Origin: an uncultured Clostridia bacterium
GTDB taxonomy: Bacteria > Bacillota > Clostridia > Christensenellales > UBA1750
NCBI GenBank assembly: GCA_904393115.1
Contig: CAJFMX010000011.1
Span: 1-64,000, forward strand
Length of the DNA: 64,000 nucleotides
Direction of reading: 5' to 3'
Shown: in pieces, positions 1 to 64,000 of the stretch
Numbering within the stretch: the first letter of the stretch is position 1
Layout: each line of letters begins with the position of its first letter
Program-made: the position numbers and the translations under genes
The notes under the pieces: generated by a model
Told to the model about the DNA's origin: nothing
Databases searched by the model: none
The model's input: only the letters and a program-made list of their open reading frames with translations

Positions 1-1
1 G

Positions 2-892
2 GAATATGAAGCTGACTATTGCAAAGTTTTGAAAGAAAACCGCCCGGAATGGAATGTCATTTGTGCCGATGTCCACGATTTTGATGGGCGTCCATATAGG
101 GGCGTAGATTTACTTGCTGGTGGCGTTCCTTGCCCGCCCTTTTCTGTTGCGGGCAAACAGCTTGGAAAAGATGATGAACGCGACTTGTTCCCGGAAGCGA
201 TCCGGCTTATTGGGGAAATTAAACCAAGAGCTGTCATGTTGGAAAATGTTCGTGGGTTCTTGGACCCTGGGTTTGATGAATACAGAGAGCATATCTTTTC
301 CGAAATCAAGAAACTTGGCTATGTCACTCACATTAAACTGCTCAACGCATCCAATTTTGGAGTTCCGCAGCTGCGGCCAAGAGTTGTGATTGTTGGAGTA
401 CGGAAAGATCAGCTCGGCGCGTTTGCTTATCCCGAAGAAAAGTCGGACAGTGCGCCTACTGTCGGGAAAGTGCTGTACGACTTGATGGCTGAGAATGGAT
501 GGGAAAAAGCCAAGGAATGGGCGGCTCATGCCGATCGGATTGCCCCCACCTTAGTCGGTGGCTCAAAAAAGCATGGCGGGCCTGATCTCGGCCCCACACG
601 AGCCAGGAACGCATGGGCCGAACTCGGAGTTGATGGACGGGGGATTGCCAACGAAGCTCCGTCTGCCGGATTTGAGGGAATGCCCCGTTTGACAAGCCGG
701 ATGATGGCCAGAATTCAGGGGTTTCCGGACACATGGACCTTTGGTAAACGAAAGACTTTGGCTTGCCGCATGATTGGCAACGCTTTTCCACCCCCGGTTG
801 CCCAAGCAGTAGGAGAAAAAATTAAGGAGTGTCTTGAGTATGGATGCGCTGATTGCAAACGCGAGATTCCACTTTCACAAGCAGTTATTTGA
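2..892 (+). CDS. DNA (cytosine-5) methyltransferase, 5' end outside window
   Basis: C5-cytosine DNA methyltransferase, expected to be the protective partner of the endonuclease that follows. The reading frame is open to the first base of the window, so the N-terminal SAM-binding part is missing; the TTG at 29 is only the first possible internal start. Visible family motifs in order are GGVPCPPFS (motif IV, catalytic Cys), MLENVRGF (motif VI), RPRVVIVG (motif VIII) and MIGNAFPPPVAQA (motif X). The end overlaps the next gene by about 50 bases in another frame, which indicates tight co-expression. The target is inferred to be GCCGGC from the neighbouring endonuclease. Base composition is AT-richer than the rest of the window, pointing to transfer. 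Confidence 0.95.
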   Translation, partial: EYEADYCKVLKENRPEWNVICADVHDFDGRPYRGVDLLAGGVPCPPFSVAGKQLGKDDERDLFPEAIRLIGEIKPRAVMLENVRGFLDPGFDEYREHIFSEIKKLGYVTHIKLLNASNFGVPQLRPRVVIVGVRKDQLGAFAYPEEKSDSAPTVGKVLYDLMAENGWEKAKEWAAHADRIAPTLVGGSKKHGGPDLGPTRARNAWAELGVDGRGIANEAPSAGFEGMPRLTSRMMARIQGFPDTWTFGKRKTLACRMIGNAFPPPVAQAVGEKIKECLEYGCADCKREIPLSQAVI

Positions 893-1715
893 AACAAATA
901 CGCTGACTTTAACTTCGGCCGGAGTGGCGTCCAACGCCGATACCAGTAGCCGCAGCTCCAAGGCAATAGCCCGCAGGATTGTTGATATTCTGGTAGATGA
1001 GCAGCATCATGCGGTTTCAATGGTTGATAAGATTTCCGGTCAGACGCTTGGTAAGCAATTTGAGACTTTGACTATGGATTTCTTGCGGGAAACTTTTCCA
1101 AATCTCCAAAACCTTCGCCCTGGGCGCTGGACAATCCTTCAACTCGGCAATAACAATAAGCTGAAAACCAGCGATTTTGCCCAGTATGAGCATCTGGCAT
1201 ACTTGAATGAGCTTACTGCGCAGAACGCTCAGTTGGCTGCTGCATTGGGAAACGATTACTTAGTTGCGCCGGATGTGGTCATCTACCGTGACCTATACGA
1301 AGATAGCGAAATCAATGCTGCCCAGTGTATCGTTGATGGCGATGTTAGCAAAATGGCGGATATTCGCAAGGCAAACGGCGGAAAACCGTTGCTTCACGCC
1401 AGCGTATCTGCCAAGTACACCATGCGGAGTGACCGGGCGCAAAATAGCCGGACTGAGGCTCTGAATTTAATTCGTAACAGGAAGGGACATCTGCCCCACA
1501 TTGTTGTAGTGACAGCGGAGCCGATGCCAAACCGGCTTGCCTCACTTGCTTTAGGAACGGGTGATATTGACTGCGTTTATCACTTTGCCCTTTATGAGCT
1601 GATTCGTGCTGTAAAAGAAGTAGGGTCCGAGGATGCAGCTGAAACTTTGGAAACGCTAGTTCAAGGGAAGCGGTTGAAAGATATTTCCGACCTTCCGCTG
1701 GATTTGGCTGTATAA
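840..1715 (+). CDS. NgoMIV-type type II restriction endonuclease (predicted GCCGGC)
   Basis: Type II restriction endonuclease of the NgoMIV/Cfr10I group, 291 aa (NgoMIV is 286). The active-site residues known for NgoMIV (E70, D140, S185, K187, E201) map at a constant +5 offset to E75, D145, S190, K192 and E206, and the base-reading RSDR segment after the S-x-K motif is present. The C-terminus GKRLKDISDLPLDLAV matches my recollection of NgoMIV. Cleavage at G/CCGGC is therefore predicted. ATG 840 was chosen over TTG 834 because AAGGAG at 824-829 lies 10 bases before ATG but only 4 before TTG. The gene overlaps the methyltransferase at its start, and its stop codon overlaps the vsr start (TAATG). 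Confidence 0.93.
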   Translation: MDALIANARFHFHKQLFETNTLTLTSAGVASNADTSSRSSKAIARRIVDILVDEQHHAVSMVDKISGQTLGKQFETLTMDFLRETFPNLQNLRPGRWTILQLGNNNKLKTSDFAQYEHLAYLNELTAQNAQLAAALGNDYLVAPDVVIYRDLYEDSEINAAQCIVDGDVSKMADIRKANGGKPLLHASVSAKYTMRSDRAQNSRTEALNLIRNRKGHLPHIVVVTAEPMPNRLASLALGTGDIDCVYHFALYELIRAVKEVGSEDAAETLETLVQGKRLKDISDLPLDLAV

Positions 1716-2131
1716 TGGCTGATACGATCTCTTCTGACCGGAGAAGTAAAATCATGTCCCACATAAAGAGCAAGGATACCAGCATTGAGATGATGGTACG
1801 CCGCCGCCTCTTTGCAATGGGATACCGGTACCGGGTCAATTATAAGGCGCTGCCGGGCAAGCCTGATATTGTCTTTACCAAGAAGAGAATAGCCATTTTC
1901 ATTCACGGATGCTACTGGCACGGGCATGACTGTGGAAGCCGGTACGCCCATACGAGTCAGTCAAACAAAACATATTGGGGACCTAAAATAGAGCGAACAA
2001 AGCAACGAGATCAGGAGCATATTCAAGAGCTGGAAGCCAATGGCTGGAAAGTGATTGTACTTTGGGAATGTGAGATTAAAAACCATTTAGAGTTAACAAT
2101 AGCTGATTTAATCGAAAAGATTGAAAATTAA
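1715..2131 (+). CDS. vsr: very short patch repair (Vsr) endonuclease
   Basis: DNA mismatch endonuclease that nicks 5' of the T in T:G mismatches left by deamination of 5-methylcytosine, here presumably protecting the methylated sites of the neighbouring system. At 138 aa it has normal family length. Residues fall at the same numbers as in E. coli Vsr: D51 (LPGKPDIVF), H64 and H69 (IHGCYWHGHDC), and zinc ligands H71 and C73, with a later Cys in LWECE. Its ATG overlaps the endonuclease stop, so the two are translationally coupled. A Vsr beside a C5 methyltransferase is a common arrangement and supports 5mC as the modification. Confidence 0.96.
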   Translation: MADTISSDRRSKIMSHIKSKDTSIEMMVRRRLFAMGYRYRVNYKALPGKPDIVFTKKRIAIFIHGCYWHGHDCGSRYAHTSQSNKTYWGPKIERTKQRDQEHIQELEANGWKVIVLWECEIKNHLELTIADLIEKIEN

Positions 2132-2239
2132 TAATAAATCTGTATAGAAATCTGCCTTTAGCAATAAGCTCTATATTCGTGTCCATAAGAATACCCCTTG
2201 TAGATAATGTGAGATTGGTTCCGAGGTGAAACTACGATA

Positions 2240-4453
2240 ATGATTACATCAATACTAATGAAAAATTGTGCTACATATCCGTCAACGGGGGTATCTATTG
2301 ACAATTGTCAAAAAGTTAATTTCTTCTATGGACCAAACGGAAGTGGTAAATCGACTATTAGTAATTTTTTGAACAACCAAAATGATCCTCAATATTCTTC
2401 TTGTACAGTGCAATGGGAAAACGGCTCTGTACTTGATATTGCGGTATATAATCGGGAGTTTCGCACGCGGCATTTTCAAGAAGATATTGATGGCGTTTTT
2501 ACTTTGGGCGAGGCTACCATTGAAGAAGTGAAAGCCCTTGAAGATTTAAAGCGAGATAGAGAGATAAAGAGTCAAGATTTGGCTGCTCGAAAAGCAGCGC
2601 TTGCTAAAAAAGTAGCGGAAGAGCAGGCGCACAAAGAAAATTTCCGCGATACTGTGTGGAATGTGATCCTTAAGCAGAATGAAACTGACTTTCAAGAAGT
2701 GTTTCGCGGCTTTAGAGGGAACAAAGAAAAGTTTATGAATGAGGTAATTAGGCGCTATAATATTTCTCATTCATCGTCTGAAACAAAAGATGATTTGCGA
2801 AAACGAGCAGCGACCCTTTTTGCAAAACGCCCAGAACGATGTGAATCTTTGTCCCCTCTGTCCGAGAAACTCTTGTCTATGATTGACGCTGTCGAAAATG
2901 ATCCGATTTGGGAAAAAGTAATCGTTGGAAACAAGGATATTCCTATTGCTAACCTTATAGAATTTCTTGGAAATGCAGACTGGGTGAATAAAGGCCGTTC
3001 ATACATTCGAGAAAATGGTGTATGCCCTTTTTGTCAGCAGAAAACAATTTCAGAAGATTTTAGGAAACAGATCGAATCTTTCTTCAGCGGTGAATATGAT
3101 GCTAATATCGAATATATAAGAAAACTAAAGGCAGTATATGAAGAAGCTTCTAAGCAATTGCTAGATTATCTTCAATGTGTAGTTTCAAATGCACTTGCTG
3201 TATCAGTCGGAAATATTGATGTTAAAAGATTTAGTTCTTTGAACGATATTTTACAATCAAAATTTGCAAGCACTCTGGCTTCAATGTCTTTCAAAGAGAA
3301 AGAAGCCGGCACGAAAATAACTATAGCTCGAAGTTCTAGCGAAATAACTGAAATATTATCCATTATTTCAACAGCAAACACGGAAATAGCAAAACATAAT
3401 CAAATGGTTGACCACATAAATGAAGAAAGGTTGGTATTGGTTGATGCTGTTTGGACATTTTTAATGGATGAACAAGAGGCGTTGATTGCTGGCTACTTAG
3501 GCGATATACCCAATTTCAATAAAGCCAAACAGGGAATGCAGAAAGGTATAGATATTTGCAAGCAACAGTTAGATGATCTAGACAACAAGATAATCGAGGC
3601 AGGAAAGAATATCACGAGTGTTCAACCAACTGTCGATGAAATTAATCGTTCCCTTAAGGCTTACGGTTTTACAAATTTTCGGATTGCACCCTCACCAAAT
3701 AAAGAGAATTGCTATCAAATCCAAAGACTAGACGGAACACTTGCAACAACCACGCTCAGTGAAGGAGAAGAAACATTTATAACATTTTTATATTTTCTTC
3801 AACTCGCCAAGGGTTCAGTTGAGGAATCCAAAGTATCAGCAAAGAAAGTTTTGGTTTTAGATGATCCAATTTGTAGTCTTGATAGTACAGTTCTTTACAT
3901 TGTAAGCTCAATGGTAAAATCTCTAATCAAGGAAATCCGAAATGGCATATCGGATGTAGAGCAAATATTTATTCTTACTCATAATGTGTTCTTTCACAAG
4001 GAAGCATCCTTTGTAGATGGACGAACAGCGGAACTCAATGATGTGAATTATTGGATAATAAGTAAAGATAATAACATATCATCTATACGAGCATTCGGAA
4101 AAATCAATCCGATTAAAACATCATACGAGCTTTTATGGCAAGAACTCAAAAACAATGAAAATGCTTCACTTGTAACTACGCAGAATATTATGAGGCGAAT
4201 CATTGAAAACTATTTTAGCATTCTAGGGAAAAATGTTGACGATGCCATTGTTGATTCATTCGATACACCAGAAGATAAAATGATTTGCCGCTCGCTTATA
4301 AGTTGGATAAACGATGGTTCACATTCAATACCGGATGACCTATATATTGACAGCTATACTGATTCTGTTGACCGGTATAAATGTATTTTTCGAGAAATTT
4401 TTATAAGGATGCACCACGAAGCTCATTATAAAATGATGATGGGAGAGCCTTAA
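2240..4453 (+). CDS. AAA_13-type ATPase, candidate RloC-like anticodon nuclease
   Basis: Large ABC/SMC-type ATPase of 737 aa. Seen: Walker A GPNGSGKST at 31-39, coiled-coil-like stretches, a CPFC pair at 262-265 resembling the zinc hook of RloC, an ABC signature LSEGEE near 506-511, Walker B VLVLDD ending at 542, and an H-loop LTHN at about 581. In the C-terminus R652-x3-E656 and H695 (NDGSHS) resemble the Arg-Glu-His triad of PrrC/RloC anticodon nucleases. Length, hook position and C-terminal triad fit RloC better than PrrC, which is about half the size. It starts 108 bases after vsr with its own GAGGTG ribosome site. If the call is right, it would cut tRNA when restriction is disabled. A plain AAA_13 ATPase remains possible. 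Confidence 0.7.
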   Translation: MITSILMKNCATYPSTGVSIDNCQKVNFFYGPNGSGKSTISNFLNNQNDPQYSSCTVQWENGSVLDIAVYNREFRTRHFQEDIDGVFTLGEATIEEVKALEDLKRDREIKSQDLAARKAALAKKVAEEQAHKENFRDTVWNVILKQNETDFQEVFRGFRGNKEKFMNEVIRRYNISHSSSETKDDLRKRAATLFAKRPERCESLSPLSEKLLSMIDAVENDPIWEKVIVGNKDIPIANLIEFLGNADWVNKGRSYIRENGVCPFCQQKTISEDFRKQIESFFSGEYDANIEYIRKLKAVYEEASKQLLDYLQCVVSNALAVSVGNIDVKRFSSLNDILQSKFASTLASMSFKEKEAGTKITIARSSSEITEILSIISTANTEIAKHNQMVDHINEERLVLVDAVWTFLMDEQEALIAGYLGDIPNFNKAKQGMQKGIDICKQQLDDLDNKIIEAGKNITSVQPTVDEINRSLKAYGFTNFRIAPSPNKENCYQIQRLDGTLATTTLSEGEETFITFLYFLQLAKGSVEESKVSAKKVLVLDDPICSLDSTVLYIVSSMVKSLIKEIRNGISDVEQIFILTHNVFFHKEASFVDGRTAELNDVNYWIISKDNNISSIRAFGKINPIKTSYELLWQELKNNENASLVTTQNIMRRIIENYFSILGKNVDDAIVDSFDTPEDKMICRSLISWINDGSHSIPDDLYIDSYTDSVDRYKCIFREIFIRMHHEAHYKMMMGEP

Positions 4454-5069
4454 AATCTTTCGTAGTTCTTGTGATTTATGGCAACACCATGGCAACAAAA
4501 AATCAGATAGCCCAAACTATCTGGATAATGGAAACAATGCAAATACTCTGAGCTAAATCTCATAAGCAAATCCGTTTAGAATATGGCTGACGGGAGCGAG
4601 TGGGAATAATGGCTGAAACGGCTGGAAGCCGCATGATCCCTACATTTTTTGCTGCCTGCATTTGCCCGTGGCAGTATTTTGGCATGAAAATCCGGAAACG
4701 CAAAAGAGCCCTCGGCCACCAGGTCGGGGCTCTTTTTGCTGGACAAATATTTCTACGGCTGTGGAGTCCCGGCGGCAGGGATTGGGCGCACGAGCGGAAA
4801 TACCCTCTGCCGCCTATAGCCAGGCGCCAGTGCATGGGGTTCCTGGTGATCTTTGGGCAAGCGGAGCGAAAAAAAGTTTGAAGAGACCCGAGAGAGCCTC
4901 CCCCCCTGCCGTCTGCAGGCAATACGACGAGGCAAAACCCTATCGCGGCGGAAAATGGGCCCTGTTTTCACCGACCGATGCGACGGAATTGGCGGCGGCC
5001 GAATCGAAAGCCGCCGCTCCGATCGCCCGCGGCGGAATAGTCCGCTTCGCAGAAAGGTCCGCACAGGAA
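4454..5069. other. intergenic boundary of the defence island
   Basis: About 600 bases without a convincing gene. The AT-rich composition of the island gives way to the GC-rich chromosome around 4600-4800. It contains the terminator at 4702-4737. A short open frame on + (4600-4881) runs straight through that terminator hairpin and has no recognisable protein features, so it is not called. No integrase or clear attachment repeat was recognised here; the other island edge lies outside the window. Confidence 0.6.
4702..4737 (+). terminator. intrinsic terminator downstream of the defence island
   Basis: Perfect 9-bp arms AAAGAGCCC (4703-4711) and GGGCTCTTT (4727-4735), with further T residues to 4737. 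It lies about 250 bases beyond the ATPase stop and would end read-through from the island. Confidence 0.8.
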
Positions 5070-5107
5070 AAAGCGCCGCGCCCTGTTTTAGACAGGGCGC
5101 GGCGCTT
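5064..5107 (-). terminator. terminator of the aldo/keto reductase operon
   Basis: Long inverted repeat with arms around 5070-5085 and 5092-5107 (core GCGCCGCGCCCTG), followed on the minus strand by a run of five T residues. It sits 28 bases past the stop of the reductase at 5135. Confidence 0.9.
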
Positions 5108-5134
5108 TGCGCGAGGGTCTCCCCTGCTCTGCGG

Positions 5135-6049
5135 TCAGGGCAGGGTGTTGCCCGCGGCCAGGTAGAGGTCGTACCACTCCTGGCGCGTCAGGACGATGTC
5201 CGGCGCGCGCAGGCAGTCGCGCAGGCGGTCCAGGTTCATCGTGCCCACGATCGGCTGCAGGCGCGCGGGATGCCGCAGCAGCCAGGCCAGCGCGATGGTC
5301 GTGTTGGAGACGCCGTACTTCTCGGCGAGCTTGTCGATGGCCGCGTTGAGCTCCGGGTACTTTTCGCTCCCCAGGAACACGCCGCCAAAGAAGCCGTACT
5401 GGAAGGGCGACCAGGGCTGGATCGTGATGTCGTTCAGGCGGCAGTAGTCCAGGACCGAGCCGTCGCGGTCCACGGCGGCCTCCTCGCCCGTGTTGACGTG
5501 GATGCCCGCGGAGATCGGCGTGCAGCAGGCCAGGGAGAGCTGGATCTGGTTGGCCGCGATCGGCATGGGCATGTACTTCTGCAGGAGCTGCATCTGCATC
5601 GGGTTCTGGTTGGAGACGCCGAAGTGGCGCACCTTGCCGCTGGCCTTGAGCTCGCAGAAGGCCTCGGCGACCTCCTCCGGCTCCATGAGCGCATCCGGGC
5701 GGTGCAGGAGCAGCACGTCCAGGTACTCCACCTTCAGGCGCTTGAGGCTCTCGTCCACGCTGCGCAGGATGTGCTCGCGGGAGAAGTCGTAGCGCTTGCC
5801 CGGGACGATGCCGCACTTGGACTGGATGATCAGCTCCTCCCGCGGAATGCCCGCGATGGCCTTGCCGAAGAGCTCCTCGCAGGTGCCGCCGCCGTAGATG
5901 TCCGCGTGGTCGAAGAAGTTCGCGCCGTATTCCAGCGCCGTGCGGACGTAGGTTTGCGCGCCGCGCTCGTCCAGCGCGGTCAGGCGCATGCAGCCCAGCG
6001 CGACCGCCGGCACCGCAAGGCCCGTCTTGCCAAGGGGAATGGTTCGCAT
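5135..6049 (-). CDS. aldo/keto reductase (YdhF-like)
   Basis: NAD(P)H-dependent oxidoreductase of the aldo/keto reductase superfamily, 304 aa, probably acting on a sugar-derived carbonyl in the cytosol. The catalytic tetrad is visible: Asp and Tyr in FDHADIYGG, Lys in IIQSKCGI and His in LLLHRPD. The C-terminal segment PIVGTMNLDRLRDC is the usual cofactor-binding region. Overall pattern resembles E. coli YdhF. It is the last gene of a minus-strand group and follows another aldo/keto reductase after 22 bases, so the two are probably co-transcribed. The substrate cannot be read from sequence. Confidence 0.92.
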   Translation of the reverse strand: MRTIPLGKTGLAVPAVALGCMRLTALDERGAQTYVRTALEYGANFFDHADIYGGGTCEELFGKAIAGIPREELIIQSKCGIVPGKRYDFSREHILRSVDESLKRLKVEYLDVLLLHRPDALMEPEEVAEAFCELKASGKVRHFGVSNQNPMQMQLLQKYMPMPIAANQIQLSLACCTPISAGIHVNTGEEAAVDRDGSVLDYCRLNDITIQPWSPFQYGFFGGVFLGSEKYPELNAAIDKLAEKYGVSNTTIALAWLLRHPARLQPIVGTMNLDRLRDCLRAPDIVLTRQEWYDLYLAAGNTLP

Positions 6050-6071
6050 GTCTCTCGTCCTCCTCGTCGGT

Positions 6072-7205
6072 TTAGTTGCCGAGCGCCTCGTGCGCCGCGC
6101 GGAGCTGCTCGCGGATGTGCAGGTGCTGGGGGCACTTCTTCTCGCAGGCGCCGCACTGCACGCAGGCGGCCGCGTTCTGGAAGTTCAGCCAGGGCTCCTT
6201 GCCGATGCGGGCGTAGTTGTCCCGGGCGAACTTGGTCAGGCCGTAGACCCGGTGGTAGTTCATCATCTTGAAGATCTCCGGGATGTTGATGCCCTTGGGG
6301 CAGGGCATGCAGTAATTGCAGCCCGTGCAGTAGAGGTCCGCCAGGCGCCGGTTCTCCTCGAGCGAGGCGGCGATGCGCGCCTCCTCCTCCGGGGTCAGGG
6401 GCTCCATGTTGCTGGCCACGGCGGCGTTCTCCTCCACCATGTCCATGGAGCTCATGCCGGACAGGGCGATGTTGACGTTCCTGTTGTTCATCACAAAGCG
6501 CAGGGCCATCTCCGCCGAGGACTGCACCTTGCCCGGCAGCAGGTCCTGGATGACCTTGGAGGGCGCGCCCAGGCGGCCGCCGCCCACCGGGCCCATGATG
6601 GTCACGCCCAGGCCCTGCTCGTGCGCGTAGGCGATGGCGTCCTCGTTTGCGCGGTCGAGCAGGTTGTACTGGCAGAGCACCGAGGCAAAGACGCCCTCGC
6701 CGCGCTGGATGATCTCGATCATGTTCTCCGGCGCATCGTGGAAGGAGAAGGAGATGTGGCGGATCACGCCCGCATCGCGCAGCTTCCGGGCGCGGGCCAT
6801 GGGGCCGTCCGGCGTGTCGAGGCGCTCGACAAAGGTCTTGAGCGAGATGCCCCACATGTGGTAGAAGTCGATGTAGTCGGTGTCCAGCTTCTTCAGGGAG
6901 GTTTCGAGCTTGCGCTCCAAGTCGTCGCCGGAGGCCTCCTCGCTGGGGTACTTGGTGGACAGGTAGACCTTGTCCCGCCGGCCCTTGAGCGCCTTGCCCA
7001 CGATGATCTCGGACTGCTTCTCACAGTAGCCCGGCGCGGTGTCGAAGTAGTTGACCCCGAGCTCCATGGCCCGGTGCATCATGCGGATGCTCTCCTCCTC
7101 GTCGAAGACCTTCTTGCCGTCGACCTCCCGGCTCGGGAAACGCATGCACCCAAAACCCAGGCGGGCGACCTGGATGCCGGTCCTGCCAAATTCCGTGTAC
7201 TGCAC
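6072..7205 (-). CDS. aldo/keto reductase with C-terminal 4Fe-4S ferredoxin domain
   Basis: Two-part protein of 377 aa. Residues 1 to about 280 form an aldo/keto reductase barrel (GFGCMRFP start, FDTAPGY, YLSTKYPS, DFYHMWG). The His of the usual tetrad is kept in YHMWG. The last 90 residues carry two cysteine clusters, CTGCNYCMPCPKG and CVQCGACEKKCPQ, typical of a 2x[4Fe-4S] ferredoxin-like domain. This fusion is widespread in anaerobic Firmicutes and suggests electron exchange with iron-sulphur carriers. The start is GTG at 7205, preceded by AAAGGGG. It is grouped with the reductase downstream. Confidence 0.92.
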   Translation of the reverse strand: MQYTEFGRTGIQVARLGFGCMRFPSREVDGKKVFDEEESIRMMHRAMELGVNYFDTAPGYCEKQSEIIVGKALKGRRDKVYLSTKYPSEEASGDDLERKLETSLKKLDTDYIDFYHMWGISLKTFVERLDTPDGPMARARKLRDAGVIRHISFSFHDAPENMIEIIQRGEGVFASVLCQYNLLDRANEDAIAYAHEQGLGVTIMGPVGGGRLGAPSKVIQDLLPGKVQSSAEMALRFVMNNRNVNIALSGMSSMDMVEENAAVASNMEPLTPEEEARIAASLEENRRLADLYCTGCNYCMPCPKGINIPEIFKMMNYHRVYGLTKFARDNYARIGKEPWLNFQNAAACVQCGACEKKCPQHLHIREQLRAAHEALGN

Positions 7206-7240
7206 AAATTCCGCCCCTTTCTAAAAGACGAGTATTCCGC

Positions 7241-7279
7241 AAAAAAAGCGCGGCGGCGCGTATCCGCACGCCGCCGCGC
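7241..7279 (-). terminator. terminator after the Gfo/Idh/MocA gene
   Basis: Arms GCGCGGCGGCG (7248-7258) and CGCCGCCGCGC (7269-7279), followed on the minus strand by seven T residues (7241-7247). It separates the ThuA-Gfo/Idh operon from the two reductases. Confidence 0.9.
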
Positions 7280-7287
7280 CAAGACGG

Positions 7288-8397
7288 TCAGTCGAGAATG
7301 CCGTGGATGGGGTTGTTGCGCATGGCTGCGCCGCGCTCGTAGTGGGTGGTCAGGTCGATGGCGCGGTTTTCGCGGCTGGCCTTCTCAAAGCCGGTCATGA
7401 TCTCCAGGACGTGGAGGGTCTGCGTCCAGCTGGCGCGGGCCGCGCGGCCGTCCGTTATGGCCTTGGCCATGTCCGCAAGGCCCAGGGCGCGGCTGTTCTC
7501 CTTGTAGTCGAAGAGCAGCGGCATCTCCATCAGCCCGCCCTGCTCCGGGCGCAGGAGCTTGATCGGCCCGCCGAAGGTGTTGGGGTCCGGGCAGATGAGG
7601 GTGCCCTTGGTGCCGTAGACCTCCAGGCGCGCCTGCCCCTCGTTGTAGACGTCGAAGGTGGTGAAGATCGTGCCCACCGCGCCGCAGTCAAAGTCCATGA
7701 TGCCGGTGACGTAGGTCGGCACGTCCACGGTGATGTCCGTGCCGCGCTTGGGCGCGCTGGTGATGGTGCGGTGCGGGAAGGTGGTCTTGGTGCGGCCCAT
7801 GAGGCTGCGCACGCCGCCCAGCAGGTTCACCAGCGCCGTGACGTAATACGGTCCCATGTCCAGCATGGGTCCGCCGCCGCGCTTGTAGTAGAACTCCGGG
7901 TCCGGATGCCAGCCCTCGTGGCCGCGGCAGATCATGAAGGCCGCCGCGCCCACCGGGTCGCCGATGAAGCCGTCGTCGATGAGCTTGCGGCAGGTCTGGA
8001 TGCCTGCGCCCAGGAACGTATCCGGCGCGCCGCCCAGGAACAGGCCCTTCTCCTTGGCGATCTGCACGAGCTCCTGCCCGAGCTCGAAGGTCGCGGCCAG
8101 GGGCTTTTCGGAGTAGACGTGCTTGCCCGCCAGCAGCGCGGGCTTGGTCACGCCGTAGTGCTCGTCCGGCCGGGTGAGGTTGAGGATGATGTCGACCTGC
8201 GGGTCGTCAAAGGCCTCGTACATGTCCTTGTAGATGCGGGGGACGTTCCACTTCTTGGCCGCGGCCTCCGCCTTTTCGCGCACGAGGTCGCACACGCCGG
8301 TCAGCTCGATCTCGTGGAAGGTCTCCGTGATGTTCTTCAGGTAAATGCCGCTGATGTCGCCGGTGCCGATCATCGCGATCTTGACGGTCTTGCTCAT
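7288..8397 (-). CDS. Gfo/Idh/MocA family oxidoreductase
   Basis: NAD(P)-dependent dehydrogenase of the glucose-fructose oxidoreductase/inositol dehydrogenase family, 369 aa. The N-terminal Rossmann segment reads IAMIGTGDIS, the family EKP motif appears as YSEKPLA, and the C-terminal half holds the alpha/beta substrate domain with GGGPMLDMGPYYV. It lies 21 bases downstream of a ThuA-like gene, a common pairing in sugar utilisation loci (thuAB-like), so the two probably oxidise a disaccharide or a keto-sugar together. GGGAGG is placed 9 bases before the ATG. Substrate unknown. Confidence 0.92.
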   Translation of the reverse strand: MSKTVKIAMIGTGDISGIYLKNITETFHEIELTGVCDLVREKAEAAAKKWNVPRIYKDMYEAFDDPQVDIILNLTRPDEHYGVTKPALLAGKHVYSEKPLAATFELGQELVQIAKEKGLFLGGAPDTFLGAGIQTCRKLIDDGFIGDPVGAAAFMICRGHEGWHPDPEFYYKRGGGPMLDMGPYYVTALVNLLGGVRSLMGRTKTTFPHRTITSAPKRGTDITVDVPTYVTGIMDFDCGAVGTIFTTFDVYNEGQARLEVYGTKGTLICPDPNTFGGPIKLLRPEQGGLMEMPLLFDYKENSRALGLADMAKAITDGRAARASWTQTLHVLEIMTGFEKASRENRAIDLTTHYERGAAMRNNPIHGILD

Positions 8398-8418
8398 TTT
8401 CGTGCTGCCTCCCTGGTC

Positions 8419-9156
8419 TTAGTACATCTTGGCGGTGTTTTCAAACCGCGCGGTGGAGAGGTTGTGCTCCACGGCGTACTGCTTGCCCTGCGCCGCCCAG
8501 AGCATTCCGCGCTCCATGAGGAGCTCGGCTGCGGGCGACTTTTCGAACACGTCGTCGTGGTGGCCGAGGGAGTTGTAGAACACGCGGCCGTTGCCCCAGA
8601 ACTTGGTCCAGGCCACGGGCATGTCCACGGGCTTGTTGGAGATGTGGTAGTAGGGCACGACCGGGAAACGCGTCGTGGCCAGGACCTCGATGGCGGGGTC
8701 CACGTGCAGGTAATAGTGCTCGGAGCAGACGGGGAAGTCCTCGATGCCCTCGACGATGGGCGAGGAGCCGTGGCGGATGTTGACCATGTAGTCGATTCCG
8801 TCGCCGCCCGGGTGCGAGACCCACTGGCCGCCGGTCATGAACTGCCACTCCGTGTCCTCGCGGAAGGCGTCGCACATGCCGCCGTGGCAGCCGGCCAGGC
8901 CCACGCCCGCGCCCACGGCGCGGGAGACGTTCTGCACGTACTTGTGGTCGATGGTGCCCATCGTCCAGCAGGCGACGATGAGGTCCAGCTTCAGCAGCGC
9001 CTCGGCGTCGTCCAGGACCGAGAGCGTATCGGAAATGGTGCAGGTATAGCCATGCTTTTCCATCAGGCGAGCAAAGCGCTTGCTCGTCAGCTGCGGCTCG
9101 TGGCCGTCCCATCCGCCCTGCACGATCAGGACGGTCTTTTCCGTTTTTTCCGTCAT
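8419..9156 (-). CDS. ThuA-like domain protein
   Basis: Member of the ThuA family (class I glutamine-amidotransferase-like fold), 245 aa, named after a trehalose utilisation protein. Visible features are the N-terminal strand VLIVQGGWDGHE, the region GVGLAGCHGGMCDAF, and the C-terminal FWGNGRVFYNSLGHHDDVF, which is typical of the family. It is first in an operon with a Gfo/Idh/MocA dehydrogenase. The promoter at 9218-9246 carries the shared TTGCAA-type motif discussed in the findings. The biochemical function of ThuA proteins is poorly defined, so only a role in sugar metabolism is inferred. Confidence 0.88.
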   Translation of the reverse strand: MTEKTEKTVLIVQGGWDGHEPQLTSKRFARLMEKHGYTCTISDTLSVLDDAEALLKLDLIVACWTMGTIDHKYVQNVSRAVGAGVGLAGCHGGMCDAFREDTEWQFMTGGQWVSHPGGDGIDYMVNIRHGSSPIVEGIEDFPVCSEHYYLHVDPAIEVLATTRFPVVPYYHISNKPVDMPVAWTKFWGNGRVFYNSLGHHDDVFEKSPAAELLMERGMLWAAQGKQYAVEHNLSTARFENTAKMY

Positions 9157-9217
9157 AAGTTACCCCTCCCTGTGGTTTCTTTCTCTTTGGGTTGATTTTG
9201 CCTGGGGTTCCGCTAGC

Positions 9218-9246
9218 AGGATAGCACACTTTCCGGCAAATTGCAA
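9218..9246 (-). promoter_or_regulatory. promoter of the ThuA operon with shared TTGCAA motif
   Basis: On the minus strand TTGCAA (9241-9246), 17-base spacer, TATCCT (9218-9223). The spacer next to the -35 box contains the TTTCCGG element, which recurs at the same distance in the promoters at 38930-38958 and 40513-40541. Confidence 0.6.
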
Positions 9247-9283
9247 TCGGCTGCCGGGCGGTTTTTTCGCCGGTTTTTTCCGC

Positions 9284-10093
9284 TCAGGGCTCTGGGATTT
9301 CCTGGCCCGGCGCCCAGATCAGCTCGCTCTCATAGGCGTGGGAGAACCGGTAGCCGAGCTTTTCCGCAAGGCGCAGCGAGGGCAGGTTCGCCGCGTCCCA
9401 GCTCGGGTAGAGGCCGCGGCTGAGGCAGTCCAGGATCAGGCGCGCGGCGCAGGCGGCGGCCAGGCCCTGGCGCCGGCAGTCCGCGCGCGTGTCGATCTGG
9501 ATCTCGATGCCGCCGCGGTAGCGGCTGTAGCCCGAGGCGCCGGCGACGATCTCCTCCCCGCGCACGGCCACCACGCCCAGGCTCTGCGCGGCGTAGGCCT
9601 CGTAGGTCGGGTACATCGCGGTCATGTCGCGCGACCACTCCTGCGCGCGGGTGCGCGCGAACGCCTCCGGCCCCATGCGCCGCAGCGCCGTGTCCGCGGG
9701 CAGGCTTTCGGCCAGCGCGGCAAGGCGCGCGCGGTCAAAGGCCTGCGGGTCCTTTTTCGTGGCGTACCGCGCGACGCGGCGCCACCTGCCGGGATGGACC
9801 CGGCGCACGAGCGCGGCCCAGCGCTCGTCCTGGGGCACGGCGAGCAAGTAGGGATGCGCCGCGCCCGCGAGCAGGCCGCGCGCCAGGGCCTCCGCCGCGG
9901 GGTCCTGCGCGTCCCCGGCCAGGAAGGCGAAATCCCCGAGGCGCGCCACGGCCGCGCGCACCGGCGCCACGCACCCCGCGAGGACCTCGCCCATGCTGCC
10001 ATCCAGGCAGCTCTCGATCAGCGTCTCCTCCCACGCGCCGAACAGCGGCCGCGCCGCCGCGCGCTGGGATTCGCCCTGCAAAACCATCGTCAT
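9284..10093 (-). CDS. GNAT family N-acetyltransferase
   Basis: About 269 aa. The C-terminal third holds the acetyl-CoA binding segment (DTRADCRRQGLAAACAARL) and the ASN-type end WDAANLPSLRLAEKLGYRF; the N-terminal two thirds are less conserved. The layout resembles the larger GNAT proteins related to ZmaR (Pfam GNAT_acetyltran). Three nearby ATGs exist; GGAGG at 10103-10107 abuts the one at 10102, so the ATG at 10093, nine bases from it, is chosen. The gene stands alone between the ThuA operon and the terminator of pyk. The acceptor substrate is unknown. Confidence 0.8.
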   Translation of the reverse strand: MTMVLQGESQRAAARPLFGAWEETLIESCLDGSMGEVLAGCVAPVRAAVARLGDFAFLAGDAQDPAAEALARGLLAGAAHPYLLAVPQDERWAALVRRVHPGRWRRVARYATKKDPQAFDRARLAALAESLPADTALRRMGPEAFARTRAQEWSRDMTAMYPTYEAYAAQSLGVVAVRGEEIVAGASGYSRYRGGIEIQIDTRADCRRQGLAAACAARLILDCLSRGLYPSWDAANLPSLRLAEKLGYRFSHAYESELIWAPGQEIPEP

Positions 10094-10146
10094 TCGTTCC
10101 ATCCTCCCCGTTTTTACACCATTATAGCAGTTTTCGCGCGGAAGTG

Positions 10147-10188
10147 CAAAAAAAGAAGGGCTTCGCAGCGCTTTGCGAAGCCCTTCTT
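10147..10188 (-). terminator. original pyk terminator, now separated from pyk
   Basis: Arms AAGAAGGGCTTCGC (10153-10166) and GCGAAGCCCTTCTT (10175-10188), followed on the minus strand by T residues. It follows the left copy of the pyk 3' repeat by 10 bases, so it probably served pyk before the insertion at 10199-11580. Confidence 0.85.
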
Positions 10189-10198
10189 GCCGAAGCGG

Positions 10199-10224
10199 GC
10201 GCGTCAGTCCTTGCCCACGATGGC
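10199..10224. repeat. left 26-bp direct repeat (pyk 3' end duplicate)
   Basis: Identical over 26 bases to 11581-11606. Read on the minus strand it encodes AIVGKD and the stop, the same end as pyruvate kinase. Flanking bases differ on both sides. Confidence 0.9.
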
Positions 10225-10267
10225 GAACACCTTTGCGGAAGTCTTTCTGGTTGAAATATACGCGAGT

Positions 10268-10289
10268 CCCCCGACCTTTCGATCGGGGG
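10268..10289 (-). terminator. stem-loop after the cargo gene
   Basis: Arms CCCCCGA (10268-10274) and TCGGGGG (10283-10289), 11 bases past the cargo gene stop. The T-run that follows on the minus strand is weak, so termination efficiency is uncertain. Confidence 0.45.
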
Positions 10290-10299
10290 AAAACTGTAT

Positions 10300-11280
10300 T
10301 CACTTTTTACTTTCCTTAGCTTTTCTGCGTTCCTCTTTTGCGCGCGCCTTGTGTATTTTATCGATATAAAATTGAATCCTTTCTGGAGAATCAGGTTTTT
10401 TGATTCTCTGAATTGCATTCATTGCATCCTCGAACCTATTTGCTTCTAAATAAAGATTGGCTAATTTGTAATACTCGTTTGTTTTCAACCCATATGTTTT
10501 CTCCCTATTTTCCCAAAACAATATAAAGGATAGCATATCTCCTGTTTCATTGTAACGCTGAGTAGCATACTCTTCTTCCTTGAATTTCTCTTCCAACCTG
10601 CGCATCTCTGAGGTCCATTCTGGATGTCGCTTCTCTTCTTCACGCAAAAGTTGTTCGCGTTTATGCGAATTTTCGGAACGTGCGCTTTCAATCTGTCTGC
10701 GTATATCCGCAACGATTGATTCCCAATCATTCGTATGCTCGTCATGCAAGCGGCGATTCACAACCCAAACATTAAATTCTGGGCCAAATTTTCCGTTTAT
10801 AGTGGTATCTTTGGCCTTGTGCATATACGGAACATAAATGTTTTCCGCGAGCTCTTTTTCGCCCAATGCAGTAAGTTTGTACTTGCCTTTTTGTGAATCC
10901 ATAATGATAAAACCACGAGATTCAAGTGTAGACAGACGGTAGCCAACATTTCGGATACCATACGAAAACCACCAAAATCCAGGATACCCGCTTTTGGGAT
11001 TTGGATAGGATCCCAAAGAACAGTAGTACAGCAGAAGAATTTCAGAAACATACAATCCTCTGCTTGAAGGGAAAGAAATTTTTTTCAAATCCTCAAAAGT
11101 TAAAACCCTTTGTTCAAACTGTGTCCCTGGATGGACGACATTTGCATAGTATTCCGCTGGCCTGTAAAAATGCATTTCGCTTTCGGGTATAGGCGGTTCG
11201 GTAAGGGCGTCAGGTGGCTTTATATAGCTCGTTGCATTGGCTTTATTTCTCTTCTTCAGAATGGAATCAAACCATTTCAT
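10300..11280 (-). CDS. hypothetical cargo protein of the pyk insertion
   Basis: 326-aa protein of unknown function. Three parts can be seen: an N-terminal tail; a central segment (about 65-150) with GLYVSEILLLYY, YPGFWWFSYGIRNVG and a winged-helix-like stretch ending KYKLTALGEKEL; and a charged helical C-terminus with a TPR-like YKLANLYLEANRFEDAMNAI, ending in lysine-rich KAKESKK. Similar central segments occur in uncharacterised Firmicute accessory proteins, sometimes labelled SAP-domain. ATG 11280 is chosen because AAGGAGG sits 8 bases upstream; the GTG/ATG further up has no such site. Codon and base usage is clearly AT-richer than the flanking genes. Confidence 0.85.
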   Translation of the reverse strand: MKWFDSILKKRNKANATSYIKPPDALTEPPIPESEMHFYRPAEYYANVVHPGTQFEQRVLTFEDLKKISFPSSRGLYVSEILLLYYCSLGSYPNPKSGYPGFWWFSYGIRNVGYRLSTLESRGFIIMDSQKGKYKLTALGEKELAENIYVPYMHKAKDTTINGKFGPEFNVWVVNRRLHDEHTNDWESIVADIRRQIESARSENSHKREQLLREEEKRHPEWTSEMRRLEEKFKEEEYATQRYNETGDMLSFILFWENREKTYGLKTNEYYKLANLYLEANRFEDAMNAIQRIKKPDSPERIQFYIDKIHKARAKEERRKAKESKK

Positions 11281-11338
11281 ATAGCTACCCTCCTTTTTTA
11301 GGAGCATTCTAACACGTCACAAAGCAAATTGGATCTTT

Positions 11339-11524
11339 TTACACCAGTTTGGGGGAAATCCACTTCCCTATCTTCATGTCCCTTGCAAGGGGCGCGAAGA
11401 AGAGGTTGCTGTCCTCGTCAACGTCCAGCCCGGTGCCCTCTATGTCGAACGCAATACTCCCAGCTCAGAGTGTCTTGGAGATGCACCTTCCCGATTCGCG
11501 AGTTTCCTCGGAGATTGCAAACAT
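11339..11524 (-). pseudogene. short decayed gene with an in-frame TGA
   Basis: ATG 11524 has AAGGAG 7 bases upstream and starts a 62-codon frame that is interrupted by TGA at 11465-11467. The first part reads MFAISEETRESGR and ends KTL; the second contains FDIEGTGLDVDEDSNLFF and ends WISPKLV. Both halves look protein-like, and the break lies in the same frame, so this is most simply a mutated small gene within the insertion. Alternatively the first 19 codons are a short peptide. No family recognised. Confidence 0.4.
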
Positions 11525-11580
11525 CCTTATTCTCCTTCTCCATCGGACGCATGCGGATGCCCTTCCGCAAAAGACCGGAA

Positions 11581-11606
11581 GCGCGTCAGTCCTTGCCCAC
11601 GATGGC
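11581..11606. repeat. right 26-bp direct repeat at the pyk 3' end
   Basis: The copy that forms the actual end of the pyk coding sequence. Identical to 10199-10224. Confidence 0.9.
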
Positions 11607-13013
11607 CACGCGCATCAGGTTCGTCGAACCCGTGGTGTTGAGCGGGATGCCCGCGGCGATGACGACGGTGTCGCCGTTGACCACCGCGTCGATCTGCTTG
11701 GCGCAGTCGATGGCGTGCAGCAGCAGCTCGTCGCTGGAGCGCTGCATCCGCGCCAGCACCGGGAACACGCCCCAGGACAGGGCGAGCTGGTGCATGGTCT
11801 TCTCCACAGGGGTTGCGGCGACGATGATCTGCCGGGGGTGGAACTTGGACATGCGCTGGGCGGTCTGGCCGGACTTGGTCACCACGATGATGGCCTTTGC
11901 GCGCAGGTCGTTTGCGGTGGTGCAGGTCGCGTCGCAGACGGCGTTTGTGGTGTCCTCGTTGTCGATGTCGTACTTGATGCCGGCGTAGACGTCCATGTCA
12001 AAGGCGTCCTCCTCGGCCTGGGTGACGATGCGGCTCATGACCTTGACCGCGAGCGCCGGATACTTGCCCATGGCCGTCTCCCCGGAGAGCATGACCGCGG
12101 AGGTGCCGTCAAAGACGGCGTTGGCCACGTCCGTGATCTCGGCGCGGGTGGGGTTGGCGTGCGCGATCATGGATTCGAGCATCTGCGTTGCGGTGATGAC
12201 GATCTTGCCCGCCTGGTAGCACTTCTTGATGAAGCGCTTCTGCAGGCCGGGCAGACGCTCAAAGGAGAGCTCGACGCCCATGTCCCCGCGGGCGACCATG
12301 ATGCCGTCGGAATAGGCCAGGATCTCGTCGAAGTTGTTGACGCCCTCGATGTTTTCAATCTTGGAGATGATGCGCAGGTTCCGCGCGCCGTGGTAGTCCA
12401 CGAACTTGCGCAGGGCGATGACGTCCTCCTTACAGCGGACGAAGGAGGCGGCGACAAAGTCCACGTCGTTCTCGATGCCAAAGAGGATGTCCGCCTTGTC
12501 CTGGTCGCTCAGGAACGGCAGCTCCAGGTGGACGTTGGGGACGTTGATGCCCTTGTGGTTGCTGATGCGGCCGCCGTGGATCACGCGACAGATCACGTCC
12601 GTCTCCGTGCAGGATTCGACGTTGAGCTCGATGTTGCCGTCGTCGATCAGGATGCTGTTGCCGGGCTGCAGCTCCCGCGGCATGCCCGCGTAGGTGACGG
12701 TCACGGCGTTTTCGTCGCCCTCGATCTCCCGCGTGGTCAGGGCGAAGGCCGCGCCCTCCTCCAGGAAGGCCTCGCCGTTCTTGAAGTCCTTGACGCGGAT
12801 CTCGGGGCCGCGCGTGTCCAGCAGGATCGCCAGGGGCACGTTCTCCTCCTGCCGAACGCGCTTGAGGCGGTCCATCGTCTCCTTATGGTAGGCATGCGTG
12901 CCGTGGGAGAAGTTCAGCCGCGCCACGTTCATGCCGCTGTGGACCAGTTTTTTCAGCATTTCCTCGCTGTTGCTCGCCGGGCCGATGGTGCATACAATCT
13001 TGGTCCTACGCAT
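11586..13013 (-). CDS. pyk: pyruvate kinase
   Basis: Final enzyme of glycolysis: phosphoenolpyruvate + ADP to pyruvate + ATP. 475 aa, the length of the short bacterial form without the extra C-terminal PEP-utiliser domain found in Bacillus. Visible motifs are the N-terminal TKIVCTIGPAS, NFSHGTH, LLDTRGPEIR, active-site IISKIENIEGV with catalytic Lys, VARGDMGVEL, and MLESMIAHANPTRAE. The last codons are duplicated at 10199-10224 by an insertion that separated the gene from its terminator. Its own promoter lies at 13205-13234, leaving a leader of about 185 bases. Confidence 0.98.
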   Translation of the reverse strand: MRRTKIVCTIGPASNSEEMLKKLVHSGMNVARLNFSHGTHAYHKETMDRLKRVRQEENVPLAILLDTRGPEIRVKDFKNGEAFLEEGAAFALTTREIEGDENAVTVTYAGMPRELQPGNSILIDDGNIELNVESCTETDVICRVIHGGRISNHKGINVPNVHLELPFLSDQDKADILFGIENDVDFVAASFVRCKEDVIALRKFVDYHGARNLRIISKIENIEGVNNFDEILAYSDGIMVARGDMGVELSFERLPGLQKRFIKKCYQAGKIVITATQMLESMIAHANPTRAEITDVANAVFDGTSAVMLSGETAMGKYPALAVKVMSRIVTQAEEDAFDMDVYAGIKYDIDNEDTTNAVCDATCTTANDLRAKAIIVVTKSGQTAQRMSKFHPRQIIVAATPVEKTMHQLALSWGVFPVLARMQRSSDELLLHAIDCAKQIDAVVNGDTVVIAAGIPLNTTGSTNLMRVAIVGKD

Positions 13014-13204
13014 CCGTATCCGTCATCCCTTTCCAATGCCAAATCTTCTTCAGAGTACATGATAGCGGCCGTTTTTGAAGGATCTGTAGAGGCTCTGTAA
13101 ACTTATGCGGAATTTGCATAAAAAAAGTATTAGGATTCCCTTTGCGCAGGACTTCCGTCATTGCACACAATCCTCGTTCCGCTTGTTCGATCCGTCTACA
13201 ATTC

Positions 13205-13234
13205 AGTATAGCAGAAATTCCCGCTTCCCGTCAA
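13205..13234 (-). promoter_or_regulatory. sigma-A promoter of pyk
   Basis: TTGACG (13229-13234), 18-base spacer, TATACT (13205-13210) on the minus strand. It implies a leader of roughly 185 bases before the pyk ATG. Confidence 0.7.
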
Positions 13235-13270
13235 TCGCGGGATGGAGAGGATTTCCAGCGCGCGGGGCGC

Positions 13271-13306
13271 AAAAAAAAGCGGGCCCCGGCGGCAGAGCCC
13301 GTTTTT
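13271..13306 (-). terminator. terminator of the spoVA operon
   Basis: GC-rich hairpin (CGGGC ... GCCCG) followed on the minus strand by eight T residues (13271-13278), directly after the spoVAE stop. Confidence 0.85.
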
Positions 13307-13309
13307 CCC

Positions 13310-13666
13310 TCATCGCTTGGTGTGCGGCGTGAAGAGGACGCTGGCAAGGTAGCCGAAGACGATCGCCGCGGCGATGCCCGCGGCCGTGGCCGTCACGCCC
13401 CCGGTGAGCGCGCCGAGCAGGCCGCTCTCCTCCACCGCCTCGCGCGCGCCGGTGGCCAGGCTGTAGCCAAAGCCCGTCAACGGCACGGTCGCGCCCGCGC
13501 CGGCCCATTCCACCAGCGGCTCGTACAGGCCCAGCGCCGTCAGCACCACGCCCGCGGTCACGAACGCCACGAGGATGCGCGCGCTGGTCAGGTTCGTGTA
13601 CAGCAGCAGGAGCTGACCGGCGGCGCAGATCAGCCCGCCGACCAGGAACACCTTGGCATACATCAT
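13310..13666 (-). CDS. spoVAE: stage V sporulation protein AE
   Basis: Small integral membrane protein of 118 aa, part of the SpoVA channel that moves dipicolinic acid into the forespore and releases it during germination. It has several hydrophobic helices and the family stretch GAGATVPLTGFGYSLATGA. The start ATG at 13666 overlaps the spoVAD stop and is preceded by GGAGG; a second ATG follows immediately. It is the last gene of the operon and is followed by a strong terminator. Confidence 0.95.
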   Translation of the reverse strand: MMYAKVFLVGGLICAAGQLLLLYTNLTSARILVAFVTAGVVLTALGLYEPLVEWAGAGATVPLTGFGYSLATGAREAVEESGLLGALTGGVTATAAGIAAAIVFGYLASVLFTPHTKR

Positions 13667-14688
13667 CCTTCCTCCACCTCCAACGTCACCGCGTGCGCGA
13701 TGGCCGGTATGCTCTCGCCCTGCTGGCTGGTGGTCGTGCTCATCAGCGCCCCGGTCGCCAGGAAGAGCAGGCGCCGGATCTCGCCCGAGAGCATCCGACG
13801 GAACAGCCAGCCGTTCAGGCAGCAGGCGGAGCACCCGCAGCCGCTGCCGCCGGCGTGCACGTCCTGCTCGGGCGAAAAGACCTCGCAGCCGCAGTCGATG
13901 TACCGCTCGTCCAGGGAGACGCCCTTCTGCTCACAGAGCAGGCACATCAGGTCGTAGCCCACGCAGCCGAGGTCGCCCGTGACGATCAGGTCGTAGTCCT
14001 GCACGCTGCGGTGCAGGTCGCGCAGGTGCGCCAGCAGCGTATCCGCCGCGGCGGGGGCCATGGCCGCGCCCATGTTGTTGATGTCCGTCTGCTGCTTGTC
14101 CACGACGCGGCCGATCGTGGCGGCGGTGAGGCGCAGGGGCAGGCCCTTTGCCTCGCCGCGGCCCAGGAGCGTCGCGCCCGCGCCCGTCACGGTCCACTGC
14201 GCGGTGGGCGTGCGCTGGTTGCCCAGCTCCAGCGGGAAGCGGTACTGCCGCTCGGCCGTGGCAAAGTGGGAGCAGGTGGCGCAGACCACGCGGTCCGCGT
14301 ACCCGCCGTCGACCAGCAGCGCGCCCAGCAGCAGGGATTCCGCCATGGTCGAGCACGCGCCGTACAGCCCCAGGAACGGCGCGCCGAGCTGCCGCGCCGT
14401 GTAGCTGGCGGAGACGATCTGGTTGAGCAGGTCGCCGCCGAGGAAGGCGTCCACCGCGTCCGCGTACACGCGCGCCTTGGACAGGGCCAGGTCCACGGTG
14501 TGCTCGAGCATCTTGGCCTCGCCGCGCTCCCAGCTCTTCTCCCCGAGGGTATCGTCCGTAAACGTCTCGTCGAACGTGCCGGCCAGCGGGCCCTCGGCCT
14601 CCTTGGGCCCCGCCATGGAGGCGAAGGAGAGCACGCGCGGCCGGTTCTGCAACAGGACGCTCTGCGCGCCCCGCTTCTTTTCTGCCAT
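13663..14688 (-). CDS. spoVAD: stage V sporulation protein AD
   Basis: 341-aa SpoVAD, the soluble thiolase-fold subunit that binds dipicolinic acid and sits on the outer face of the spore inner membrane. Recognisable segments are the N-terminal RPRVLSFASMAGPKEAEGPL, the GLYGACSTMAESL thiolase-like site, VTGAGATLLG and DLGCVGYDLM. It overlaps spoVAE by four bases and follows spoVAC by six, so the three are one transcript. It marks the organism as an endospore former. Confidence 0.98.
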   Translation of the reverse strand: MAEKKRGAQSVLLQNRPRVLSFASMAGPKEAEGPLAGTFDETFTDDTLGEKSWERGEAKMLEHTVDLALSKARVYADAVDAFLGGDLLNQIVSASYTARQLGAPFLGLYGACSTMAESLLLGALLVDGGYADRVVCATCSHFATAERQYRFPLELGNQRTPTAQWTVTGAGATLLGRGEAKGLPLRLTAATIGRVVDKQQTDINNMGAAMAPAAADTLLAHLRDLHRSVQDYDLIVTGDLGCVGYDLMCLLCEQKGVSLDERYIDCGCEVFSPEQDVHAGGSGCGCSACCLNGWLFRRMLSGEIRRLLFLATGALMSTTTSQQGESIPAIAHAVTLEVEEG

Positions 14689-14694
14689 ATTCTT

Positions 14695-15180
14695 CTACCC
14701 TCCCTGCACGAGGCGGATGACGTAGTAGATCACGCCGTAGAGCACTGAGGCCGTGATGCCGTAGACCAGCACGGGCCCGGCCACGACGAACATCTTGGCC
14801 CCCACGCCCAGGACGTACCCCTCGCGCTTAAACTCCATCGCCGGGGAGACGACGGAATTCGCAAACCCCGTGATGGGCACGATCGACCCCGCGCCCGCGA
14901 ACTTGCCGATGCGGTCGTAGAGGCCCAGGCCCGTCAGCAGCGCGGAGAGGAAGATCAGCGCCGTGGAGGTGAAAGCGGAGACCGCCTTGTCGTCCAGCCC
15001 CAGCGGGCCCGCGCCCAGGTCGTGGATCGCCTGGCCCACGCAGCAGATCAGCCCGCCCACGCCAAAGGCCTTCACCAGCGCCAGGGCCGTGCTCCCCGCG
15101 CTGCTGCGGGGCGAAACGCGCTGGACCAGTTCGTCATATTCCCTCGCTTCCGGCGTCTTTTCCCGATGCAAAGTCCTCAC
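14695..15180 (-). CDS. spoVAC: stage V sporulation protein AC
   Basis: 161-aa membrane protein, the mechanosensitive SpoVA subunit involved in dipicolinate movement. It shows the family pattern FGVGGLICCVGQAI and GAGSIVPITGFANSVVSPAMEFKREG, plus four or so hydrophobic helices. The assigned start is GTG 15180, which lies inside the end of the small upstream ORF; GAGAAAGG directly abuts it, so initiation may depend on coupling to that ORF. Confidence 0.96.
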   Translation of the reverse strand: MRTLHREKTPEAREYDELVQRVSPRSSAGSTALALVKAFGVGGLICCVGQAIHDLGAGPLGLDDKAVSAFTSTALIFLSALLTGLGLYDRIGKFAGAGSIVPITGFANSVVSPAMEFKREGYVLGVGAKMFVVAGPVLVYGITASVLYGVIYYVIRLVQGG

Positions 15181-15337
15181 CCTTTCTCAAAATGCTCTCG
15201 ATCCGCCGCAGAAACACGGCGTCGCGCATCGCGGGCCGCGCAAGGCCCCACCGCGCGAAGCGCCACCAGACCGCCGCCGTCAGCGCTGCGGCGCAGATCG
15301 CCAGGAGCATGTAGATCCATCCCCGCCGCTTTCGCAC
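15134..15337 (-). CDS. small membrane protein upstream of spoVAC
   Basis: 67-aa ORF starting at GTG 15337 with a textbook AAAGGAGG 8 bases upstream. One membrane helix is visible (GWIYMLLAICAAALTAAVWW), with a basic N-terminal side, then a charged tail. It overlaps the spoVAC start by 47 bases, so ribosomes finishing it would reach the weakly placed spoVAC start. No family was recognised. It could be a sporulation-linked small protein or a coupling ORF. Confidence 0.55.
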   Translation of the reverse strand: MRKRRGWIYMLLAICAAALTAAVWWRFARWGLARPAMRDAVFLRRIESILRKGEDFASGKDAGSEGI

Positions 15338-15391
15338 GCGCTCCGCCTCCTTTTGCCGCTTATTCTCCCCGGGCGCGCGCGTTTCATGCGT

Positions 15392-15423
15392 AAAAAAAAG
15401 CGCGCCGGATTTCTCCGGCGCGC
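15392..15423 (-). terminator. terminator of the ABC importer operon
   Basis: Arms GCGCGCCGGA (15400-15409) and TCCGGCGCGC (15414-15423) followed on the minus strand by eight T residues. Confidence 0.9.
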
Positions 15424-15436
15424 AAAACGCGCGGGT

Positions 15437-16033
15437 TCAGAGCTCGACCGTGCGCGTCGCGATCCGCTGGGCAAGGGCAGGGTTGTGCGTCACGGCGAGG
15501 AGCCCCAGGGACCGCGCCTCGGCCGCCTCCAGCAGCGCGTTCCAGATCTGCGCCTGGGTGATGCCGTCGAGCATGGTGCTGATCTCGTCCAGGATGAGGT
15601 AGGGCGCGCCGCTGCACAGGGCGCGGGCCACGCAGAAGCGCTGCAGCTCCCCGCCGGAGAGCTCCCGCGGGAAGCGGTCCAGCCAGGCGCGCTCGATGCC
15701 CAGGGCCACGAGGTCCTCCTCGTGGATGGCGCCGCTCTCCTCCAGCACGCGGCGCAGGCGCCAGCGCGGGTTGATGGCCTTTTCCGGGTGCTGCCAGATG
15801 AGCTGCACCGGGCAGACGCCTGTTTCCGGCAGGGGCTTTCCCTCCAGCAGGATCTGCCCGGACTGCGGGCGCGCATAGCCGGCCAGGAGCAGGGCGAGCG
15901 TGGTCTTTCCCCGGCCGGAGGGCGCAAAGAGCGCGACGCGCTCGCCCCGCTCCACGCGCAGGCTCACGTCCTCCAGCACGAAGGGGCCCCGCCGGCCGTA
16001 GCGGAAGGAGACGTTCTTTGCCTCAAGCGCCAT
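15437..16033 (-). CDS. peptide/nickel-type ABC importer, ATP-binding subunit (DppF-like)
   Basis: 198-aa ATPase, last gene of a five-gene importer operon. Walker A is APSGRGKTT, with Ala in place of the usual first Gly. The signature is LSGGE, Walker B is YLILDE, and VTHN gives the switch His. It is shorter than typical DppF/OppF because the C-terminal peptide-transporter extension is missing. It overlaps the preceding ATPase gene by 11 bases. It would form the nucleotide-binding pair with that protein and power the two permeases. Confidence 0.9.
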   Translation of the reverse strand: MALEAKNVSFRYGRRGPFVLEDVSLRVERGERVALFAPSGRGKTTLALLLAGYARPQSGQILLEGKPLPETGVCPVQLIWQHPEKAINPRWRLRRVLEESGAIHEEDLVALGIERAWLDRFPRELSGGELQRFCVARALCSGAPYLILDEISTMLDGITQAQIWNALLEAAEARSLGLLAVTHNPALAQRIATRTVEL

Positions 16034-16946
16034 ACAGACACCTCACTTCCCCGCCGCGGACCGGGCGCATGGGCGGCACGCCCGCCTCGCAGGCGGCCGT
16101 GCGGCGCGGGCAGCGCGGCGCGAACACGCAGCCCCTGGGCAGGTTCCCGGCATAGGGCTGGAAGCCGGGGATGGGCACAAAGCCGTTCTGCGGGAGCGCG
16201 CGCCACAGCGCCTGGGAGTACGGGTGGCGCAGCGCCTCCGCGCCCGCGCGGAAGTCCGCGGCCGGCGCGATCTCGACCGTGGTTCCGGCGTAGAAGACGG
16301 CCACGCGGTCCGCAAAGGCGACGGCCAGGTCCACGTCGTGCGTGATGAGCACGACGGCGCGGCCCTCGTCCGCCATCCCGCGGAAGAGGCGCAGGGCCTC
16401 CAGCGCCTGGTCCAGGCTCATGCCGGGCGTGGGCTCGTCCGCGATGAGGAGCTGCGCGTCCGCAAGCAGCGCGGTGGCCACCAGCACGCGGCGCGCCATG
16501 CCGCCGGAGAGCTGGAAGGGATAGAGCTTCTCCGTGCCCTCGGGCAGGCCCAGGCGCGAAAAGAGGCGCCGGCGCGTTTCCACCGGCCGGGGCGAGCGGT
16601 GGCCGTCCGCCTGGGGGCCGACCTTCATCAGGGGGTCCAGGTACTGCACGGACTGCGGCACGAGGGCGATCTCGCTGCCGCGCAGGCGCTTTTGCCGGTC
16701 CTGGGTGAGCGGCTCGCCCTTGTAGCGCATTTCGCCGCCGACCGTGGCGTTTGCCGGGAGCAGGCCCAGGATCGCCGAGGCGAGCAGGCTCTTGCCCGAG
16801 CCGGAGGACCCGGCGACCGCCACGACCTCCCCGGGGCGGACGGAGAGCGTCAGGTCCGAGAGGACCGCAAGGTCCCGCTGCGCAAGGCCCCGGTCGTACA
16901 TGCGGAAGGAGACGCGCAGGTCCTGAATTTCCAAGATGGGTTGCAA
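16023..16946 (-). CDS. peptide/nickel-type ABC importer, ATP-binding subunit (DppD-like)
   Basis: 307-aa ATPase of the Opp/Dpp/Nik class. Motifs: Walker A GSSGSGKS, signature LSGGM, Walker B LLIADEPTPG, H-loop ITHD. The C-terminus has the family cysteine-containing extension (GCVFAPRCPRRTAACEAG), which typically binds an iron-sulphur cluster in this class. The start is TTG 16946 with AAGGAGG 8 bases upstream. Partner of the short ATPase downstream. Confidence 0.93.
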   Translation of the reverse strand: MQPILEIQDLRVSFRMYDRGLAQRDLAVLSDLTLSVRPGEVVAVAGSSGSGKSLLASAILGLLPANATVGGEMRYKGEPLTQDRQKRLRGSEIALVPQSVQYLDPLMKVGPQADGHRSPRPVETRRRLFSRLGLPEGTEKLYPFQLSGGMARRVLVATALLADAQLLIADEPTPGMSLDQALEALRLFRGMADEGRAVVLITHDVDLAVAFADRVAVFYAGTTVEIAPAADFRAGAEALRHPYSQALWRALPQNGFVPIPGFQPYAGNLPRGCVFAPRCPRRTAACEAGVPPMRPVRGGEVRCLYGA

Positions 16947-16964
16947 GTGGGATTCCTCCTTCCC

Positions 16965-17792
16965 TTATTCCTGTGCGCTCCAGGGGTCCAGCACCCGGCG
17001 CACCTGTTCGCCCAGCCGGTCCACGAGCAGCACCAGCAGCACCAGCGCCGCGCCCGGGAGCACCGCGCTCCACCACTGCCCCGCGGAGAGGTAGCGCATG
17101 CTCTCCGAGAGGATGATGCCGATAGCCGGCTGCTCCGGCGGCAGGCCGAACCCCAGAAAGGAGACCGACGCCTCGTGCAGGATCGCGTGGGGGAAGAGCA
17201 GGATCAGCCCCACGAGGAACTGCGGCATAAGGTGCGGCAGCAGGTGGTGGACGAGAATCCACGCGCTGGACTTGCCGAGCTTTCGCGACACGGCGACGTA
17301 GGGCTGGCCGCGCAGCTGCAGCACTTCGGCACGGATGAGGCGCGCCAGGCTGCACCAGTGCGTCGCCGCGATGCCCACCAGCAGCCCCTTGAGCCCCCGG
17401 CCCAGGGCGAAGGAGATCAGCATCACCAGGATCGTGTGCGGCACGCCCATCACAAGGTCGATCCCCCAGTTGATCCCCGCGTCCACGCGCCGGGAGCCGA
17501 TCGCCGAGGCGATGCCCACCAGCACCGCGATGCCCGCGCTGATGAGCGAGGCCGCAATGCCCACCGTCATGCTCGTGGAAAGGCCCTTGAGCGTGCGCAG
17601 CAGCAGGTCCCGCCCCAGCGCGTCCGTGCCGAAGGGGTGCGAAAGCGAGGGCGCCTGGCCGGCCTGCAGATAGCTGCCGGCGATGGCCTCCTCCGGGATG
17701 AGGAGGCCGAGCGCGTACACGCCCGCGAGCACCGCGGCCAGCAGGATCGCCAGCGCCAGGACGCGCGCGCGGCGGTTTGCAAGCGCCCTCAT
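16965..17792 (-). CDS. ABC importer permease (DppC-like)
   Basis: 275-aa inner-membrane permease. It shows the N-terminal extracytoplasmic motif HPFGTDALGRDLLLR typical of DppC/OppC/NikC and the cytoplasmic EAA-type loop HEASVSFLGFGLPPE. The ATG at 17792 overlaps the stop of the first permease (ATGA), so translation is coupled. Together with the DppB-like protein it forms the membrane pore. Confidence 0.94.
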   Translation of the reverse strand: MRALANRRARVLALAILLAAVLAGVYALGLLIPEEAIAGSYLQAGQAPSLSHPFGTDALGRDLLLRTLKGLSTSMTVGIAASLISAGIAVLVGIASAIGSRRVDAGINWGIDLVMGVPHTILVMLISFALGRGLKGLLVGIAATHWCSLARLIRAEVLQLRGQPYVAVSRKLGKSSAWILVHHLLPHLMPQFLVGLILLFPHAILHEASVSFLGFGLPPEQPAIGIILSESMRYLSAGQWWSAVLPGAALVLLVLLVDRLGEQVRRVLDPWSAQE

Positions 17793-18784
17793 GCCTCCAC
17801 CTCCCGGATGCGCGGGTCCACCACGCCGTAGAGCAGGTTGGCGATCAGGTTCCCCGCGCAGACGAACAGCGCGGAGAACAGCGTGATCCCCAGCAGCAGC
17901 GGCACGTCCCCGCCAAGGCCCGCCGCGGCCGCCGCGCTGCCAAGGCCCGGGTAGCTGAACACGTTCTCCGCCAGCACCGAGCCGCCGAACAGCTCCGCAA
18001 AGGAGGAAAACTGCAGCGTCAGCGCGGGCAGCAGGACGTTGCGCAGGTCGTGGCGGAAAAGGCGCGTTAAGGCCCCCTCGCCGCGGGCGCGCGCAAAGAG
18101 CGCGTACTCGCTGTTCTCCACGTCGATGACCTTCTGGCGCGTGTGCAGCGCGATGTTGGAGAAGGACAGAAAGCTCAGCGTCACCGCGGGCAGGATCAGG
18201 TGGTAGATCCGCTGGCCGAGCGTGACCTCCGCTTGGGTCAGGCCGATGGGGCTGGAGAACCCGGTCGGGAACCACTTCAGCCACACCGAGAAGATCAGCA
18301 GCAGGAGCAGCCCCAGCCAGAACGTCGGCACGGAGCTGAGCACATAGCAGACCTTCTTGAGGAGGCGGTCCGGCCAGCGGTCGCGGAACAGGCCCATCGC
18401 GCAGCCCACCCCAAAGCCCAGCAGCCCGGAGAGCACCCACGCGCTCACCATCAGCGCCAGCGAATTTCCAAACCGCTCGGCAAGGATCTCCGCCACCGGC
18501 CGCCGGTAGAGCGAGGAGACGCCCAGGTCCCCGTGCAGCACGGAGGAGAGCCAGGAGAGGTAGCGCTGCACGGGCGGCTGGTCCACGCCCCAATAGGCCT
18601 CGATCTGCGCCCGCTGCTCCGGGGAGACGGCCGTGCCCAGGCCCAGGATGTACTGCTGCACCGGGTCCACGGGCGAGGCCGTGACCAGGACAAAGGCGAT
18701 CAGGCTCACCGCCAGCAGGAGCGAGAGGATCTTGACCAGGTTCCCCGCGAGGAGGCACGCAAGGCGGCCGACGGTTCCCTTCAT
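17789..18784 (-). CDS. ABC importer permease (DppB-like)
   Basis: 331-aa permease with the DppB/NikB layout: an N-terminal helix, a periplasmic segment with SPVDPVQQYILG and LHGDLGVSSLYRRPVAEIL, and membrane helices with the loop GGSVLAENVFSYPGLG near the C-terminus. It follows the solute-binding protein gene by 18 bases. No specificity can be read from the permease itself. Confidence 0.94.
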   Translation of the reverse strand: MKGTVGRLACLLAGNLVKILSLLLAVSLIAFVLVTASPVDPVQQYILGLGTAVSPEQRAQIEAYWGVDQPPVQRYLSWLSSVLHGDLGVSSLYRRPVAEILAERFGNSLALMVSAWVLSGLLGFGVGCAMGLFRDRWPDRLLKKVCYVLSSVPTFWLGLLLLLIFSVWLKWFPTGFSSPIGLTQAEVTLGQRIYHLILPAVTLSFLSFSNIALHTRQKVIDVENSEYALFARARGEGALTRLFRHDLRNVLLPALTLQFSSFAELFGGSVLAENVFSYPGLGSAAAAAGLGGDVPLLLGITLFSALFVCAGNLIANLLYGVVDPRIREVEA

Positions 18785-18802
18785 GCTCTATCCTCCGTTT
18801 CT

Positions 18803-20413
18803 TTAGGCGTCCTGGGTCTCTTCCCAGGCCCAGTCCTCCAGGTTCTGCACCAGCGGCAGGCCGTGGCCATGGCCGTGGACCGGCTGCTCCCCGATGGAGA
18901 GGCCCTCGCGCACGTAGGTGACGTGGTCCAGGTTCACGATCCACACCCAGGGGCAGGCGCCCCGCATGGCGGTGCCGGTCGTGCCGTCCCACTGGGCGAG
19001 CTGCCAGTTCCGGTTGGCCTCCTCGACCGTCAGGGCCTCCATGGCCGCGTCGAGGTAGGCGTCCGTGGTCTGACTGGCGTAGCCCTCCGGGTTGTAGTAG
19101 TCGTCCAGGTACGCGCCCGCGGAGCGGTAAAGGTAATACGTCTCGTTCGGGCTGGAGGAGCCCCAGCCCATCATCACCGCCTCGGAGAACATGCGCCGGG
19201 CGATCTCGTCCCAGCTGGTGCCCTCGACGACGATCTCGATGCCGATCTTGCGCACCTGCTCAGCCGCGGCCATGGCCACGGCCTGGCGCACGGAGTCGTC
19301 CGCCGGGTACAGGCAGGAGAAGGAGGCGCGCACGCCGTCCCGCTCCAGGATGCCGTCGCCGTCCCCGTCCGCCCAGCCCGCGCCGGCGAGGAGCTGCTTG
19401 GCGTACTCGACGTCCGTCTCGATGGCGACCTCGGGGTTGTTCCAGGGCATGCCGTCGTTTTCGGAATAGGCGGGCCGGCCGTAGCCGTGCAGGACCGCGT
19501 CGGCGATGGCCTGGCGGTCGATCGCGTAGGCGATGGCCTGGCGCACCTCGAGGCTGCAGGTCACGTCGTTGCCGATGGGCGCGCCGCTGGCGGCGGTCTT
19601 GCCGGTGTTGGGCTCCATGGGCAGGGTGAAGCCGCGGTTGTCCGCCGAGCGGATGGCCTCGATGCGGTAGCCGGGCACCTCCTGGGCGAGCGTGGCGCTG
19701 GTGTAGGCCACGTCCACCTGCCCGGCCTGGACCGCGGCCAGGGCGGCGTCCTCGCTCATGAAGACGATGGTCACGTTCTCAATGGCCGGCGCGCCGCCGT
19801 AGTAGTCCTCGTTGGCCACAAAGACGATCTGCTCCTGGGGCCGCCACTCGACGAACGCATACGGGCCGGAGCCGATGGGGCTGCGGCCGTAGTCTTCGCC
19901 ATAGGCGTGCTCCGGCACGATGCCGACCGAGGCCAGGGTGTTGAGGAAGATGGAGGTCGGCTGCGAGAGGGTGACGACCACGGTGGTCTCGTCCACGGCC
20001 TCGGCGGAGACCATGTAGCTCAGGTCCACGGATCCCTGGGCGGCCTTGGCCGTCTCCAGCGTAAAGGCGACGTCCTGGGCGGTGACCTTCTCCCCGTCGG
20101 TGAAGTAGGCGTCCTCGCGCAGGGTGAAGGTCCAGGTCAGGCCGTCCTCGGAGAGGGCGTAGTCCGTGGCCAGGTCGTTTTCAAAGTCGAGGTCCGCGGT
20201 GTAGCGCACGAGCGTGCTCTGCACGATGGGCGAATTGCCGTGGCCCCAGCCCTGGGTGGGGTCGAGCGTCTCGGGTTCGGAGCCGATGGCGATGACGACG
20301 CTGTCCCGCGCGCCCGCGGGCGAGGCGGCCGGGCTCTCCGGGGCGCTGCAGGCCGTGGCGGCCGTCAGCAGGGCGAGCGTCAGGAGCAAGACAAGGGCGT
20401 GTTTTGCGTGCAT
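18803..20413 (-). CDS. ABC importer solute-binding lipoprotein (family 5)
   Basis: 536-aa family 5 extracellular solute-binding protein. The signal peptide ends in a lipobox with Cys22 (LLTAATAC), so it is anchored to the outer face of the membrane. The body has the usual IGSEPETLDP start and CSLEVRQAIAYAIDR region. Near the C-terminus is a His-rich stretch, GEQPVHGHGHGLPLV, unusual for pure peptide binding and suggestive of a metal or metal-chelate ligand. The gene heads the operon, and its leader contains an intrinsic terminator just before the ribosome site, implying regulated read-through. Confidence 0.93.
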   Translation of the reverse strand: MHAKHALVLLLTLALLTAATACSAPESPAASPAGARDSVVIAIGSEPETLDPTQGWGHGNSPIVQSTLVRYTADLDFENDLATDYALSEDGLTWTFTLREDAYFTDGEKVTAQDVAFTLETAKAAQGSVDLSYMVSAEAVDETTVVVTLSQPTSIFLNTLASVGIVPEHAYGEDYGRSPIGSGPYAFVEWRPQEQIVFVANEDYYGGAPAIENVTIVFMSEDAALAAVQAGQVDVAYTSATLAQEVPGYRIEAIRSADNRGFTLPMEPNTGKTAASGAPIGNDVTCSLEVRQAIAYAIDRQAIADAVLHGYGRPAYSENDGMPWNNPEVAIETDVEYAKQLLAGAGWADGDGDGILERDGVRASFSCLYPADDSVRQAVAMAAAEQVRKIGIEIVVEGTSWDEIARRMFSEAVMMGWGSSSPNETYYLYRSAGAYLDDYYNPEGYASQTTDAYLDAAMEALTVEEANRNWQLAQWDGTTGTAMRGACPWVWIVNLDHVTYVREGLSIGEQPVHGHGHGLPLVQNLEDWAWEETQDA

Positions 20414-20458
20414 GGGGTTCTCTCCTTCTCCTTGCAGGGTGGTTTTGCGCGAAAACGC

Positions 20459-20607
20459 AAAAAAAGAAGGCCTACGTCTCCCCTTCGGGGGATGCGCATG
20501 CCTTCCTGAGCATACGGTGCGTCTGGAACTCTATTGGACGGTGTGCCTTCCGCGTCGGATGCGGTTCCCGGCGCTTCTTGCGCCGGCGCGGACGGCTTCG
20601 TGCCGCC
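20459..20607 (-). promoter_or_regulatory. attenuator-like structured leader of the importer operon
   Basis: From the predicted start near 20607 the leader has hairpins CGGC/GCCG, CCGGCGC/GCGCCGG and CCGC/GCGG. An intrinsic terminator follows: GCCTTC (20500-20505) and GAAGGC (20466-20471) around a CCCC/GGGG helix, then seven T residues (20459-20465). The sequence GGAAGGCA occurs twice on the minus strand (20499-20506 and 20544-20551), so the upstream copy could pair with the 3' arm of the terminator as an anti-terminator. It matches no riboswitch class I can recall. Confidence 0.55.
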
Positions 20608-20613
20608 TTGAGC

Positions 20614-20642
20614 AGTATACACCATTTCCGCCGCGAACGCAA
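20614..20642 (-). promoter_or_regulatory. sigma-A promoter of the importer operon
   Basis: TTGCGT (20637-20642), 17-base spacer, TATACT (20614-20619) on the minus strand, immediately after the stop of the metal ATPase gene. Confidence 0.75.
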
Positions 20643-20655
20643 CACCGGGTTTTCG

Positions 20656-22533
20656 TCACGCGGGCCTGCGCCACCGCAGCAGGAGCGCGGAGTGCACGAT
20701 GACCAGCACCGACCCCGCGTTGTGCACCAGCGCGCCGACGACCGGGTTCAGCACGCCCGTGATGGCCAGGGCGATGGCCGCGAAGTTCAGCGCCATGGAG
20801 AGGACGAGGTTGATGCGGATGGTGCGCATCATCCGCCGGGAGAGGGCCAGCAGGTGCGGCAGCTCCCGGATGTCGTCGTTGACCAGGGCGATGTCCGCGG
20901 CGTCCACGGCGATGTCGCTGCCGATGCCGCCCATCGCCAGGCCCACGTCCGCCAGCTTCAGCGCCGGCGCGTCGTTGACGCCGTCGCCGATCATGCAGAT
21001 GGGCTTGCCCTCCCCCTGGCTCTGGCCGATGAAGCGGAGCTTCTCCTCCGGCAGGCACTGGAAGCGCAGGAGCGAGATGCCGACCTGCGCGGCGATGGCG
21101 CGGGCCGCGGCCTCGTTGTCGCCGGTCAGGAGCACGGGCTCCACGCCCTGGGCGCGGACGGCGCGGACCATCTGCGCGCTGTCCGGCCGGAGGGCGTCGG
21201 CCAGGGCGAGCAGGCCCGCCGCGGCGCCGTCGGCCGCGACGTAGATCAGCGTCGCGCCCATCTCCCGCTGGGCGGCGGCGGCCGCCTCCAGGGCCGCGGG
21301 GATTTCGACGCCGCGCGCGGCGAGCAGGGCGGGGTTCCCGGCCAGGATCTCCCGGCCCTCGACGCGCGCCAAGACGCCGCGGCCCGGCTCCATGGCGAAG
21401 TCCTCCGCCGCGGCCGGGGCAAGGCCGCGCCGCCCGGCCCCGCGCACCACGGCCTTGCCCAGCGGGTGCTCGGAGAGGGCCTCCACCCCGGCGGCCAGGC
21501 GCAGCAGCTCCGCCTCCGCCATCCCGCCGGGGACGGGCAGGACCGCGGTCAGCTCCGGCGTGCCGTGGGTGAGCGTGCCGGTCTTGTCAAAGGCGACGCG
21601 CTGCACAGTTGCCAGGCGCTCCAGCGCGTCGCCCTCGCGCACGAGGAAGCCGTGGCGCGTCGCGTTGCCGATGGCCGCCATGATGGCGGTGGGCGTGGCC
21701 AGCACCAGCGCGCACGGGCAGAAGACGACGAGGATCGTCACCGACCGCAGGATCTCGCGCGTAAAGACCCAGGTCAGCCCCGCCGCGGCCAGCGCCGCCA
21801 CGACGATCCAGGTCGCCCACCGGTCCGCAAGGCCCACGATCTTGGCCTTGCCCGCGTCCGCGGACTGGACCAGGCGGATCATGCGCTGCAGGGAGCTGTC
21901 CTCCCCGACCTGGGAGGCGCGCATGGTGAAGGCGCCGAAGCGGTTGACCGTGCCGCTGAGGACCTCGTCGCCCGGCCCCTTGTCCACGGGCAGGGATTCG
22001 CCGGTCATCACGCTCTGGTCCACGCTGGTCTGGCCGGTCAGGATCGCGCCGTCCACGGGCACGGTCTCGCCCGGGAGCACGCGGAGCACGTCCCCGGCCT
22101 GGACGCGCTCGGCGGGGACGACCTCCTCGCCCCCCTCGCGCACGATGCGCGCCGTGCGCGGGGTGAGCTTGACCAGCCGCTCGATCCCCGCGCGGGCCCG
22201 CGCGACCGTCAGGTCCTCCAGCAGGCCGCCGAGCTGCATGATGAAGGCCACCTCGCCCGCGGCGAAGTCCTCCCCGATGCAGACCGAGGCGATCAGCGCC
22301 AGGGACACCAGCACGTCCGCCTTGATGTCAAAGGCCGTGACCAGGCCGACGACGGCCTCCAGCACGATCGGCACGCCGCACAGCACAATCGCCGCCCACG
22401 CCGGGTCAAACGGCAGGGGCAGGCCCAGCAGGCTCAGCGCCAGGCCGATCCCCGAGAGCGCCAGCAGGACGATGTCCTTCTTCGTCCCGCCCAGGTCCAG
22501 GAGCCGCTGCAGCCCCTCCATCGCTCGCTTCAT
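20656..22533 (-). CDS. P1B-type heavy-metal translocating ATPase
   Basis: 625-aa metal-exporting P-type ATPase of the inner membrane. Motifs in order: actuator TGES, transmembrane metal site CPC (VVFCPCALVLATP), phosphorylation site DKTGTLTHG, the P1B His-Pro pair SEHPLGKA, and hinge GDGVNDAPAL. There is no N-terminal metal-binding (HMA) domain. The last helices contain LVHNAGSVLVIVHSALLLR, which does not clearly match the copper signature, so copper versus zinc/cadmium or another ion is open. ATG 22533 is preferred (GGGGAG about 8 bases upstream). A CsoR-like palindrome lies in its promoter. Confidence 0.93.
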   Translation of the reverse strand: MKRAMEGLQRLLDLGGTKKDIVLLALSGIGLALSLLGLPLPFDPAWAAIVLCGVPIVLEAVVGLVTAFDIKADVLVSLALIASVCIGEDFAAGEVAFIMQLGGLLEDLTVARARAGIERLVKLTPRTARIVREGGEEVVPAERVQAGDVLRVLPGETVPVDGAILTGQTSVDQSVMTGESLPVDKGPGDEVLSGTVNRFGAFTMRASQVGEDSSLQRMIRLVQSADAGKAKIVGLADRWATWIVVAALAAAGLTWVFTREILRSVTILVVFCPCALVLATPTAIMAAIGNATRHGFLVREGDALERLATVQRVAFDKTGTLTHGTPELTAVLPVPGGMAEAELLRLAAGVEALSEHPLGKAVVRGAGRRGLAPAAAEDFAMEPGRGVLARVEGREILAGNPALLAARGVEIPAALEAAAAAQREMGATLIYVAADGAAAGLLALADALRPDSAQMVRAVRAQGVEPVLLTGDNEAAARAIAAQVGISLLRFQCLPEEKLRFIGQSQGEGKPICMIGDGVNDAPALKLADVGLAMGGIGSDIAVDAADIALVNDDIRELPHLLALSRRMMRTIRINLVLSMALNFAAIALAITGVLNPVVGALVHNAGSVLVIVHSALLLRWRRPA

Positions 22534-22557
22534 TTTCTCTTCTCCCCTTTCGAGGCC

Positions 22558-22587
22558 ATTATACCCATGGGGGTATATGTTTGTCAA
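22558..22587 (-). promoter_or_regulatory. consensus promoter with CsoR-like operator
   Basis: TTGACA (22582-22587), 18-base spacer, TATAAT (22558-22563) on the minus strand. The spacer is occupied by the perfect palindrome TATACCC-N4-GGGTATA (22560-22577), which resembles operators of the CsoR family of metal-sensing repressors. A bound repressor would block polymerase; metal would release it. Confidence 0.75.
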
Positions 22588-22591
22588 GGAG

Positions 22592-22631
22592 AAAAAAACG
22601 CGCGCCCCACCGTTTTTGGGGGGCGCGCGTT
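22592..22631 (-). terminator. terminator after the sugar isomerase/dehydrogenase pair
   Basis: Arms AACGCGCGCCCC (22597-22608) and GGGGCGCGCGTT (22620-22631), then T residues on the minus strand. Confidence 0.9.
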
Positions 22632-22639
22632 CGCAGGGT

Positions 22640-23488
22640 TTAGGCGAGCTTTTCCTTGAGGAAGTTCACGGCCATGGCGATGTCCGCGGCGGGATCGGGG
22701 CCGACCTCGCGCTCGATGGTGAGGTAGCCGTCGTAGCCGATCTCGCGCAGGGCGGCCAGGTACTCGCCCCAGGGCACTACGCCCTGGCCGAGCGGCAGCT
22801 CCTGGAAGCAGTCCTCCAGGCGCAGGTCGCCGATGCCGCCGTCGGCAAAGAAGTCGTAGATGATCTCCGGATCGTGGTAGGTGATCATCCTGCCGTCCTT
22901 AGCGTGGGTGTGGACGATGTAGGGGGCCAGGGTCTTGACCGCGGCGACGGGGTCGTCGCCCGCGACCATGGCCAGGTTTGCCGGGTCGAGGTTGACGCAC
23001 ATGCTCCTGCAGCCGAGGCTGTCCAGGAACGCGCGCAGGGTCACAGCCTTTTCCGGGCCGGTCTCGATGGCGAAGCGGCAGCCGACCTTGTCGCCGTATT
23101 CGCCCATGGCGCGGCAGGCCTCCTGCATGACGGCGTAGCGCGGGTGGGCGGGGTCCGCGGGGACGACGCCGATGTGGGTCGTGACGACCGAGCTGCCCAG
23201 GTCCAGCGCCAGGTCCATGATGCGCAGGGAGCGCTCGACCTTCTTGGGGTTGTCCTCGGCGCGGGTGAAGGCGTGGCCGCCCATGTCCCCGCACAGGGCG
23301 GAGACCTCCAGGCCCAGGTCGCCGATGTAAGCCTTCAGGTCCCGGCGCGCCTGGGCGTCCAGCGCCTCGGGCGCCATCTCGCCGGAGACGGCGTAGATCT
23401 GCACGCCGTCTGCGCCAAGGTCCGCGGCCTTTTTGAGGCTCTCGCGCAGGCCGAGGCGGAAGCTGTCCGTGATGATGCCGATCTTCAT
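22640..23488 (-). CDS. sugar phosphate isomerase/epimerase (AP endonuclease 2-like TIM barrel)
   Basis: 282-aa protein of the xylose-isomerase-like TIM-barrel family. Typical segments are the N-terminal MKIGIITDSF, the metal-site region FAIETGPE, CVNLDPANLAM, VHTHAKDG and the final GYDGYLTIERE. Conserved Glu, Asp and His residues in these segments are the expected divalent metal ligands. Its ATG immediately follows the stop of a Gfo/Idh/MocA dehydrogenase, a pairing common in inositol- and keto-sugar-type pathways. The exact sugar is not readable. Confidence 0.9.
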   Translation of the reverse strand: MKIGIITDSFRLGLRESLKKAADLGADGVQIYAVSGEMAPEALDAQARRDLKAYIGDLGLEVSALCGDMGGHAFTRAEDNPKKVERSLRIMDLALDLGSSVVTTHIGVVPADPAHPRYAVMQEACRAMGEYGDKVGCRFAIETGPEKAVTLRAFLDSLGCRSMCVNLDPANLAMVAGDDPVAAVKTLAPYIVHTHAKDGRMITYHDPEIIYDFFADGGIGDLRLEDCFQELPLGQGVVPWGEYLAALREIGYDGYLTIEREVGPDPAADIAMAVNFLKEKLA

Positions 23489-24556
23489 TTAGAAGGACAC
23501 CTCCTTGCCCGCCTTGTCGGAGTCGTACAGGCCCTGCATCATGCGGGCGGTGATCAGGTTGTTGTCCACGTAGGAGCGGATGTGCTCGCCCGTGCGGACG
23601 CAGTCCACAAAGGCCTGCAGCTCGCTGAGGAACATGTCGCCCTTTTCGATCTCCGGGGTCTCCGAGATGAGCTTGCCGTCCTTGGTGCCAAAGAAGGTGT
23701 AGCCGCCGCCGTAGGTCAGGCGCACGCCGCCCTTGTCGCCGAGGAAGTCGATGTAGGTGCTCTCGGCGGCCTGGATGTTCTCGGCCCAGGCGCCGTTGAG
23801 GCTGATGGTGGGGCCGTCGGTGCGGATGAGGCCGGTGACGTACTCCTCGACGTCGTAGGTGCCGCTGTAGTCCGGGGGACCGGCCCACATGTCCTCGTAG
23901 ACGTAGTCCCGCATGGGGCTGCCGAGCTTGGAGTAGCACGCGCCGGAGACGGTCTTGACCTCCCGGATGTCGAGCACGTAGTTGATCAGGTCGAGGTAGT
24001 GCACGCCCCAGTCGATCAGCACGCCGCCGCCGGCCAGCTCCTTGGTCGTGAACGGGCCGCCCAGGCCCGGGATGGACCGGTGCGCGCGGAAGGAGCAGTA
24101 GACGTGGTAGACGTTGCCGAGCTTGCCGGCGAGCACATCGCCGCGCAGGGCGTTGACGGCGTTGTTGAAGCGGTTGACCACGCCGATGTTGAGGATCCTG
24201 CCCGTCTCGTGCGCGGCGTCGGCCATCTGCTGCGCCAGGTCGTAGCGGACGGAGGCGGGCTTTTCGCAGAGCACGTTCTTGCCCGCGCGCAGGCAGTCGA
24301 TGGAGATGGGGTTGTGCAGGTAGTTGGGCACGCAGACGGACACCGCCTGCACGCGCGGGTCGCGGAGCATCTCGCGGTAGTCGGTCAGGGCGACGGTCTC
24401 CTCGTCGCCGAACTTCTCCTTGAACTTCTGCGCGCGCTCGGGGATGATGTCCACGCAGTAGGCGATGTGCGCCTCGGGAATCTTGGCGTAGGAAGGCCCG
24501 TGCGCCGAGTTTGCAATGGAGCCGCAGCCGATGACGGCAACCTGAATCTTCTCCAT
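23489..24556 (-). CDS. Gfo/Idh/MocA family oxidoreductase
   Basis: 355-aa NAD(P)-dependent sugar dehydrogenase. Rossmann start VAVIGCGSIANSAHG, family motif CEKPASV, and GGGVLIDWGVHYLDL in the substrate domain with the expected Asp and His. First gene of a two-gene operon with a sugar isomerase. A sigma-A-like promoter lies at about 24603-24631 on the minus strand (TTTACA, 17 bases, TATAAT). Distinct from the paralogue at 7288 in sequence. Confidence 0.92.
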   Translation of the reverse strand: MEKIQVAVIGCGSIANSAHGPSYAKIPEAHIAYCVDIIPERAQKFKEKFGDEETVALTDYREMLRDPRVQAVSVCVPNYLHNPISIDCLRAGKNVLCEKPASVRYDLAQQMADAAHETGRILNIGVVNRFNNAVNALRGDVLAGKLGNVYHVYCSFRAHRSIPGLGGPFTTKELAGGGVLIDWGVHYLDLINYVLDIREVKTVSGACYSKLGSPMRDYVYEDMWAGPPDYSGTYDVEEYVTGLIRTDGPTISLNGAWAENIQAAESTYIDFLGDKGGVRLTYGGGYTFFGTKDGKLISETPEIEKGDMFLSELQAFVDCVRTGEHIRSYVDNNLITARMMQGLYDSDKAGKEVSF

Positions 24557-24646
24557 GGCAGTCTCCTCCTCCGAAGGTTGAATTTTGTCGGGATTGCTTT
24601 CATTATAGCCGCCCGGGGCGAAAATGTAAAGCGCAGGGGGCGGGTT

Positions 24647-25282
24647 TTACAGCGGGGTGTTGCCCGCGGCGATCTCCGGGAAGTTCGCCATGGAGTCCTC
24701 CTGGGTGATCGGGCGGATCACGCGGCAGGGGTTGCCCGCGGCAAAGCTCATGGGCGGGATGTCCTTTACGACCACGGAGCCCGCGCCGATGACGCAGCCG
24801 TCGCCGATGGTCACGCCCCCGCAGACGACGACGTTGGCCCCCAGCCAGACGTTGTTGCCGATGGTCACGGGCTTGGCGTAGCACAGGCGGACGGGCTTGC
24901 CGTCCGGCCCGCGCATGAGCTCGCGCTCCTTGGGCAGCATGGGGTGCACGGGGGTGACGATGGTGACGTTCGGGCCGAAGTCGCAGTGGTCGCCGATGGT
25001 CACGCGCCCGTCGTCCTGCACGGTCAGGTTGTAGTTGGCGAAGAACGCCTTGCCGATGCTCGTGTGGCTGCCGTAGTGAAAGAAGATCGGGCCCTGCATG
25101 CGCGCGCCCTCGCCCAGGCTGCCGACGATCTTCTTCAGCAGGGCCTCGCGCGCCTCCTCCTCGTCCTCAAAGAGGCGGTTGTAGAGCGCGCACAGGTTGT
25201 GCGAGCGCAGCTTCAGGGCCTTAAGCTCCGGGTGTCCGGGGCAGAAGAGCTGCCCGGCAAAGATCTTTTCTTCCTCCGTCAT
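24647..25282 (-). CDS. sugar O-acetyltransferase (Maa/LacA-like, left-handed beta helix)
   Basis: 211-aa hexapeptide-repeat acetyltransferase. The left-handed beta-helix repeats are clear (VTIGDHCDFGPNVTI, VTIGNNVWLGANVVV, VTIGDGCVIGAGSVV), with the catalytic His in TPVHPM. The N-terminal region resembles maltose/galactoside acetyltransferases. It transfers acetyl from acetyl-CoA to a sugar hydroxyl, often for detoxification. Downstream of its start on the minus strand it faces no obvious partner; it stands between the DUF3810 pair and the sugar dehydrogenase operon. Confidence 0.9.
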   Translation of the reverse strand: MTEEEKIFAGQLFCPGHPELKALKLRSHNLCALYNRLFEDEEEAREALLKKIVGSLGEGARMQGPIFFHYGSHTSIGKAFFANYNLTVQDDGRVTIGDHCDFGPNVTIVTPVHPMLPKERELMRGPDGKPVRLCYAKPVTIGNNVWLGANVVVCGGVTIGDGCVIGAGSVVVKDIPPMSFAAGNPCRVIRPITQEDSMANFPEIAAGNTPL

Positions 25283-25315
25283 TGGGAATTTCCCCCTTCT
25301 GTCTTGTGTTTTTGC

Positions 25316-25780
25316 TCAGTTTTCGCTCTGGTAGCCGAAGAGCCGGCCCATGGCGGTGGTGACGGCCTCCAGGGCGCGGATGCTCTCGTTGAGCCCCTCG
25401 ACGTCCAGGCTGGCGATGGCGCGCAACGAGGCCTCGATGTCCTCGGCGCTGGACTCGATCATGTCCGAGCCGTCCTGGACCAGCGCGTCGATGCCCGCGA
25501 GCGTCTCCTGCAGCTCCAGCGCGCGGACCGTCGCGTGCAGGTCGCTCACAGCGTAGGAGGCGTTGCCCGCGAGGATCTGCACGTCGTGCAGCGCAGCCGA
25601 CGCCGTGCCCGCAAGGGCCAGGATCGAGATTGCCACCACCGCCGCGATCCCGGTGCGGATCCTCTGGTGCCAAAGCCCCCGGCGGGCCAGGGCCTCCTGG
25701 CGCCGCTGGCTCTCGAGCAGGGCGCCCAGCGCATCCCGCTCCTGCGTCCCCTTGTCCTTTTCTTCCCGGATTTCGCTCAT
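25316..25780 (-). CDS. hypothetical single-span membrane protein with coiled coil
   Basis: 154 aa of unknown function. A charged cytoplasmic N-terminus rich in Glu, Arg and Gln precedes one membrane helix (about 43-64, GIAAVVAISILALAGTASAA), followed by a heptad-like helical region. The gene overlaps the stop of the DUF3810 gene by four bases, so the two are coupled and may form a complex at the membrane. Confidence 0.75.
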   Translation of the reverse strand: MSEIREEKDKGTQERDALGALLESQRRQEALARRGLWHQRIRTGIAAVVAISILALAGTASAALHDVQILAGNASYAVSDLHATVRALELQETLAGIDALVQDGSDMIESSAEDIEASLRAIASLDVEGLNESIRALEAVTTAMGRLFGYQSEN

Positions 25781-26901
25781 TGTGCTTCCTCCCCTTCCGC
25801 CTGCAGCATCTGCGCGATGAGCAGGTCCACCATTCTTCCATAGGAGCGCACGCCCTCGGTCTGGCCGTTGGCCTTGAGGTAGGCGTCGTTGAGCTGCTCG
25901 TGCACCTCGGCCGCCTCGCCGTCGTAGGGCTCCCAGGCGGCGTTGTAGGCCCTAAGGTCCGCGACCACCGCGGGCGAATACGTCTCCCAGACCGCGGCGT
26001 AGGCCGCGGGGTCCGCCTCGCTGAGCGCGTTGCCCGCGTAGATGAGCGCCAGCAGCGTGCCCGAATAGCGGACGTAGGCGCGCGGGCTCTCCATGCAGAC
26101 CGCATAGGCGATGAAGTTCGCCTCGTCCTCGCGCGCAAAGCCGCGCAGGTGCGCGCCCTCGTGCGCGGCGGTGGCCGCAAGCAACGCGTCGGACTCGTGG
26201 GCGTTGACGTGCGCCTCAAACGTAAAGGGCGAAAAGATCCCGGAAATCTGCAAATACGCAAGGGGCGTCGAGAGCAGCGCGAACTTCGGCGCGCCGTAGT
26301 GCCCGCCGAGCCAGGGATAGGCCTGCGCCGCGCTGGCGTAGGCCTCGTTCACGTGCTCGCGCAGCACGGTGCGCCGGTCCACGGACAGGGCGAAGGCCTC
26401 CCCGCCCCCGCCGAGCTCCGCGCGCAGGTCGTTGGCCTGGTCCGCCAGGCGCGCGACCAGCCGCTCCAGGGTATTGACTTCTACAGCCTGCACGGGAAGT
26501 CCTGCTATTTCGGCATAGGGCTTGCGCGAATAATTCAGCGCCCAGCCGAGGGAAAAGACCAGGTACCCGCAAAGGGGCACGCACAGCCAGCCGGCGACGA
26601 GCCGCCGCCACGCGATCCTGCGCCGCGCCGCCTGCACGACGCCCAGCGCGAGCAGCGCCGGCAGCGCAAAGAGCAGCACCTCGCTCAGCGACACCGGCAG
26701 CAGCCCCGTGACCGTGGAGAGCGCCTGCCCCCACAGCGGGTAGATCCCCCGGGAATAGACGCGCTCCACCGCCTCCGGATGCGACTGCGCAAGGCGCGTC
26801 AGCAGCCAGGCCGCAAGCGAGGCAATTCCAAGAAGCGCGGCCTTCCGAAAAGGGCGCCAGCGCGCACTTCTCCCCCTGGCGTCCGCTCCGTTCGCCTGCA
26901 T
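25777..26901 (-). CDS. DUF3810 family membrane protein with HExxH motif
   Basis: About 374 aa. Three hydrophobic helices in the N-terminal 140 residues are followed by an extracytoplasmic domain containing AHEGAHLRGFAREDEANF. The H-E-x-x-H core plus downstream acidic residues look like a zinc metallopeptidase site. This is the DUF3810 pattern; no activity is established that I know of. ATG 26901 is chosen because AAGGGGG lies 7 bases upstream; the earlier ATG is too close. Coupled to the small coiled-coil membrane protein downstream. Confidence 0.85.
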   Translation of the reverse strand: MQANGADARGRSARWRPFRKAALLGIASLAAWLLTRLAQSHPEAVERVYSRGIYPLWGQALSTVTGLLPVSLSEVLLFALPALLALGVVQAARRRIAWRRLVAGWLCVPLCGYLVFSLGWALNYSRKPYAEIAGLPVQAVEVNTLERLVARLADQANDLRAELGGGGEAFALSVDRRTVLREHVNEAYASAAQAYPWLGGHYGAPKFALLSTPLAYLQISGIFSPFTFEAHVNAHESDALLAATAAHEGAHLRGFAREDEANFIAYAVCMESPRAYVRYSGTLLALIYAGNALSEADPAAYAAVWETYSPAVVADLRAYNAAWEPYDGEAAEVHEQLNDAYLKANGQTEGVRSYGRMVDLLIAQMLQAEGEEAQ

Positions 26902-27023
26902 TGTCATTCCCCCTTTGGTTTTCGCCTTGTTTTTTGCACAATGCCGGGGCAAAAACGATTCGCTGCCCGAACATTTCCGGCCCCGTGCCGTCTATTTTAG
27001 CACAAATATGTTAAAAATGAGTG

Positions 27024-27068
27024 AATTCCATCGTTTTTCACACTTTTCTCCCAAAAAACGATGGAATT
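27024..27068. repeat. 15-bp inverted repeat at the pgi promoter
   Basis: AATTCCATCGTTTTT (27024-27038) and its exact complement (27054-27068) with a 15-base gap. The right arm overlaps the likely -35 position of pgi (-10 TATAAT at 27085-27090). It could be an operator or a stem-loop in the divergent region. Confidence 0.7.
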
Positions 27069-27127
27069 TTCCGCAGGAGTTGTCTATAATGAGTGAGGAT
27101 TACAACGACGGAAACGAGGCTGATCTT

Positions 27128-28690
27128 ATGACCAAAGAATACCAGAATGAAGCTTGGGCTTCCTCCATGCGCGTGGCCTTCGACTTCAACCACATGATGG
27201 CGGACTACGCCGCCGACGCCCGCGCCGCGGTGCGCTCGGACCTGCGCAAGCTCGCCCACACCCTGGAGGGCCGCGAGCTTGGCAAGGTGCAGGACTCCAT
27301 CGCCAAGCTGTCTGACCCGCCGGGACGGCTGCTGAAGAAAAACTTCATCGAGTACAAGGACCTCAGCCAGCTGGCGGACCGCCTTGCCGCCGCGCACAGC
27401 GCGGTGCAGGCCTCCCGCGGCGACATCCACAAGATGATGGCCTGGACCGAGCTCCCCTATAACCAGGCGGAGGTCATCTCCGACATCAAGGCCACGGCCG
27501 CCAAGGTGCGCGAGAAGTTCGACGCCTTCGTGGTGCTGGGCATCGGCGGCAGCGCGCTGGGCCCGGCGATGGTGCAGCAGGCCATGGGCGACCTGCGCCA
27601 CAACGAGCTGCCGGCCGGGCGCCGCAGCGGCCCGCGCATCTACATCGAGGACAACGTCGACCCCGAGCGCATGGTCTCCCTGCTGAACCTGCTGGACCTG
27701 GACAAGACCTGCTTTAACGTCATCTCCAAGTCCGGCAACACCTCCGAGACCATGAGCCAGTACCTGATCGTGTCCGACCTGCTCAAGCAGCGCTACGGCA
27801 AGGCCTACGGCGAGCACATGATCCTGACCACCGACGCCTCCAAGGGCAACCTCAACAAGATCGGCAAGGCGGACGGCCTCAAGATGTTCGTCGTGCCGGA
27901 CGGCGTGGGCGGCCGCTTCTCGGAGATGTGCCCGGTGGGCCTGCTGGCCGCGGCGGTTTCCGGCATCGACATCGAGGAGCTGCTCGCGGGCGCGGCGGCC
28001 ATGGACGCGCGCTGCCGCGTGCCCGGCTACCAGAAGAACCCCGCGCTCTTTGCCGCCGGCGCCATGTACGCCGCGCTGGAGAAGGGCCTCAACATCCACG
28101 TCATGATGCCCTATGCGGACAGCCTGAAGTTCATGGCGGACTGGTATGCGCAGCTGTGGGCCGAGTCCCTGGGCAAGAACGTGCATCGCGACGGCACGCC
28201 CTGCGACGAGGCGCAGACCCCGGTCAAGTCCCTGGGCGTCACCGACCAGCACAGCCAGGTCCAGCTCTACACCGAGGGCCCGGACGACAAGGTCATCACC
28301 TTCCTCAAGGTGAAGAACTTCCGCCGCTCCATCACCATCCCCGTGGGCTGCGAGGAGTTCAAGGACGTCTCCTTCCTGTGCGGAAAGACGCTGGGCGAGC
28401 TCATGGAGGCGGAGTGCAAGTCCACGGAGTACGCGCTGCTCAAGGCGGCCAAGCCCTCCTGGTCCATCACCCTGCCCGAGGTCAACGCCTACACCCTGGG
28501 CCAGCTCATGTACTTCTTCGAGATGCAGACCGCCTACATGGGCGAGCTGATGAACGTGGACGCCTTCAACCAGCCGGGCGTGGAGGAGGGCAAGAACGCC
28601 GCCTACGCGCTGCTCGGCCGCGCCGGGTACGAGAACAAGGCCGCGGAGCTGCGCGCCTGCCCCGCCCCGGACTCCAAGTACGTGATGTAA
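27128..28690 (+). CDS. pgi: glucose-6-phosphate isomerase
   Basis: Interconverts glucose 6-phosphate and fructose 6-phosphate in glycolysis. 520 aa from ATG 27128. Motifs: GIGGSALGP in the sugar-binding loop, SKSGNTSET for phosphate binding, and DGVGGRFSE further on. The frame is open further upstream, but TATAAT at 27085-27090 would put the transcript start after the earlier ATGs, and GAGG lies 8 bases before 27128. A strong terminator follows. Adjacent fba on the same strand has its own promoter. Confidence 0.95.
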   Translation: MTKEYQNEAWASSMRVAFDFNHMMADYAADARAAVRSDLRKLAHTLEGRELGKVQDSIAKLSDPPGRLLKKNFIEYKDLSQLADRLAAAHSAVQASRGDIHKMMAWTELPYNQAEVISDIKATAAKVREKFDAFVVLGIGGSALGPAMVQQAMGDLRHNELPAGRRSGPRIYIEDNVDPERMVSLLNLLDLDKTCFNVISKSGNTSETMSQYLIVSDLLKQRYGKAYGEHMILTTDASKGNLNKIGKADGLKMFVVPDGVGGRFSEMCPVGLLAAAVSGIDIEELLAGAAAMDARCRVPGYQKNPALFAAGAMYAALEKGLNIHVMMPYADSLKFMADWYAQLWAESLGKNVHRDGTPCDEAQTPVKSLGVTDQHSQVQLYTEGPDDKVITFLKVKNFRRSITIPVGCEEFKDVSFLCGKTLGELMEAECKSTEYALLKAAKPSWSITLPEVNAYTLGQLMYFFEMQTAYMGELMNVDAFNQPGVEEGKNAAYALLGRAGYENKAAELRACPAPDSKYVM

Positions 28691-28722
28691 CCCCCTGGTC
28701 CCGTCTCCATCGCTTTCGTCTT

Positions 28723-28766
28723 GGCCCGCCCGCTCCCGCGCCTTGGGAGCGGGCGGGCCTTTTTTT
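28723..28766 (+). terminator. terminator of pgi
   Basis: 15-bp perfect arms GGCCCGCCCGCTCCC (28723-28737) and its complement (28745-28759), then seven T residues. Confidence 0.95.
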
Positions 28767-28830
28767 GCCGCCGCTCTTTGTCCGTTCTGTAAATTTTCTT
28801 GGGAGCGAACGCTTTTCTTGGAAATTCGGC

Positions 28831-28859
28831 TTCCGCTTTGCCGCAAAATGGTGTATACT
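28831..28859 (+). promoter_or_regulatory. promoter of fba
   Basis: -10 TATACT at 28854-28859, with a weak -35 TTCCGC (28831-28836) at 17 bases. Confidence 0.55.
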
Positions 28860-28893
28860 GAACACTGAAAAGGATATTAAGGAGGGTTTTACC

Positions 28894-29760
28894 ATGGGTC
28901 TGGTATCTGCAAAGGAAATGCTGAACAAGGCTGTCGCGGGCGGATACGCCGTCGGCCACTTCAACATCAACAACCTGGAATGGACCAAGGCCATCCTGCA
29001 GACCGCGCAGGAGCTGCAGTCCCCCGTGATCCTGGGCGTCAGCGAGGGCGCGGCCAAGTACATGTGCGGCTACACCACCGTCGCCTCGATGGTCAAGGCC
29101 ATGCTCGAGGAGCTGAACATCACCGTCCCCGTCGCGCTGCACCTGGACCACGGCACCTATGAGGGCGCCAAGAAGGCCATCGCCGCGGGCTTCTCCTCCA
29201 TCCAGTACGATGGCGGCCACGCCCCCATCGAGGAGAACCTGCAGAAGACCGCCGAGTTCGTCAAGATCTGCGAGGAGAAGGGCCTGTCCCTGGAGGCCGA
29301 GGTCGGCTCCATCGGCGGCGAGGAGGACGGCGTCATCGGCGCGGGCGAGCTCGCGGACCCCGTTCAGTGCAAGACCATCGCGGACCTGGGCATCACGATG
29401 TTGGCCGCGGGCATCGGCAACATCCACGGCAAGTACCCCGCCAACTGGCAGGGCCTGAACTTCGAGGTCCTCTCGCAGATCCACAACGCCTGCTCCGGCA
29501 AGCCCCTGGTTCTGCACGGCGGCACCGGCATCCCCGCGGACATGGTCAAGAAGGCCATCTCCCTGGGCGTGGCCAAGGTCAACGTCAACACCGAGTGCCA
29601 GCTGGCCTTCGCCGCCGCCACCCGCAAGTACATCGAGGAAGGCAAGGACGAGCAGGGCAAGGGCTACGACCCCCGCAAACTGCTGGCCCCCGGCTTCCAG
29701 GCCATCAAGGACACCGTCAAGGAGAAGATGGAGCTCTTTGGCTCCATCGGCAAGGCGTAA
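28894..29760 (+). CDS. fba: class II fructose-1,6-bisphosphate aldolase
   Basis: Zinc-dependent aldolase splitting fructose 1,6-bisphosphate into two triose phosphates. 288 aa, normal for the family. Visible: GHFNINNLEW near the start, zinc and catalytic residues in ALHLDHGTYEG (Asp and His), LEAEVGSIGGEEDG, GIGNIHGKY, VLHGGTGIP, and the phosphate-binding VAKVNVNTEC. AAGGAGG lies 8 bases before the ATG. The gene forms a glycolytic block with pgi upstream; the monocistronic structure is shown by a promoter and a terminator on either side. Confidence 0.98.
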   Translation: MGLVSAKEMLNKAVAGGYAVGHFNINNLEWTKAILQTAQELQSPVILGVSEGAAKYMCGYTTVASMVKAMLEELNITVPVALHLDHGTYEGAKKAIAAGFSSIQYDGGHAPIEENLQKTAEFVKICEEKGLSLEAEVGSIGGEEDGVIGAGELADPVQCKTIADLGITMLAAGIGNIHGKYPANWQGLNFEVLSQIHNACSGKPLVLHGGTGIPADMVKKAISLGVAKVNVNTECQLAFAAATRKYIEEGKDEQGKGYDPRKLLAPGFQAIKDTVKEKMELFGSIGKA

Positions 29761-29780
29761 GCCTGCCCCCCTCCGCACGC

Positions 29781-29832
29781 GCGCGGCGCGCTCTCCCCAT
29801 TCCCTTTGGGGAAAGCGCGCCGCGCTTTTTTT
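29781..29832 (+). terminator. terminator of fba (bidirectional)
   Basis: Arms GCGCGGCGCGCT (29781-29792) and AGCGCGCCGCGC (29814-29825) with an inner CCCC/GGGG helix, then T residues 29826-29832. It lies between convergent genes. Confidence 0.9.
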
Positions 29833-30411
29833 CTATTCCCACTTGTCCTTCCAGTCGCCCCAGGCGCCCAGCGGGCGCTCCCCCGCGGCGAAGTAGGTCT
29901 GCCCGATGCTCACGACCGGGCCCGCCGCGCGCACGCGCTCGGCAAAGGGCCGTCCCTCCTCCGCCAGGGCCGCGTCGCCCAGGACGCTGCGGATCGCGCA
30001 GAGGTAGATCTCGCTCTTTCCCGCCTCGTCCAGGCGCAGGGTCTTTTCCACCTGGAGCTCCAGCGTCCAGGGGCTCTCCTCCGGCACGGGCACGGGGAGC
30101 ACGGCGCCGCGGCCCGAGGGGATGCGCCGGGACTTGTCCACCGCGTAGCCCGCGTGGTTCCCGCAGAAGTCCGCCGCGGGCAGGAGCGCCTCGCTCACCA
30201 CCGAGGCCGAGAATACGCCCTGCGCGCGGATGCGGTCCCGCGTCAGCTTGTCCTCGCCGATGCAGGCCACGAACCGCAGGCCCTCGTCCCACGCGTAGGC
30301 CGCCCAGGTGAAGAGCCCGTAGTTCGGCTGGCCGTCCTCGCGGTAGGTGCCGTAGAGGTACAAACATGCCGGGCAGAACGCATTGCCCGGCGGGAAGGAG
30401 ATCTTCTTCAT
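29833..30411 (-). CDS. flavin reductase-like protein
   Basis: About 192 aa, resembling the flavin reductase-like/FMN-binding split-barrel family: NYGLFTWAAYAWDEGLRFVACIG and the ends of successive strands with RDRIRAQGVFSASVVS. Such proteins bind FMN and reduce flavin or act as small flavoproteins. ATG 30411 is preferred (AAAGGAAG about 9 bases upstream); the longer upstream reading is unlikely. It stands alone and is convergent with fba. Physiological partner unknown. Confidence 0.8.
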   Translation of the reverse strand: MKKISFPPGNAFCPACLYLYGTYREDGQPNYGLFTWAAYAWDEGLRFVACIGEDKLTRDRIRAQGVFSASVVSEALLPAADFCGNHAGYAVDKSRRIPSGRGAVLPVPVPEESPWTLELQVEKTLRLDEAGKSEIYLCAIRSVLGDAALAEEGRPFAERVRAAGPVVSIGQTYFAAGERPLGAWGDWKDKWE

Positions 30412-30514
30412 GTCCGCGCACTTCCTTTCTTCTCTTGCGAAGGGGGCGATTTGGGGGACGCCATATTCCGGCAATCTGCGGTTTTCTTTCTTCATGCCCC
30501 ATTATATAGAGAGA

Positions 30515-30538
30515 AAGGCGGCCCGTCAAGGCCGCCTT
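30515..30538 (-). terminator. hairpin after the endolysin gene
   Basis: AAGGCGGCC (30515-30523) and GGCCGCCTT (30530-30538). The T-tract on the minus strand is interrupted, so this is a likely but weaker terminator. Confidence 0.5.
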
Positions 30539-30552
30539 CCCGCGCGCAGGGG

Positions 30553-31737
30553 TTAGAGCGCCGCGCCGTAGCGGGCGACGGCCTCCTCCGTCTTCCTCCC
30601 GTAGATGCCGTCAACGTCGAGCTTTGCGCCCCGGGCGTTGAGCGCCTTCTGCAGGGCCTGCACGCGCAGGCCGCGCATCCCGAGGCGCAGCGGCGCCTCC
30701 GGGTTGTAGCGCAGGAGCGCGCAGGCCTTGCCGCGGTAGAGCGTCAGGGGGTCTGTGCGCACGCCGTACCTGGTCGAGCGCGCGTGCACGATCTCTTCCC
30801 CGTCCACGACGATGGTCACGTGCGTAATCCGGTTGGCCCGCTTTGTGCTCTTGTCCGTGCAGAGGAACTGCAGGTCGCCTGCTTGCGTCGCCCGCTCCAG
30901 CACGGACGCGCCGCCCAGGGTCTTGCCGATCTGCGCGTACGTCTCCGGCCAGAGCAGCTCGAAGACGTCCGAATAGACCTCCTGGGACGAGTTCGGGATC
31001 GCGCTGCCCACGAGCGCCCAGCTGACGCCCTGCGCCGCATACGCCCGCGCCACCAGGCTCGAGCAGTCAAAGGCGTCGGCGGCCCCGCGGTCCGCCTGGC
31101 TGTAGCGGCTGCCGAGCTTGGTCATCGCCCAGAGGGCCGCGCCCTGCGCCACGCACGCCGCGGGCCGTCCGCCCTCCGGCTCCTCGGGCGCATCGGGCGC
31201 TTCCGGCTCCGGTGGAGCTTCCGGCTCCTGTGGGGCTTCCGGCTCCTCGGGCGAATCCGGGTCGCCGGGGACCTCCTCCGGGATGGGCGTGTCGTACCAG
31301 AGGCCGTTCTGCCGCATCATGCGCTCGACGTCGTCCACGCGCCCCTTGCGCTGGAGGGTCTTGGCCTGCTCGCTGTTCTGCCCATAGCGGTGCGCGAGCA
31401 TGGCAAAGCGCCAGAGGTCGTCGCCGGCAAAGCCGTAGCGCTCCGCGCCGAGCTTCGCATAGAAGACGAAGATCGCGGCCATGCCGGCGATGGACTCCCA
31501 GGACGTTAAGTCAAAGCGAAAGCCCGCGTAGCGGTAGTAGTCCTCCGCGTACTTGGGCTGAAACTGACAGGGACCGACCGCGCCCGCGCTGGACACGACG
31601 CCCAGGCGGAAGTCGCTCTCGCACTCGACCGTGCCCAGCAAAATGCCCACCGGCACGCGATAGGTCACGGACGAGGCCTCGGCCACGTCCACCGCGGCGG
31701 CGGGGGCGGGGCGGCCGTTTTCCATTTTCCATTCCAT
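30553..31737 (-). CDS. phage-type endolysin: transglycosylase-like + NlpC/P60-like + peptidoglycan-binding domains
   Basis: 394-aa cell-wall hydrolase built of modules: an N-terminal lysozyme/SLT-like segment (about 25-130, ECESDF and AGAVGPCQFQP), a Pro-Glu-rich linker with repeats of PEAP, an NlpC/P60-like domain with the catalytic Cys in DAFDCSSLVARAY and His in THVTIVVDG, and a C-terminal peptidoglycan-binding repeat (LRLGMRGLRVQALQKAL). There is no signal peptide, so release would rely on the adjacent holin. ATG 31737 has GGGGAGG 9 bases upstream. Domain order is typical of phage endolysins in Firmicutes. Confidence 0.88.
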   Translation of the reverse strand: MEWKMENGRPAPAAAVDVAEASSVTYRVPVGILLGTVECESDFRLGVVSSAGAVGPCQFQPKYAEDYYRYAGFRFDLTSWESIAGMAAIFVFYAKLGAERYGFAGDDLWRFAMLAHRYGQNSEQAKTLQRKGRVDDVERMMRQNGLWYDTPIPEEVPGDPDSPEEPEAPQEPEAPPEPEAPDAPEEPEGGRPAACVAQGAALWAMTKLGSRYSQADRGAADAFDCSSLVARAYAAQGVSWALVGSAIPNSSQEVYSDVFELLWPETYAQIGKTLGGASVLERATQAGDLQFLCTDKSTKRANRITHVTIVVDGEEIVHARSTRYGVRTDPLTLYRGKACALLRYNPEAPLRLGMRGLRVQALQKALNARGAKLDVDGIYGRKTEEAVARYGAAL

Positions 31738-31829
31738 CTCTTTTTTCCTCCCCTTTGGACACAAGTGTCCTCTATAGGATATGCGGCGGCCGCAAACGGG
31801 GTGATTCGCGCGCGGCCGCCGCGCTCCCC

Positions 31830-32129
31830 TTACGCCTTCCAGGACGTGGCGTTGAGGTAGGCGACCACGCCGTCGATCAGCGCGCCGGCCGCGGTCTCGT
31901 CGAGCGCGCCGCCGAGCGCGGCGAGCTGCTCGAGCACCCAGGCGCGCTTCTGCGGCCCGGCGCCCTGGTACCCGCTCCAGAGCGCCTCGGCCTTGCGCGC
32001 CAGCTCCACCACCGCGCCGATCGCCCGCGCCGCCGCGTCGCCCGTCAAATGCCCCTTGAGCCGCAGAAACGCGATCGCCCCGGCCGCGAGCGCCACAATC
32101 GCCAGGAGAACCCAGGTCATCCCGTCCAT
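31830..32129 (-). CDS. holin-like small membrane protein
   Basis: 99 aa with one N-terminal membrane helix (WVLLAIVALAAGAIAFLRL) followed by a soluble helical tail rich in Ala. The pattern, including KRAWVLEQLAAL in the tail, resembles the LLH-type phage holins. A holin forms pores that let the endolysin reach the wall. It lies directly upstream of the endolysin gene; a GC-rich inverted repeat (about 31787-31826) separates the two. Confidence 0.75.
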   Translation of the reverse strand: MDGMTWVLLAIVALAAGAIAFLRLKGHLTGDAAARAIGAVVELARKAEALWSGYQGAGPQKRAWVLEQLAALGGALDETAAGALIDGVVAYLNATSWKA

Positions 32130-32150
32130 CGTCTTCCCCCTCTCTTGTCC

Positions 32151-32462
32151 CTACTCCATCCGCTTTGTCGGCAGGCCGTCGAGCTCGCGCACGAGGTTGG
32201 CGACCGTGCCGTTGCCGCCCAGCGCCCTGTACCAGCGGAACATCTCCTCGACGTTCTCCCGCGCCGGGATGGGATACTCCCCGCGCTCCCGGTAGTGGTT
32301 GTAGTTCCAGTAGAGCCGGTCGCGCAGCAGCGCCTGCAGGCCCAGGCGCACGGCGCGGTCCTCCTCCTTTGCGCGCCGGAGCTGCGCCGCCGCCCAGGCC
32401 GCGAGCGCTGCGCACGCCGCGGGCACCGCCCACCGCAGGACAAGAACCCCGATCTCCTCCAA
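32151..32462 (-). CDS. small phage protein of the lysis cassette
   Basis: 103 aa from TTG 32462, which has GGGAGGG 7 bases upstream. One N-terminal membrane helix is followed by a conserved region, LRDRLYWNYNHY and NVEEMFRWYRALGGNGTVANL, seen in Firmicute prophages just before the holin gene. Function unknown; its position and membrane helix suggest a role in lysis control. First gene of the three-gene cassette. Confidence 0.75.
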   Translation of the reverse strand: MEEIGVLVLRWAVPAACAALAAWAAAQLRRAKEEDRAVRLGLQALLRDRLYWNYNHYRERGEYPIPARENVEEMFRWYRALGGNGTVANLVRELDGLPTKRME

Positions 32463-32566
32463 TGCTATGCCCTCCCTTCCCACTCGCTCTTCCCCTACAG
32501 GATAGGGCGGCGCAGGGCGCACCCCGTGCGCGATCCAGGCGCACAGGGTTCCGCCGGCCCCGCGCC

Positions 32567-32606
32567 AAAAAAGCGCCCTGGAATCCTCTGGATTCCGGAG
32601 CGCTTT
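32567..32606 (-). terminator. terminator upstream of the lysis cassette
   Basis: Two-part helix: AAAGCGC with GCGCTTT and GGAATCC with GGATTCC, followed by T residues on the minus strand. It insulates the cassette from the tRNA-Val transcript. Confidence 0.8.
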
Positions 32607-32691
32607 CTCGCCCAAAGCACCTCACGCCTCCGCGACGTGGTCGCCCCGCCGCTCGTCCATGCTCTTCCCTCCTGTTCTCGTTTGGAAAAAG

Positions 32692-32742
32692 AAAAACACC
32701 AAGTACAGCTCTTCTTGCAAAGATTCTGCTATACTTGGTGTT
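32692..32742 (-). terminator. terminator of tRNA-Val
   Basis: AACACCAAGTA (32695-32705) and TACTTGGTGTT (32732-32742), followed by T residues on the minus strand, three bases past the tRNA CCA end. Confidence 0.85.
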
Positions 32743-32744
32743 TG

Positions 32745-32820
32745 TGGTGGTCCGTACTGGACTCGAACCAGTGACCCCATCGATGTGAACGATGTGCTCT
32801 ACCAACTGAGCCAACGAACC
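32745..32820 (-). tRNA. tRNA-Val (anticodon CAC)
   Basis: 76 bases including encoded CCA. The acceptor stem pairs fully (GGTTCGT with ACGGACC, one G-T), D arm AGTTGGTAGAG, anticodon loop TTCACAT, T loop TTCGAGT. Reads GUG codons. Confidence 0.97.
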
Positions 32821-32906
32821 GAACACGATCCCGTTCCCGGGAACGTGTATAATAATAGCATTTCCGCTCGGGATTGTCAAGGCTTTTTTTCAGAGAAATG
32901 GGAAGT

Positions 32907-34286
32907 TTATTCCACGGCAAAGCCCATGGCCTTCTTGCGCCGCTTGAGCCAGCCGCCCTGGAGGTAGTAGGCGATGAAGAGGACCGACGTCACGCCCCAG
33001 GAGACGGGATAGGAGTACAGCGTCCAGGCGACGGTGTTGAAGTGCGGCGCCACCGCCAGGATCCAGACCACGCGCAGCAGGCAGACGCCCACGCAGGTCA
33101 TGATCATGGGCACGAGGCTGTCGCCCGTGCCGCGCAGCGCGCCGGAGAGGATCTCGATGCACACGTAGAGCACGAAGGTCGGCGCGATGTGCCAGGTGAT
33201 GTCCACGCCCTCGGCAATGACGGCCGGGTCGCGGGAGAACAGGCCCAGGATGAACTCCCCGCCCGCAAGGAAGATCACTTCCAGCAGGATCGTTGCGATG
33301 AAGGCCATCGCAAGGCAGACGCGCACGCTGCGGTGCATGCGGTCAAACTTCTGCGCGCCGAAGTTCTGGCCGACAAACGTCGTGATCGAGACGCCGAAGG
33401 CGCCGATGATCATCCAGAACAGGCCGTCCATCTTGCCATAGGCCGTGTAGGCCGCGATCACCGTCGTGCCAAAGGCGTTGACGGCCGTCTGCACCACGAT
33501 GTTGGAGAGGGAATAGAGCACGGACTGGAAGCCCGCGGGCAGGCCGATGCGGACGATGTCCTTCAGCAGCCAGCCGGTGATGGCGATCTTCTTGGGGAAG
33601 AGGCGGATGGCGGTCTCCGACCGCAGCAGCGTCACGATGACGAGCACGGCGCTGATGACCTGGGACAACACCGTCGCGATGCCCACGCCCGCAACGCCCA
33701 TGTCCAGCACGAGCACGAAGAACAGGTCCAGCACGATGTTCGCCAGGCAGCAGACGATCAGGAAGTACAGCGGCCGCTTGGCGTCGCCCACCGCGCGCAG
33801 GATCGAAGAACCCACGTTGTAGATCAGCGAGGGGATCATGCCCGAGCAGTAGATTCGCACGTAGATGGCGGAAAGGTCGATGACGTCCTCCGGCGTGTTC
33901 ATCCAGCCGAGGATCGTCGGCGCAAAGACGACGCCGATCACCATCAGGATCGCGCCGCCGGCGATGGACATGGCGATGCCCGTGTGCACGGTCTTGCTCA
34001 CGCGGTCCTTGTCGCCGCTGCCCCAGAACTGCGCGATGATGACCGTGGCGCCCGAGGACAGGCCCACGAAGAAGCCAACCAGAAGGTTGATCAGCGTGCC
34101 CGCCGTGCCGCCCACGGCGGCCAGGGCTTCCGTGCCGACGTATTGGCCCACGACCACGGCGTCCACCGTGTTGTACATCTGCTGGAAGAAGGTGCCCAGC
34201 AGAATGGGAAAGAAGAAGTACAGGAGCTGCTTCCAGATCACGCCCTCCGTGATGCCGTTGACCGCTGCGATCTCTCTTTTTCTCAT
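32907..34286 (-). CDS. MATE family efflux transporter
   Basis: 459-aa multidrug/toxin extrusion-type transporter with about twelve membrane helices. The N-terminal segment FPILLGTFFQQMYNTVDAVVVGQYVG and the mirrored C-terminal half (IGLPAGFQSVLYSLSNIVVQTAVNAFG) show the two-fold repeat of the family. It would export cationic compounds by Na+ or H+ antiport. Stands alone; substrate unknown. Confidence 0.95.
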   Translation of the reverse strand: MRKREIAAVNGITEGVIWKQLLYFFFPILLGTFFQQMYNTVDAVVVGQYVGTEALAAVGGTAGTLINLLVGFFVGLSSGATVIIAQFWGSGDKDRVSKTVHTGIAMSIAGGAILMVIGVVFAPTILGWMNTPEDVIDLSAIYVRIYCSGMIPSLIYNVGSSILRAVGDAKRPLYFLIVCCLANIVLDLFFVLVLDMGVAGVGIATVLSQVISAVLVIVTLLRSETAIRLFPKKIAITGWLLKDIVRIGLPAGFQSVLYSLSNIVVQTAVNAFGTTVIAAYTAYGKMDGLFWMIIGAFGVSITTFVGQNFGAQKFDRMHRSVRVCLAMAFIATILLEVIFLAGGEFILGLFSRDPAVIAEGVDITWHIAPTFVLYVCIEILSGALRGTGDSLVPMIMTCVGVCLLRVVWILAVAPHFNTVAWTLYSYPVSWGVTSVLFIAYYLQGGWLKRRKKAMGFAVE

Positions 34287-34442
34287 CGAATCTTCCCTCT
34301 ACTTTTCCGATAAAAACTCCGGGCCGATTTTCGGTCCGCACCTTTTCTAATCTAGCACATTTGCCGGGCTTTGTAAACCTCTTTTGCGAATCAATTCCGG
34401 CCCTGCAGCGCAAACTTCTCTTTAAGAAAGGGAGGCGGAACC

Positions 34443-35162
34443 ATGCTGACGATGTTCGTGCGGGCGTTTGTGCTCTATGTGCTGGTGATCCTGCTCATGC
34501 GCCTGATGGGGAAGCGGCAGATCGGCCAGCTGCAGCCGTTTGAGCTGGTGTTTTCGGTGATCGTCGCGGACCTTGCGGCCTCGCCCATGTCGGACGTGGG
34601 CATCCCCCTGCTCTACGGCGTGATGCCCATCGCCGCGCTGATGCTCTGCTACGCGCTGTTCTCGCTCGTGACGCTCAAGAGCGAGCGGGCGCGGGAGCTG
34701 CTCTCCGGCAAGCCCGCGGTGCTGGTGCAGCAGGGCGTCGTCGACGAGGACGAGATGCGCCGCCAGGGCATGACGCTGACCGAGCTCATGGAGCAGATGC
34801 GCGAGTGCGGCGTGGCGAACCTCTCGGACGTGGGCTGCGCGGTCCTGGAGATCTCCGGGAAGGTGAACGTCTTCCCCCTCTCCGAAAAGCGCGCGGTGAC
34901 GCCCGGGGACCTGAACCTGCGCCCCGGGTACGAAAACCTGCCCCTGCCGCTGGTGCTGGACGGCAAGGTGCAGGAGGACAGCCTGCGCGCGGCGAGCCGC
35001 TCGGCAAAGTGGCTGCAGGCGGAGCTGTCCCGGTTCTCCGTGGACGTTCCCGGCACCTACCTTTGCCTGCTGGGCACGGACGGCGTGCTCTGCGTGCAGA
35101 AGAAGGGCGAGGGGCGGCTGCACTTTGCGCGCTCGCTCCAGCCCGGGCAGGTGAACTGGTGA
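34443..35162 (+). CDS. DUF421 (YetF/YcaP-like) membrane protein
   Basis: 239 aa. Three N-terminal membrane helices with the family signature RLMGKRQIGQLQPFELV, then a soluble cytoplasmic domain. It forms a pair with a DUF4363 gene 16 bases downstream, an arrangement common in spore-forming Clostridia. The function of the pair is not established. GGGAGGCGGAACC stands before the ATG. Confidence 0.93.
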   Translation: MLTMFVRAFVLYVLVILLMRLMGKRQIGQLQPFELVFSVIVADLAASPMSDVGIPLLYGVMPIAALMLCYALFSLVTLKSERARELLSGKPAVLVQQGVVDEDEMRRQGMTLTELMEQMRECGVANLSDVGCAVLEISGKVNVFPLSEKRAVTPGDLNLRPGYENLPLPLVLDGKVQEDSLRAASRSAKWLQAELSRFSVDVPGTYLCLLGTDGVLCVQKKGEGRLHFARSLQPGQVNW

Positions 35163-35178
35163 GAAAGGAGGCGCGGCA

Positions 35179-35556
35179 ATGCGCGTAAACCTCATCCTGA
35201 TCGTCCTCGCCCTCGTGCTGCTGGGCGCGGGGATGCTGTGCGTGCTGGGCCTGAACCGCAGCGCGCAGGCGCTGCTGCAGGAGGCCGAGGCTGCGGCTGC
35301 GGCCCTCCCCGGCGACGCGGAGGCGGCAAGGGCGCACCTGGACGCCTTTGCCGCGCGCTGGGCGCGCACGGAGCGCGCCTGGCAGTTCATCGCGATCCAC
35401 GAGGACATCGAGGAGATCTCCGCCGCGCTGCGCGAGGCGCAGGAGGCGCTGGAGCTGGAGGACACAACGGCGGCGGCGCTGGCCTGCTCGCGCCTGCCAG
35501 CCGCGGTGGAGGCGGTGCTGCAAAAAGAGGTTCCCTCCCCTGGGAACATCTTCTAG
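35179..35556 (+). CDS. DUF4363 family protein
   Basis: 125 aa with an N-terminal membrane helix and a helical extracytoplasmic domain rich in Ala and Glu. Its position directly after DUF421 supports the family call more than sequence alone does. AAGGAGG precedes the ATG. The transcript ends at the hairpin at 35592-35631. Confidence 0.8.
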   Translation: MRVNLILIVLALVLLGAGMLCVLGLNRSAQALLQEAEAAAAALPGDAEAARAHLDAFAARWARTERAWQFIAIHEDIEEISAALREAQEALELEDTTAAALACSRLPAAVEAVLQKEVPSPGNIF

Positions 35557-35591
35557 CCCATTTTTTCGAAAAGTTGTCCGATTGCAATCGG

Positions 35592-35631
35592 TTTTCCGCA
35601 AGGCTTTGCGCCCTGCGGAAAATTCTTTTTT
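35592..35631 (+). terminator. terminator of the DUF421-DUF4363 operon
   Basis: TTTTCCGCA (35592-35600) and TGCGGAAAA (35614-35622), followed by a T-rich run. Confidence 0.8.
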
Positions 35632-35648
35632 CGTTTTTCTTCTTTTTA

Positions 35649-35678
35649 TTGGATTTTGGGCTGCGCATCTGCTATACT
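35649..35678 (+). promoter_or_regulatory. promoter of the HD-domain gene
   Basis: TTGGAT (35649-35654), 18-base spacer, TATACT (35673-35678). Confidence 0.65.
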
Positions 35679-35713
35679 GGTAAAAATTGCAGAGAGATGG
35701 GAGTGAGTCGCTT

Positions 35714-36361
35714 ATGATGAATCCCGCGCATGCCCAGATGCTCCAGGACATCCGCTCCATGGTCGACCGGAGCGGCGTGCAGGACTTTCTGGACCCCTAT
35801 CCCTTCCGGGACCGGCCGAGCCACATGTACCGCTGCTACTGCTGGGCCAAGCGCATCCTCCCCTGCCGGCCGGAGGCGGACGCGGAGCTGACCCTCGTTT
35901 CCACGCTCTTTCACGACATCGGCGTCATTGCCACCACGCGGGAGAAGCCCAAGGCGGACCACGACCTGCTCGGCGGGCCCATCGCGCGGGACTATCTCCT
36001 GCAAAACGGGTACGCGCCCGCCTTTGCGGACCGGGTGGCCTCGCTCGTCGTGCAGCACCAGGCGCGCGAGCGGATGCAGGACCCGGACACGCCCATCGAG
36101 CTCGTCATCCTCATGGAGGCGGATATGCTCGACGAGCGCGGGGCGCTGGGCATCCTCTGGGACGCCATGGCCGAGGGCGCAAAGCCGCTGCAGACCTACG
36201 AGGGGACGCTCGAGCGGCTGAAGATGCGCAAGCTCTACCGCCGCCCGGAGCGCAACCCCCTGGTGACGGAGAGGGGCCGCGCCTTCTGGGCGGAAAAGCA
36301 GCGGCTGCACATGGACTTCGTCCTGGCGCTCGAGCGGGATCTGGGGCTGACAGACGACTGA
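35714..36361 (+). CDS. HD-domain phosphohydrolase-like protein
   Basis: 215 aa from ATG 35714 (GGGAG 10 bases upstream; a second ATG follows at once). The HD signature is present: His in PSHMYRCYCWAK, His-Asp in TLFHDIGVI and Asp in MEADMLDERG. The fold hydrolyses phosphate esters or nucleotides using a metal pair. Upstream promoter elements place the transcript start after the earlier ATG at 35687. No partner gene; substrate unknown. Confidence 0.85.
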   Translation: MMNPAHAQMLQDIRSMVDRSGVQDFLDPYPFRDRPSHMYRCYCWAKRILPCRPEADAELTLVSTLFHDIGVIATTREKPKADHDLLGGPIARDYLLQNGYAPAFADRVASLVVQHQARERMQDPDTPIELVILMEADMLDERGALGILWDAMAEGAKPLQTYEGTLERLKMRKLYRRPERNPLVTERGRAFWAEKQRLHMDFVLALERDLGLTDD

Positions 36362-36388
36362 GGCGCGCCCTCTCCCCTTTTGCCGCGA

Positions 36389-36424
36389 AACAGCAGACCC
36401 TGCCGCAGGGCGGGGTTCGCTGTT
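36389..36424. terminator. hairpin between convergent genes
   Basis: AACAGC (36389-36394) and GCTGTT (36419-36424) with an inner ACCC/GGGT helix. It probably ends both convergent transcripts. Confidence 0.5.
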
Positions 36425-36428
36425 CTCT

Positions 36429-37229
36429 TTACCACTCGATGAGGTTGGGCCGGTCCTTGTACCACCAGAGCTCGTTGTCCTCGACGTCGCGGGCCAGGAG
36501 CTTGTTGTAGTCCTCCGGCGGGGTCCAGGTCACGCTCTGCCAGACGGCCGCGTAGAAGGCGCGCTCGCTCTCGTCGTCGAGCCGGCGCAGGAAGGCCTCC
36601 GCCACGTCGGCCAGGGGCGCGCCGCCCGGCTGCGCGCGGACCGCGCTCAGGAGCTTGCGCTGGCAGGGGAAGAGCGCCTCCCGCTCCTGCAGGAAGAGGC
36701 GCAGGCCGCTGAGCGCGAGGTCCGCCGCGGTCTTGATCTTGAGGTAGGGCGCGTCCTGCCCGGACACGCAGCAGTTCCAAAAGTAGACGTGGGAGACCTC
36801 GAAGAGCGCGGCAAAGGAGAGCATCTTCTCCTCCTTCTCGGCCTTCTGGAAGACGGGGATGCGCGCGACGAGGTCCGGGATCTCCGCGTCCGCACAGTAG
36901 ACCACGCGCGCGCCGGCCCAGGCGTTGCGCGCGGGCTCGCTGCCCTTGCGCGCGCAGGCGGCGAGGTAGTCCTTTGCGAAGTACTTGATGTCGTAGTAGC
37001 CGCCCTTGTAGAAGCGCTCCTCCACGATGGTCTCGCAGAGGCGGTTCTCCGCCTCCAGCGCCTTGCAGCGCGCGTCGGAGACGCAGACGAGCAGGTCGAC
37101 GTCCGAATCCGGCCGGGCGCTGCCCCGCGCCACGGACCCGCCCAGGGCGATGCAGAGGATCTCGGGGTCCGCCTTTGCGCGGTCGAGGTAGAGCTGCAGG
37201 GTGTCGCGGTGGTGGGGGTATTGGAACAT
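36429..37229 (-). CDS. nucleotidyltransferase domain protein
   Basis: 266 aa. The N-terminal quarter has the polymerase-beta-type nucleotidyltransferase site GGSVARGSARPDSDVDLLVCV (the Gly-Ser motif and the Asp pair that holds metal). The remaining helical part may bind the substrate. The layout resembles aminoglycoside or other small-molecule adenylyltransferases, but no resistance family is matched by eye. ATG 37229 follows GGAG/GAAGG; the longer frame runs through a terminator. Confidence 0.8.
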   Translation of the reverse strand: MFQYPHHRDTLQLYLDRAKADPEILCIALGGSVARGSARPDSDVDLLVCVSDARCKALEAENRLCETIVEERFYKGGYYDIKYFAKDYLAACARKGSEPARNAWAGARVVYCADAEIPDLVARIPVFQKAEKEEKMLSFAALFEVSHVYFWNCCVSGQDAPYLKIKTAADLALSGLRLFLQEREALFPCQRKLLSAVRAQPGGAPLADVAEAFLRRLDDESERAFYAAVWQSVTWTPPEDYNKLLARDVEDNELWWYKDRPNLIEW

Positions 37230-37258
37230 CCTTCTCCACTCCTCTGGTTTTGCTATGC

Positions 37259-37298
37259 AAAAAGGGAATTCCCCGCTTGCGGAGAAATTCCCTTTTTT
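37259..37298 (-). terminator. terminator of the SDR pair
   Basis: AAAAAGGGAATT (37259-37270) and AATTCCCTTTTTT (37286-37298) with a CCGC/GCGG-type inner helix. Works on either strand. Confidence 0.9.
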
Positions 37299-37312
37299 AT
37301 GTGTTCTTTTTT

Positions 37313-38104
37313 TTACAGCAGCATGGAGCAGCCATCCGCGCGCAGGCAGGCGCCGGAGATGTGCTCCGCCTCCTGGGAGGCGAGGTACACGCACGCCCAG
37401 CCGGAGTCCTCCGGCAGGCCGTGGCGGCCCAGCGGATACATGGGATACTTCTCATAGTACTCGCGCGGGGGCGTGAGGCGCGGCTTCTGGAAGGGGCGCG
37501 GGTTGCCGGTCTTGAACTCGATCTTGACGCCCGCGGGCATGATCATGTTCACGCGCACGCCGTACTTGGCGAACTCGATGGCGGCCTCGCGCAGGAGCAT
37601 GTGCATGCCGCCCTTGGTCATGGCGTAGACCGGGTCAAAGTCCGTGGGGCGCTTGCCGTGCACGGAGGAGATGCAGGTGATGGAGCCGCGGGTCTCCTTC
37701 AGGTACGGCAGGACCGCGCGCATCATGTTGATGTATCCGCCCAGGTTGACGTGCATGAGCAGATCGTAGTCCTTGATGGGGTATTCGTCGAGCATCCACT
37801 GCTTCTGCAGGGCGGCGTTGTTGACCAGGCCGTCGATGCGGCCGAAGTGGTCATACGTGGCCTTGGCCATGGCCTCGGCCTGGGCGTAGTCGGACACGTC
37901 CGCCTGGTAGAGGAAGGCGCAGTCCTCGCCGCCGATGGCCTGGATCTCCTTGAGGGTTTCCTCGGCCATGGCGCGGTTGCTGTTGCAGTTGATGGTGCAC
38001 TTGGCGCCGGCCTTGACAAAGCAGCGGACGATGCCCTTGCCGATGCCCTTGCCGCTGCCGGTGACGATAAAGACCTTTCCGGTCAGATCAAACGGTGCTT
38101 TCAT
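37313..38104 (-). CDS. SDR family oxidoreductase
   Basis: 263-aa short-chain dehydrogenase/reductase. Cofactor motif TGSGKGIGKG, NNAA segment, catalytic Ser in TCISSVHG and Y-x3-K in YAMTKGG are all present. Second gene of a two-SDR operon (18-base gap). Likely oxidises a sugar or sugar acid, given the neighbouring dehydratase and epimerase genes. Confidence 0.93.
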   Translation of the reverse strand: MKAPFDLTGKVFIVTGSGKGIGKGIVRCFVKAGAKCTINCNSNRAMAEETLKEIQAIGGEDCAFLYQADVSDYAQAEAMAKATYDHFGRIDGLVNNAALQKQWMLDEYPIKDYDLLMHVNLGGYINMMRAVLPYLKETRGSITCISSVHGKRPTDFDPVYAMTKGGMHMLLREAAIEFAKYGVRVNMIMPAGVKIEFKTGNPRPFQKPRLTPPREYYEKYPMYPLGRHGLPEDSGWACVYLASQEAEHISGACLRADGCSMLL

Positions 38105-38122
38105 GGTATTTCCGCCTCCCCT

Positions 38123-38881
38123 TTACGCTTTGAAGCCGTAGAACAGCTCGAAGCCGCCGTCCGCGCGCACGCTGGCGCCATTGACGAAGCTGGCATCGTC
38201 CGAGGCGAGGAACGCCGCGACCGCAGCGATCTCCTCGGGGGTGCCGGCCTTGCGGCGGGGGATGCGCTCCTCCATGTAGCCCATGGCGTACAGGGGGGAG
38301 AACGTGCTTTCAAACTTCTCGTCGTCGCCCTCGACGGCGCCGGCCTCGATGAGGTTGGTCTGGATGCCGCGGCGGCCGAAGAAGAGCGCGCACTCCTTGC
38401 AGAGCATGTTGATGCAGCCCTTGGAGATGGAGTACATCACCGCCGAGCCCGTGGGCTTGTCGCAGTGGATGGAGGACACGAAGACGATCTTGCCGCTGTG
38501 GTACTCGGCCATGTGCAGGCCGATGACGCGCGCGAGCACGAAGGCCGCCTTGGCGTTGTCGTTCAGCTGGCTCTCGAAGACCTCGCGCGTGAGGTGCTCA
38601 AGGTCGGTCTTGACGACGTTGTTGTTGTTGAAGATCAGCGCGTCGATGCGGCCGAAGGTCTTCTTGACCTCTTCGACCAGGGCCTCGGCGCCCTCGTAGG
38701 TGAGCATATCGGGCTGCACGACCATGGCCTTTGCGCCAAGGTCCTCAACCTTCTTGACCAGGTCTTCCTTGCCGAAGCCCAGAACGAGGTTTGCGCCCTC
38801 CTTTGCAAAGCGCAGAGCAAGCGCTTCGCCCTGAGCCGTGTCGGCCTGCGTCACATATACGGTCTTACCGCTGAAACGCAT
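38123..38881 (-). CDS. SDR family oxidoreductase with altered cofactor loop
   Basis: 252 aa. The catalytic Ser (VFVSSIHC) and Y-x3-K (YSISKGC) are kept, but the N-terminal glycine-rich loop reads VTQADTAQGEAL instead of TGxxxGIG, so cofactor binding may be modified. ATG 38881 is preferred over the TTG further up (GGGGGGA a few bases before it). First gene of the SDR pair; promoter at 38930-38958 with the shared TTGCAA motif. Confidence 0.88.
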   Translation of the reverse strand: MRFSGKTVYVTQADTAQGEALALRFAKEGANLVLGFGKEDLVKKVEDLGAKAMVVQPDMLTYEGAEALVEEVKKTFGRIDALIFNNNNVVKTDLEHLTREVFESQLNDNAKAAFVLARVIGLHMAEYHSGKIVFVSSIHCDKPTGSAVMYSISKGCINMLCKECALFFGRRGIQTNLIEAGAVEGDDEKFESTFSPLYAMGYMEERIPRRKAGTPEEIAAVAAFLASDDASFVNGASVRADGGFELFYGFKA

Positions 38882-38929
38882 GTGAGTTCCCCCCAAACTT
38901 TTGTTTCTATAGGTTCATACCCAAGGCTT

Positions 38930-38958
38930 ATTATGCCACATTTCCCTGGAAATTGCAA
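38930..38958 (-). promoter_or_regulatory. promoter of the SDR operon with shared TTGCAA motif
   Basis: TTGCAA (38953-38958), 17-base spacer, CATAAT (38930-38935) on the minus strand. The spacer holds TTTCC-CT-GGAAA (38941-38952) directly beside the -35 box. Confidence 0.65.
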
Positions 38959-39015
38959 TAAGGCCGCGGAAAAGTTTTTGCCCTGCGGCGGAGAATTTTT
39001 GCGGCGGAAGCATGA

Positions 39016-39044
39016 AAAAAGGGCGCCGAAACGGCGCCCTTTTT
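39016..39044 (-). terminator. terminator of the dehydratase gene
   Basis: AAAAAGGGCGCC (39016-39027) and GGCGCCCTTTTT (39033-39044), effective on either strand. Confidence 0.92.
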
Positions 39045-39063
39045 GCGGGTTTTGTCTGTTTTT

Positions 39064-40440
39064 TTAGGACCAGAGGCGATCGTGAGAGATCCAGTCGTTC
39101 CACTCGTCCGTGCTCTCCCACAGGCCGGGGATTTCGGGGTGGATGTGCTCGGCCAGGACCTCGTCGTCCAGCTCGTCGATGCCGATGCCGGGCTTCTCGG
39201 GAACCGCCATGAAGCCGTCGACGATCTTGGGCTTCTCGGTGTCCTTGACCATGTCGCTCCACCAATCCACGTCGTTGGAGTGGAACTCCAGGCCGAGGAA
39301 GTTGTTGGTCGCCGCAGCGACGTGCACCGCCGCCAGGCACGCAACGGGGGTCTCCGCCATGTGCAGAGCCATCGCCACGCCGCACTCCTCGGCGTAGTCG
39401 CCGATCTTCTTGGTCTCGTAGATGCCGCCGGAGGACAGGATGTCCGGGTGGATGATGGAGACCGCGCGGTTGTCCAGCAGGGGCTTGAAGTTCTCCAGCA
39501 GGTAGATGTCTTCGCCCGTGGCGATCGGGGTGGTGGAGGCGTTGTGCAGGCGGACGTACTGGTCCGTCAGCTGCCAGGGGATCATGTCCTCGAGCCAGCA
39601 CATGTTGTAGTTCTCCAGGCGGTTGGCCAGCTTGATGCAGTCCTCCACGCCGATGTGGCCGAAGTGGTCGATGGACAGCGGGATCTCGTAGCCGATGACG
39701 GAGCGGACTTCCTTGACGTAGTTCTCCAGGTAGTCAAAGCCCTTCTTGGTGATGTGGATGCCGGTGAAGGGGTGGGCGATGTTGTTCACATCGTAGTTGC
39801 GGTTGGCCCACCAACGGGCGGCCGCCTTGTCGCCGCGGGCCTTGGCCTCGCGCGCCATCTTGGCGGTGTAGCCGTACTGCTCGAGGAAGCCGACGGGCGC
39901 GCACAGGCCGCCTTCGACGTCCCAGAGCTGGTTGATGCCCAGGTCCATCTTGAGCATCGTGTAGCCGTGCTTCTCGACGCGCTTCTTGAGGGCGTCGCCC
40001 ATGTTGAGGCCGGTGTCCTTGCCGTCGACGTCGGTGTCGCAGTACATGCGGACCTTATCGCGGAACTTGCCGCCGAGCATCTGGTAGACCGGGATGCCGT
40101 AGGCCTTGCCGGCGATGTCCCACAGCGCGAGCTCCACGCCGCAGACGCCGCCCGCCTGACGGCTCTGGCCGCCGAACTGCTTGATGCGGCGGAAGATCTT
40201 GTCGATGTTGCAGGGGTTTTCGCCAATGAGGAAACGCTTGAGCATCTGCGCGTAGAGCTTGGACGCGCCGTCGCGGACTTCGCCGTAGCCGGTAATGCCC
40301 TGGTTGGTCTCGATGCGCAGGAGCGTGCAGTGCATGGGAGCGCCAACGATGTCAACAAACCGCATGTCCGTGATCTTCAGATCCGTGGGCTTGGAGTTGG
40401 TGTTGACATGGGCAAGAGTCTGTTCGTAATTCTCGGCCAT
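39064..40440 (-). CDS. mandelate racemase/muconate lactonizing enzyme family (sugar-acid dehydratase-like)
   Basis: 458-aa enolase-superfamily enzyme. Metal ligands appear as Asp in SIDHFGH, Glu in WLEDMIP and Glu in TGEDIY; acid/base candidates are Lys in LKMDLG and His in ALHMAE. Together these indicate a sugar-acid dehydratase or related enzyme rather than a racemase, but the substrate is open. A long insertion between the LKMD and SIDH motifs makes it larger than most relatives. ATG 40440 has GGGAGG upstream. Own promoter at 40513-40541. Confidence 0.88.
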   Translation of the reverse strand: MAENYEQTLAHVNTNSKPTDLKITDMRFVDIVGAPMHCTLLRIETNQGITGYGEVRDGASKLYAQMLKRFLIGENPCNIDKIFRRIKQFGGQSRQAGGVCGVELALWDIAGKAYGIPVYQMLGGKFRDKVRMYCDTDVDGKDTGLNMGDALKKRVEKHGYTMLKMDLGINQLWDVEGGLCAPVGFLEQYGYTAKMAREAKARGDKAAARWWANRNYDVNNIAHPFTGIHITKKGFDYLENYVKEVRSVIGYEIPLSIDHFGHIGVEDCIKLANRLENYNMCWLEDMIPWQLTDQYVRLHNASTTPIATGEDIYLLENFKPLLDNRAVSIIHPDILSSGGIYETKKIGDYAEECGVAMALHMAETPVACLAAVHVAAATNNFLGLEFHSNDVDWWSDMVKDTEKPKIVDGFMAVPEKPGIGIDELDDEVLAEHIHPEIPGLWESTDEWNDWISHDRLWS

Positions 40441-40512
40441 TTTTCTTCCTCCCTGAAATTCTCTGTGTTTACCGGCCGGGCCGCAGGCGCGTAACCGGTC
40501 TTTACAGGCTCT

Positions 40513-40541
40513 ATGATACACGGTTTTCCGGAATGTTGCAA
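40513..40541 (-). promoter_or_regulatory. promoter of the dehydratase with shared TTGCAA motif
   Basis: TTGCAA (40536-40541), 17-base spacer, TATCAT (40513-40518) on the minus strand, with TTTTCCGGAA in the spacer, as in the two other sugar promoters. Confidence 0.65.
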
Positions 40542-40630
40542 TAGTGTTTTCACAATTCGGTCCAAAGTTTCTCCATGTGAAACAAACCGCCCGGAATCTT
40601 GCGGCAGCACAACTTTCCGGTGCGCGGCGC

Positions 40631-41986
40631 CTAGGCCACGCTTTCCCCGATCCAGGCGGCGATGCGGTCGAGGACGCCCGGGTCGACGTGCCCCTCCTCC
40701 AGGTATTCGGCCAGGCTCCCGCGGTTTGCAAGGGCGCTGTCGTCGACGAAGAGGTGGTTGAGGTTCTCCAGCATCTCGGCCTCCCAGGGGCCGGCGTAGC
40801 CAGCGAGCGCTTCCTCCCAGGAGCGGAAGTCCTCCGTGTGCATCTGGAAGTCGTTCTCCCCCTGCAGCACGAGGATCGGGATGGACAGGGCCGCCAGCGA
40901 CTCCTCGACCGGGTGGCTGTAGAGGTCCTGCAGGTACGGCGCGGGGATGCCGAAGACCGTGTCGTCCGCGTCGAGCTCTGAGAGGTTTTCGGCCTTGCGG
41001 TACTCGCGCTTGATGGTATTGCGCTGGGAGTCGTCCTGGGCCACGTCCATGTTCTGGTCGTAGACGACGTCCAGGTATCCGCGGGCCGTGCCGGCCAGCG
41101 AGACGATGCCCGCGACCTTGCCCCCGCTCTCCTGGGCGATGCGCGGGGCGAGCATGCCGCCCAGGGAGTGGCCCACGACCACGATGCGCTCCGCGTCCAC
41201 GCCCGGCTGCGCGGCCAGGGCCTCGATGGCCAGCTGCGCGTCGTCGAGCACCTCTTCGCGCGCGGTCATGGCGTTGACCTCCTCCTCGGTGTAGGAGTTG
41301 CCGTAGGTATAGGTGCGCTTGTCGTAGCGGATGGAGGCGATGCCCCGCTGCGCCAGGCCGTGGGCCAGGTCCGCGAAGGGATAGCAGCCGCCGATGGCCT
41401 CGTTGCGGTCGTTCGCGCCCGAGCCGTGGACGAGCACGACGCCGGGCACCGGCCCCTCCGCGTCCGCGGGCAGGGTGACGAGGGCCTTCAGGGGCGTGTC
41501 CGTTCCCTCGCCGAGGGTGATCTCGATCTCCGTCACGCCCTCGGGCACGGCGACCTCATAGGGAAAGTCCTCCTCCGGCAGGCCGAACCAGAGGCCCGCG
41601 ACGTTGTTGTCCGCGTCGTAGGTGAGCTGGATGCTGCACCCGCCGTGCGCACAGGCCACCTGGTAGACGACCGTCCCCTCGCCGTTGATCCAGTAGGGCT
41701 TTTGGCCCGCGACGGACACGGGGTCGCCGTAAGTCAGGCGCATGTTCTCCCAGGCGCTCTGCAAATCGCTCTCGCTCATCTGGTTGCGCAGGTCCTCGCT
41801 GCACAGCGCGGAGCAGGCGGCGTAGTCCCCGGCAAACAGCGCGGTCAAAAAGCCCTCGCCCATGCTGTAATAGGGCGCGGCGTCCGCCTCGTCCATGTCC
41901 TCGACGGTGGTCTGAAACAGCGCGCAGCCCGTGAGCGTGCCCAGCAGCAGCAGGGCCAGCACCAGGCAGACGATTCTCTTCTTCAT
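40631..41986 (-). CDS. alpha/beta hydrolase lipoprotein with N-terminal DUF3887-like domain
   Basis: 451 aa. The signal peptide ends in a lipobox (LLLLGTLTGC), so the protein is anchored outside the cell. An N-terminal domain of about 120 residues (GEGFLTALFAGDYAACSALCSEDL) resembles DUF3887-type modules. The rest is an alpha/beta hydrolase: oxyanion VLVHGSGANDR, nucleophile GHSLGG, acid in LQGENDFQM and His in NLNHLF. Expected to hydrolyse an ester. ATG 41986 has AAAGG 9 bases upstream. Its 5' half overlaps an open cupin frame. Confidence 0.9.
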   Translation of the reverse strand: MKKRIVCLVLALLLLGTLTGCALFQTTVEDMDEADAAPYYSMGEGFLTALFAGDYAACSALCSEDLRNQMSESDLQSAWENMRLTYGDPVSVAGQKPYWINGEGTVVYQVACAHGGCSIQLTYDADNNVAGLWFGLPEEDFPYEVAVPEGVTEIEITLGEGTDTPLKALVTLPADAEGPVPGVVLVHGSGANDRNEAIGGCYPFADLAHGLAQRGIASIRYDKRTYTYGNSYTEEEVNAMTAREEVLDDAQLAIEALAAQPGVDAERIVVVGHSLGGMLAPRIAQESGGKVAGIVSLAGTARGYLDVVYDQNMDVAQDDSQRNTIKREYRKAENLSELDADDTVFGIPAPYLQDLYSHPVEESLAALSIPILVLQGENDFQMHTEDFRSWEEALAGYAGPWEAEMLENLNHLFVDDSALANRGSLAEYLEEGHVDPGVLDRIAAWIGESVA

Positions 41987-42344
41987 TCGTCGCATCCTTT
42001 CCCCAGTCTTCCTTTCCGTGTTCGCAGACGACCGGGAGCAGCACGAGGTCCTCTTCCCCGGTGTTTTCGATGGCGTGGGTGGAGCCCTTTTTGCAGACGT
42101 GGCAGACGCCGGGGGCGAGAGGCTCCGGGACGCCGTCCGTCACGGCGCGGCCGCGGCCGGCGAGCACGAAGTTTACGTCCGTGCTCGTCTCATGCCGGTG
42201 CTCTCCGATGGAGGCGCCGGCGGGCAGGCGGCTCCAGAGCGCCTTGCCGCAGTCCAGCGGGCAAAGGCGCGCCGCGACCTGGCCGCGGCCGCCGTTGAGG
42301 TTGGGAACGAGGAGTTCCCGCTCCGCATTCCAATCGATGCGCAT
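41556..42344 (-). CDS. cupin-domain protein whose frame runs into the next gene
   Basis: Residues 1 to about 110 form a cupin: HRHETSTDVNFVLAGRG with metal-binding His residues, and VCKKGSTHAIENTGEEDLVLLPVV. ATG 42344 has GGAGA 7 bases upstream. A cupin of this type should end near 42000, but no stop occurs in frame until 41556, so about 430 bases overlap the lipoprotein hydrolase in another frame. Either the stop has been lost by a frameshift or a long non-homologous tail is made. It probably acts on a sugar, as its neighbours do. Confidence 0.65.
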   Translation of the reverse strand: MRIDWNAERELLVPNLNGGRGQVAARLCPLDCGKALWSRLPAGASIGEHRHETSTDVNFVLAGRGRAVTDGVPEPLAPGVCHVCKKGSTHAIENTGEEDLVLLPVVCEHGKEDWGKDATNEEENRLPGAGPAAAGHAHGLRAVSDHRRGHGRGGRRALLQHGRGLFDRAVCRGLRRLLRAVQRGPAQPDERERFAERLGEHAPDLRRPRVRRGPKALLDQRRGDGRLPGGLCARRVQHPAHLRRGQQRRGPLVRPAGGGLSL

Positions 42345-42364
42345 GGCGGCTCTCCGTTTTTTGC

Positions 42365-42399
42365 GCGCATCCCCCGGCGCGGCGCGCCGGGGGATGCGC
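42365..42399. repeat. 17-bp perfect inverted repeat between epimerase and cupin genes
   Basis: Arms GCGCATCCCCCGGCGCG (42365-42381) and the exact complement (42383-42399). No T-run follows on the minus strand, so it is not a classical terminator; an RNA-stabilising or processing hairpin is possible. Confidence 0.7.
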
Positions 42400-42423
42400 A
42401 CGAAGGTCGTCTGTGGTTTTTCC

Positions 42424-43635
42424 TTACTTCTCGTAGCGCTCGAGGATCTCAAAGCACATGCGCGCGTTGTGGTAGGGGCACTTCCAGCCGTCGATCTTGC
42501 TCTCGTAGCCGGAGAGGACCTCGCCGCTGTTGCCGAGCATGGTGAACCACTCGCCGTACTCGTGGTCCACGACGAAGCGGTCGATGTACTCGAAGCAGTT
42601 GAGCGAGGCGTCCAGGAACGCGTCCTCGCCGCTCATCTGCCAGGCGTTGAGGAAGCCGACGACGGTCTCGGCCTGCACCCACCAGGAGCGGTTCGTGTTG
42701 AGGTGGCGGGTGACAGGGTTGTACTCGTAGAGCATGGAGCCGTCGGGCAGGATCGCCTGCTCCAGGCACGCCTTGGCCATGGCCAGGCAGCGGGGCGCGG
42801 CCTTCTCCTCGGCGGCCTTGTCGCCCAGGACCTCGGCGGTCTCCATCATCAGCCAGGTGCCCTCGATGTCGTGGCCATAGGAGATCTCCGGGGAGGTGGC
42901 GCTCCAGTCGTCGCGGAAGAACATCTTGAAGTGGTGGATGCTGGGGTCGTAGACCTTGTCGAGCATGATGGCCAGGTGCCGGCGGGTCAGGTTGATCTGC
43001 TCCTCCGTGCGCAGCACGCGCAGCAGGCCGGTGTAGGCCTCGATCAGGTGCAGGTGGGTGTTCATGGTCCGGGTGGACTCGCCCTCGGGGTTGATGTTGG
43101 AGCCCTGGCCCTTGGGGTTGTAGGTCCAGTCGCGGGTCAGGATCTCGACGTAGCCGTCGTGCTCCGCGTCGTAGGCGTGCGCCTCGAGCAGGTCGCGGAT
43201 GGCGACGGCGCGGTCGCGCGCGGTCGTGTCGCCCGTGGCGCGGCAGTATTCGCTCAGGGCGTAGATGGCGAACGCCTGGCCGTAGACGAACTTCTTGTCG
43301 TCCACGGGGTTGCCCTTGCAGTCGAGCATGAAGTAGCAGCCGCCGTACTCCTTGTCGAGGAAATACTCGCAGAAGTAGTCGTAGGCGCGGCGGGCGAGCT
43401 GCAGATACTTCTCGTCCCGGAAGATGCGGTAGGCGGAGGCAAAGGTCCACACCAGGCGCGCGTTGAGCACCAGGCACTTGGTCCCCTCCTTGACGGGCTT
43501 GCCCTCGCGGGTCACCACGCCGTAGAAGCCGCCGTTCTCCTCGTCGACGTCGTAGCGCATCCAGAAGGGCAGGATGTCCTCCAGGACTTCCTTTTTGGCC
43601 ATTTCATAGAGTTTTGTGAATCTTTCGTCTTTCAT
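42424..43635 (-). CDS. AGE family epimerase (N-acylglucosamine/cellobiose 2-epimerase-like)
   Basis: 403-aa (alpha/alpha)6-barrel epimerase/isomerase that inverts C2 of a sugar. Active-site His candidates are in NTHLHLIEAY, YGHDIEGTW and KCPYHNARM, and the tryptophan-rich NRSWWVQAE segment is typical of the family. Length fits cellobiose 2-epimerases and N-acylglucosamine 2-epimerases. The promoter lies at 43677-43705. It heads a minus-strand run into the cupin and hydrolase genes. Confidence 0.92.
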   Translation of the reverse strand: MKDERFTKLYEMAKKEVLEDILPFWMRYDVDEENGGFYGVVTREGKPVKEGTKCLVLNARLVWTFASAYRIFRDEKYLQLARRAYDYFCEYFLDKEYGGCYFMLDCKGNPVDDKKFVYGQAFAIYALSEYCRATGDTTARDRAVAIRDLLEAHAYDAEHDGYVEILTRDWTYNPKGQGSNINPEGESTRTMNTHLHLIEAYTGLLRVLRTEEQINLTRRHLAIMLDKVYDPSIHHFKMFFRDDWSATSPEISYGHDIEGTWLMMETAEVLGDKAAEEKAAPRCLAMAKACLEQAILPDGSMLYEYNPVTRHLNTNRSWWVQAETVVGFLNAWQMSGEDAFLDASLNCFEYIDRFVVDHEYGEWFTMLGNSGEVLSGYESKIDGWKCPYHNARMCFEILERYEK

Positions 43636-43676
43636 CGCTTGAACCTCTCTCTTTGTCGTTGGGTCCGCCGCCTTCT

Positions 43677-43705
43677 ATTATAGGCGGCGGGCCGGCGTTT
43701 GTACA
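43677..43705 (-). promoter_or_regulatory. promoter of the epimerase gene
   Basis: TGTACA (43700-43705), 17-base spacer, TATAAT (43677-43682) on the minus strand. An inverted repeat CCGCCGCC/GGCGGCGG flanks the -10 box and may also terminate the upstream gene. Confidence 0.6.
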
Positions 43706-43722
43706 GGGGGGGTCCCGCCCGG

Positions 43723-44961
43723 TCACCAGGCGAGGACCTCCTCCATGGCGATGCGCTCCCAGGCGGTCAGGTTTTCGGGGTTGCCGGAAACGCTGGAGAT
43801 ATCCTTTAAGACGATGTCCATGGAGGTGCCGCTGCGCTTTGCCGCCGCCAGCGCGCGCCGGATCTCCGCGCGGATGGCGCCCTCGTTCTCCGAAACGCGC
43901 AGCAGGAACGCGGGGTTGGGCTTCCAGGCCATGACGTAGCGGCTGCCCATGGCCTCGGCCGCGGCGTCCACGTCCGCCCACGGGGTGATGGAGACCTTGC
44001 GCAGGTTCGGGATGCGCGAGAGGATGTCGATCTGGTCGTGCAGCGGCTCGCAGCAGCCGTAGTAGACCATGCCAAAGGGCTTCATCGCCTCGATCTGGTA
44101 TTCGATGTCGAACTCCTCGCGCATGTCCTTGGAGACGGAGGCGAAGATCTGCGCAAGGCCCCGGCCCCAGCAGTGGTCGAGGGTCACGCGGCTCCTGTCC
44201 TCCCCGGCCGCAAGGTCGTCCGAGAGGGCGGGCGTGCTGTGGATCAGCAGCTGGTCCGCCTCCAGCAGGCCCATCTGCTCGACCTTCTGCATCAGGCGCA
44301 CGAAGATGTCGCAGAACCTGCGGGCGATGCGGTGCAGGAACTCCGGCCGGTCGCACAGCTCGTAGAAGAGCTGCTCCGGACCCATGAGCATCACCACGTC
44401 GTCCCAGGTCTTAAGCCCCAGGCCATAGCCCGTCTCCAGGCCCATGAGCTTGACCGGCAGGATGTCCCCCACGGCCTCGGCCGCCTTGGAGAACCTGCGC
44501 ATCGTCTCCGCGTGGTCGTACTTCACCTCGGGGTCGCGCAGCTTTGCCAGGTCCCTGTCGTCCTTCAGCTGGTTCTCGTAGCGGTGGGAGTAGATGCCGC
44601 CGCTCTCCTTGCCGCGCTCCTCCTCGCGGACGTTCAGGCCCACGGAGGTGATCTCCACCGCCTTGGGCACGGGCAGGTAGGGCCGGAAGATGCGGTCCGC
44701 CTGCGCGTGCTCCCAGAGGTAGATCTCCCGCCGCAGGTAGGTCTCCAGCGCGGCGAAGTCGGGGTCCGTGCAGCGGGCGCGCAGCGCCTCCTCCTTGGCG
44801 AGTTCGTTCCAGGGGATCTCCTCGAGCAGGACCACGGGGCGGACCATGTGCCGGTCGTTGACCGCGCGGTAGAGCTTGGCGCGCTCGGCGTTGACCGGGT
44901 CGGCCGCGCACTCCGCAGCGCGCGCCGCCAGCGCGCGCAGGATTTCTACGCCTTGGTTCAT
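43723..44961 (-). CDS. uroporphyrinogen decarboxylase-family protein
   Basis: 412 aa with the overall pattern of UroD-like proteins, which include corrinoid-linked methyltransferases as well as true decarboxylases. Seen: LGLKTWDDVVMLMGPEQL, LLIHSTPALSDDLA, MKPFGMVYYGCCEPLHDQ and KPNPAFLLRV. The GCCEPLHDQ stretch and the final repeats are typical of the methyltransferase-like branch found near sugar genes. It is not expected to work in haem synthesis. ATG 44961 overlaps the cca stop. Confidence 0.8.
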   Translation of the reverse strand: MNQGVEILRALAARAAECAADPVNAERAKLYRAVNDRHMVRPVVLLEEIPWNELAKEEALRARCTDPDFAALETYLRREIYLWEHAQADRIFRPYLPVPKAVEITSVGLNVREEERGKESGGIYSHRYENQLKDDRDLAKLRDPEVKYDHAETMRRFSKAAEAVGDILPVKLMGLETGYGLGLKTWDDVVMLMGPEQLFYELCDRPEFLHRIARRFCDIFVRLMQKVEQMGLLEADQLLIHSTPALSDDLAAGEDRSRVTLDHCWGRGLAQIFASVSKDMREEFDIEYQIEAMKPFGMVYYGCCEPLHDQIDILSRIPNLRKVSITPWADVDAAAEAMGSRYVMAWKPNPAFLLRVSENEGAIRAEIRRALAAAKRSGTSMDIVLKDISSVSGNPENLTAWERIAMEEVLAW

Positions 44962-46136
44962 CTGCAGGATTCCTCCTCTTGTAGATTCCAGTGCTGTGCG
45001 GCGCAAAGGAGCGCCGCGCGCTCGTTTGCGATTTCGCCCTCGACGACCCCGTCCAGCAGGGCGCGCAGCAGGCGGCCCACGCCCGGGCCCGCGGGGATGC
45101 CCGCGGCGGCGAGGTCCGCGCCCGTTATGGCCAGCTGCGGGATGCTGTAGGCGTCCCCGCGGGCGAGGGCCTCCTCCAGCGCCCCGGGCGGCCAGGCGCG
45201 CAGGCGCGCCAGCTCCGCCGCGCGCTCCGGCCCGATCTCCCGGAGCAGGCGCCGCGCCTGGGCGGGCGTCTCGGGCCTTGGCGCGCCAAAGTGCGCGATC
45301 AGCTCCCGCACGGCGCGCTCCGTGCGCTTGGGCAGGCGCAGCGCGGCCAGCGCCGCGCCCGGGTCCGGCGCCGCGTGCAGGGCGTGCGCCAGGCGCAGCG
45401 CAACCTCGGGCGGGACCGCGTCCAGCCCCTCGGCGCACAGCGGCGCGGGCAGGGCCTGCGCCAACACGTCCGGGAAGGCGCGCACGACCGCCCCCGCCGC
45501 CCGGCCGCACAGGAGCTTGCAGAGCTCCGCCGTCACGCGCTCGCGCGCGACGTGGGCCAGGTCCGGCGCGAGCGCGCGGGCGGCCCGGGCCGTCTCCGCC
45601 TCGATGGCAAAGGCGTTCGTCGCGGCAAAGCGCAGCGCGCGCAGGATGCGCAGCGCGTCCTCGGAAAAGCGGCGCGCCGGCTCGCCCACGCAGCGGATGC
45701 AGCCCGCGCGCAGGTCCGCCCGGCCGCCGAAGGGGTCGCACAGCCCCTGCCAGGGGTTGTAGGCCATGGCGTTGACCGTGAAGTCCCGCCGGGCGAGGTC
45801 GCGCTCGACCTGGCGCACGAAGTCCACGCGGTCCGGGTGGCGGTGGTCGGCGTAGGCGCCGTCCACGCGGAAGGTGGTGACCTCATAGGGCTCGCCGCGC
45901 GCGATCACCGTCACCGTGCCGTGCACAAGGCCCGTGTCCACCGTGCGGCAGTCGGAAAAGACGCGCTTTGTCTCCTCGGGCAGGGCGCTGGTGCAGACGT
46001 CGTAGTCCTTGGGCGCGTCCCCGCGCATCGCGTCCCGCACGCAGCCGCCCACGACATAGGCCGCAAACCCCGCGCCCGTAAGGCGCTCCAGCACAAAGCG
46101 CGCGCCCGCGGGAAGGTCCATGGAAAACCCGTCCAC
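44958..46136 (-). CDS. cca: CCA-adding tRNA nucleotidyltransferase
   Basis: Adds or repairs the 3' CCA end of tRNAs. 392 aa, class II. Motifs: YVVGGCVRDAMRG, the catalytic Asp pair in KDYDVCTSA, RRDFTVNAMAYNP, and FSEDALRILRALRFA. It has no C-terminal HD domain, but a separate HD gene lies 15 bases upstream. Its stop overlaps the start of the UroD-family gene. Since tRNA genes here encode CCA, its main role is repair. Confidence 0.95.
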   Translation of the reverse strand: MDGFSMDLPAGARFVLERLTGAGFAAYVVGGCVRDAMRGDAPKDYDVCTSALPEETKRVFSDCRTVDTGLVHGTVTVIARGEPYEVTTFRVDGAYADHRHPDRVDFVRQVERDLARRDFTVNAMAYNPWQGLCDPFGGRADLRAGCIRCVGEPARRFSEDALRILRALRFAATNAFAIEAETARAARALAPDLAHVARERVTAELCKLLCGRAAGAVVRAFPDVLAQALPAPLCAEGLDAVPPEVALRLAHALHAAPDPGAALAALRLPKRTERAVRELIAHFGAPRPETPAQARRLLREIGPERAAELARLRAWPPGALEEALARGDAYSIPQLAITGADLAAAGIPAGPGVGRLLRALLDGVVEGEIANERAALLCAAQHWNLQEEESCR

Positions 46137-46151
46137 GCCTCTCCCCTCCCC

Positions 46152-46973
46152 TCAGCGCTGCGCCGCGCGGTCGGCGCGGTCCAGCGCCTCCATGTCGCGC
46201 AGAAAGTCCTCGCCCCACAGGCGCAGGTAGCGCGCCCGCGTGCGCTCGTTGGAAAAGAAAAAGGGCACCATGTGCCAGGCCGCCATGGCCGACACGCGCA
46301 GGCGCTCGCCCTCCGGCACGCAGGCGGGAAAGCGCAGGAACAGGATCGCATAGGCGGAGACGCACTCGTGCCCGTAGAAGTGCGCGGTCGGGCTCGGCAG
46401 GCCGTGGGAGTCGCGGAAGGCCTTGGTCCGCGCCTTGCCCACGTCGTGCAGGAGGCCCGCCAGCCACAGCGCCGCCTCCCCCGGCCGCTCGCGCGCAAGG
46501 CCGCGCGCAGTCCGCAGGCAGTGCATCCCGATGGAGTGCGCGTGGAACGGGTTGTCCTGGGAGAGGAAGACGAGGCCCTCCCTACCGAAGAAGAGGTCGC
46601 CCAGGTCCTGCAGGCGCGGCGGCTCCGCATAGACGAGCTCGATTCCCTCCCAGCCCTCAAAGGGCTGCGGCGGGCAGAAGGCGAGGACCTGATCGCGGAT
46701 CTCCTCCGCCCGGTCGGGCGCGGCGGCGATGCACGCCGCCTCCGGCCGCGCGACGAGCACGGCGCGCGCCTGCGCGCCATAGGCCCGCGCGCGCTCGACG
46801 AGGTCCTTGCGGCCGCGGGCCTTGAGGTCCGGCGCGTCCAGCGCGCAGGAAATGCCCGCGCGCAGCAGGCGCAGCGCCTCCTCCCGCGTGTGCGCCAGCG
46901 GCAGGCCGCTGCGCGCGGCCCTCTCCGCCCGCCCGGAGCCCTCCAGGCCGAAGAACGCGGTCAGCTGCGGCAT
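46152..46973 (-). CDS. HD-domain protein with degenerate P-loop N-terminus
   Basis: 273 aa. The N-terminal 110 residues resemble a polynucleotide-kinase-type P-loop module, but the nucleotide site reads GLEGSGRAE in place of GxxGSGKST, so kinase activity is doubtful. The C-terminal half has a full HD site: HSIGMHCL, LAGLLHDVGKART and HECVSAYA. Located 15 bases before cca. In E. coli the HD part is fused to the CCA enzyme; here the two are separate genes in one operon, which suggests a joint role in tRNA end repair. Confidence 0.8.
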   Translation of the reverse strand: MPQLTAFFGLEGSGRAERAARSGLPLAHTREEALRLLRAGISCALDAPDLKARGRKDLVERARAYGAQARAVLVARPEAACIAAAPDRAEEIRDQVLAFCPPQPFEGWEGIELVYAEPPRLQDLGDLFFGREGLVFLSQDNPFHAHSIGMHCLRTARGLARERPGEAALWLAGLLHDVGKARTKAFRDSHGLPSPTAHFYGHECVSAYAILFLRFPACVPEGERLRVSAMAAWHMVPFFFSNERTRARYLRLWGEDFLRDMEALDRADRAAQR

Positions 46974-47052
46974 GGGCTTTCCCCCTTTCCTCTCATTTCC
47001 GGTGTTCGTTGTCCCTATTCTACCACCGCCGGCCGCCGCGCGCAATTCCCGG

Positions 47053-47081
47053 TTTACCTTCCTGGGCGCAAGTGCTATAAT
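47053..47081 (+). promoter_or_regulatory. promoter of the transglutaminase-like gene
   Basis: TTTACC (47053-47058), 17-base spacer, TATAAT (47076-47081). Confidence 0.7.
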
Positions 47082-47119
47082 CAAGCTGAATTTGGAAAAA
47101 GAGAAGGGAGTGGTATCCC

Positions 47120-48484
47120 ATGGTGACGAATCTGGACTACATCGCCTATCCCCTGCCCGAGGACATCGAGCGCCTGGTGCTGGGCGGCGACCTGGCCCGC
47201 GCCCGCCGCGTGATCGACGCGCGCATCGCCAGCGCCAAGACGCCCGACTGCCTCCGCGAGCGCCTGGAGTTCGAGAAGAAGATCCTGGACGAGATCCCCC
47301 GCACCTACGCGCTGTCCGAGGAGGACCTGCTGCAGGGCCTGCAGGCGCGCTACGAGGGCTTCACCCGCGAGGAGATGGAGCGCCTGCGCGACGAGGGCAC
47401 GCTGGACTGGGTCTACATCGAGGGCCGCGTCCTCTACAAGAACAACGCGCTGGACAACGTGCTCAAGACCCGGCCGGAGCTGAATCCGCGCCTCAAGGAC
47501 CCGGCGCTGCTGGCGGATTCCGACAAGAACGCCAAAATGCTCGACGAGATGATCGCCCGCATGAAGCGCGACGGCCACGCGCACCTGCGCTTCCGCGTGC
47601 GCGCGGAGCTGACCATCGACGAGCACGCGCAGCGGCCGGGCAAGCGCATCCGCGTCCACCTGCCGCTGCCCCTGAAGGACGGCCAGTGCACGCCCGGGGA
47701 GATCGTGACCGCGCCCGCGGCCCACATCGCGGCGGAGGACCATCCCCAGCGCACAGCGTACTTCGAGGCGGTCTACGCGCCGGGCATGGTCTTTTCCGCG
47801 GAGTACGCCTACGACATCGACGCGCCCTACGTCGATCCGGACCCGGAGGCGGTCTCCCCGGAGCAGCCGCACTTTGACACCGGGGAGGTCCTGCCGCAGA
47901 TCCGGTTCACGCCCTACATCCGCGCGCTCTGCCGCGAGCTCCAGGGCGGGGAGACGAACCCCCTGCGCATCGCGCGCCGCTTCTACGACTACTGCACGGT
48001 GAACTGCTGCTACCGCTTTGTGCCGCCGTACTTCACCAAGACGAACATCCCCGAGTACTTCGGCGCGGGCCAGCGCGGGGACTGCGGCATGCACGCGCTG
48101 CTCTTCATCACCCTGTGCCGCTGCGCGGGCATCCCGGCGCAGTGGCAGGCCGGGCTCTACACCCGCCCGGGCGAGGCCGGCTGCCACGACTGGGCGCGCT
48201 TCTACGTCGCGCCCTACGGCTGGCTCTACTGCGACGCGTCCTTCGGCGGCTCGGCCTGGCGCGCCGGCAGCCGCGAGCGCTGGAACTTCTACTTCGGGAA
48301 CCTGGAGCCCTTCCGCATGGTCGCCAACCGCGACCTGCAGCAGGACTTCGACCCGCCCAAGAAGTTCCTGCGCGCCGACCCGTACGACAGCCAGCTCGGC
48401 GAGGCCGAGTACGAGGACGAGGGCCTGACCCTGCACGACTTCACGACGCAGCTCACGGTCCTCTCCTGCGAGGTCGTCGACTGA
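47120..48484 (+). CDS. transglutaminase-like cysteine protein
   Basis: 454 aa with a transglutaminase-like domain in the C-terminal half. The catalytic triad is visible as Cys in GDCGMHALLF, His in CHDWARFYV and Asp in YCDASFGG. The N-terminal 200 residues are helical and specific to this subgroup. No signal peptide, so it should be cytoplasmic. It could be a peptidase or an amide-forming enzyme. Own promoter and terminator; divergent from the HD-cca-UroD operon. Confidence 0.88.
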   Translation: MVTNLDYIAYPLPEDIERLVLGGDLARARRVIDARIASAKTPDCLRERLEFEKKILDEIPRTYALSEEDLLQGLQARYEGFTREEMERLRDEGTLDWVYIEGRVLYKNNALDNVLKTRPELNPRLKDPALLADSDKNAKMLDEMIARMKRDGHAHLRFRVRAELTIDEHAQRPGKRIRVHLPLPLKDGQCTPGEIVTAPAAHIAAEDHPQRTAYFEAVYAPGMVFSAEYAYDIDAPYVDPDPEAVSPEQPHFDTGEVLPQIRFTPYIRALCRELQGGETNPLRIARRFYDYCTVNCCYRFVPPYFTKTNIPEYFGAGQRGDCGMHALLFITLCRCAGIPAQWQAGLYTRPGEAGCHDWARFYVAPYGWLYCDASFGGSAWRAGSRERWNFYFGNLEPFRMVANRDLQQDFDPPKKFLRADPYDSQLGEAEYEDEGLTLHDFTTQLTVLSCEVVD

Positions 48485-48505
48485 CCATCCGCCGCACAAT
48501 CCCCT

Positions 48506-48536
48506 TGCGCGCAAAGCCTCTTTGCGCGCATTTTTT
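48506..48536 (+). terminator. terminator of the transglutaminase-like gene
   Basis: TGCGCGCAAAG (48506-48516) and CTTTGCGCGCA (48520-48530), then six T residues. Confidence 0.95.
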
Positions 48537-48606
48537 CTTGCTTTTTTCGCAGCGTCTGCTATGCTGAGGGGATCCCCGACAACTTCAGACTGCGGAGGTG
48601 TGCGCC

Positions 48607-49563
48607 TTGAAGAACCTGGCTCTGCTCCTCGTCCCGCTCCTGCTGGCCGCGCTCCTGTGCGGGTGCGGCGTTTCGGAGGAGGCGCTGCGGCCCTACCTCT
48701 CCCCGCCGGGCACGGCGCCTGCGCCGACGACAAGCCCGACGCCGACGGCCGCCCCGGCGCTTGCGCCGACGCCAAGCCCAACGCCGACCCCGCAGCCGAC
48801 GGCCGCCCCGACGCCAAGCCCAACGCCCACCCCGCAGCCGGACCTCACCGCCCTGGATCTAAAGACGCTCTTCCTGACGGAGAACAGCGCGGTGACGGAC
48901 TGGCCCGCGGCGGCGGAGCGCCTGCCGCGCCAGCTGGTCCTCGGGGAACCGGTGGCAAGGGACGCGCAGGTCGAGCCCCTCTCCCTGCCCGAGGGTGTGA
49001 ACACGCGCGGCGAGGCCTTTGCGCTTGCCCTGCAGCACCTGCGCGATTCGGTCCCGGAGCTTGCGGACTGGGATCTGCGCGCCTTTTCCGCGTCTGTCAT
49101 TCTGGACGCCTGGCCGGACCCGCCGCAGGCGGAGCTGACGGAAAAGCGGAAGTACATCTACGCTTCCATCACGAACCTGGAGATTCAGCCGCTCTACGAT
49201 GGGATTCCGCTGAGCGACGCCTGGTATCACCGGGACGCCTCCTTCTTCAGCCGCGAGGAGACAGAGGAGCTCGGAGTTTCGCGATGCGACATCCACGAGA
49301 TGGAGCCGGCGCAGATGGAGGCCCTGCCGCTGCTGACGGCCCCGGCGGCGCTCGGGGCGCTGGACGCCTACCGCCTGGAGGCGCGCCAGCAGCCGGACGC
49401 GGTCGTGTGGATGGAGCCGGTCTATGCGAGCATCGGCACGATCGACTCCGAGAACACCTACAGCCTCTACTGGCGCCTGTACCTGGACGACGGCACCGGC
49501 TACTACGTCAACGCCATGAGCGGCCGCGTCTGGTGCGACAGCAAGGAACATGATGAATACTGA
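48607..49563 (+). CDS. lipoprotein with Pro-Thr linker, unknown function
   Basis: 318 aa from TTG 48607 (GGAGG 8 bases upstream; the GTG at 48598 is too close). The signal peptide ends in LLCGC, a lipobox. A linker of PTPSPTPTPQPT-type repeats (encoded at about 48718-48840) holds the outer domain away from the membrane. The outer domain has two similar halves (YIYASITNLEIQPLYDGIPL and YSLYWRLYLDDGTGYYVNAMSG). A promoter, TTGCTT-16-TATGCT, lies at 48538-48565. No family recognised. Confidence 0.8.
   Translation: MKNLALLLVPLLLAALLCGCGVSEEALRPYLSPPGTAPAPTTSPTPTAAPALAPTPSPTPTPQPTAAPTPSPTPTPQPDLTALDLKTLFLTENSAVTDWPAAAERLPRQLVLGEPVARDAQVEPLSLPEGVNTRGEAFALALQHLRDSVPELADWDLRAFSASVILDAWPDPPQAELTEKRKYIYASITNLEIQPLYDGIPLSDAWYHRDASFFSREETEELGVSRCDIHEMEPAQMEALPLLTAPAALGALDAYRLEARQQPDAVVWMEPVYASIGTIDSENTYSLYWRLYLDDGTGYYVNAMSGRVWCDSKEHDEY
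48718..48840 (+). repeat. tandem repeats encoding the Pro-Thr linker
   Basis: Imperfect copies of a unit containing ACGCCAAGCCCAACGCC and CCCCGCAGCCG. Such repeats are prone to slippage, so linker length may vary between strains. Confidence 0.7.
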
Positions 49564-49699
49564 CGCGGGTTTTTGCGGGCGCAGCGGGGAGCCGCGGCGC
49601 CCGCTTCCGCCCCTGCCCGCCAAAAAGGCGAGAAAACCCGCGTTTTTGCCCGTATGGGAAAGAGAGGGAAAAATCTATGGCAAAAACGCAAAAAAACTG

Positions 49700-49728
49700 T
49701 TGACAAAAACCACCTGCTTGCGTATAAT
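49700..49728 (+). promoter_or_regulatory. consensus promoter of the tRNA operon
   Basis: TTGACA (49700-49705), 17-base spacer, TATAAT (49723-49728): perfect sigma-A consensus, as expected for a stable RNA operon. Confidence 0.92.
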
Positions 49729-49788
49729 AGTCCATGTCGCCGAGAGATGCGGGACGCAAGAGATGCGAAAGCGGGACGAGGCGGTCAG

Positions 49789-49864
49789 GGGAGCATAGCT
49801 CAGCTGGGAGAGCACTTGCCTTACAAGCAAGGGGTCACAGGTTCGAGCCCTGTTGTTCCCACCA
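49789..49864 (+). tRNA. tRNA-Val (anticodon TAC)
   Basis: 76 bases with CCA. Acceptor GGGAGCA pairs with TGTTCCC; anticodon loop CTTACAA; T loop TTCGAGC. Confidence 0.97.
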
Positions 49865-49871
49865 AAGAGAT

Positions 49872-49948
49872 GGCGCGGTAGTTCAGTTGGTTAGAATGCC
49901 AGCCTGTCACGCTGGAGGTCGAGGGTTCGAGCCCCTTCCGCGTCGCCA
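49872..49948 (+). tRNA. tRNA-Asp (anticodon GTC)
   Basis: 77 bases with CCA. Acceptor GGCGCGG pairs with CCGCGTC (one G-T); anticodon loop CTGTCAC; T loop TTCGAGC. Confidence 0.97.
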
Positions 49949-49953
49949 TGTAT

Positions 49954-50029
49954 GCCTGGGTAGCTCAGCTGGTAGAGCAGCAGACTGAAAATCTGCGTGT
50001 CGGTGGTTCAACTCCGCCCCTAGGCACCA
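49954..50029 (+). tRNA. tRNA-Phe (anticodon GAA)
   Basis: 76 bases with CCA. Acceptor GCCTGGG pairs with CCTAGGC; anticodon loop CTGAAAA; T loop TTCAACT. Confidence 0.97.
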
Positions 50030-50032
50030 TTT

Positions 50033-50107
50033 GCGGTAGTAGCTCAGTGGTAGAGTGCCACCTTGCCAAGGTGGATGTCGCGGGTCCGAATCCCGTCTAC
50101 CGCTCCA
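50033..50107 (+). tRNA. tRNA-Gly (anticodon GCC), with C at position 55
   Basis: 75 bases with CCA. Acceptor GCGGTAG pairs with CTACCGC; anticodon loop TTGCCAA. The T loop reads TCCGAAT, so the nearly universal U55 (base 50086) is C; the D loop G18-G19 is kept. See findings. Confidence 0.95.
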
Positions 50108-50152
50108 CAAAACTTACGATGCCCATGCTCCACAGCGTGGGCATATAAGTCT

Positions 50153-50227
50153 GGTGCCATAGCCAAGAGGTAAGGCAAAGGTCTGCAAAACCTTCATTCC
50201 CCGGTTCAAATCCGGGTGGCACCTCCA
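50153..50227 (+). tRNA. tRNA-Cys (anticodon GCA)
   Basis: 75 bases with CCA. Acceptor GGTGCCA pairs with TGGCACC; anticodon loop CTGCAAA; T loop TTCAAAT. A small stem-loop (about 50119-50142) separates it from tRNA-Gly. Confidence 0.97.
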
Positions 50228-50231
50228 CAAG

Positions 50232-50264
50232 AAACGCCTTGGGAAGCAGTTCCCAAGGCGTTTT
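50232..50264 (+). terminator. terminator of the tRNA operon
   Basis: AAACGCCTTGGGAA (50232-50245) and its complement (50250-50263), followed by a short T run. Confidence 0.9.
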
Positions 50265-50300
50265 CCGTATCTACCATTCCAAAAGGAGGTCCTCTCCCCC

Positions 50301-50762
50301 ATGCAGCGCATCTGTTTCGTGTGCACAGGCAACATCTGCCGCAGCCCGATGGCGGAATTCCTCTTCCGGGATCTGGCGCAGCGCGCCGGGCTCGGCGGCG
50401 CGTTTTCGGTCGCCTCCGCCGCGGTGAGCGACGAGGAGTGCGGCAACCCCGTCTACCCGCCGGCGCGCCGCATGCTCTCGGCGCACGGCATCGACTGCCG
50501 CGGCAAGACCGCAAGGCAGCTCCGGCCGCAGGACGCGGAGGCGTTCGACCTGTTCGTGGGCATGGACGATTCCAACCTGCGCGGGATGCGCCGCATCCTC
50601 GGCCCCGCGGCGCAGGGGCGCATCCACCTGCTGCTCGAGTACGCGGACCGGCCCGGCCAGGAGGTGGCGGACCCGTGGTACACCGGGGACTTCGCCGCCG
50701 CCTGGGCCGACATCGCCGCGGGCTGCGCGGGCCTGCTGCGCGCCCTCTCCCCGACCCGCTAA
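50301..50762 (+). CDS. low-molecular-weight protein tyrosine phosphatase
   Basis: 153-aa cytosolic phosphatase. The active-site loop CTGNICRS (C-x5-R-S) is at the N-terminus and the general-acid Asp is in VADPWYTGD near the C-terminus, both standard. It could dephosphorylate tyrosine or arginine on proteins. AAGGAGG lies upstream of the ATG with a somewhat long gap. Follows the tRNA operon but after its terminator. Confidence 0.95.
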   Translation: MQRICFVCTGNICRSPMAEFLFRDLAQRAGLGGAFSVASAAVSDEECGNPVYPPARRMLSAHGIDCRGKTARQLRPQDAEAFDLFVGMDDSNLRGMRRILGPAAQGRIHLLLEYADRPGQEVADPWYTGDFAAAWADIAAGCAGLLRALSPTR

Positions 50763-50767
50763 AGAAA

Positions 50768-50808
50768 CGCGCGCCCGAAGGCGAGTGCCCTCGGGCGCGT
50801 GTTTTTTT
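50768..50808. terminator. bidirectional terminator between phosphatase and protease
   Basis: CGCGCCCGA...TCGGGCGCG-type arms, followed on the + strand by seven T residues. It lies between convergent genes. Confidence 0.9.
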
Positions 50809-50816
50809 GGGGGGAG

Positions 50817-52055
50817 TTAGGCGGCGGCCTCCTCCGCCTCGATCATGGAGCGGAGCTGGGCCATGCCCTCGATGTACTGCACGTCGTTCTCCTCCGTGCG
50901 CAGGAGCGGGTTGGCGCGCAGCTCCTCGGGCTGCTCGACGACGATGTCGGGCGTGAGGCCCTCGCCGTTCCAGTTGCGGCCGAGCGGCGAGTAGGCGCGC
51001 ACGGTCGTCAGGTGCAGGCCGGAGCCGTCCGAGGAGACGGTGTAGGTGCTCTGGCCGATGGCCTTGCCAAAGGTGGTCGTGCCCATGACGGTGGCCACCT
51101 GGTAGTCCTGCAGGGCCGCGATGAGCACCTCCGAGGCGCTGGCGGTGTTCTCGTCGCAGAGCACGACGAGCGGCAGGCCGACCATGTAGGCGTTGGACTC
51201 ATACTCCTGGCGGTTGCCGTCGTGGTCCTCGGTGTAGAAGATCAGGCCCTCGGGCAGGAGCAGGTCCGCGATGGGCTGCAGGATGTTGTCCGCGCCGCCG
51301 CCGTTGCCGCGCAGGTCCAGGAGGATGCCCTTCATGTCGTTCTCCTGGCCGTACTGGATGGCCTCCTCAAAGGCGGTGTCCGCGTTTGTGGAGAAGGCGG
51401 AGAGCGTGATGCGCAGGATGCCGTCCTCGGTCATGTCGTACTCGACGTCCACGACCTCGACCTCGCGGCGCACCATGGGGAAGTCGATCTCCTCCTCGCC
51501 GCGCAGGACCGTCATGGTCAGCTCCGTGCCCGCCTCGCCGCGGACCAGGCTCGTCACCGCCGCGGTGTCCATGCTGCGGATGTCCTCGCCGTTGACGCCG
51601 ATGAGCTGGTCGCCCACCTGCATGCCGGCCTCGCTCGCGGGGCTGTCCGGATAGATGCGGGTCAGGATCATGGAGCCGTCCTCCGGGTCGGTGGTGAAGG
51701 TCGCGCCGACGCCGACGTAGCGGCCGGAATCGCTCTCCTGCAGGGAGGCCATGTCCTCGGGCGTGAGGTAGTAGGAATAGGGATCGCCCAGGAGCGCGAC
51801 CATGCCGTAGGCGGCGTTCTCGATGAGCTCCTCGGCGCTGACGTCGTCCACGTACGCGCTCTCGATGACGCTCATGAGGTTGGTCAGCTTGGAATACCGC
51901 TGCAGGGTCGCGTACTCCTCCTGCGAGATGACGACGGTTTCGCCCTGGTCCAGGCGCACGCTGGAGACGATCAGCAGCGTCGCGCCGGAGGCGATCAGGC
52001 CCGTCGCCAGGACCAGCACCAGCGTATAGATCAGGATGGGGAGTGCCTTTTTCAT
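50817..52055 (-). CDS. S41 family C-terminal processing peptidase (CtpA-like)
   Basis: 412-aa membrane-anchored serine protease. N-terminal anchor helix, PDZ domain (VGVGATF, IYPDSPASEAGMQVGDQLIGV), and a peptidase domain with the catalytic Ser in NTASASEVL and Lys in TTFGKAIGQ. It cleaves extracytoplasmic proteins from their C-terminus; in spore formers relatives act in sporulation signalling. Promoter at 52139-52167. Confidence 0.95.
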   Translation of the reverse strand: MKKALPILIYTLVLVLATGLIASGATLLIVSSVRLDQGETVVISQEEYATLQRYSKLTNLMSVIESAYVDDVSAEELIENAAYGMVALLGDPYSYYLTPEDMASLQESDSGRYVGVGATFTTDPEDGSMILTRIYPDSPASEAGMQVGDQLIGVNGEDIRSMDTAAVTSLVRGEAGTELTMTVLRGEEEIDFPMVRREVEVVDVEYDMTEDGILRITLSAFSTNADTAFEEAIQYGQENDMKGILLDLRGNGGGADNILQPIADLLLPEGLIFYTEDHDGNRQEYESNAYMVGLPLVVLCDENTASASEVLIAALQDYQVATVMGTTTFGKAIGQSTYTVSSDGSGLHLTTVRAYSPLGRNWNGEGLTPDIVVEQPEELRANPLLRTEENDVQYIEGMAQLRSMIEAEEAAA

Positions 52056-52138
52056 TCTCGTCTGTCCTCCGGGATGTGGTAGTGGTTTTTTGCAGATGCA
52101 AAAAAGGGAGGCGCGGCCGCGCTGCGGCTGCTCCCCCT

Positions 52139-52167
52139 ATTGTAAACCCTCGCAGGGGTTTTGTCCA
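52139..52167 (-). promoter_or_regulatory. promoter of the CtpA-like gene
   Basis: TGGACA (52162-52167), 17-base spacer, TACAAT (52139-52144) on the minus strand. Confidence 0.65.
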
Positions 52168-52199
52168 TCGAATCCTCGCGCATTTTTGCGCGGCGGGCT

Positions 52200-53267
52200 T
52201 TAGAGTGCGGGCTTCTGCCCCTCGCCCACGTGGCCGAGCATGCGCAGCATCTTGAAGGTGATCGCGTCGTCGAAGGCGCGCAGGTCCAGGCCCGTAGCCT
52301 TTTGGACCTTGTCCAGGCGGTAGACGAGCGTATTGCGGTGGATGTAGAGCTGGCGCGCGGCCTCGGAGACGTTCAGATGGCAGTCGAAGAACTTGTCGAT
52401 GGTCTGGACCATCTCCTCGTTGAACACGCGGGCGTTCTTCTTATTGAAGAGCATCTCGTAATAGCGGCGGGCGGTCTCCGGCGGAATCTCGCACATGAAG
52501 CGCTCGATCAGCAGCGAGCGGTAGCTGTAGACCTTCCCGCCCGGGCGGAAGGCGCGGCCGATCTCCAGGGCGCGCCGCGCCTCGTGCAGCGAGCGGTTCA
52601 TGCTCCCCAGGCTCATCTGGATCTCGCCGATGCCGGCCAGCAGCTTTGCTCCCGTCTCCTCCCCGACGGTCTCCATCACGGCCATGACCAGCTCGTTGAG
52701 CTCGTCGTACTGCGTGCTCTCCATCGCGCGCAGGAGCACCGTGCTGTTGCGGCCGATGCGCACGATGAGGTCGTTCACGGAGCTGGAGAAGACCTCGCGC
52801 AGGGTCGAGGCGACGTCCTTGGCGTCCCCTTCGCTCTGGAAGAGCACGGCGCAGCGCTGGCGGTCCATCTCCAGGCCGTGCTCCAGGGCGAGGGTCTCCA
52901 GCTCCGTGCCGTCCAGGCCGTCCAGCAGCACGCGGCGCAGGACCTCGTCGCGGTCCATGTCCCGGTCGATGGACCGGGCGAGCGTGGAGAGCAGCGCGCC
53001 GGCGAGCTGCAGGATCTCCTGCCCGCCCGCAAGGTAGAGCGGAAGGCCCACGACCAGGCCCTTGAGGTTTGGCAGCCGCAGAAAGCGCATGGAGCCAAAG
53101 ACCGCCATGTCCTCCTCCCAGGGGAGGGTCGGGATCTCCTCCTCGCGGATCTCGCGCGGGGAGGCGGGATAGACCTGTTCCCCCCCGGCGGTGTAGACGG
53201 TGACCGGCAGGTTGACCCCGGCCAGCGCCCTGTCGATCTGCTCGTAGAAGCGCTTGTCGATTCTCAT
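52200..53267 (-). CDS. PucR/CdaR-type transcriptional regulator
   Basis: About 355 aa. The C-terminal helix-turn-helix is clear (LNVSEAARQLYIHRNTLVYRLDKVQ), the form found in PucR/CdaR regulators of sugar-acid and purine use. The N-terminal part is a sensor-like region. Start uncertain: ATG 53279 has GGAGG only one base away, while ATG 53267 follows AAGGG by four; the latter is used. It lies downstream of the MsmK-type ATPase gene and could control sugar uptake. Confidence 0.88.
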   Translation of the reverse strand: MRIDKRFYEQIDRALAGVNLPVTVYTAGGEQVYPASPREIREEEIPTLPWEEDMAVFGSMRFLRLPNLKGLVVGLPLYLAGGQEILQLAGALLSTLARSIDRDMDRDEVLRRVLLDGLDGTELETLALEHGLEMDRQRCAVLFQSEGDAKDVASTLREVFSSSVNDLIVRIGRNSTVLLRAMESTQYDELNELVMAVMETVGEETGAKLLAGIGEIQMSLGSMNRSLHEARRALEIGRAFRPGGKVYSYRSLLIERFMCEIPPETARRYYEMLFNKKNARVFNEEMVQTIDKFFDCHLNVSEAARQLYIHRNTLVYRLDKVQKATGLDLRAFDDAITFKMLRMLGHVGEGQKPAL

Positions 53268-53306
53268 GTTTCCCTTCATTCCTCCTCTCTTTTTTGCGGA
53301 GCCGGG

Positions 53307-53344
53307 AAAAAAGAAGTCGCCATGACAGGTTCTGCCATGGCGAC
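53307..53344 (-). terminator. terminator of the MsmK-type gene
   Basis: GTCGCCATG (53316-53324) and CATGGCGAC (53336-53344), then T residues on the minus strand. Confidence 0.9.
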
Positions 53345-53363
53345 GAAAGCTCTGCGTTAAGCC

Positions 53364-54485
53364 TTATCGGTTCAGGATCGTAGCCTCGGTGTCCACGTCG
53401 AAGAAGTGCAGGCGGTTGGCGTCCAGCGCGATCTTGATCTTGTCGCCGGCACGGGAGGTGGAGCGAGCGTCAACGCGGGCGATGAAGCTGATGCCGGTGT
53501 CGACGGTCTTGAGGTAGAGGTAGGTCTCGGAGCCCATCAGCTCGACGACCTCGACGTCCGCGTCGATGATGGAGTCGGGAGAATTCTGCAGGAAGAGCTC
53601 TTCGTCGTGCAGGTTCTCGGGACGGATGCCCATCTTGACGGTCTTGCCGACGTAGGAGGGATCGGTCAGCTTCTTGATCTTGCCCTCGGGGACCTTGATC
53701 TCGTTCTGGCCGAAGACCGCGTACACGTCGTTGCCGCGGCGCTCGAGCTTGACGTCGAAGAAGTTCATCTGCGGGGAGCCGATGAAGCCGGCGACGAACA
53801 GGTTGCTCGGGTAGTCGAACACGTTCTGCGGGGTGTCGACCTGCTGGATGAAGCCGTCCTTCATGACGACGATGCGGGTGCCCATGGTCAGAGCCTCGGT
53901 CTGGTCGTGGGTAACGTAGATGAAGGTGGTCTGCAGGCGATGGTGCAGCTTGGTGATCTCGGTGCGCATCTGCACGCGGAGCTTGGCGTCCAGGTTGGAC
54001 AGCGGTTCGTCCATCAGGAAGACCTTCGGCTCGCGGACGATGGCGCGGCCCAGGGCGACGCGCTGGCGCTGGCCGCCGGAGAGCGCCTTCGGCTTACGGG
54101 TGAGCAGGTGCTCGATGTCCAGGATCTTGGCCGCTTCCTTGACGCGGCGGTCGATCTCCGCCTTGGGGGTCTTGCGCAGCTTCAGACCAAAGGCCATGTT
54201 GTCGTAGATGGTCATGTGGGGATACAGAGCGTAGTTCTGGAAAACCATCGCGATGTCGCGATCCTTGGGTGCAACATCGTTGACCAGCTTGTCGCCGATG
54301 TAGAGCTCGCCGTCGGAAATCTCTTCCAGGCCGGCGACCATGCGCAGCGTGGTGGACTTACCGCAACCAGAAGGTCCGACCAGAACGATGAACTCCTTGT
54401 CCTCGATGTCCAGCGTGAAGTCAGAAACTGCGGTGACTCCGCCGGCATAGATCTTATAGATGTGCTGCAAGGATAGGCTTGCCAT
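53364..54485 (-). CDS. carbohydrate ABC importer ATP-binding protein (MsmK/UgpC-like)
   Basis: 373-aa ATPase of the CUT1 sugar importers: Walker [10 protein letters not shown], signature LSGGQRQR, Walker [14 protein letters not shown]-loop VTHDQTEA, and a C-terminal regulatory OB-type region ([12 protein letters not shown]). It stands without permease or binding-protein genes, so like MsmK it may serve several sugar importers encoded elsewhere. Base usage is a little less GC-rich than its neighbours, as for a highly expressed gene. Promoter with palindromes at 54531-54572. Confidence 0.95.
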
Positions 54486-54530
54486 AGTGAACTACCTCCT
54501 ACTTTTTGAATGCCTTTTCGATTCGGCTTC

Positions 54531-54572
54531 GGTTTCACTGAAACCATTATATATGTTATGATTAAATTAATC
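54531..54572 (-). promoter_or_regulatory. promoter and candidate operators of the MsmK-type gene
   Basis: -10 TATAAT (54546-54551, minus). Immediately downstream is the perfect palindrome GGTTTCA-C-TGAAACC (54531-54545), placed where a repressor would block transcription; a second palindrome GATTAA-A-TTAATC (54560-54572) overlaps the -35 area. Confidence 0.65.
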
Positions 54573-54680
54573 TACTGATTTTTTGCACAAAATTGCATGA
54601 GGTTTTTTTTGCATCACAGCCGGAAAATTTCACGAAAGCCCACGATGCGGTACATTCATTTCCTTTTTGTTACATCTCTG

Positions 54681-55841
54681 TTACATCTGTCGCATTGCGG
54701 TCACCGGAGAGACCGCCGCGGCCCGCATCGCGGGGTATACGCCGCACACCGCGCCGACCAGGCACGAGAAGGCGACCGAGCACAATACCACCCAGGGCAC
54801 CGGGAAGGCCGCAATGCCGATGACCCTTTCCCCGAGGTCCGTCAGCACAAACCCGAGCGCCAGGCCGCCCAGCGCCCCGAGGGTTCCGTAGCAGGCGGCC
54901 TCGCAGACGAATTGCAGGAAGATCTCCCTGTCGCGCGCGCCCAGGGCCTTGCGGATGCCGATCTCGCCCCTGCGCTCGCGCACGCCGGTGAGCAGCACGT
55001 TCATCACGCCCACGCCGCCCGTGAGCATGCAGATGACCCCCACGACCGCCAGCACCGTGGAGACGATGCGCAGAATCCGCTCGGCCGACTCGATCTGCTC
55101 GGCCATGGAGGAGACGGTGAACTCGTCCCCGGCGGCGTGCACCGGGCGCAGGGCGGCCTTGGCCTCCGCCGCCGCGGCGCCGACGGACTTGTTCCCCACC
55201 CGCACGATGATCTCGCTCATCCCCTCGTCCCCGGCCGTGAGCGCATAGGCGGACAGCGGCAGGTAGATCTTGGGCTTGCTGTCGGAGACGACGTACTCCG
55301 AGCGGTTGGCCGCCAGCACCCCCACGACCGTGTAGCGCGTCGTGCCGACGGTCACCTTCTGGCCGATGCAGTCCGCGCTGCCGAAGAGCTCCCCGGCGAC
55401 GGCGTCCTCCAGCACGGCGGCGCGCAGCACGTTCTCCTCGTCCTCCGCGCGCAGAAAGCGCCCGCGCGCGAGCGTCAGGTTCTCGATCTGCGCGTAGTCC
55501 GCGGTCGTGGCGACCACGGCGCAGGCCATGGCGCGCGTCCCGTTTTTGGCCTGCAGGGCGGCGTAGCGCACGGGCGCGACGGCCTGGCCCACCGCCTGCA
55601 GGGCGCGCACGTCGTCCTCGTCCATGGGCAGGGCGTTGCCGGCCTTCGCCTCGACCCAGATGCGGTCCACGCCGAAGCGGTTCATCTCCCCGCGCACCTC
55701 CTGCACCGCGGCGATGCCCAGGGAGCCGATGGCGATGCACGCCCCCACCCCGATGGACAGCCCCAGCACCGTCAGGAACGCGCGCGTGCGGTTCTCCCGC
55801 AGGGAGGAAAGGGCCGTGCGCACCACGTCCGCGGCCCTCAC
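54681..55841 (-). CDS. MacB-like ABC permease
   Basis: 386-aa permease of the FtsX/MacB class: an N-terminal membrane helix (TFLTVLGLSIGVGACIAIGS), a large extracytoplasmic domain, and three C-terminal helices with ERRGEIGIRKALGA before the last pair. It has no fused ATPase domain, and no ATPase gene lies beside it. GTG 55841 overlaps the adaptor stop. Expected to export peptides or small molecules with the adaptor upstream, if an ATPase is supplied from elsewhere. Confidence 0.92.
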   Translation of the reverse strand: MRAADVVRTALSSLRENRTRAFLTVLGLSIGVGACIAIGSLGIAAVQEVRGEMNRFGVDRIWVEAKAGNALPMDEDDVRALQAVGQAVAPVRYAALQAKNGTRAMACAVVATTADYAQIENLTLARGRFLRAEDEENVLRAAVLEDAVAGELFGSADCIGQKVTVGTTRYTVVGVLAANRSEYVVSDSKPKIYLPLSAYALTAGDEGMSEIIVRVGNKSVGAAAAEAKAALRPVHAAGDEFTVSSMAEQIESAERILRIVSTVLAVVGVICMLTGGVGVMNVLLTGVRERRGEIGIRKALGARDREIFLQFVCEAACYGTLGALGGLALGFVLTDLGERVIGIAAFPVPWVVLCSVAFSCLVGAVCGVYPAMRAAAVSPVTAMRQM

Positions 55842-56698
55842 GCTTCCGCCTCCCCGAGGATGACCTGCGTGCCCACCGGCGGCCCGGACAGGAGCTGCAC
55901 GTAGAGCGCGTCGCACAGGCCCGTGGTCACCGGCACGCAGACCGCGCCCTGCTCCGTCAGGCACCGGATCGTGCCGTCGCCCTGCACGGCCTGCAGGGGC
56001 ACGCTGGGGCCGCTCGCTTCTTCCAACAGGAGCGAAACCTCCACCTGCATCCCCGCCTCCAGCGCGGCAAGGCCGCCGCCCTCCAGGCGCAGGGCGTACT
56101 GCGCCGCCGCGCCCGGCGCGGCATCGATCGCGGAAATGCGGGCAGAATAGGTGCGGCCGCTGCGCGCGACCTCCGCCGCCATGTCCAGGGCCACGTCCTC
56201 CCGCAGGCTCTCCGGCAGCAGGGCGGTGACCGCCTTTTCGGCGGAGACCACGCGCCCCACCTCCGCGCCGGCAAGGACGCTCTTTCCCACCTGCGCCGAG
56301 AAGCTCTGCAGAATCCCGTCCTCCGGTGCGGTGATTGTGCACAGCGCCAGCGCCGCCTCGGCCGTCTCGGCCGTCTCGCCCGGCTCGCCCTGGGCAGCCG
56401 ACCCGGCCCGGGTGCGCAGGAGCAGCGCGAGCTCGCCCGCGGCCGGCTCGATCTCCAGCAGCGCCTGCCCGGCGATCACGCGGTCGCCCTCCTGTGCGAA
56501 GACGCGCGCGACCGTGCCCGAGAGCGCGGGCGCAACGACGTGCGTTTGCGCATAGTCCACGCTGCCCACGATCTCGATCTCCTCAGCGATGTCCCGCACC
56601 TCCACCGCCGTGAGCTCGTATTCCGGCTCCCGCTCCGCCGTAAAGACCAGCCCTGCGCACAGCGCGAGCGCCGCAAGGATCATCAACCCCATTTTCAT
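55838..56698 (-). CDS. HlyD/MacA-like membrane-fusion (adaptor) protein
   Basis: 286 aa. N-terminal membrane anchor, then a biotinyl-lipoyl-like half (GTVARVFAQEGDRVIAGQALLEI and ITAPEDGILQSFSAQVGKSV) typical of periplasmic adaptor proteins. In a Gram-positive cell it sits outside the membrane and works with the MacB-like permease encoded next, to which it is coupled by a four-base overlap. Confidence 0.9.
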   Translation of the reverse strand: MKMGLMILAALALCAGLVFTAEREPEYELTAVEVRDIAEEIEIVGSVDYAQTHVVAPALSGTVARVFAQEGDRVIAGQALLEIEPAAGELALLLRTRAGSAAQGEPGETAETAEAALALCTITAPEDGILQSFSAQVGKSVLAGAEVGRVVSAEKAVTALLPESLREDVALDMAAEVARSGRTYSARISAIDAAPGAAAQYALRLEGGGLAALEAGMQVEVSLLLEEASGPSVPLQAVQGDGTIRCLTEQGAVCVPVTTGLCDALYVQLLSGPPVGTQVILGEAEA

Positions 56699-56777
56699 AC
56701 CGCACCCCCCATTCTGTCAAGCACCTGTATTTTGCGCCGCCGGGGTGCGGTTCATGCCGGTTTGCTGCCGCAAAGAT

Positions 56778-56807
56778 TTTACAACGGCGCGCCTTCTGTG
56801 GTATCAT
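56778..56807 (+). promoter_or_regulatory. promoter of the lipase-like gene
   Basis: TTTACA (56778-56783), 18-base spacer, TATCAT (56802-56807). Confidence 0.6.
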
Positions 56808-56895
56808 GGAAAAAAGGAAGGCGCGCAAAGGGGGCGCTGCGCCCCGTCCCCTCCGAATATAAGGAAGGGAGTCCGCGCGCAAAGGGGGGAAATTC

Positions 56896-57864
56896 ATGCA
56901 GCCCATTGTCCTTCCGGACGAAACCCGGTATGCGGAGCAGATGCGCTCCGAGGTTCTGCCGGCCCTTGCGGCGTGCAGCCAACGCATTCCCTGCACGGGC
57001 GAGGGCGGCGCGGCGCTCAACGTGCGCCTCTACGCGCCCGCGGGCGCGCAGCGCAGCATCGTGCTCAGCCACGGCTTCTGCGAGAGCGAGGAAAAGCTCC
57101 GGGAGCTGAGCTGGCTCTTCCTGCAGCAGGGGTACGCGGTCCTGGCCTATGACCACCGCGGCCACGGCTTCTCCGCGCGGGAGGTCGCGGACCCGTCCGT
57201 CGTACACGTGCAGGACTTTGACGACTATGTGCGCGACCTCGCCCGCGTGGTCGAGGCGGCGCGCCCGCACCTGCCGCCGGGCCGGCCCGCGCTGTTCGGC
57301 CACTCGATGGGCGGCGGCATCGCGGCGCGGGCGCTGGAGCTCTACCCGGACCTGTTCTGCCGCTGCGTGCTGCACGCGCCGATGATCCGGGTCAACACGC
57401 ACGGCGTGCCGGACCCCTTGGCCAAGGCGATCGCGCGCTTCTTCGTGGCGATCGGCCGGGGCGGCCGCCTCTTCTTCGCGCAGAAGCCCTACGCGCCCGG
57501 CGAGCGCTTCGAGGACGCCTGCTGCACGAGCCCGGCGCGCTTCACCTACTACGCGGACCTGCGGCGCGAGACGCCCGCCCTGCGCACAAACGGGTCGAGC
57601 TACCGCTGGATTCTGGAGGCGCTGCGCAGCGGGGACCGCCTGCTGCAGCCGGAGAACCTGGCGCGCATCCGCACGCCCGCGCTCGTGATCCGCGCGGAGC
57701 TGGACGACCTGGTCCGCCCGGACGGGCAGGACGCCTTTGTGCGCGGCGTCCCCTGCGCGCGCCTGGTCACGATCCGGGGCGTCAAGCACGAGATCTACCG
57801 CTCGAAAAACGACCAGCTCCTCCCCTACCTGGAGACGATCTTCCGCTTCCTGGAGGAGGAATAA
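56896..57864 (+). CDS. alpha/beta hydrolase, monoacylglycerol lipase-like
   Basis: 322-aa serine hydrolase of the lysophospholipase/monoglyceride lipase group. Motifs: oxyanion HGFCES, YDHRGHGFS, nucleophile in FGHSMGGG, acid in RAELDDLV and His in GVKHEIY. No signal peptide, so cytosolic. Divergent from the adaptor/permease pair. Substrate most likely a lipid ester. Confidence 0.92.
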   Translation: MQPIVLPDETRYAEQMRSEVLPALAACSQRIPCTGEGGAALNVRLYAPAGAQRSIVLSHGFCESEEKLRELSWLFLQQGYAVLAYDHRGHGFSAREVADPSVVHVQDFDDYVRDLARVVEAARPHLPPGRPALFGHSMGGGIAARALELYPDLFCRCVLHAPMIRVNTHGVPDPLAKAIARFFVAIGRGGRLFFAQKPYAPGERFEDACCTSPARFTYYADLRRETPALRTNGSSYRWILEALRSGDRLLQPENLARIRTPALVIRAELDDLVRPDGQDAFVRGVPCARLVTIRGVKHEIYRSKNDQLLPYLETIFRFLEEE

Positions 57865-57869
57865 GGGGC

Positions 57870-57903
57870 AAAAAAAAGGGGGGACGCCGTCCCCCCTTTT
57901 TTT
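57870..57903. terminator. bidirectional terminator between lipase and ABC-2 genes
   Basis: AAAAAGGGGGGACG and its complement, followed by T residues; A-rich on the other side, so it works on both strands. Confidence 0.92.
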
Positions 57904-57904
57904 C

Positions 57905-58699
57905 TCAGCTCCCGCTGGAGCGGTAGTGCCGCACGCCCGCGCGCCAGGCCAGCGCGCCGAGCGCCAGGAACGCGGCGCCCGCCAGGGGCGCAAGGTAGGC
58001 GCTCCACGCGGGGAAGGGCAGATCCTTCCCAAAGAGCACGGCGCTGGGCAGGTAGTTCAGGCACCCCAGCGGAACGACATAGAGGAGGAAGTTCCGCAGC
58101 CAGGCCTGGTAGATGTCCAGCGGATAGGCGACGGCCTGGAGGCCGCCATAGGTCAGGATGTTGAAGACCTCCAGCGACTCCAGCGTCCAGAAGCAGGCCG
58201 CCGCCTGCAGGAACAGCACCCCCAGAAAGAGCATCGTCCCGCCGATCACGCACGCGGCCAGCAGCAGCCCCTGCCCCAGCCCCAGGGGCTCGGGCAGCCC
58301 CGCAAGGCCCAGCGCGAGGACCGCCGCCCCCTGCAGCAGGCGCCCCACGCGCGAGATCTCCATGCGCGAAGCGAGGACCTGAAAGAGCGTGCCGCGCGGC
58401 CGCAGGAGCACCCGGTCGAAGTTCCCTTCGCGGATGGTCCGCGCGAACTCGTCAAACCCGCGCCCGATGCCCTCGGCCAGGGCAAAGGACAGGTTGACGA
58501 TGCCGTAGAGCACCGCGACCTCGTACAGGCTCCAGCCCTGCAGCGCGCCAAAGGACGAGAACAGCGCCGCAATCCCCAGGAAATCCACGCACGAGGCGAG
58601 GAAGTTGCCCAGCGTCTGCATCGCGAACGACGCGCGATACTGCATCTGCGAGCGCACGTCGGACAGGGCCAGCACAAAATAGGTTCGGATCGCTTGCAT
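57905..58699 (-). CDS. ABC-2 type exporter permease (second)
   Basis: 264-aa membrane protein with six predicted helices, of the ABC-2/DUF990 type (MQYRASFAMQTLGNFLASCVDFLG, FDEFARTIREGNFDRVLLRPRGTLFQ). It follows the first permease by four bases. The two permeases and the ATPase make one exporter, as in families with paired half-size permeases. Substrate unknown. Confidence 0.9.
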   Translation of the reverse strand: MQAIRTYFVLALSDVRSQMQYRASFAMQTLGNFLASCVDFLGIAALFSSFGALQGWSLYEVAVLYGIVNLSFALAEGIGRGFDEFARTIREGNFDRVLLRPRGTLFQVLASRMEISRVGRLLQGAAVLALGLAGLPEPLGLGQGLLLAACVIGGTMLFLGVLFLQAAACFWTLESLEVFNILTYGGLQAVAYPLDIYQAWLRNFLLYVVPLGCLNYLPSAVLFGKDLPFPAWSAYLAPLAGAAFLALGALAWRAGVRHYRSSGS

Positions 58700-58703
58700 C
58701 GTC

Positions 58704-59498
58704 TCAACCTCCCTGCACCATGCACTTGCGCGCGCCCGCGCCCACGACCGCGCGCCCCAGCGCCGCCAGCACAACCAGCCAGAAGAGCTGCAGCCCCACG
58801 ACCTGCAGCGCCGCGCCCACGTCCACCGCGCCGATCAGGATGCGCAGCGGCGCGTCCAGCATGGAGGCGAAGGGCAGCAGGCGCAGCGCCTCCCGCAGCC
58901 CGGCGGGCAGCAGGCCCAGCGGCAGGATGTTCCCCGCCAGGAACGACCCGATCATGGGCAGGAACCGGTTGATCCCCTGGCCGGAGACGGTCCAGAAGTA
59001 GGTCCCGGTCAGGATCGTGGTCATCGCCGCGGAGACGAGCATCCCCAGCAGGAGCGACAGCGCGCCCAGCGGCAGCATCGGCAGCGCCAGGCGCAGCCGG
59101 AAGTCCCCCGGCAGCAGCAGCGCGGCGAGGAGCACCAGCGGCAGGTTGATCAGCAGCGGCGCCGTGCGCAGGGACATGGCCCTGCCATACCACATGGAGA
59201 AGAGGTCGCGCGGCCGGACCAGCTCAAAGGCGATGCGCCCGTCGCGCATCATGGCGTCGATGTCCCGCAGGCCGGACCAGGGCATCATGCGGTAGGTCCC
59301 CTGGCTGAGCCAGACATAGCCCACGGTCTGCGCGAGCGTCAGGTCCCCCTGGCCCGATCCGCCCGCGTAAAACGCCTGGTAGACCGACGCATAGAGGAAG
59401 CCGAACGCAAGCTGCGTCGCCACGCCCGCCAGCGCCGCCGAGCGGTACTGCATCTGCTGGCGCAGCGCCGTGCGCGCCAGCGCGAGGAAGGCCCTCAT
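58704..59498 (-). CDS. ABC-2 type exporter permease (first)
   Basis: 264-aa membrane protein with the same layout as its neighbour (QQMQYRSAALAGVATQLAFGFLY, FELVRPRDLFSMWYGRAMSLR). ATG 59498 overlaps the ATPase stop by three bases. The similarity to the second permease suggests an old duplication. Confidence 0.9.
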   Translation of the reverse strand: MRAFLALARTALRQQMQYRSAALAGVATQLAFGFLYASVYQAFYAGGSGQGDLTLAQTVGYVWLSQGTYRMMPWSGLRDIDAMMRDGRIAFELVRPRDLFSMWYGRAMSLRTAPLLINLPLVLLAALLLPGDFRLRLALPMLPLGALSLLLGMLVSAAMTTILTGTYFWTVSGQGINRFLPMIGSFLAGNILPLGLLPAGLREALRLLPFASMLDAPLRILIGAVDVGAALQVVGLQLFWLVVLAALGRAVVGAGARKCMVQGG

Positions 59499-60469
59499 GC
59501 GCCCACCTCCCCCATCTGCCGGTAGAGCGCGGCCATGGTCTCGTCCAGGGAGGGCGGCTGGATCTGCACGTCCCGCAGGCCCGCGGTCTTGGCCAGGTGC
59601 AGCACCAGCTGATCCGCGGCCAGGCGCTCGGGGTCGAATTCGATCTCGACTTCCTCCCCGCGCCGGCTGCGCAGGGCGGCGCCCGGCGGCAGCGGGAATT
59701 CCGCCTTTCGCACCTGCGCGCGGCAGACGCGCTTGCCGCCCGCCAGGCGGCGCAGGTCGTCCAGGCTGCCGTCCAGCAGGAGACGGCCCCGGCCGATGAG
59801 CAGCACGCGGCGGCAGAGCGCCTCGACGTCGTCCATGTCGTGGGTGGTGAGCAGCACCGTCACCCCCTGCTCGCGGTTGAGGTCGCGTATGAAGGCGCGC
59901 AGGGAGAGCTTGGACACCGCGTCCAGGCCGATCGTCGGCTCGTCCAGGAAGAGGATGCGCGGCCGGTGCAGGAGCGAGGCGACCAGGTCGCACCGCATCC
60001 GCTGCCCGAGGGAGAGCTGGCGCACGGGCGTGCGCAGCAGATCCCCGATGTCCATGCGCGCGACGAGCCGGTCGCGCGTCTGCGCGTAGGCGCGCGCGTC
60101 CAGGTCGTAGAGGTCGCGCAGCAGGTCGAAGCTGTCCTGCACGGGCAGGTCCCACCAGAGCTGCGTGCGCTGGCCGAAGACCACGCCGATCTCCCGCACG
60201 TGGCGCACGCGCTCCCGCCAGGGCACGCGGCCGAGCACGTCCGCCGTGCCGGAGGTCGGCGTCAGGATTCCGGACAGGCACTTGACGGTCGTGGACTTGC
60301 CCGCGCCGTTCGGCCCGAGGTACCCCACGATCTCCCCCGGCGCGATGGAGAACGACACGCCCCGCAGGGCGTCGACGGCGGCCTTTTCCCGCGGCGCAAA
60401 GAGCGACGAGCGCCGTTTGCGCACAAAAAAGCGGACACAAAGGTCCTGAACGCGAATGATTTCCTGCAT
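59495..60469 (-). CDS. ABC-2 type exporter ATP-binding protein
   Basis: 324-aa ATPase: Walker A GPNGAGKST, signature LSLGQRMR, Walker B ILFLDEPTIGLD, H-loop TTHDMDD. The C-terminal extension (ADQLVLHLAKTAGLRDVQIQPPSLDETM) is normal for exporters of this kind. AAAGGGGG lies 7 bases before ATG 60469. First gene of a three-gene exporter operon. Confidence 0.94.
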   Translation of the reverse strand: MQEIIRVQDLCVRFFVRKRRSSLFAPREKAAVDALRGVSFSIAPGEIVGYLGPNGAGKSTTVKCLSGILTPTSGTADVLGRVPWRERVRHVREIGVVFGQRTQLWWDLPVQDSFDLLRDLYDLDARAYAQTRDRLVARMDIGDLLRTPVRQLSLGQRMRCDLVASLLHRPRILFLDEPTIGLDAVSKLSLRAFIRDLNREQGVTVLLTTHDMDDVEALCRRVLLIGRGRLLLDGSLDDLRRLAGGKRVCRAQVRKAEFPLPPGAALRSRRGEEVEIEFDPERLAADQLVLHLAKTAGLRDVQIQPPSLDETMAALYRQMGEVGA

Positions 60470-60543
60470 AAAAGATTCCCCCTTTCGACTCGAATCCGTC
60501 CGATGGTTGGTGAACGCCGCGGCAGGAACCGCGCCCCGACGGC

Positions 60544-60582
60544 AAAAGAGGGGTTCCCCCGGGAAGGGGCCCCTCTTTTTTT
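60544..60582. terminator. terminator between mgtE and the ABC-2 operon
   Basis: AAAAGAGGGG (60544-60553) and CCCCTCTTTT (60570-60579) with T residues on the + side and an A run giving T residues on the minus strand. Confidence 0.8.
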
Positions 60583-60657
60583 GCCGGGAATGGATGCAAT
60601 TCGACGCCGCGCAGGCAGTTTCCTGCCGAGCAGGGGTTTTTTTTGAATTTTTTCGCC

Positions 60658-62001
60658 TCAAATGCCCAGGATGGCGCGGGCAAACCCGAAGTAGACGAGC
60701 AGGCTGACCGCGTCGACGACCGTGGTGATCAGGGGGCTGGCCATGACGGCGGGGTCCAGGTGCACGGCCTTTGCCGCGATGGGCAGCAGGCCGCCCAGAC
60801 ACTTGGAGACCATCACCGTCACCAGCAGCGAGAGGCTCACCGCCAGGGCCACCGCCGCGCCCGTCTGCGGCTCAAAGAGCAGGATGCGGCCGAAGTTGAC
60901 CGCGGCCAGCGCCGCGCCGCACAGCAGGCTCACCGCCAGCTCCTTGTTCAGCACCCGCAGCGCGTCCCGCGGGCGGATTTCGCCCAGCGCCAGGCCGCGG
61001 ATGACCAGGGTCGAGGACTGGGAGCCGCAGTTGCCGCCGGTGTCCATGAGCATGGGGATGAACGCGGCCAGCACCACCACGGAGGAGAGCACCTCCTGGA
61101 AGCCGTTGATGATGCCGCCGGTGAACGTGGCCGAGATCATGAGCACGAGCAGCCAGACGATGCGCTTCTTTGCAAGGGCGAAGGGGCTGGTCTTGAGGTA
61201 GGGCTTTTCGGAGGGGGCCATGGCGGCCATGCGCTCCATGTCCTCGGTGTTCTCCTGCTGGATGACGTCCATGACGTCGTCGGCGGTGATGATGCCGACC
61301 AGGCGCCCCTCCCCGTCGACGACGGGCATCTGCGTCAGGTCGTAGCGGCGGAAGGCGCGGGCCACGTCCTCCTGGTCCTCAAGGGTCTTGGCCGCGACGG
61401 GCTGGTCGCGCTTGATGTCGCGCAGGGCCAGCCCTTCCCGCGCGCGGATGAGGTCGAAGAGCCGCAGCGCGCCGGTCAGGCGCCGGGTGTCGTCGATGGT
61501 GTAGACGACGTCCACGGTCTCCATGCGGCTGCCCTCGCGGCGGACGACGTCCAGGGCCTCCCGCGCGGTGAGGCGGTCGTGCAACTCGATGAACTCCGCG
61601 GTCATCAGGCTCCCGGCGGAGTTCTTGGGGTAGTTGAGGAAGCGGGTGATGCGCTCGCGCGTGTCCTTGTCCACGCTGCGCAGCGCGCGCAGGACGACGT
61701 TTGCCGGCACCTCCTCGAGGAAGTTGACCGCGTCGTCCGTAAAGAGGCGGTCCATGACCTGGCCGACCTCGGCGTCCGAGATGGCGGAGACGATCTGCTC
61801 CTCCATCTCGGGCGGGAGGTACGCAAAGGCTGCGGCGGCCAGGTCCTTGGGCAGCACCCGGAAGACCAGGAGCCTGCGCTCGCCGTCCAGCTGTTCGAGG
61901 AACGAGGCGACGTCCGCCGGGTTCCAGGAGGAAAGATCTGCCTTGAGTTCGCGGAGCCGGTTGCTCCGGATCAACTGTTGAAGCCGCTCGTTGCGATCCA
62001 T
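60658..62001 (-). CDS. mgtE: magnesium transporter MgtE
   Basis: 447-aa Mg2+ channel/transporter. N-terminal helical domain (1-120), two CBS domains (about 125-245, with MTAEFIELHDRLT and VVDGEGRLVGIITADDVMDVI), and a C-terminal five-helix pore with the signature FIPMLMDTGGNCGSQSSTLVIRGLALGE. The cytoplasmic part senses Mg2+ and gates the pore. AGGAG precedes the ATG. A structured leader of about 315 bases precedes it; see the leader entry. Confidence 0.97.
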   Translation of the reverse strand: MDRNERLQQLIRSNRLRELKADLSSWNPADVASFLEQLDGERRLLVFRVLPKDLAAAAFAYLPPEMEEQIVSAISDAEVGQVMDRLFTDDAVNFLEEVPANVVLRALRSVDKDTRERITRFLNYPKNSAGSLMTAEFIELHDRLTAREALDVVRREGSRMETVDVVYTIDDTRRLTGALRLFDLIRAREGLALRDIKRDQPVAAKTLEDQEDVARAFRRYDLTQMPVVDGEGRLVGIITADDVMDVIQQENTEDMERMAAMAPSEKPYLKTSPFALAKKRIVWLLVLMISATFTGGIINGFQEVLSSVVVLAAFIPMLMDTGGNCGSQSSTLVIRGLALGEIRPRDALRVLNKELAVSLLCGAALAAVNFGRILLFEPQTGAAVALAVSLSLLVTVMVSKCLGGLLPIAAKAVHLDPAVMASPLITTVVDAVSLLVYFGFARAILGI

Positions 62002-62316
62002 GGGAATTCGCTCCTTTCTTCTTCAGGGCGGCGTTTTTGCGCACGACAAAAACACGCGCCATCGAAAAAATCCGATTGCCCGTGGAAAGATAAAAGCAGG
62101 CCGCAAAAGCCGAGACTTTCCTCAGCGCCTACCGCAGGGTGCGGTCCCGCCGCAGAGGGGACCCGAGTGGCGGGCCGGCGCGGCGCAGCGGGGCGTCCCC
62201 GCGCGTCTTCGGGGCTGAGGCGCGGCTTCCTTGGCGCCGCATTTATCGTTCCCGTCCATTCGAGTCACCTCCTGTGGATGAATTTACAAAATAAGGGGAG
62301 ACGCGCATTCCGCGTC
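62002..62316 (-). promoter_or_regulatory. long structured mgtE leader, not an M-box by eye
   Basis: The transcript predicted from the promoter at 62323-62352 has about 315 bases before mgtE. It starts within a GC-rich hairpin (62295-62321), contains a small ORF with a perfect ribosome site (62122-62259), and then several GC-rich helices. I do not see the conserved blocks of the Mg2+ M-box. No other gene fits in this stretch. Confidence 0.55.
62122..62259 (-). CDS. 45-aa leader ORF upstream of mgtE
   Basis: ATG 62259 with AGGAGGTGA five bases upstream, an ideal ribosome site. The peptide starts with acidic MDGND, then contains APQPRRR, further Pro, Arg and Cys residues, and stops at 62122. 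The acidic start followed by PxPRRR recalls the enterobacterial MgtL leader peptide, whose translation senses Mg2+. That parallel is an inference; the ORF could also be chance within a structured RNA. Confidence 0.45.
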   Translation of the reverse strand: MDGNDKCGAKEAAPQPRRRAGTPRCAAPARHSGPLCGGTAPCGRR

Positions 62317-62321
62317 CCCCC
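62295..62321 (-). terminator. hairpin at the end of the hemZ operon / start of the mgtE leader
   Basis: GGGGAGACGCG and CGCGTCCCCCC arms, followed on the minus strand by TTATTTTG. It can terminate the hemZ operon, and it also overlaps the predicted mgtE transcript start. Confidence 0.6.
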
Positions 62322-62322
62322 T

Positions 62323-62352
62323 ATCGTATGCTCTGGGCACAGGGTTTGTCAA
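62323..62352 (-). promoter_or_regulatory. promoter of mgtE
   Basis: TTGACA (62347-62352), 18-base spacer, TACGAT (62323-62328) on the minus strand. Confidence 0.75.
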
Positions 62353-62368
62353 GCAATTTTTTGTGATT

Positions 62369-62650
62369 TTATCCGCGCGGGCGGTTTTCCTCGCGCATTT
62401 CCTTGAGGCGGCGGCCGGCGTTGCGCAGGGAATAGAGGAACGCCGCGGCGATGATGACGCCCATGGCGAGGAAGAAGTTCCCCAGCCACGCCGCGCCGGC
62501 GTTGAGCCGGCCCACGATGAGCATCAGCACAAAGCAGACGACGATCACCGCAAGGCAGATGTTGCCCTGGCGCTTAAACTGCCGGTCCTTCTCCTCGCGC
62601 TCCGCCTCCTGCTCGGCCTCGCGCTTCTTCTGCTTATTTTCCTTTTTCAT
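62369..62650 (-). CDS. small two-helix membrane protein
   Basis: 93 aa: a highly charged Lys/Glu-rich N-terminus (about 28 residues, coiled-coil-like), two membrane helices (NICLAVIVVCFVLMLIVG and GNFFLAMGVIIAAAFLYSL), and a basic tail. ATG 62650 overlaps the hemZ stop, so it is co-translated. Function unknown. Confidence 0.75.
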   Translation of the reverse strand: MKKENKQKKREAEQEAEREEKDRQFKRQGNICLAVIVVCFVLMLIVGRLNAGAAWLGNFFLAMGVIIAAAFLYSLRNAGRRLKEMREENRPRG

Positions 62651-64000
62651 GCTCTCTCCTCCTTGGTGCCGCGCGGGGCCCAGAGCGCGCGCTTGCGCTC
62701 GGCCATCTCGTCCACGCGGGCGATGTACTGCTCGACGCTCTTGAGGTTGGGCGCGCGCTCGATGCGGCGCGCCGCGGGGTACAGCCACTTGGAGATGGCC
62801 CCGGCCCCAAAGGCCGCGATCGGCGCGATCTCCTCCATGATGTCGATGTTGTAGAGCGAGGCCATGCCGGGCCGGCAATAGCCGACGTTCTCCAGGTTGC
62901 CGGCCATGTACTTCTGCCGGTAGAGGTAGTAGGGCGCAAGGCCCATGGCGGCCGCGGCCCCGGCGGCGAGGTCCACCATGCGCTGGGCGGCCATTTCGTC
63001 CGCGGCATAGTCCGTAAAGCGCAGCGCGGCCGCGCGCTTGAGGGCGAGCGTGTGGACGGTGAGGTTGTCCGGCGCAAGGCGCGCGACGCGCTCCAGCGTG
63101 CGGGCGACGTCGTCGACCGTCTCCCCGGGCAGGGCCAGGATCAGGTCCATGTTGATGTCGGCAAAGCCCATCTCCCGCATCCGGCCGTAGACGCGCTCGA
63201 TGTCGGCGGCGGTGTGGTCGCGGCCGACGCGGCGGAGCGTTTCGTCGTTCATGGTCTGGGGGTTGAGGGAGACGCGCGTCGCGCCGGCGTCCCGCAAAAG
63301 GCGGAGCTTGTCCTCCGAGAGGGTGTCCGGCCGGCCGGCCTCCACCGTGAACTCGCGCGCGCCCGGAAAGCAGCGCAGCGCGCAGTCGAGGACGCGGGCG
63401 AGCTCCCCGGTCGAAAGGGCCGTGGGCGTTCCGCCGCCGATGTAGAGCCCGCGCACGCGGAAGGCGGAAAGGTCCTGCGCGACAAGGCGCATCTCCCGCA
63501 TGATGGCCTCGACGTAGGCGCCCGTGAGCTTTGCGCCGTGCTTCATGTCCAGCGCGGCAAAGGAGCAATAGGAGCAGCGCGTGCGGCAGAAGGGGATGCC
63601 CACGTAGACGTCGATCTCGCCCGGGGCGGGCGCGGGGACGCTGGCCTGCTCCCGCGCGATGTCGCGCAGCAGCTGCGCCTTGCCGCGGTCCACGTCAAAG
63701 GTCTCCACCAGGGCCTCGACGGCCTCCTCCTCGCCCTTGCCGGCGGCGCGCTGCTCGGCGTAGAGGCGCGTGGGGCGGATGCCGGTCAGGCTCCCCCACG
63801 GGGGCTTGCGCCCAGTCCAGTGCTTCAGCGCCTGGTAGAGGGCGTTCTTCGCGCCGCGCTTGCGCTGGCGGCGCTGCTCGAGCGCGTCCGGGGAGTCCGG
63901 CGCGAGCGGAACGCGGGCCGAGACGCCCTCGACCCGGGCGACGTGCGCGCCGCCTGCGATCTCGTGGGAGATGTGGATCTCGCCTTCGCCCTCCTGGGCG
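62647..64000 (-). CDS. hemZ: HemZ-type coproporphyrinogen dehydrogenase (radical SAM), 5' end outside window
   Basis: Radical SAM enzyme of the HemN/HemW/HemZ group. The cluster motif C-x3-C-x2-C is in FCRTRCSYCSF, followed by GLYIGGGTPTALS and VEAGRPDTL. Upstream of the first internal GTG (63708) the frame stays open to the window edge and contains WGSLTGIRPTRL, a hallmark of the longer HemZ form, so the gene starts beyond 64000. HemZ has been linked to oxygen-independent haem synthesis, though many anaerobes with it do not make haem, so the true role is uncertain. Confidence 0.9.
   Translation of the reverse strand, partial: AQEGEGEIHISHEIAGGAHVARVEGVSARVPLAPDSPDALEQRRQRKRGAKNALYQALKHWTGRKPPWGSLTGIRPTRLYAEQRAAGKGEEEAVEALVETFDVDRGKAQLLRDIAREQASVPAPAPGEIDVYVGIPFCRTRCSYCSFAALDMKHGAKLTGAYVEAIMREMRLVAQDLSAFRVRGLYIGGGTPTALSTGELARVLDCALRCFPGAREFTVEAGRPDTLSEDKLRLLRDAGATRVSLNPQTMNDETLRRVGRDHTAADIERVYGRMREMGFADINMDLILALPGETVDDVARTLERVARLAPDNLTVHTLALKRAAALRFTDYAADEMAAQRMVDLAAGAAAAMGLAPYYLYRQKYMAGNLENVGYCRPGMASLYNIDIMEEIAPIAAFGAGAISKWLYPAARRIERAPNLKSVEQYIARVDEMAERKRALWAPRGTKEERA

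Follow-up and report, generated by a model that had tools for sequence, protein, structure and literature searches.

RloC proteins, as defined by Davidov and Kaufmann (2008; PMC2610378), have their ABC motifs in common with PrrC, carry a coiled-coil insert with a CX2C sequence, range in length from 658 to 897 amino acids and possess the motif R-X3-E-X36-52-H, in which the histidine is often preceded by serine. GkaRloC and AbaRloC, from Geobacillus kaustophilus and Acinetobacter baylyi, respectively, have been reported to display linear-DNA-dependent ATPase activity, control by the zinc hook and excision of the wobble base (PMC2610378, PMC3874168). PrrC is a smaller protein (~340–416 amino acids) that lacks the zinc hook and is encoded inside type I hsd loci. 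Linkage of RloC genes to restriction–modification (R-M) systems has been reported to be rare (8 of 72 published genes) and, where it occurs, to involve types I or III (PMC2610378; PMC3874168).

Here, we describe an RloC-like gene with a different setting. The window (the whole 64,000-nucleotide stretch of clostridial DNA analysed) begins at the start of its contig, C11, and its first 4.45 kb are occupied by four genes on the same strand (+, as for all window features given below). The first encodes a C5-cytosine DNA methyltransferase (1–892; PF00145, E 2.1e-58) whose 5′ end is cut by the contig start; a complete, 348 amino acid copy of the methyltransferase is found at L027:5607–6653. This is followed by an NgoMIV-family type II restriction endonuclease (834–1715; PF09015, E 1.2e-145), the true start of which may lie downstream of 834 as the Pfam match begins near 873, and by a Vsr mismatch endonuclease (1715–2131; PF03852, E 1.4e-31; TIGR00632 above cut-off), the start of which overlaps the endonuclease stop by 1 nt. 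NgoMIV itself recognizes GCCGGC, and this is the predicted site of the window enzyme. The RloC-like gene (2240–4453) is the last gene of this mobile operon. Such a type II restriction context, which the preliminary description of the gene had missed, is not described in the RloC literature consulted (PMC2610378, PMC3874168). Elsewhere in the window, five ordinary-looking tRNA genes (Val, Asp, Phe, Gly and Cys) are clustered at 49789–50227.

Reading of the translation shows the RloC-like ORF to be intact and to encode a protein of 737 amino acids. The preliminary description had listed Walker A and B motifs, an ABC signature, a CPFC pair and the residues R652-x3-E656 and H695, and all of these are present where it had placed them. 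The Walker A motif (GPNGSGKS, residues 31–38; 2330–2353) and the ABC signature (LSEGE, residues 506–510; 3755–3769) are followed by Walker B and the D-loop (residues 536–548, KVLVLDDPICSLD; 3845–3883), in which VLVLDD occupies residues 537–542 and SLD residues 546–548, and by an H-loop histidine, H581. A candidate zinc hook, CPFC (residues 262–265; 3023–3034), lies between predicted long helices. The C-terminal domain (residues 616–737; 4085–4450) is predicted to be all-helical and is a candidate HEPN-type anticodon nuclease; it contains the putative catalytic pair R652-x3-E656 (R652-R-I-I-E656; 4193–4207) and a putative catalytic histidine, H695, within NDGSH (N691–H695; H695 codon 4322–4324). 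The spacing between E656 and H695 is 38 residues and S694 directly precedes the histidine. Thus the length of the protein, its ABC-ATPase motifs including the H-loop, the CX2C coiled-coil insert and the sequence R-X3-E-X38-H all agree with the published RloC motif set, and it is through this motif set that we liken the protein to the Geobacillus and Acinetobacter enzymes, which fall in the same length range and have a split ABC-ATPase, a CX2C insert and a triad with serine.

Conservation was assessed in an alignment of 57 homologues that are 28–69% identical to the window protein. C262, C265, R652, R653 and E656 are invariant (57/57), as are G31, G36 and K37 of Walker A, the LSEGE signature, and D541, D542, S546 and D548. 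H695 is kept in 50 of the 57, distant phyla included, although the conservation of NDGSH is partly ascertained because this sequence was one of the two search patterns used to find genome loci (neither CPFC nor R-x3-E was used in the search). Thirteen genome loci carry NEGSH or NGGSH in its place and must therefore have been retrieved via the other pattern; all 13 retain Ser-His. Whilst a bare R-x3-E…H could occur by chance, conservation of the kind seen in this alignment does not. A second histidine, H729 (HYxMM), is invariant in all 57 aligned proteins and absent from two PrrC orthologues (L222, L223), and its invariance means that the catalytic histidine may be other than H695.

A phage/element-borne subgroup (L136–L150, and L023:4917–7178 from Streptococcus phage Javan105), ~28% identical to the window protein, has CPYC or CPFC and mostly keeps R-x3-E; the NDGSH histidine is lost and H729 retained. 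From their sequences, either these proteins are inactive or their catalytic histidine differs. The Javan105 copy is annotated 'RloC', an annotation we did not take as proof as the protein is 26% identical and is without the catalytic histidine. A scan of viral contigs for close relatives, made with a single protein, found none.

The preliminary description had also set RloC against a general AAA_13 ATPase. This contrast proved to be a false one because AAA_13 (PF13166) matches the whole protein (E 3.6e-165; 552 bits against a gathering cut-off of 36), with positions 1–712 of the 713 in the model being covered. AAA_13 is the family that contains PrrC. The protein also gives a full-length match to PDC-S06 (E 2.6e-249), a PADLOC candidate defence family that is a label without a mechanism, and which is now tied, at the level of motifs, to RloC. 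The PADLOC PrrC model matches over residues 466–731 (E 6.5e-11), whilst the C-terminal fragment matches PDC-S06 only and not the PrrC model. Profile comparison by hhalign, a check that had been suggested for the RloC assignment, gave E 2.7e-22 with a 787 amino acid RloC-like protein and E 3.5e-7 over 204 columns with the PrrC orthologues of L222 and L223, whose genes are flanked by hsdS and hsdR. R652, E656 and H695 fall opposite the arginine, glutamate and histidine of PrrC (R-x3-E and SSH); the score is carried mostly by the ATPase, and on its own the C-terminal domain aligns in that register at E 0.09. PrrC thus resembles the window protein in its ABC motifs and its triad, and differs in size, in the absence of CPFC and in its type I rather than type II context. 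In a genome of the same order as the window, a stop codon divides a PrrC gene (L224; G052:C3:2817–3901) into two frames, and the gene is probably broken.

The structure of the full protein was predicted with AlphaFold2 from 57 sequences (mean pLDDT 84.4, pTM 0.55), revealing long helices at residues 94–147, 285–316, 328–354 and 366–456. The best Foldseek matches in the PDB are Mre11–Rad50 complexes (7zr1, E 3.3e-8) followed by SMC heads, and in the model the head and coiled coil are Rad50-like. The C-terminal 122 residues, modelled separately from 49 sequences, form six helices (pTM 0.74). The loop that carries H695 falls below a pLDDT of 50 in both models (residues 691–705 in the full model, 690–707 in the C-terminal one). 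Foldseek searches of the PDB and BFVD with the C-terminal model gave no significant match; the HEPN-like matches to Csm6′ (8pcw, E 4.5) and to a toxin–antitoxin complex (7bxo, E 6.1) are too weak to count as evidence. Searches of PDB sequences (phmmer and profile searches) found no PrrC or RloC structure and only P-loop/coiled-coil similarity.

That Rad50 is the best structural match raises the question of whether the protein is instead an SbcC-like ATPase for DNA repair or DNA tethering, with a degenerate, non-nuclease C-terminal domain. Rad50 and SbcC share with it the ATPase head, the coiled coil and the Cys-x-x-Cys motif, and some of its relatives adjoin genes for SbcC-like ATPases. Rad50 and SbcC lack a C-terminal R-E-H domain, however, and the triad positions of the window protein are invariant, or nearly so, across distant phyla; moreover, the window operon (methyltransferase, endonuclease, Vsr, RloC) contains no gene for an Mre11/SbcD partner. 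We consider such a non-nuclease role in repair or tethering highly improbable. Another reading keeps the Rad50-like ATPase and a helical C-terminal RNase but has the latter cut a target other than the tRNA anticodon loop, such as mRNA, rRNA or phage RNA. HEPN-type RNases do vary widely in target (PMC3710099), outside the triad the C-terminal domain is weakly similar to PrrC, and the invariant H729 is specific to the clade. Against this, the R-x3-E…SH layout and spacing are those of PrrC and RloC, ABC-fused families for which anticodon activity has been shown (PMC2610378), and a different target appears unlikely. With the N-terminal part Rad50-like and the triad in register with PrrC, the RloC blueprint put forward in the preliminary description is supported: judged on sequence, this is a well-supported and otherwise ordinary RloC-type candidate.

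The operon has moved recently between genera. Window positions 1–4609 are 96.7% identical at the DNA level to L027:5763–10370 from Merdimmobilis hominis, whilst the flanks differ, and the G+C content of the segment is 35–50% compared with ~65% in the host flank. The G+C contrast, the high identity and the unlike flanks together led us to reject vertical inheritance of the operon. In L027 the surroundings of the operon include a relaxase (Mob_Pre), an AAA_25 protein, an integrase and a small HTH protein whose gene overlaps the methyltransferase start. At the right end of the transferred segment, where identity to L027 stops (4609), lies GAGTGGGAATAA (4598–4609), which is like the 3′ end of guaA and is a candidate attachment-site core; zero occurrences of this motif are expected by chance, and the genome's own guaA ends in GAGTGGGAATGA. 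The region of ~155 bp 3′ of the RloC stop codon, which ends in the guaA-like GAGTGGGAATAA, is kept in the window (4454–4609) and at L030:7434–7586 and L035:10217–10370, and is conserved though the upstream R-M genes differ in type. L027 has a second copy, 84% identical and 5 kb away (L027:15637–15760). From its sequence, the region looks to be the terminus of an integrative element whose R-M cargo can be exchanged.

We read the neighbourhoods of the best 80 genome loci encoding relatives, and found that these adjoin almost all types of restriction system, types I, II, IIG, III and IV among them, and do so much more often than expected by chance. Type II enzymes are encoded directly upstream in several: a C5-methyltransferase and NgoBV in L031 (a pair that recurs on the other strand in L061) and Dam-like and AlwI genes in L039, L040 and L091. 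Eco57I-type and IIG enzymes occupy this position in L029, L030, L032, L035, L098, L100 and L105, and type III mod–res genes, with an overlap of 4–8 nt, in L042 and L064. The RloC-like gene lies among type I genes in L043, L049, L057, L066, L099 and L102, adjoins an Mrr gene in L033 and in L036 is located inside a BREX locus, where brxL precedes it by ~1.3 kb and a UvrD/RQC helicase gene follows. Another setting that recurs is one with an SbcC-like SMC ATPase gene directly upstream (L038, L041, L045, L048, L054 (Bacteroidota) and L101 (Sulfurospirillaceae)).

An R-M-like gene is present within 3 kb in 31 of the 80 loci compared with a match anywhere in 18.2 kb in two of 69 control windows, but some of the seeds came from these very loci, a bias in favour of the loci relative to the controls. 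The count was therefore repeated genome-wide with independent Pfam families: in 13 of the 48 genomes searched, a DNA-methylase gene (PF00145 or PF02384) lies within ~8 kb, where 1.24 would be expected (P 7e-11, on an assumption of random placement that allows neither for shared ancestry nor for the tendency of defence genes to cluster). In the window protein's own clade on the tree, 13 of 15 proteins have such a restriction-type neighbour, of many kinds. Partner class requires 11 changes on the whole tree, compared with 19.9 when shuffled, indicating partial inheritance of the partner with repeated exchange.

Taken together, these results make it probable that the window gene, the last of a mobile type II operon, encodes a translation-disabling RNase of the RloC type that probably serves as a second line of defence. 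An ABC-ATPase head resembling that of Rad50, and interrupted by a coiled coil that carries the candidate CPFC zinc hook, is fused to a putative C-terminal R-E-H RNase. By analogy with GkaRloC, AbaRloC and PrrC, the RNase probably cleaves tRNA in the anticodon loop and would be held inactive by the ATPase and zinc hook. On sensing DNA ends, the head would set the RNase free; tRNA would be cut, translation would stop and the phage would be unable to finish. The trigger may be DNA ends or failure of the adjacent restriction system, and beside a type II system this allows two readings, with either restriction fragments or the loss of restriction acting as the trigger.

It is quite possible, however, that the adjacency reflects shared defence islands and mobile elements only and that the protein acts independently of the NgoMIV-type system, a reading that bears on coupling and leaves the RloC identity intact. 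All parts lie on the transferred segment and the type of partner changes among close relatives. In A. baylyi, RloC is activated in R-M-deficient mutants and does not depend on the R-M enzyme that accompanies it (Klaiman 2013, PMC3874168); as the activation in these mutants makes clear, linkage is not function. What argues against adjacency as the whole explanation is the tight, same-strand and often overlapping placement, with gaps of −8 to 150 nt to the upstream type II, IIG and III genes and, elsewhere, a position between hsdS and hsdR. The broader proposal, that RloC-type tRNases form a general and exchangeable second line for type I, II, IIG and III systems and BREX, to which they are coupled in function and not just by genetic linkage, is possible but rather doubtful; for type II systems, the signal for tRNA cleavage would be the DNA ends that the endonuclease generates, or inhibition of the endonuclease by a phage.

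The context of the gene is worth more than the protein itself, in that members of its clade also recur downstream of type II, IIG and III enzymes. A compact type II operon that includes a putative linear-DNA-sensing tRNase provides a test case for whether RloC guards restriction as PrrC guards EcoprrI.

Follow-up and report, generated by a model that had tools for sequence, protein, structure and literature searches.

Cis-mobilizable elements (CIMEs) are decayed ICEs or IMEs that retain attL and attR, and gene-3'-end integration with both attachment sites kept has been described for them (PMC5704250). A locus of comparable layout lies at the 3' end of the pyruvate kinase gene, pyk, in a 64,000-nucleotide stretch of an uncultured Clostridia bacterium, referred to here as the window (GenBank assembly GCA_904393115.1, contig CAJFMX010000011.1, positions 1 to 64,000 of the forward strand). 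Like a CIME, the unit is without integration and transfer genes, lies between att-like direct repeats at the 3' end of a gene, and leaves that gene end preserved; unlike one, it spans only 1.4 kb and is not in tandem with an ICE, and its cargo is more suggestive of descent from a prophage than from an ICE or IME. It also resembles a decayed tyrosine-integrase prophage at the 3' end of a protein gene, with which it shares direct-repeat att sites, a restored gene end and a gene of a lysogeny-module family, although the window unit retains neither an integrase nor a structural gene. A third comparison is Streptococcus phage Javan617, in which a SAP-domain protein related to the window cargo is encoded between a Cro/CI regulator, of the CI repressor type, and an integrase. 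In contrast to the Javan617 protein, the window protein has no SAP domain, and the link between the two runs via a relative at another locus (L004) rather than directly. The locus is a new instance of a relic type that is already known, in an unusual spot. To our knowledge, pyk is not a familiar attachment gene, and a literature query on pyk in this role returned nothing.

The unit is bracketed by two copies of an exact 26-mer, GCGCGTCAGTCCTTGCCCACGATGGC, at 10199-10224 and 11581-11606. Read on the pyk strand (the minus strand), this sequence is GCCATCGTGGGCAAGGACTGACGCGC, which comprises the final pyk codons, the stop codon and 5 bases past the stop. The pair is the longest of all exact direct repeats in the window, the runners-up being 20-mers, and about 4e-6 pairs of at least 26 bases would be expected there by chance. 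The pyk-side copy (11581..11606, minus strand), which contains the pyk stop codon, is the proposed attL, and the terminator-side copy (10199..10224, minus strand) is the proposed attR. Between them lie 1,356 bp with a GC content of 43%, against 64.8% for the window, and the cargo gene within is at 40%. The first-pass annotation had described identical 26-base copies of the pyk end around an AT-rich segment, and both the exact repeat and the low GC content confirm this; the segment is not mere filler, however, as one intact gene and one broken gene lie inside it.

The copy pair with its inner segment occurs once in the genome of this bacterium, and a whole-genome scan found no second copy of the core elsewhere. 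The genome is a draft of 62 contigs, in which an assembly artefact or chimeric join could produce such an arrangement, yet both junctions fall within one contig, the inner sequence has no other occurrence in the genome, and a 26-bp repeat is shorter than the k-mers usually used in assembly, so that we give this explanation next to no credence.

The pyk gene itself (11586..13013, minus strand) encodes a protein of 475 amino acids, and its 3' end is whole through the repeat copy. Its C-terminus, LMRVAIVGKD followed by the stop, agrees with those of two congeners, whose pyk is 81-83% identical overall, and the pyk-side copy is the genuine end of the gene. A strong rho-independent terminator with a 15-bp stem and a T tail, probably the original pyk terminator, is located beyond the other copy (10153..10188, minus strand), and this stretch folds at -31 kcal/mol (z -4.2). 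It lies 16 bp from the far copy and 1,398 bp from the present pyk stop, which bears out the earlier suggestion that the terminator was left stranded past the left copy. A search for further terminator-like sites within 10080-11660 found none. Because several relatives have a hairpin shortly 3' of the pyk stop, a terminator 16 bp past the stop, as in the rejoined site, is the expected layout. A single Rfam match to the terminator hairpin was weak and below the gathering threshold, and was rejected.

Just inside the two copies lies a pair of inverted 10-mers. On the terminator side, CTTCCGCAAA (10232..10241, minus strand) is 7 nt inward of the copy, and on the pyk side TTTGCGGAAG, in the pyk-direction reading (11562..11571, minus strand), is 9 nt inward. 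In a rejoined circle, CTTCCGCAAA stands 7 nt to one side of the core and its inverse 9 nt to the other, a near-symmetric arrangement that was equalled by 8 of 20,000 shuffles. As the inverted repeat was spotted after the fact, it is supportive only, and a scan of the same genome for the arm pattern gave matches at chance level. A circular form would read ...CTTCCGCAAAGGTGTTC-core-TTCCGGTCTTTTGCGG... across its junction. Inverted 10-mers near both ends could also be read as the subterminal inverted repeats of a transposon-like unit, with the 26-bp copies as its target duplication. Such a transposition, or another event of this kind, is very improbable, given that the site falls exactly on a gene end, which is restored, that there is no transposase, and that 26 bp exceeds the usual transposon target duplications, which are shorter.

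Within the unit, the one intact gene (10300..11280, minus strand) encodes a cargo protein of about 326 amino acids from a homology-supported start with a ribosome binding site, or 335 from an upstream ATG. A Shine-Dalgarno sequence precedes the start at 11280, which coincides in alignment with the starts of relatives. A small broken reading frame (11337..11518, minus strand) has a ribosome binding site, an ATG and an in-frame TGA, and reads MFAISEETRESGRCISKTL, a stop, AGSIAFDIEGTGLDVDEDSNLFFAPLARDMKIGKWISPKLV and a second stop; the search for its relatives gave nothing convincing, the only matches being weak ones inside very long proteins. Open reading frames and Pfam searches, which recovered this one intact and one broken frame, revealed no recombinase or transfer gene, in agreement with the first-pass annotation as far as the unit itself is concerned. 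Likewise, no hallmark phage gene and no conjugation or mobilisation gene was recognised between the copies.

Searches of the cargo protein against PHROGs, NCBIfam, PADLOC and Pfam gave nothing convincing beyond weak TPR-like signals. A match to AbiA (E 0.004 over 79 residues) was weak and is not counted as evidence. The structure of the protein was modelled with moderate confidence (mean pLDDT 69.8). A fold search with this model returned no match at E <= 0.001, and only weak matches came from the C-terminus, which in the model is TPR-like. The secondary structure of the model additionally suggests a possible winged-helix region.

Relatives of the cargo protein are found in genomes of the same order and class, and also in viral contigs. 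The window protein shares about 40% identity with the four relatives in the alignment, and the SAP domain, present in four of the five aligned family members, is missing from the window protein by one clean gap. Searched against phage and plasmid records, the window protein had no match, while the L004 relative as query had two phage matches. At L004, the relative lies 3' of a CI-like repressor and 5' of a tyrosine integrase; at L078, it follows an XRE regulator with a tyrosine integrase nearby; and in G567, where it forms part of a phage early region, a repressor adjoins it. Other contexts include a phage tail module (G254) and the vicinity of serine recombinases (L077), while the L003 and G426 relatives lie outside any visible prophage, and no convincing direct repeats were found flanking that of L003. 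In these gene neighbourhoods, the family, usually with a SAP domain, recurs several times in prophage lysogeny modules beside integrases or CI-type repressors. This cargo family, often bearing a SAP domain and near an integrase or CI repressor, is the more interesting lead from the locus.

The best explanation is that the unit is a decayed integrase-bearing element, most likely a prophage or a relative of one, that has kept both att sites and one gene, a reading to which we assign a probability of roughly 0.72. According to this reading, an element with an integrase, most probably a temperate phage or an element related to one, would have recombined its attP with the terminal 26 bp that include the pyk stop. 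A matching copy of this end, supplied by the element, would have left pyk whole and displaced the terminator to the far side, and later deletions would have taken the integrase and nearly everything else. The survivors would be both att sites, one intact accessory gene of a lysogeny-module family and one broken small gene, and the empty site would read as the pyk end, one core, then CCGCTTCGGCAAGAAGGGC.... The site-specific integration at the pyk 3' end that had been proposed earlier is well supported by the length and place of the repeat, the GC content, the terminator, the 10-mers and the prophage-type cargo. We infer the integration event and the prophage origin from these features; the latter rests on one gene, because the broken frame could not be assigned to a family. 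Read-through transcription from pyk may extend into the accessory gene, since the two have the same orientation and no terminator was found between them. The locus offers a clean case of gene-end integration at pyk with element decay down to att sites plus one gene, and, should the cargo be expressed through read-through, would also illustrate how a prophage-type gene becomes resident in a host transcription unit.

By the published definition, the unit is CIME-like in structure, with attL and attR present as direct repeats and the integration and transfer genes lost (PMC5704250). It is not filed as a CIME; no ICE or IME gene was recognised in it. Descent of the unit from an ICE, an IME or another integrative element that is not a phage, instead of from a prophage, is improbable: decay of this form at gene 3' ends is described for such elements and one cargo relative (L077) stands beside serine recombinases, but the unit holds no conjugation or mobilisation genes and, where the context of a cargo relative could be identified, it is mostly phage-like.

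The first-pass annotation had left the choice between a remnant and a unit mobilised in trans; the remnant fits best. If mobilised in trans, the unit would be functional, minimal and non-autonomous, with the accessory gene as its cargo, and would depend for its movement on an integrase encoded elsewhere in the cell or on an incoming element. Both ends look intact, with their symmetric inverted 10-mers, the cargo gene is intact, and the genome encodes a single tyrosine integrase of the phage/ICE type, which has an arm-binding domain, and two serine recombinases, in addition to an Xer-like recombinase near lexA. Nevertheless, we regard this explanation as unlikely, given that the unit is single-copy with no second core, that the broken frame inside suggests decay, and that no similar unit was found in other genomes. 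Trans-mobilisation is possible but unsupported, because around the resident integrase there is no att-like match above short, chance-level ones. More doubtful than either a non-phage remnant or simple mobilisation in trans is a minimal cassette of two att sites and a lysogeny-module gene that moves in trans and lodges between a highly expressed housekeeping gene and the terminator of that gene, for read-through expression. On contig C36 of the same genome, the Tn916/ICE-like integrase with an arm-binding domain (L072 2102-3620) is followed by a frame resembling a MobC-type mobilisation protein; no further element genes were recognised around it, and it is possibly another remnant. On C61, a contig of 3.6 kb, a serine recombinase continues within a single frame of 747 aa into a SpoVT C-terminal domain (L073 597-2840), which is either an unusual fusion or a join made in assembly.

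Against the decayed-prophage reading stand several negative results. At 29 pyk loci of the order, a scan for integrase motifs in the flanks gave no signature, and none of these loci was seen to carry an intact element. Viral contigs bearing pyk, sought as phages at this site, were not found either, and exact scans of viral contigs for the core and both inner ends were negative. A pyk match was present in two of four congeners; both are without the segment, but the sequence downstream of pyk differs too. In one of these, pyk is followed by a terminator and, further on, by an ABC transporter gene. In the other, G001, pyk is followed by a small acetyltransferase gene and then a PF12746 acetyltransferase gene, and the same PF12746 gene stands beyond the segment in the window. 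As the PF12746 gene is near pyk in both the window and G001, the two genes are near neighbours with a variable interval. In this G001 interval (L007 2929-3692), the small gene encodes 156 amino acids, and past it the 3' part of the gene recurs in a second copy that is partial and degenerate; the G001 interval varies by another route than that in the window.

Elsewhere in the window, positions 29-4453 hold a compact defence cluster. It comprises a C5 cytosine methylase (29-892), which may be truncated by the window start, together with an NgoMIV-type restriction enzyme (834-1715) and a Vsr nicking endonuclease (1715-2131). A 737-aa AAA_13 protein, assigned to the PADLOC candidate class PDC-S06 and weakly similar to PrrC, completes it.
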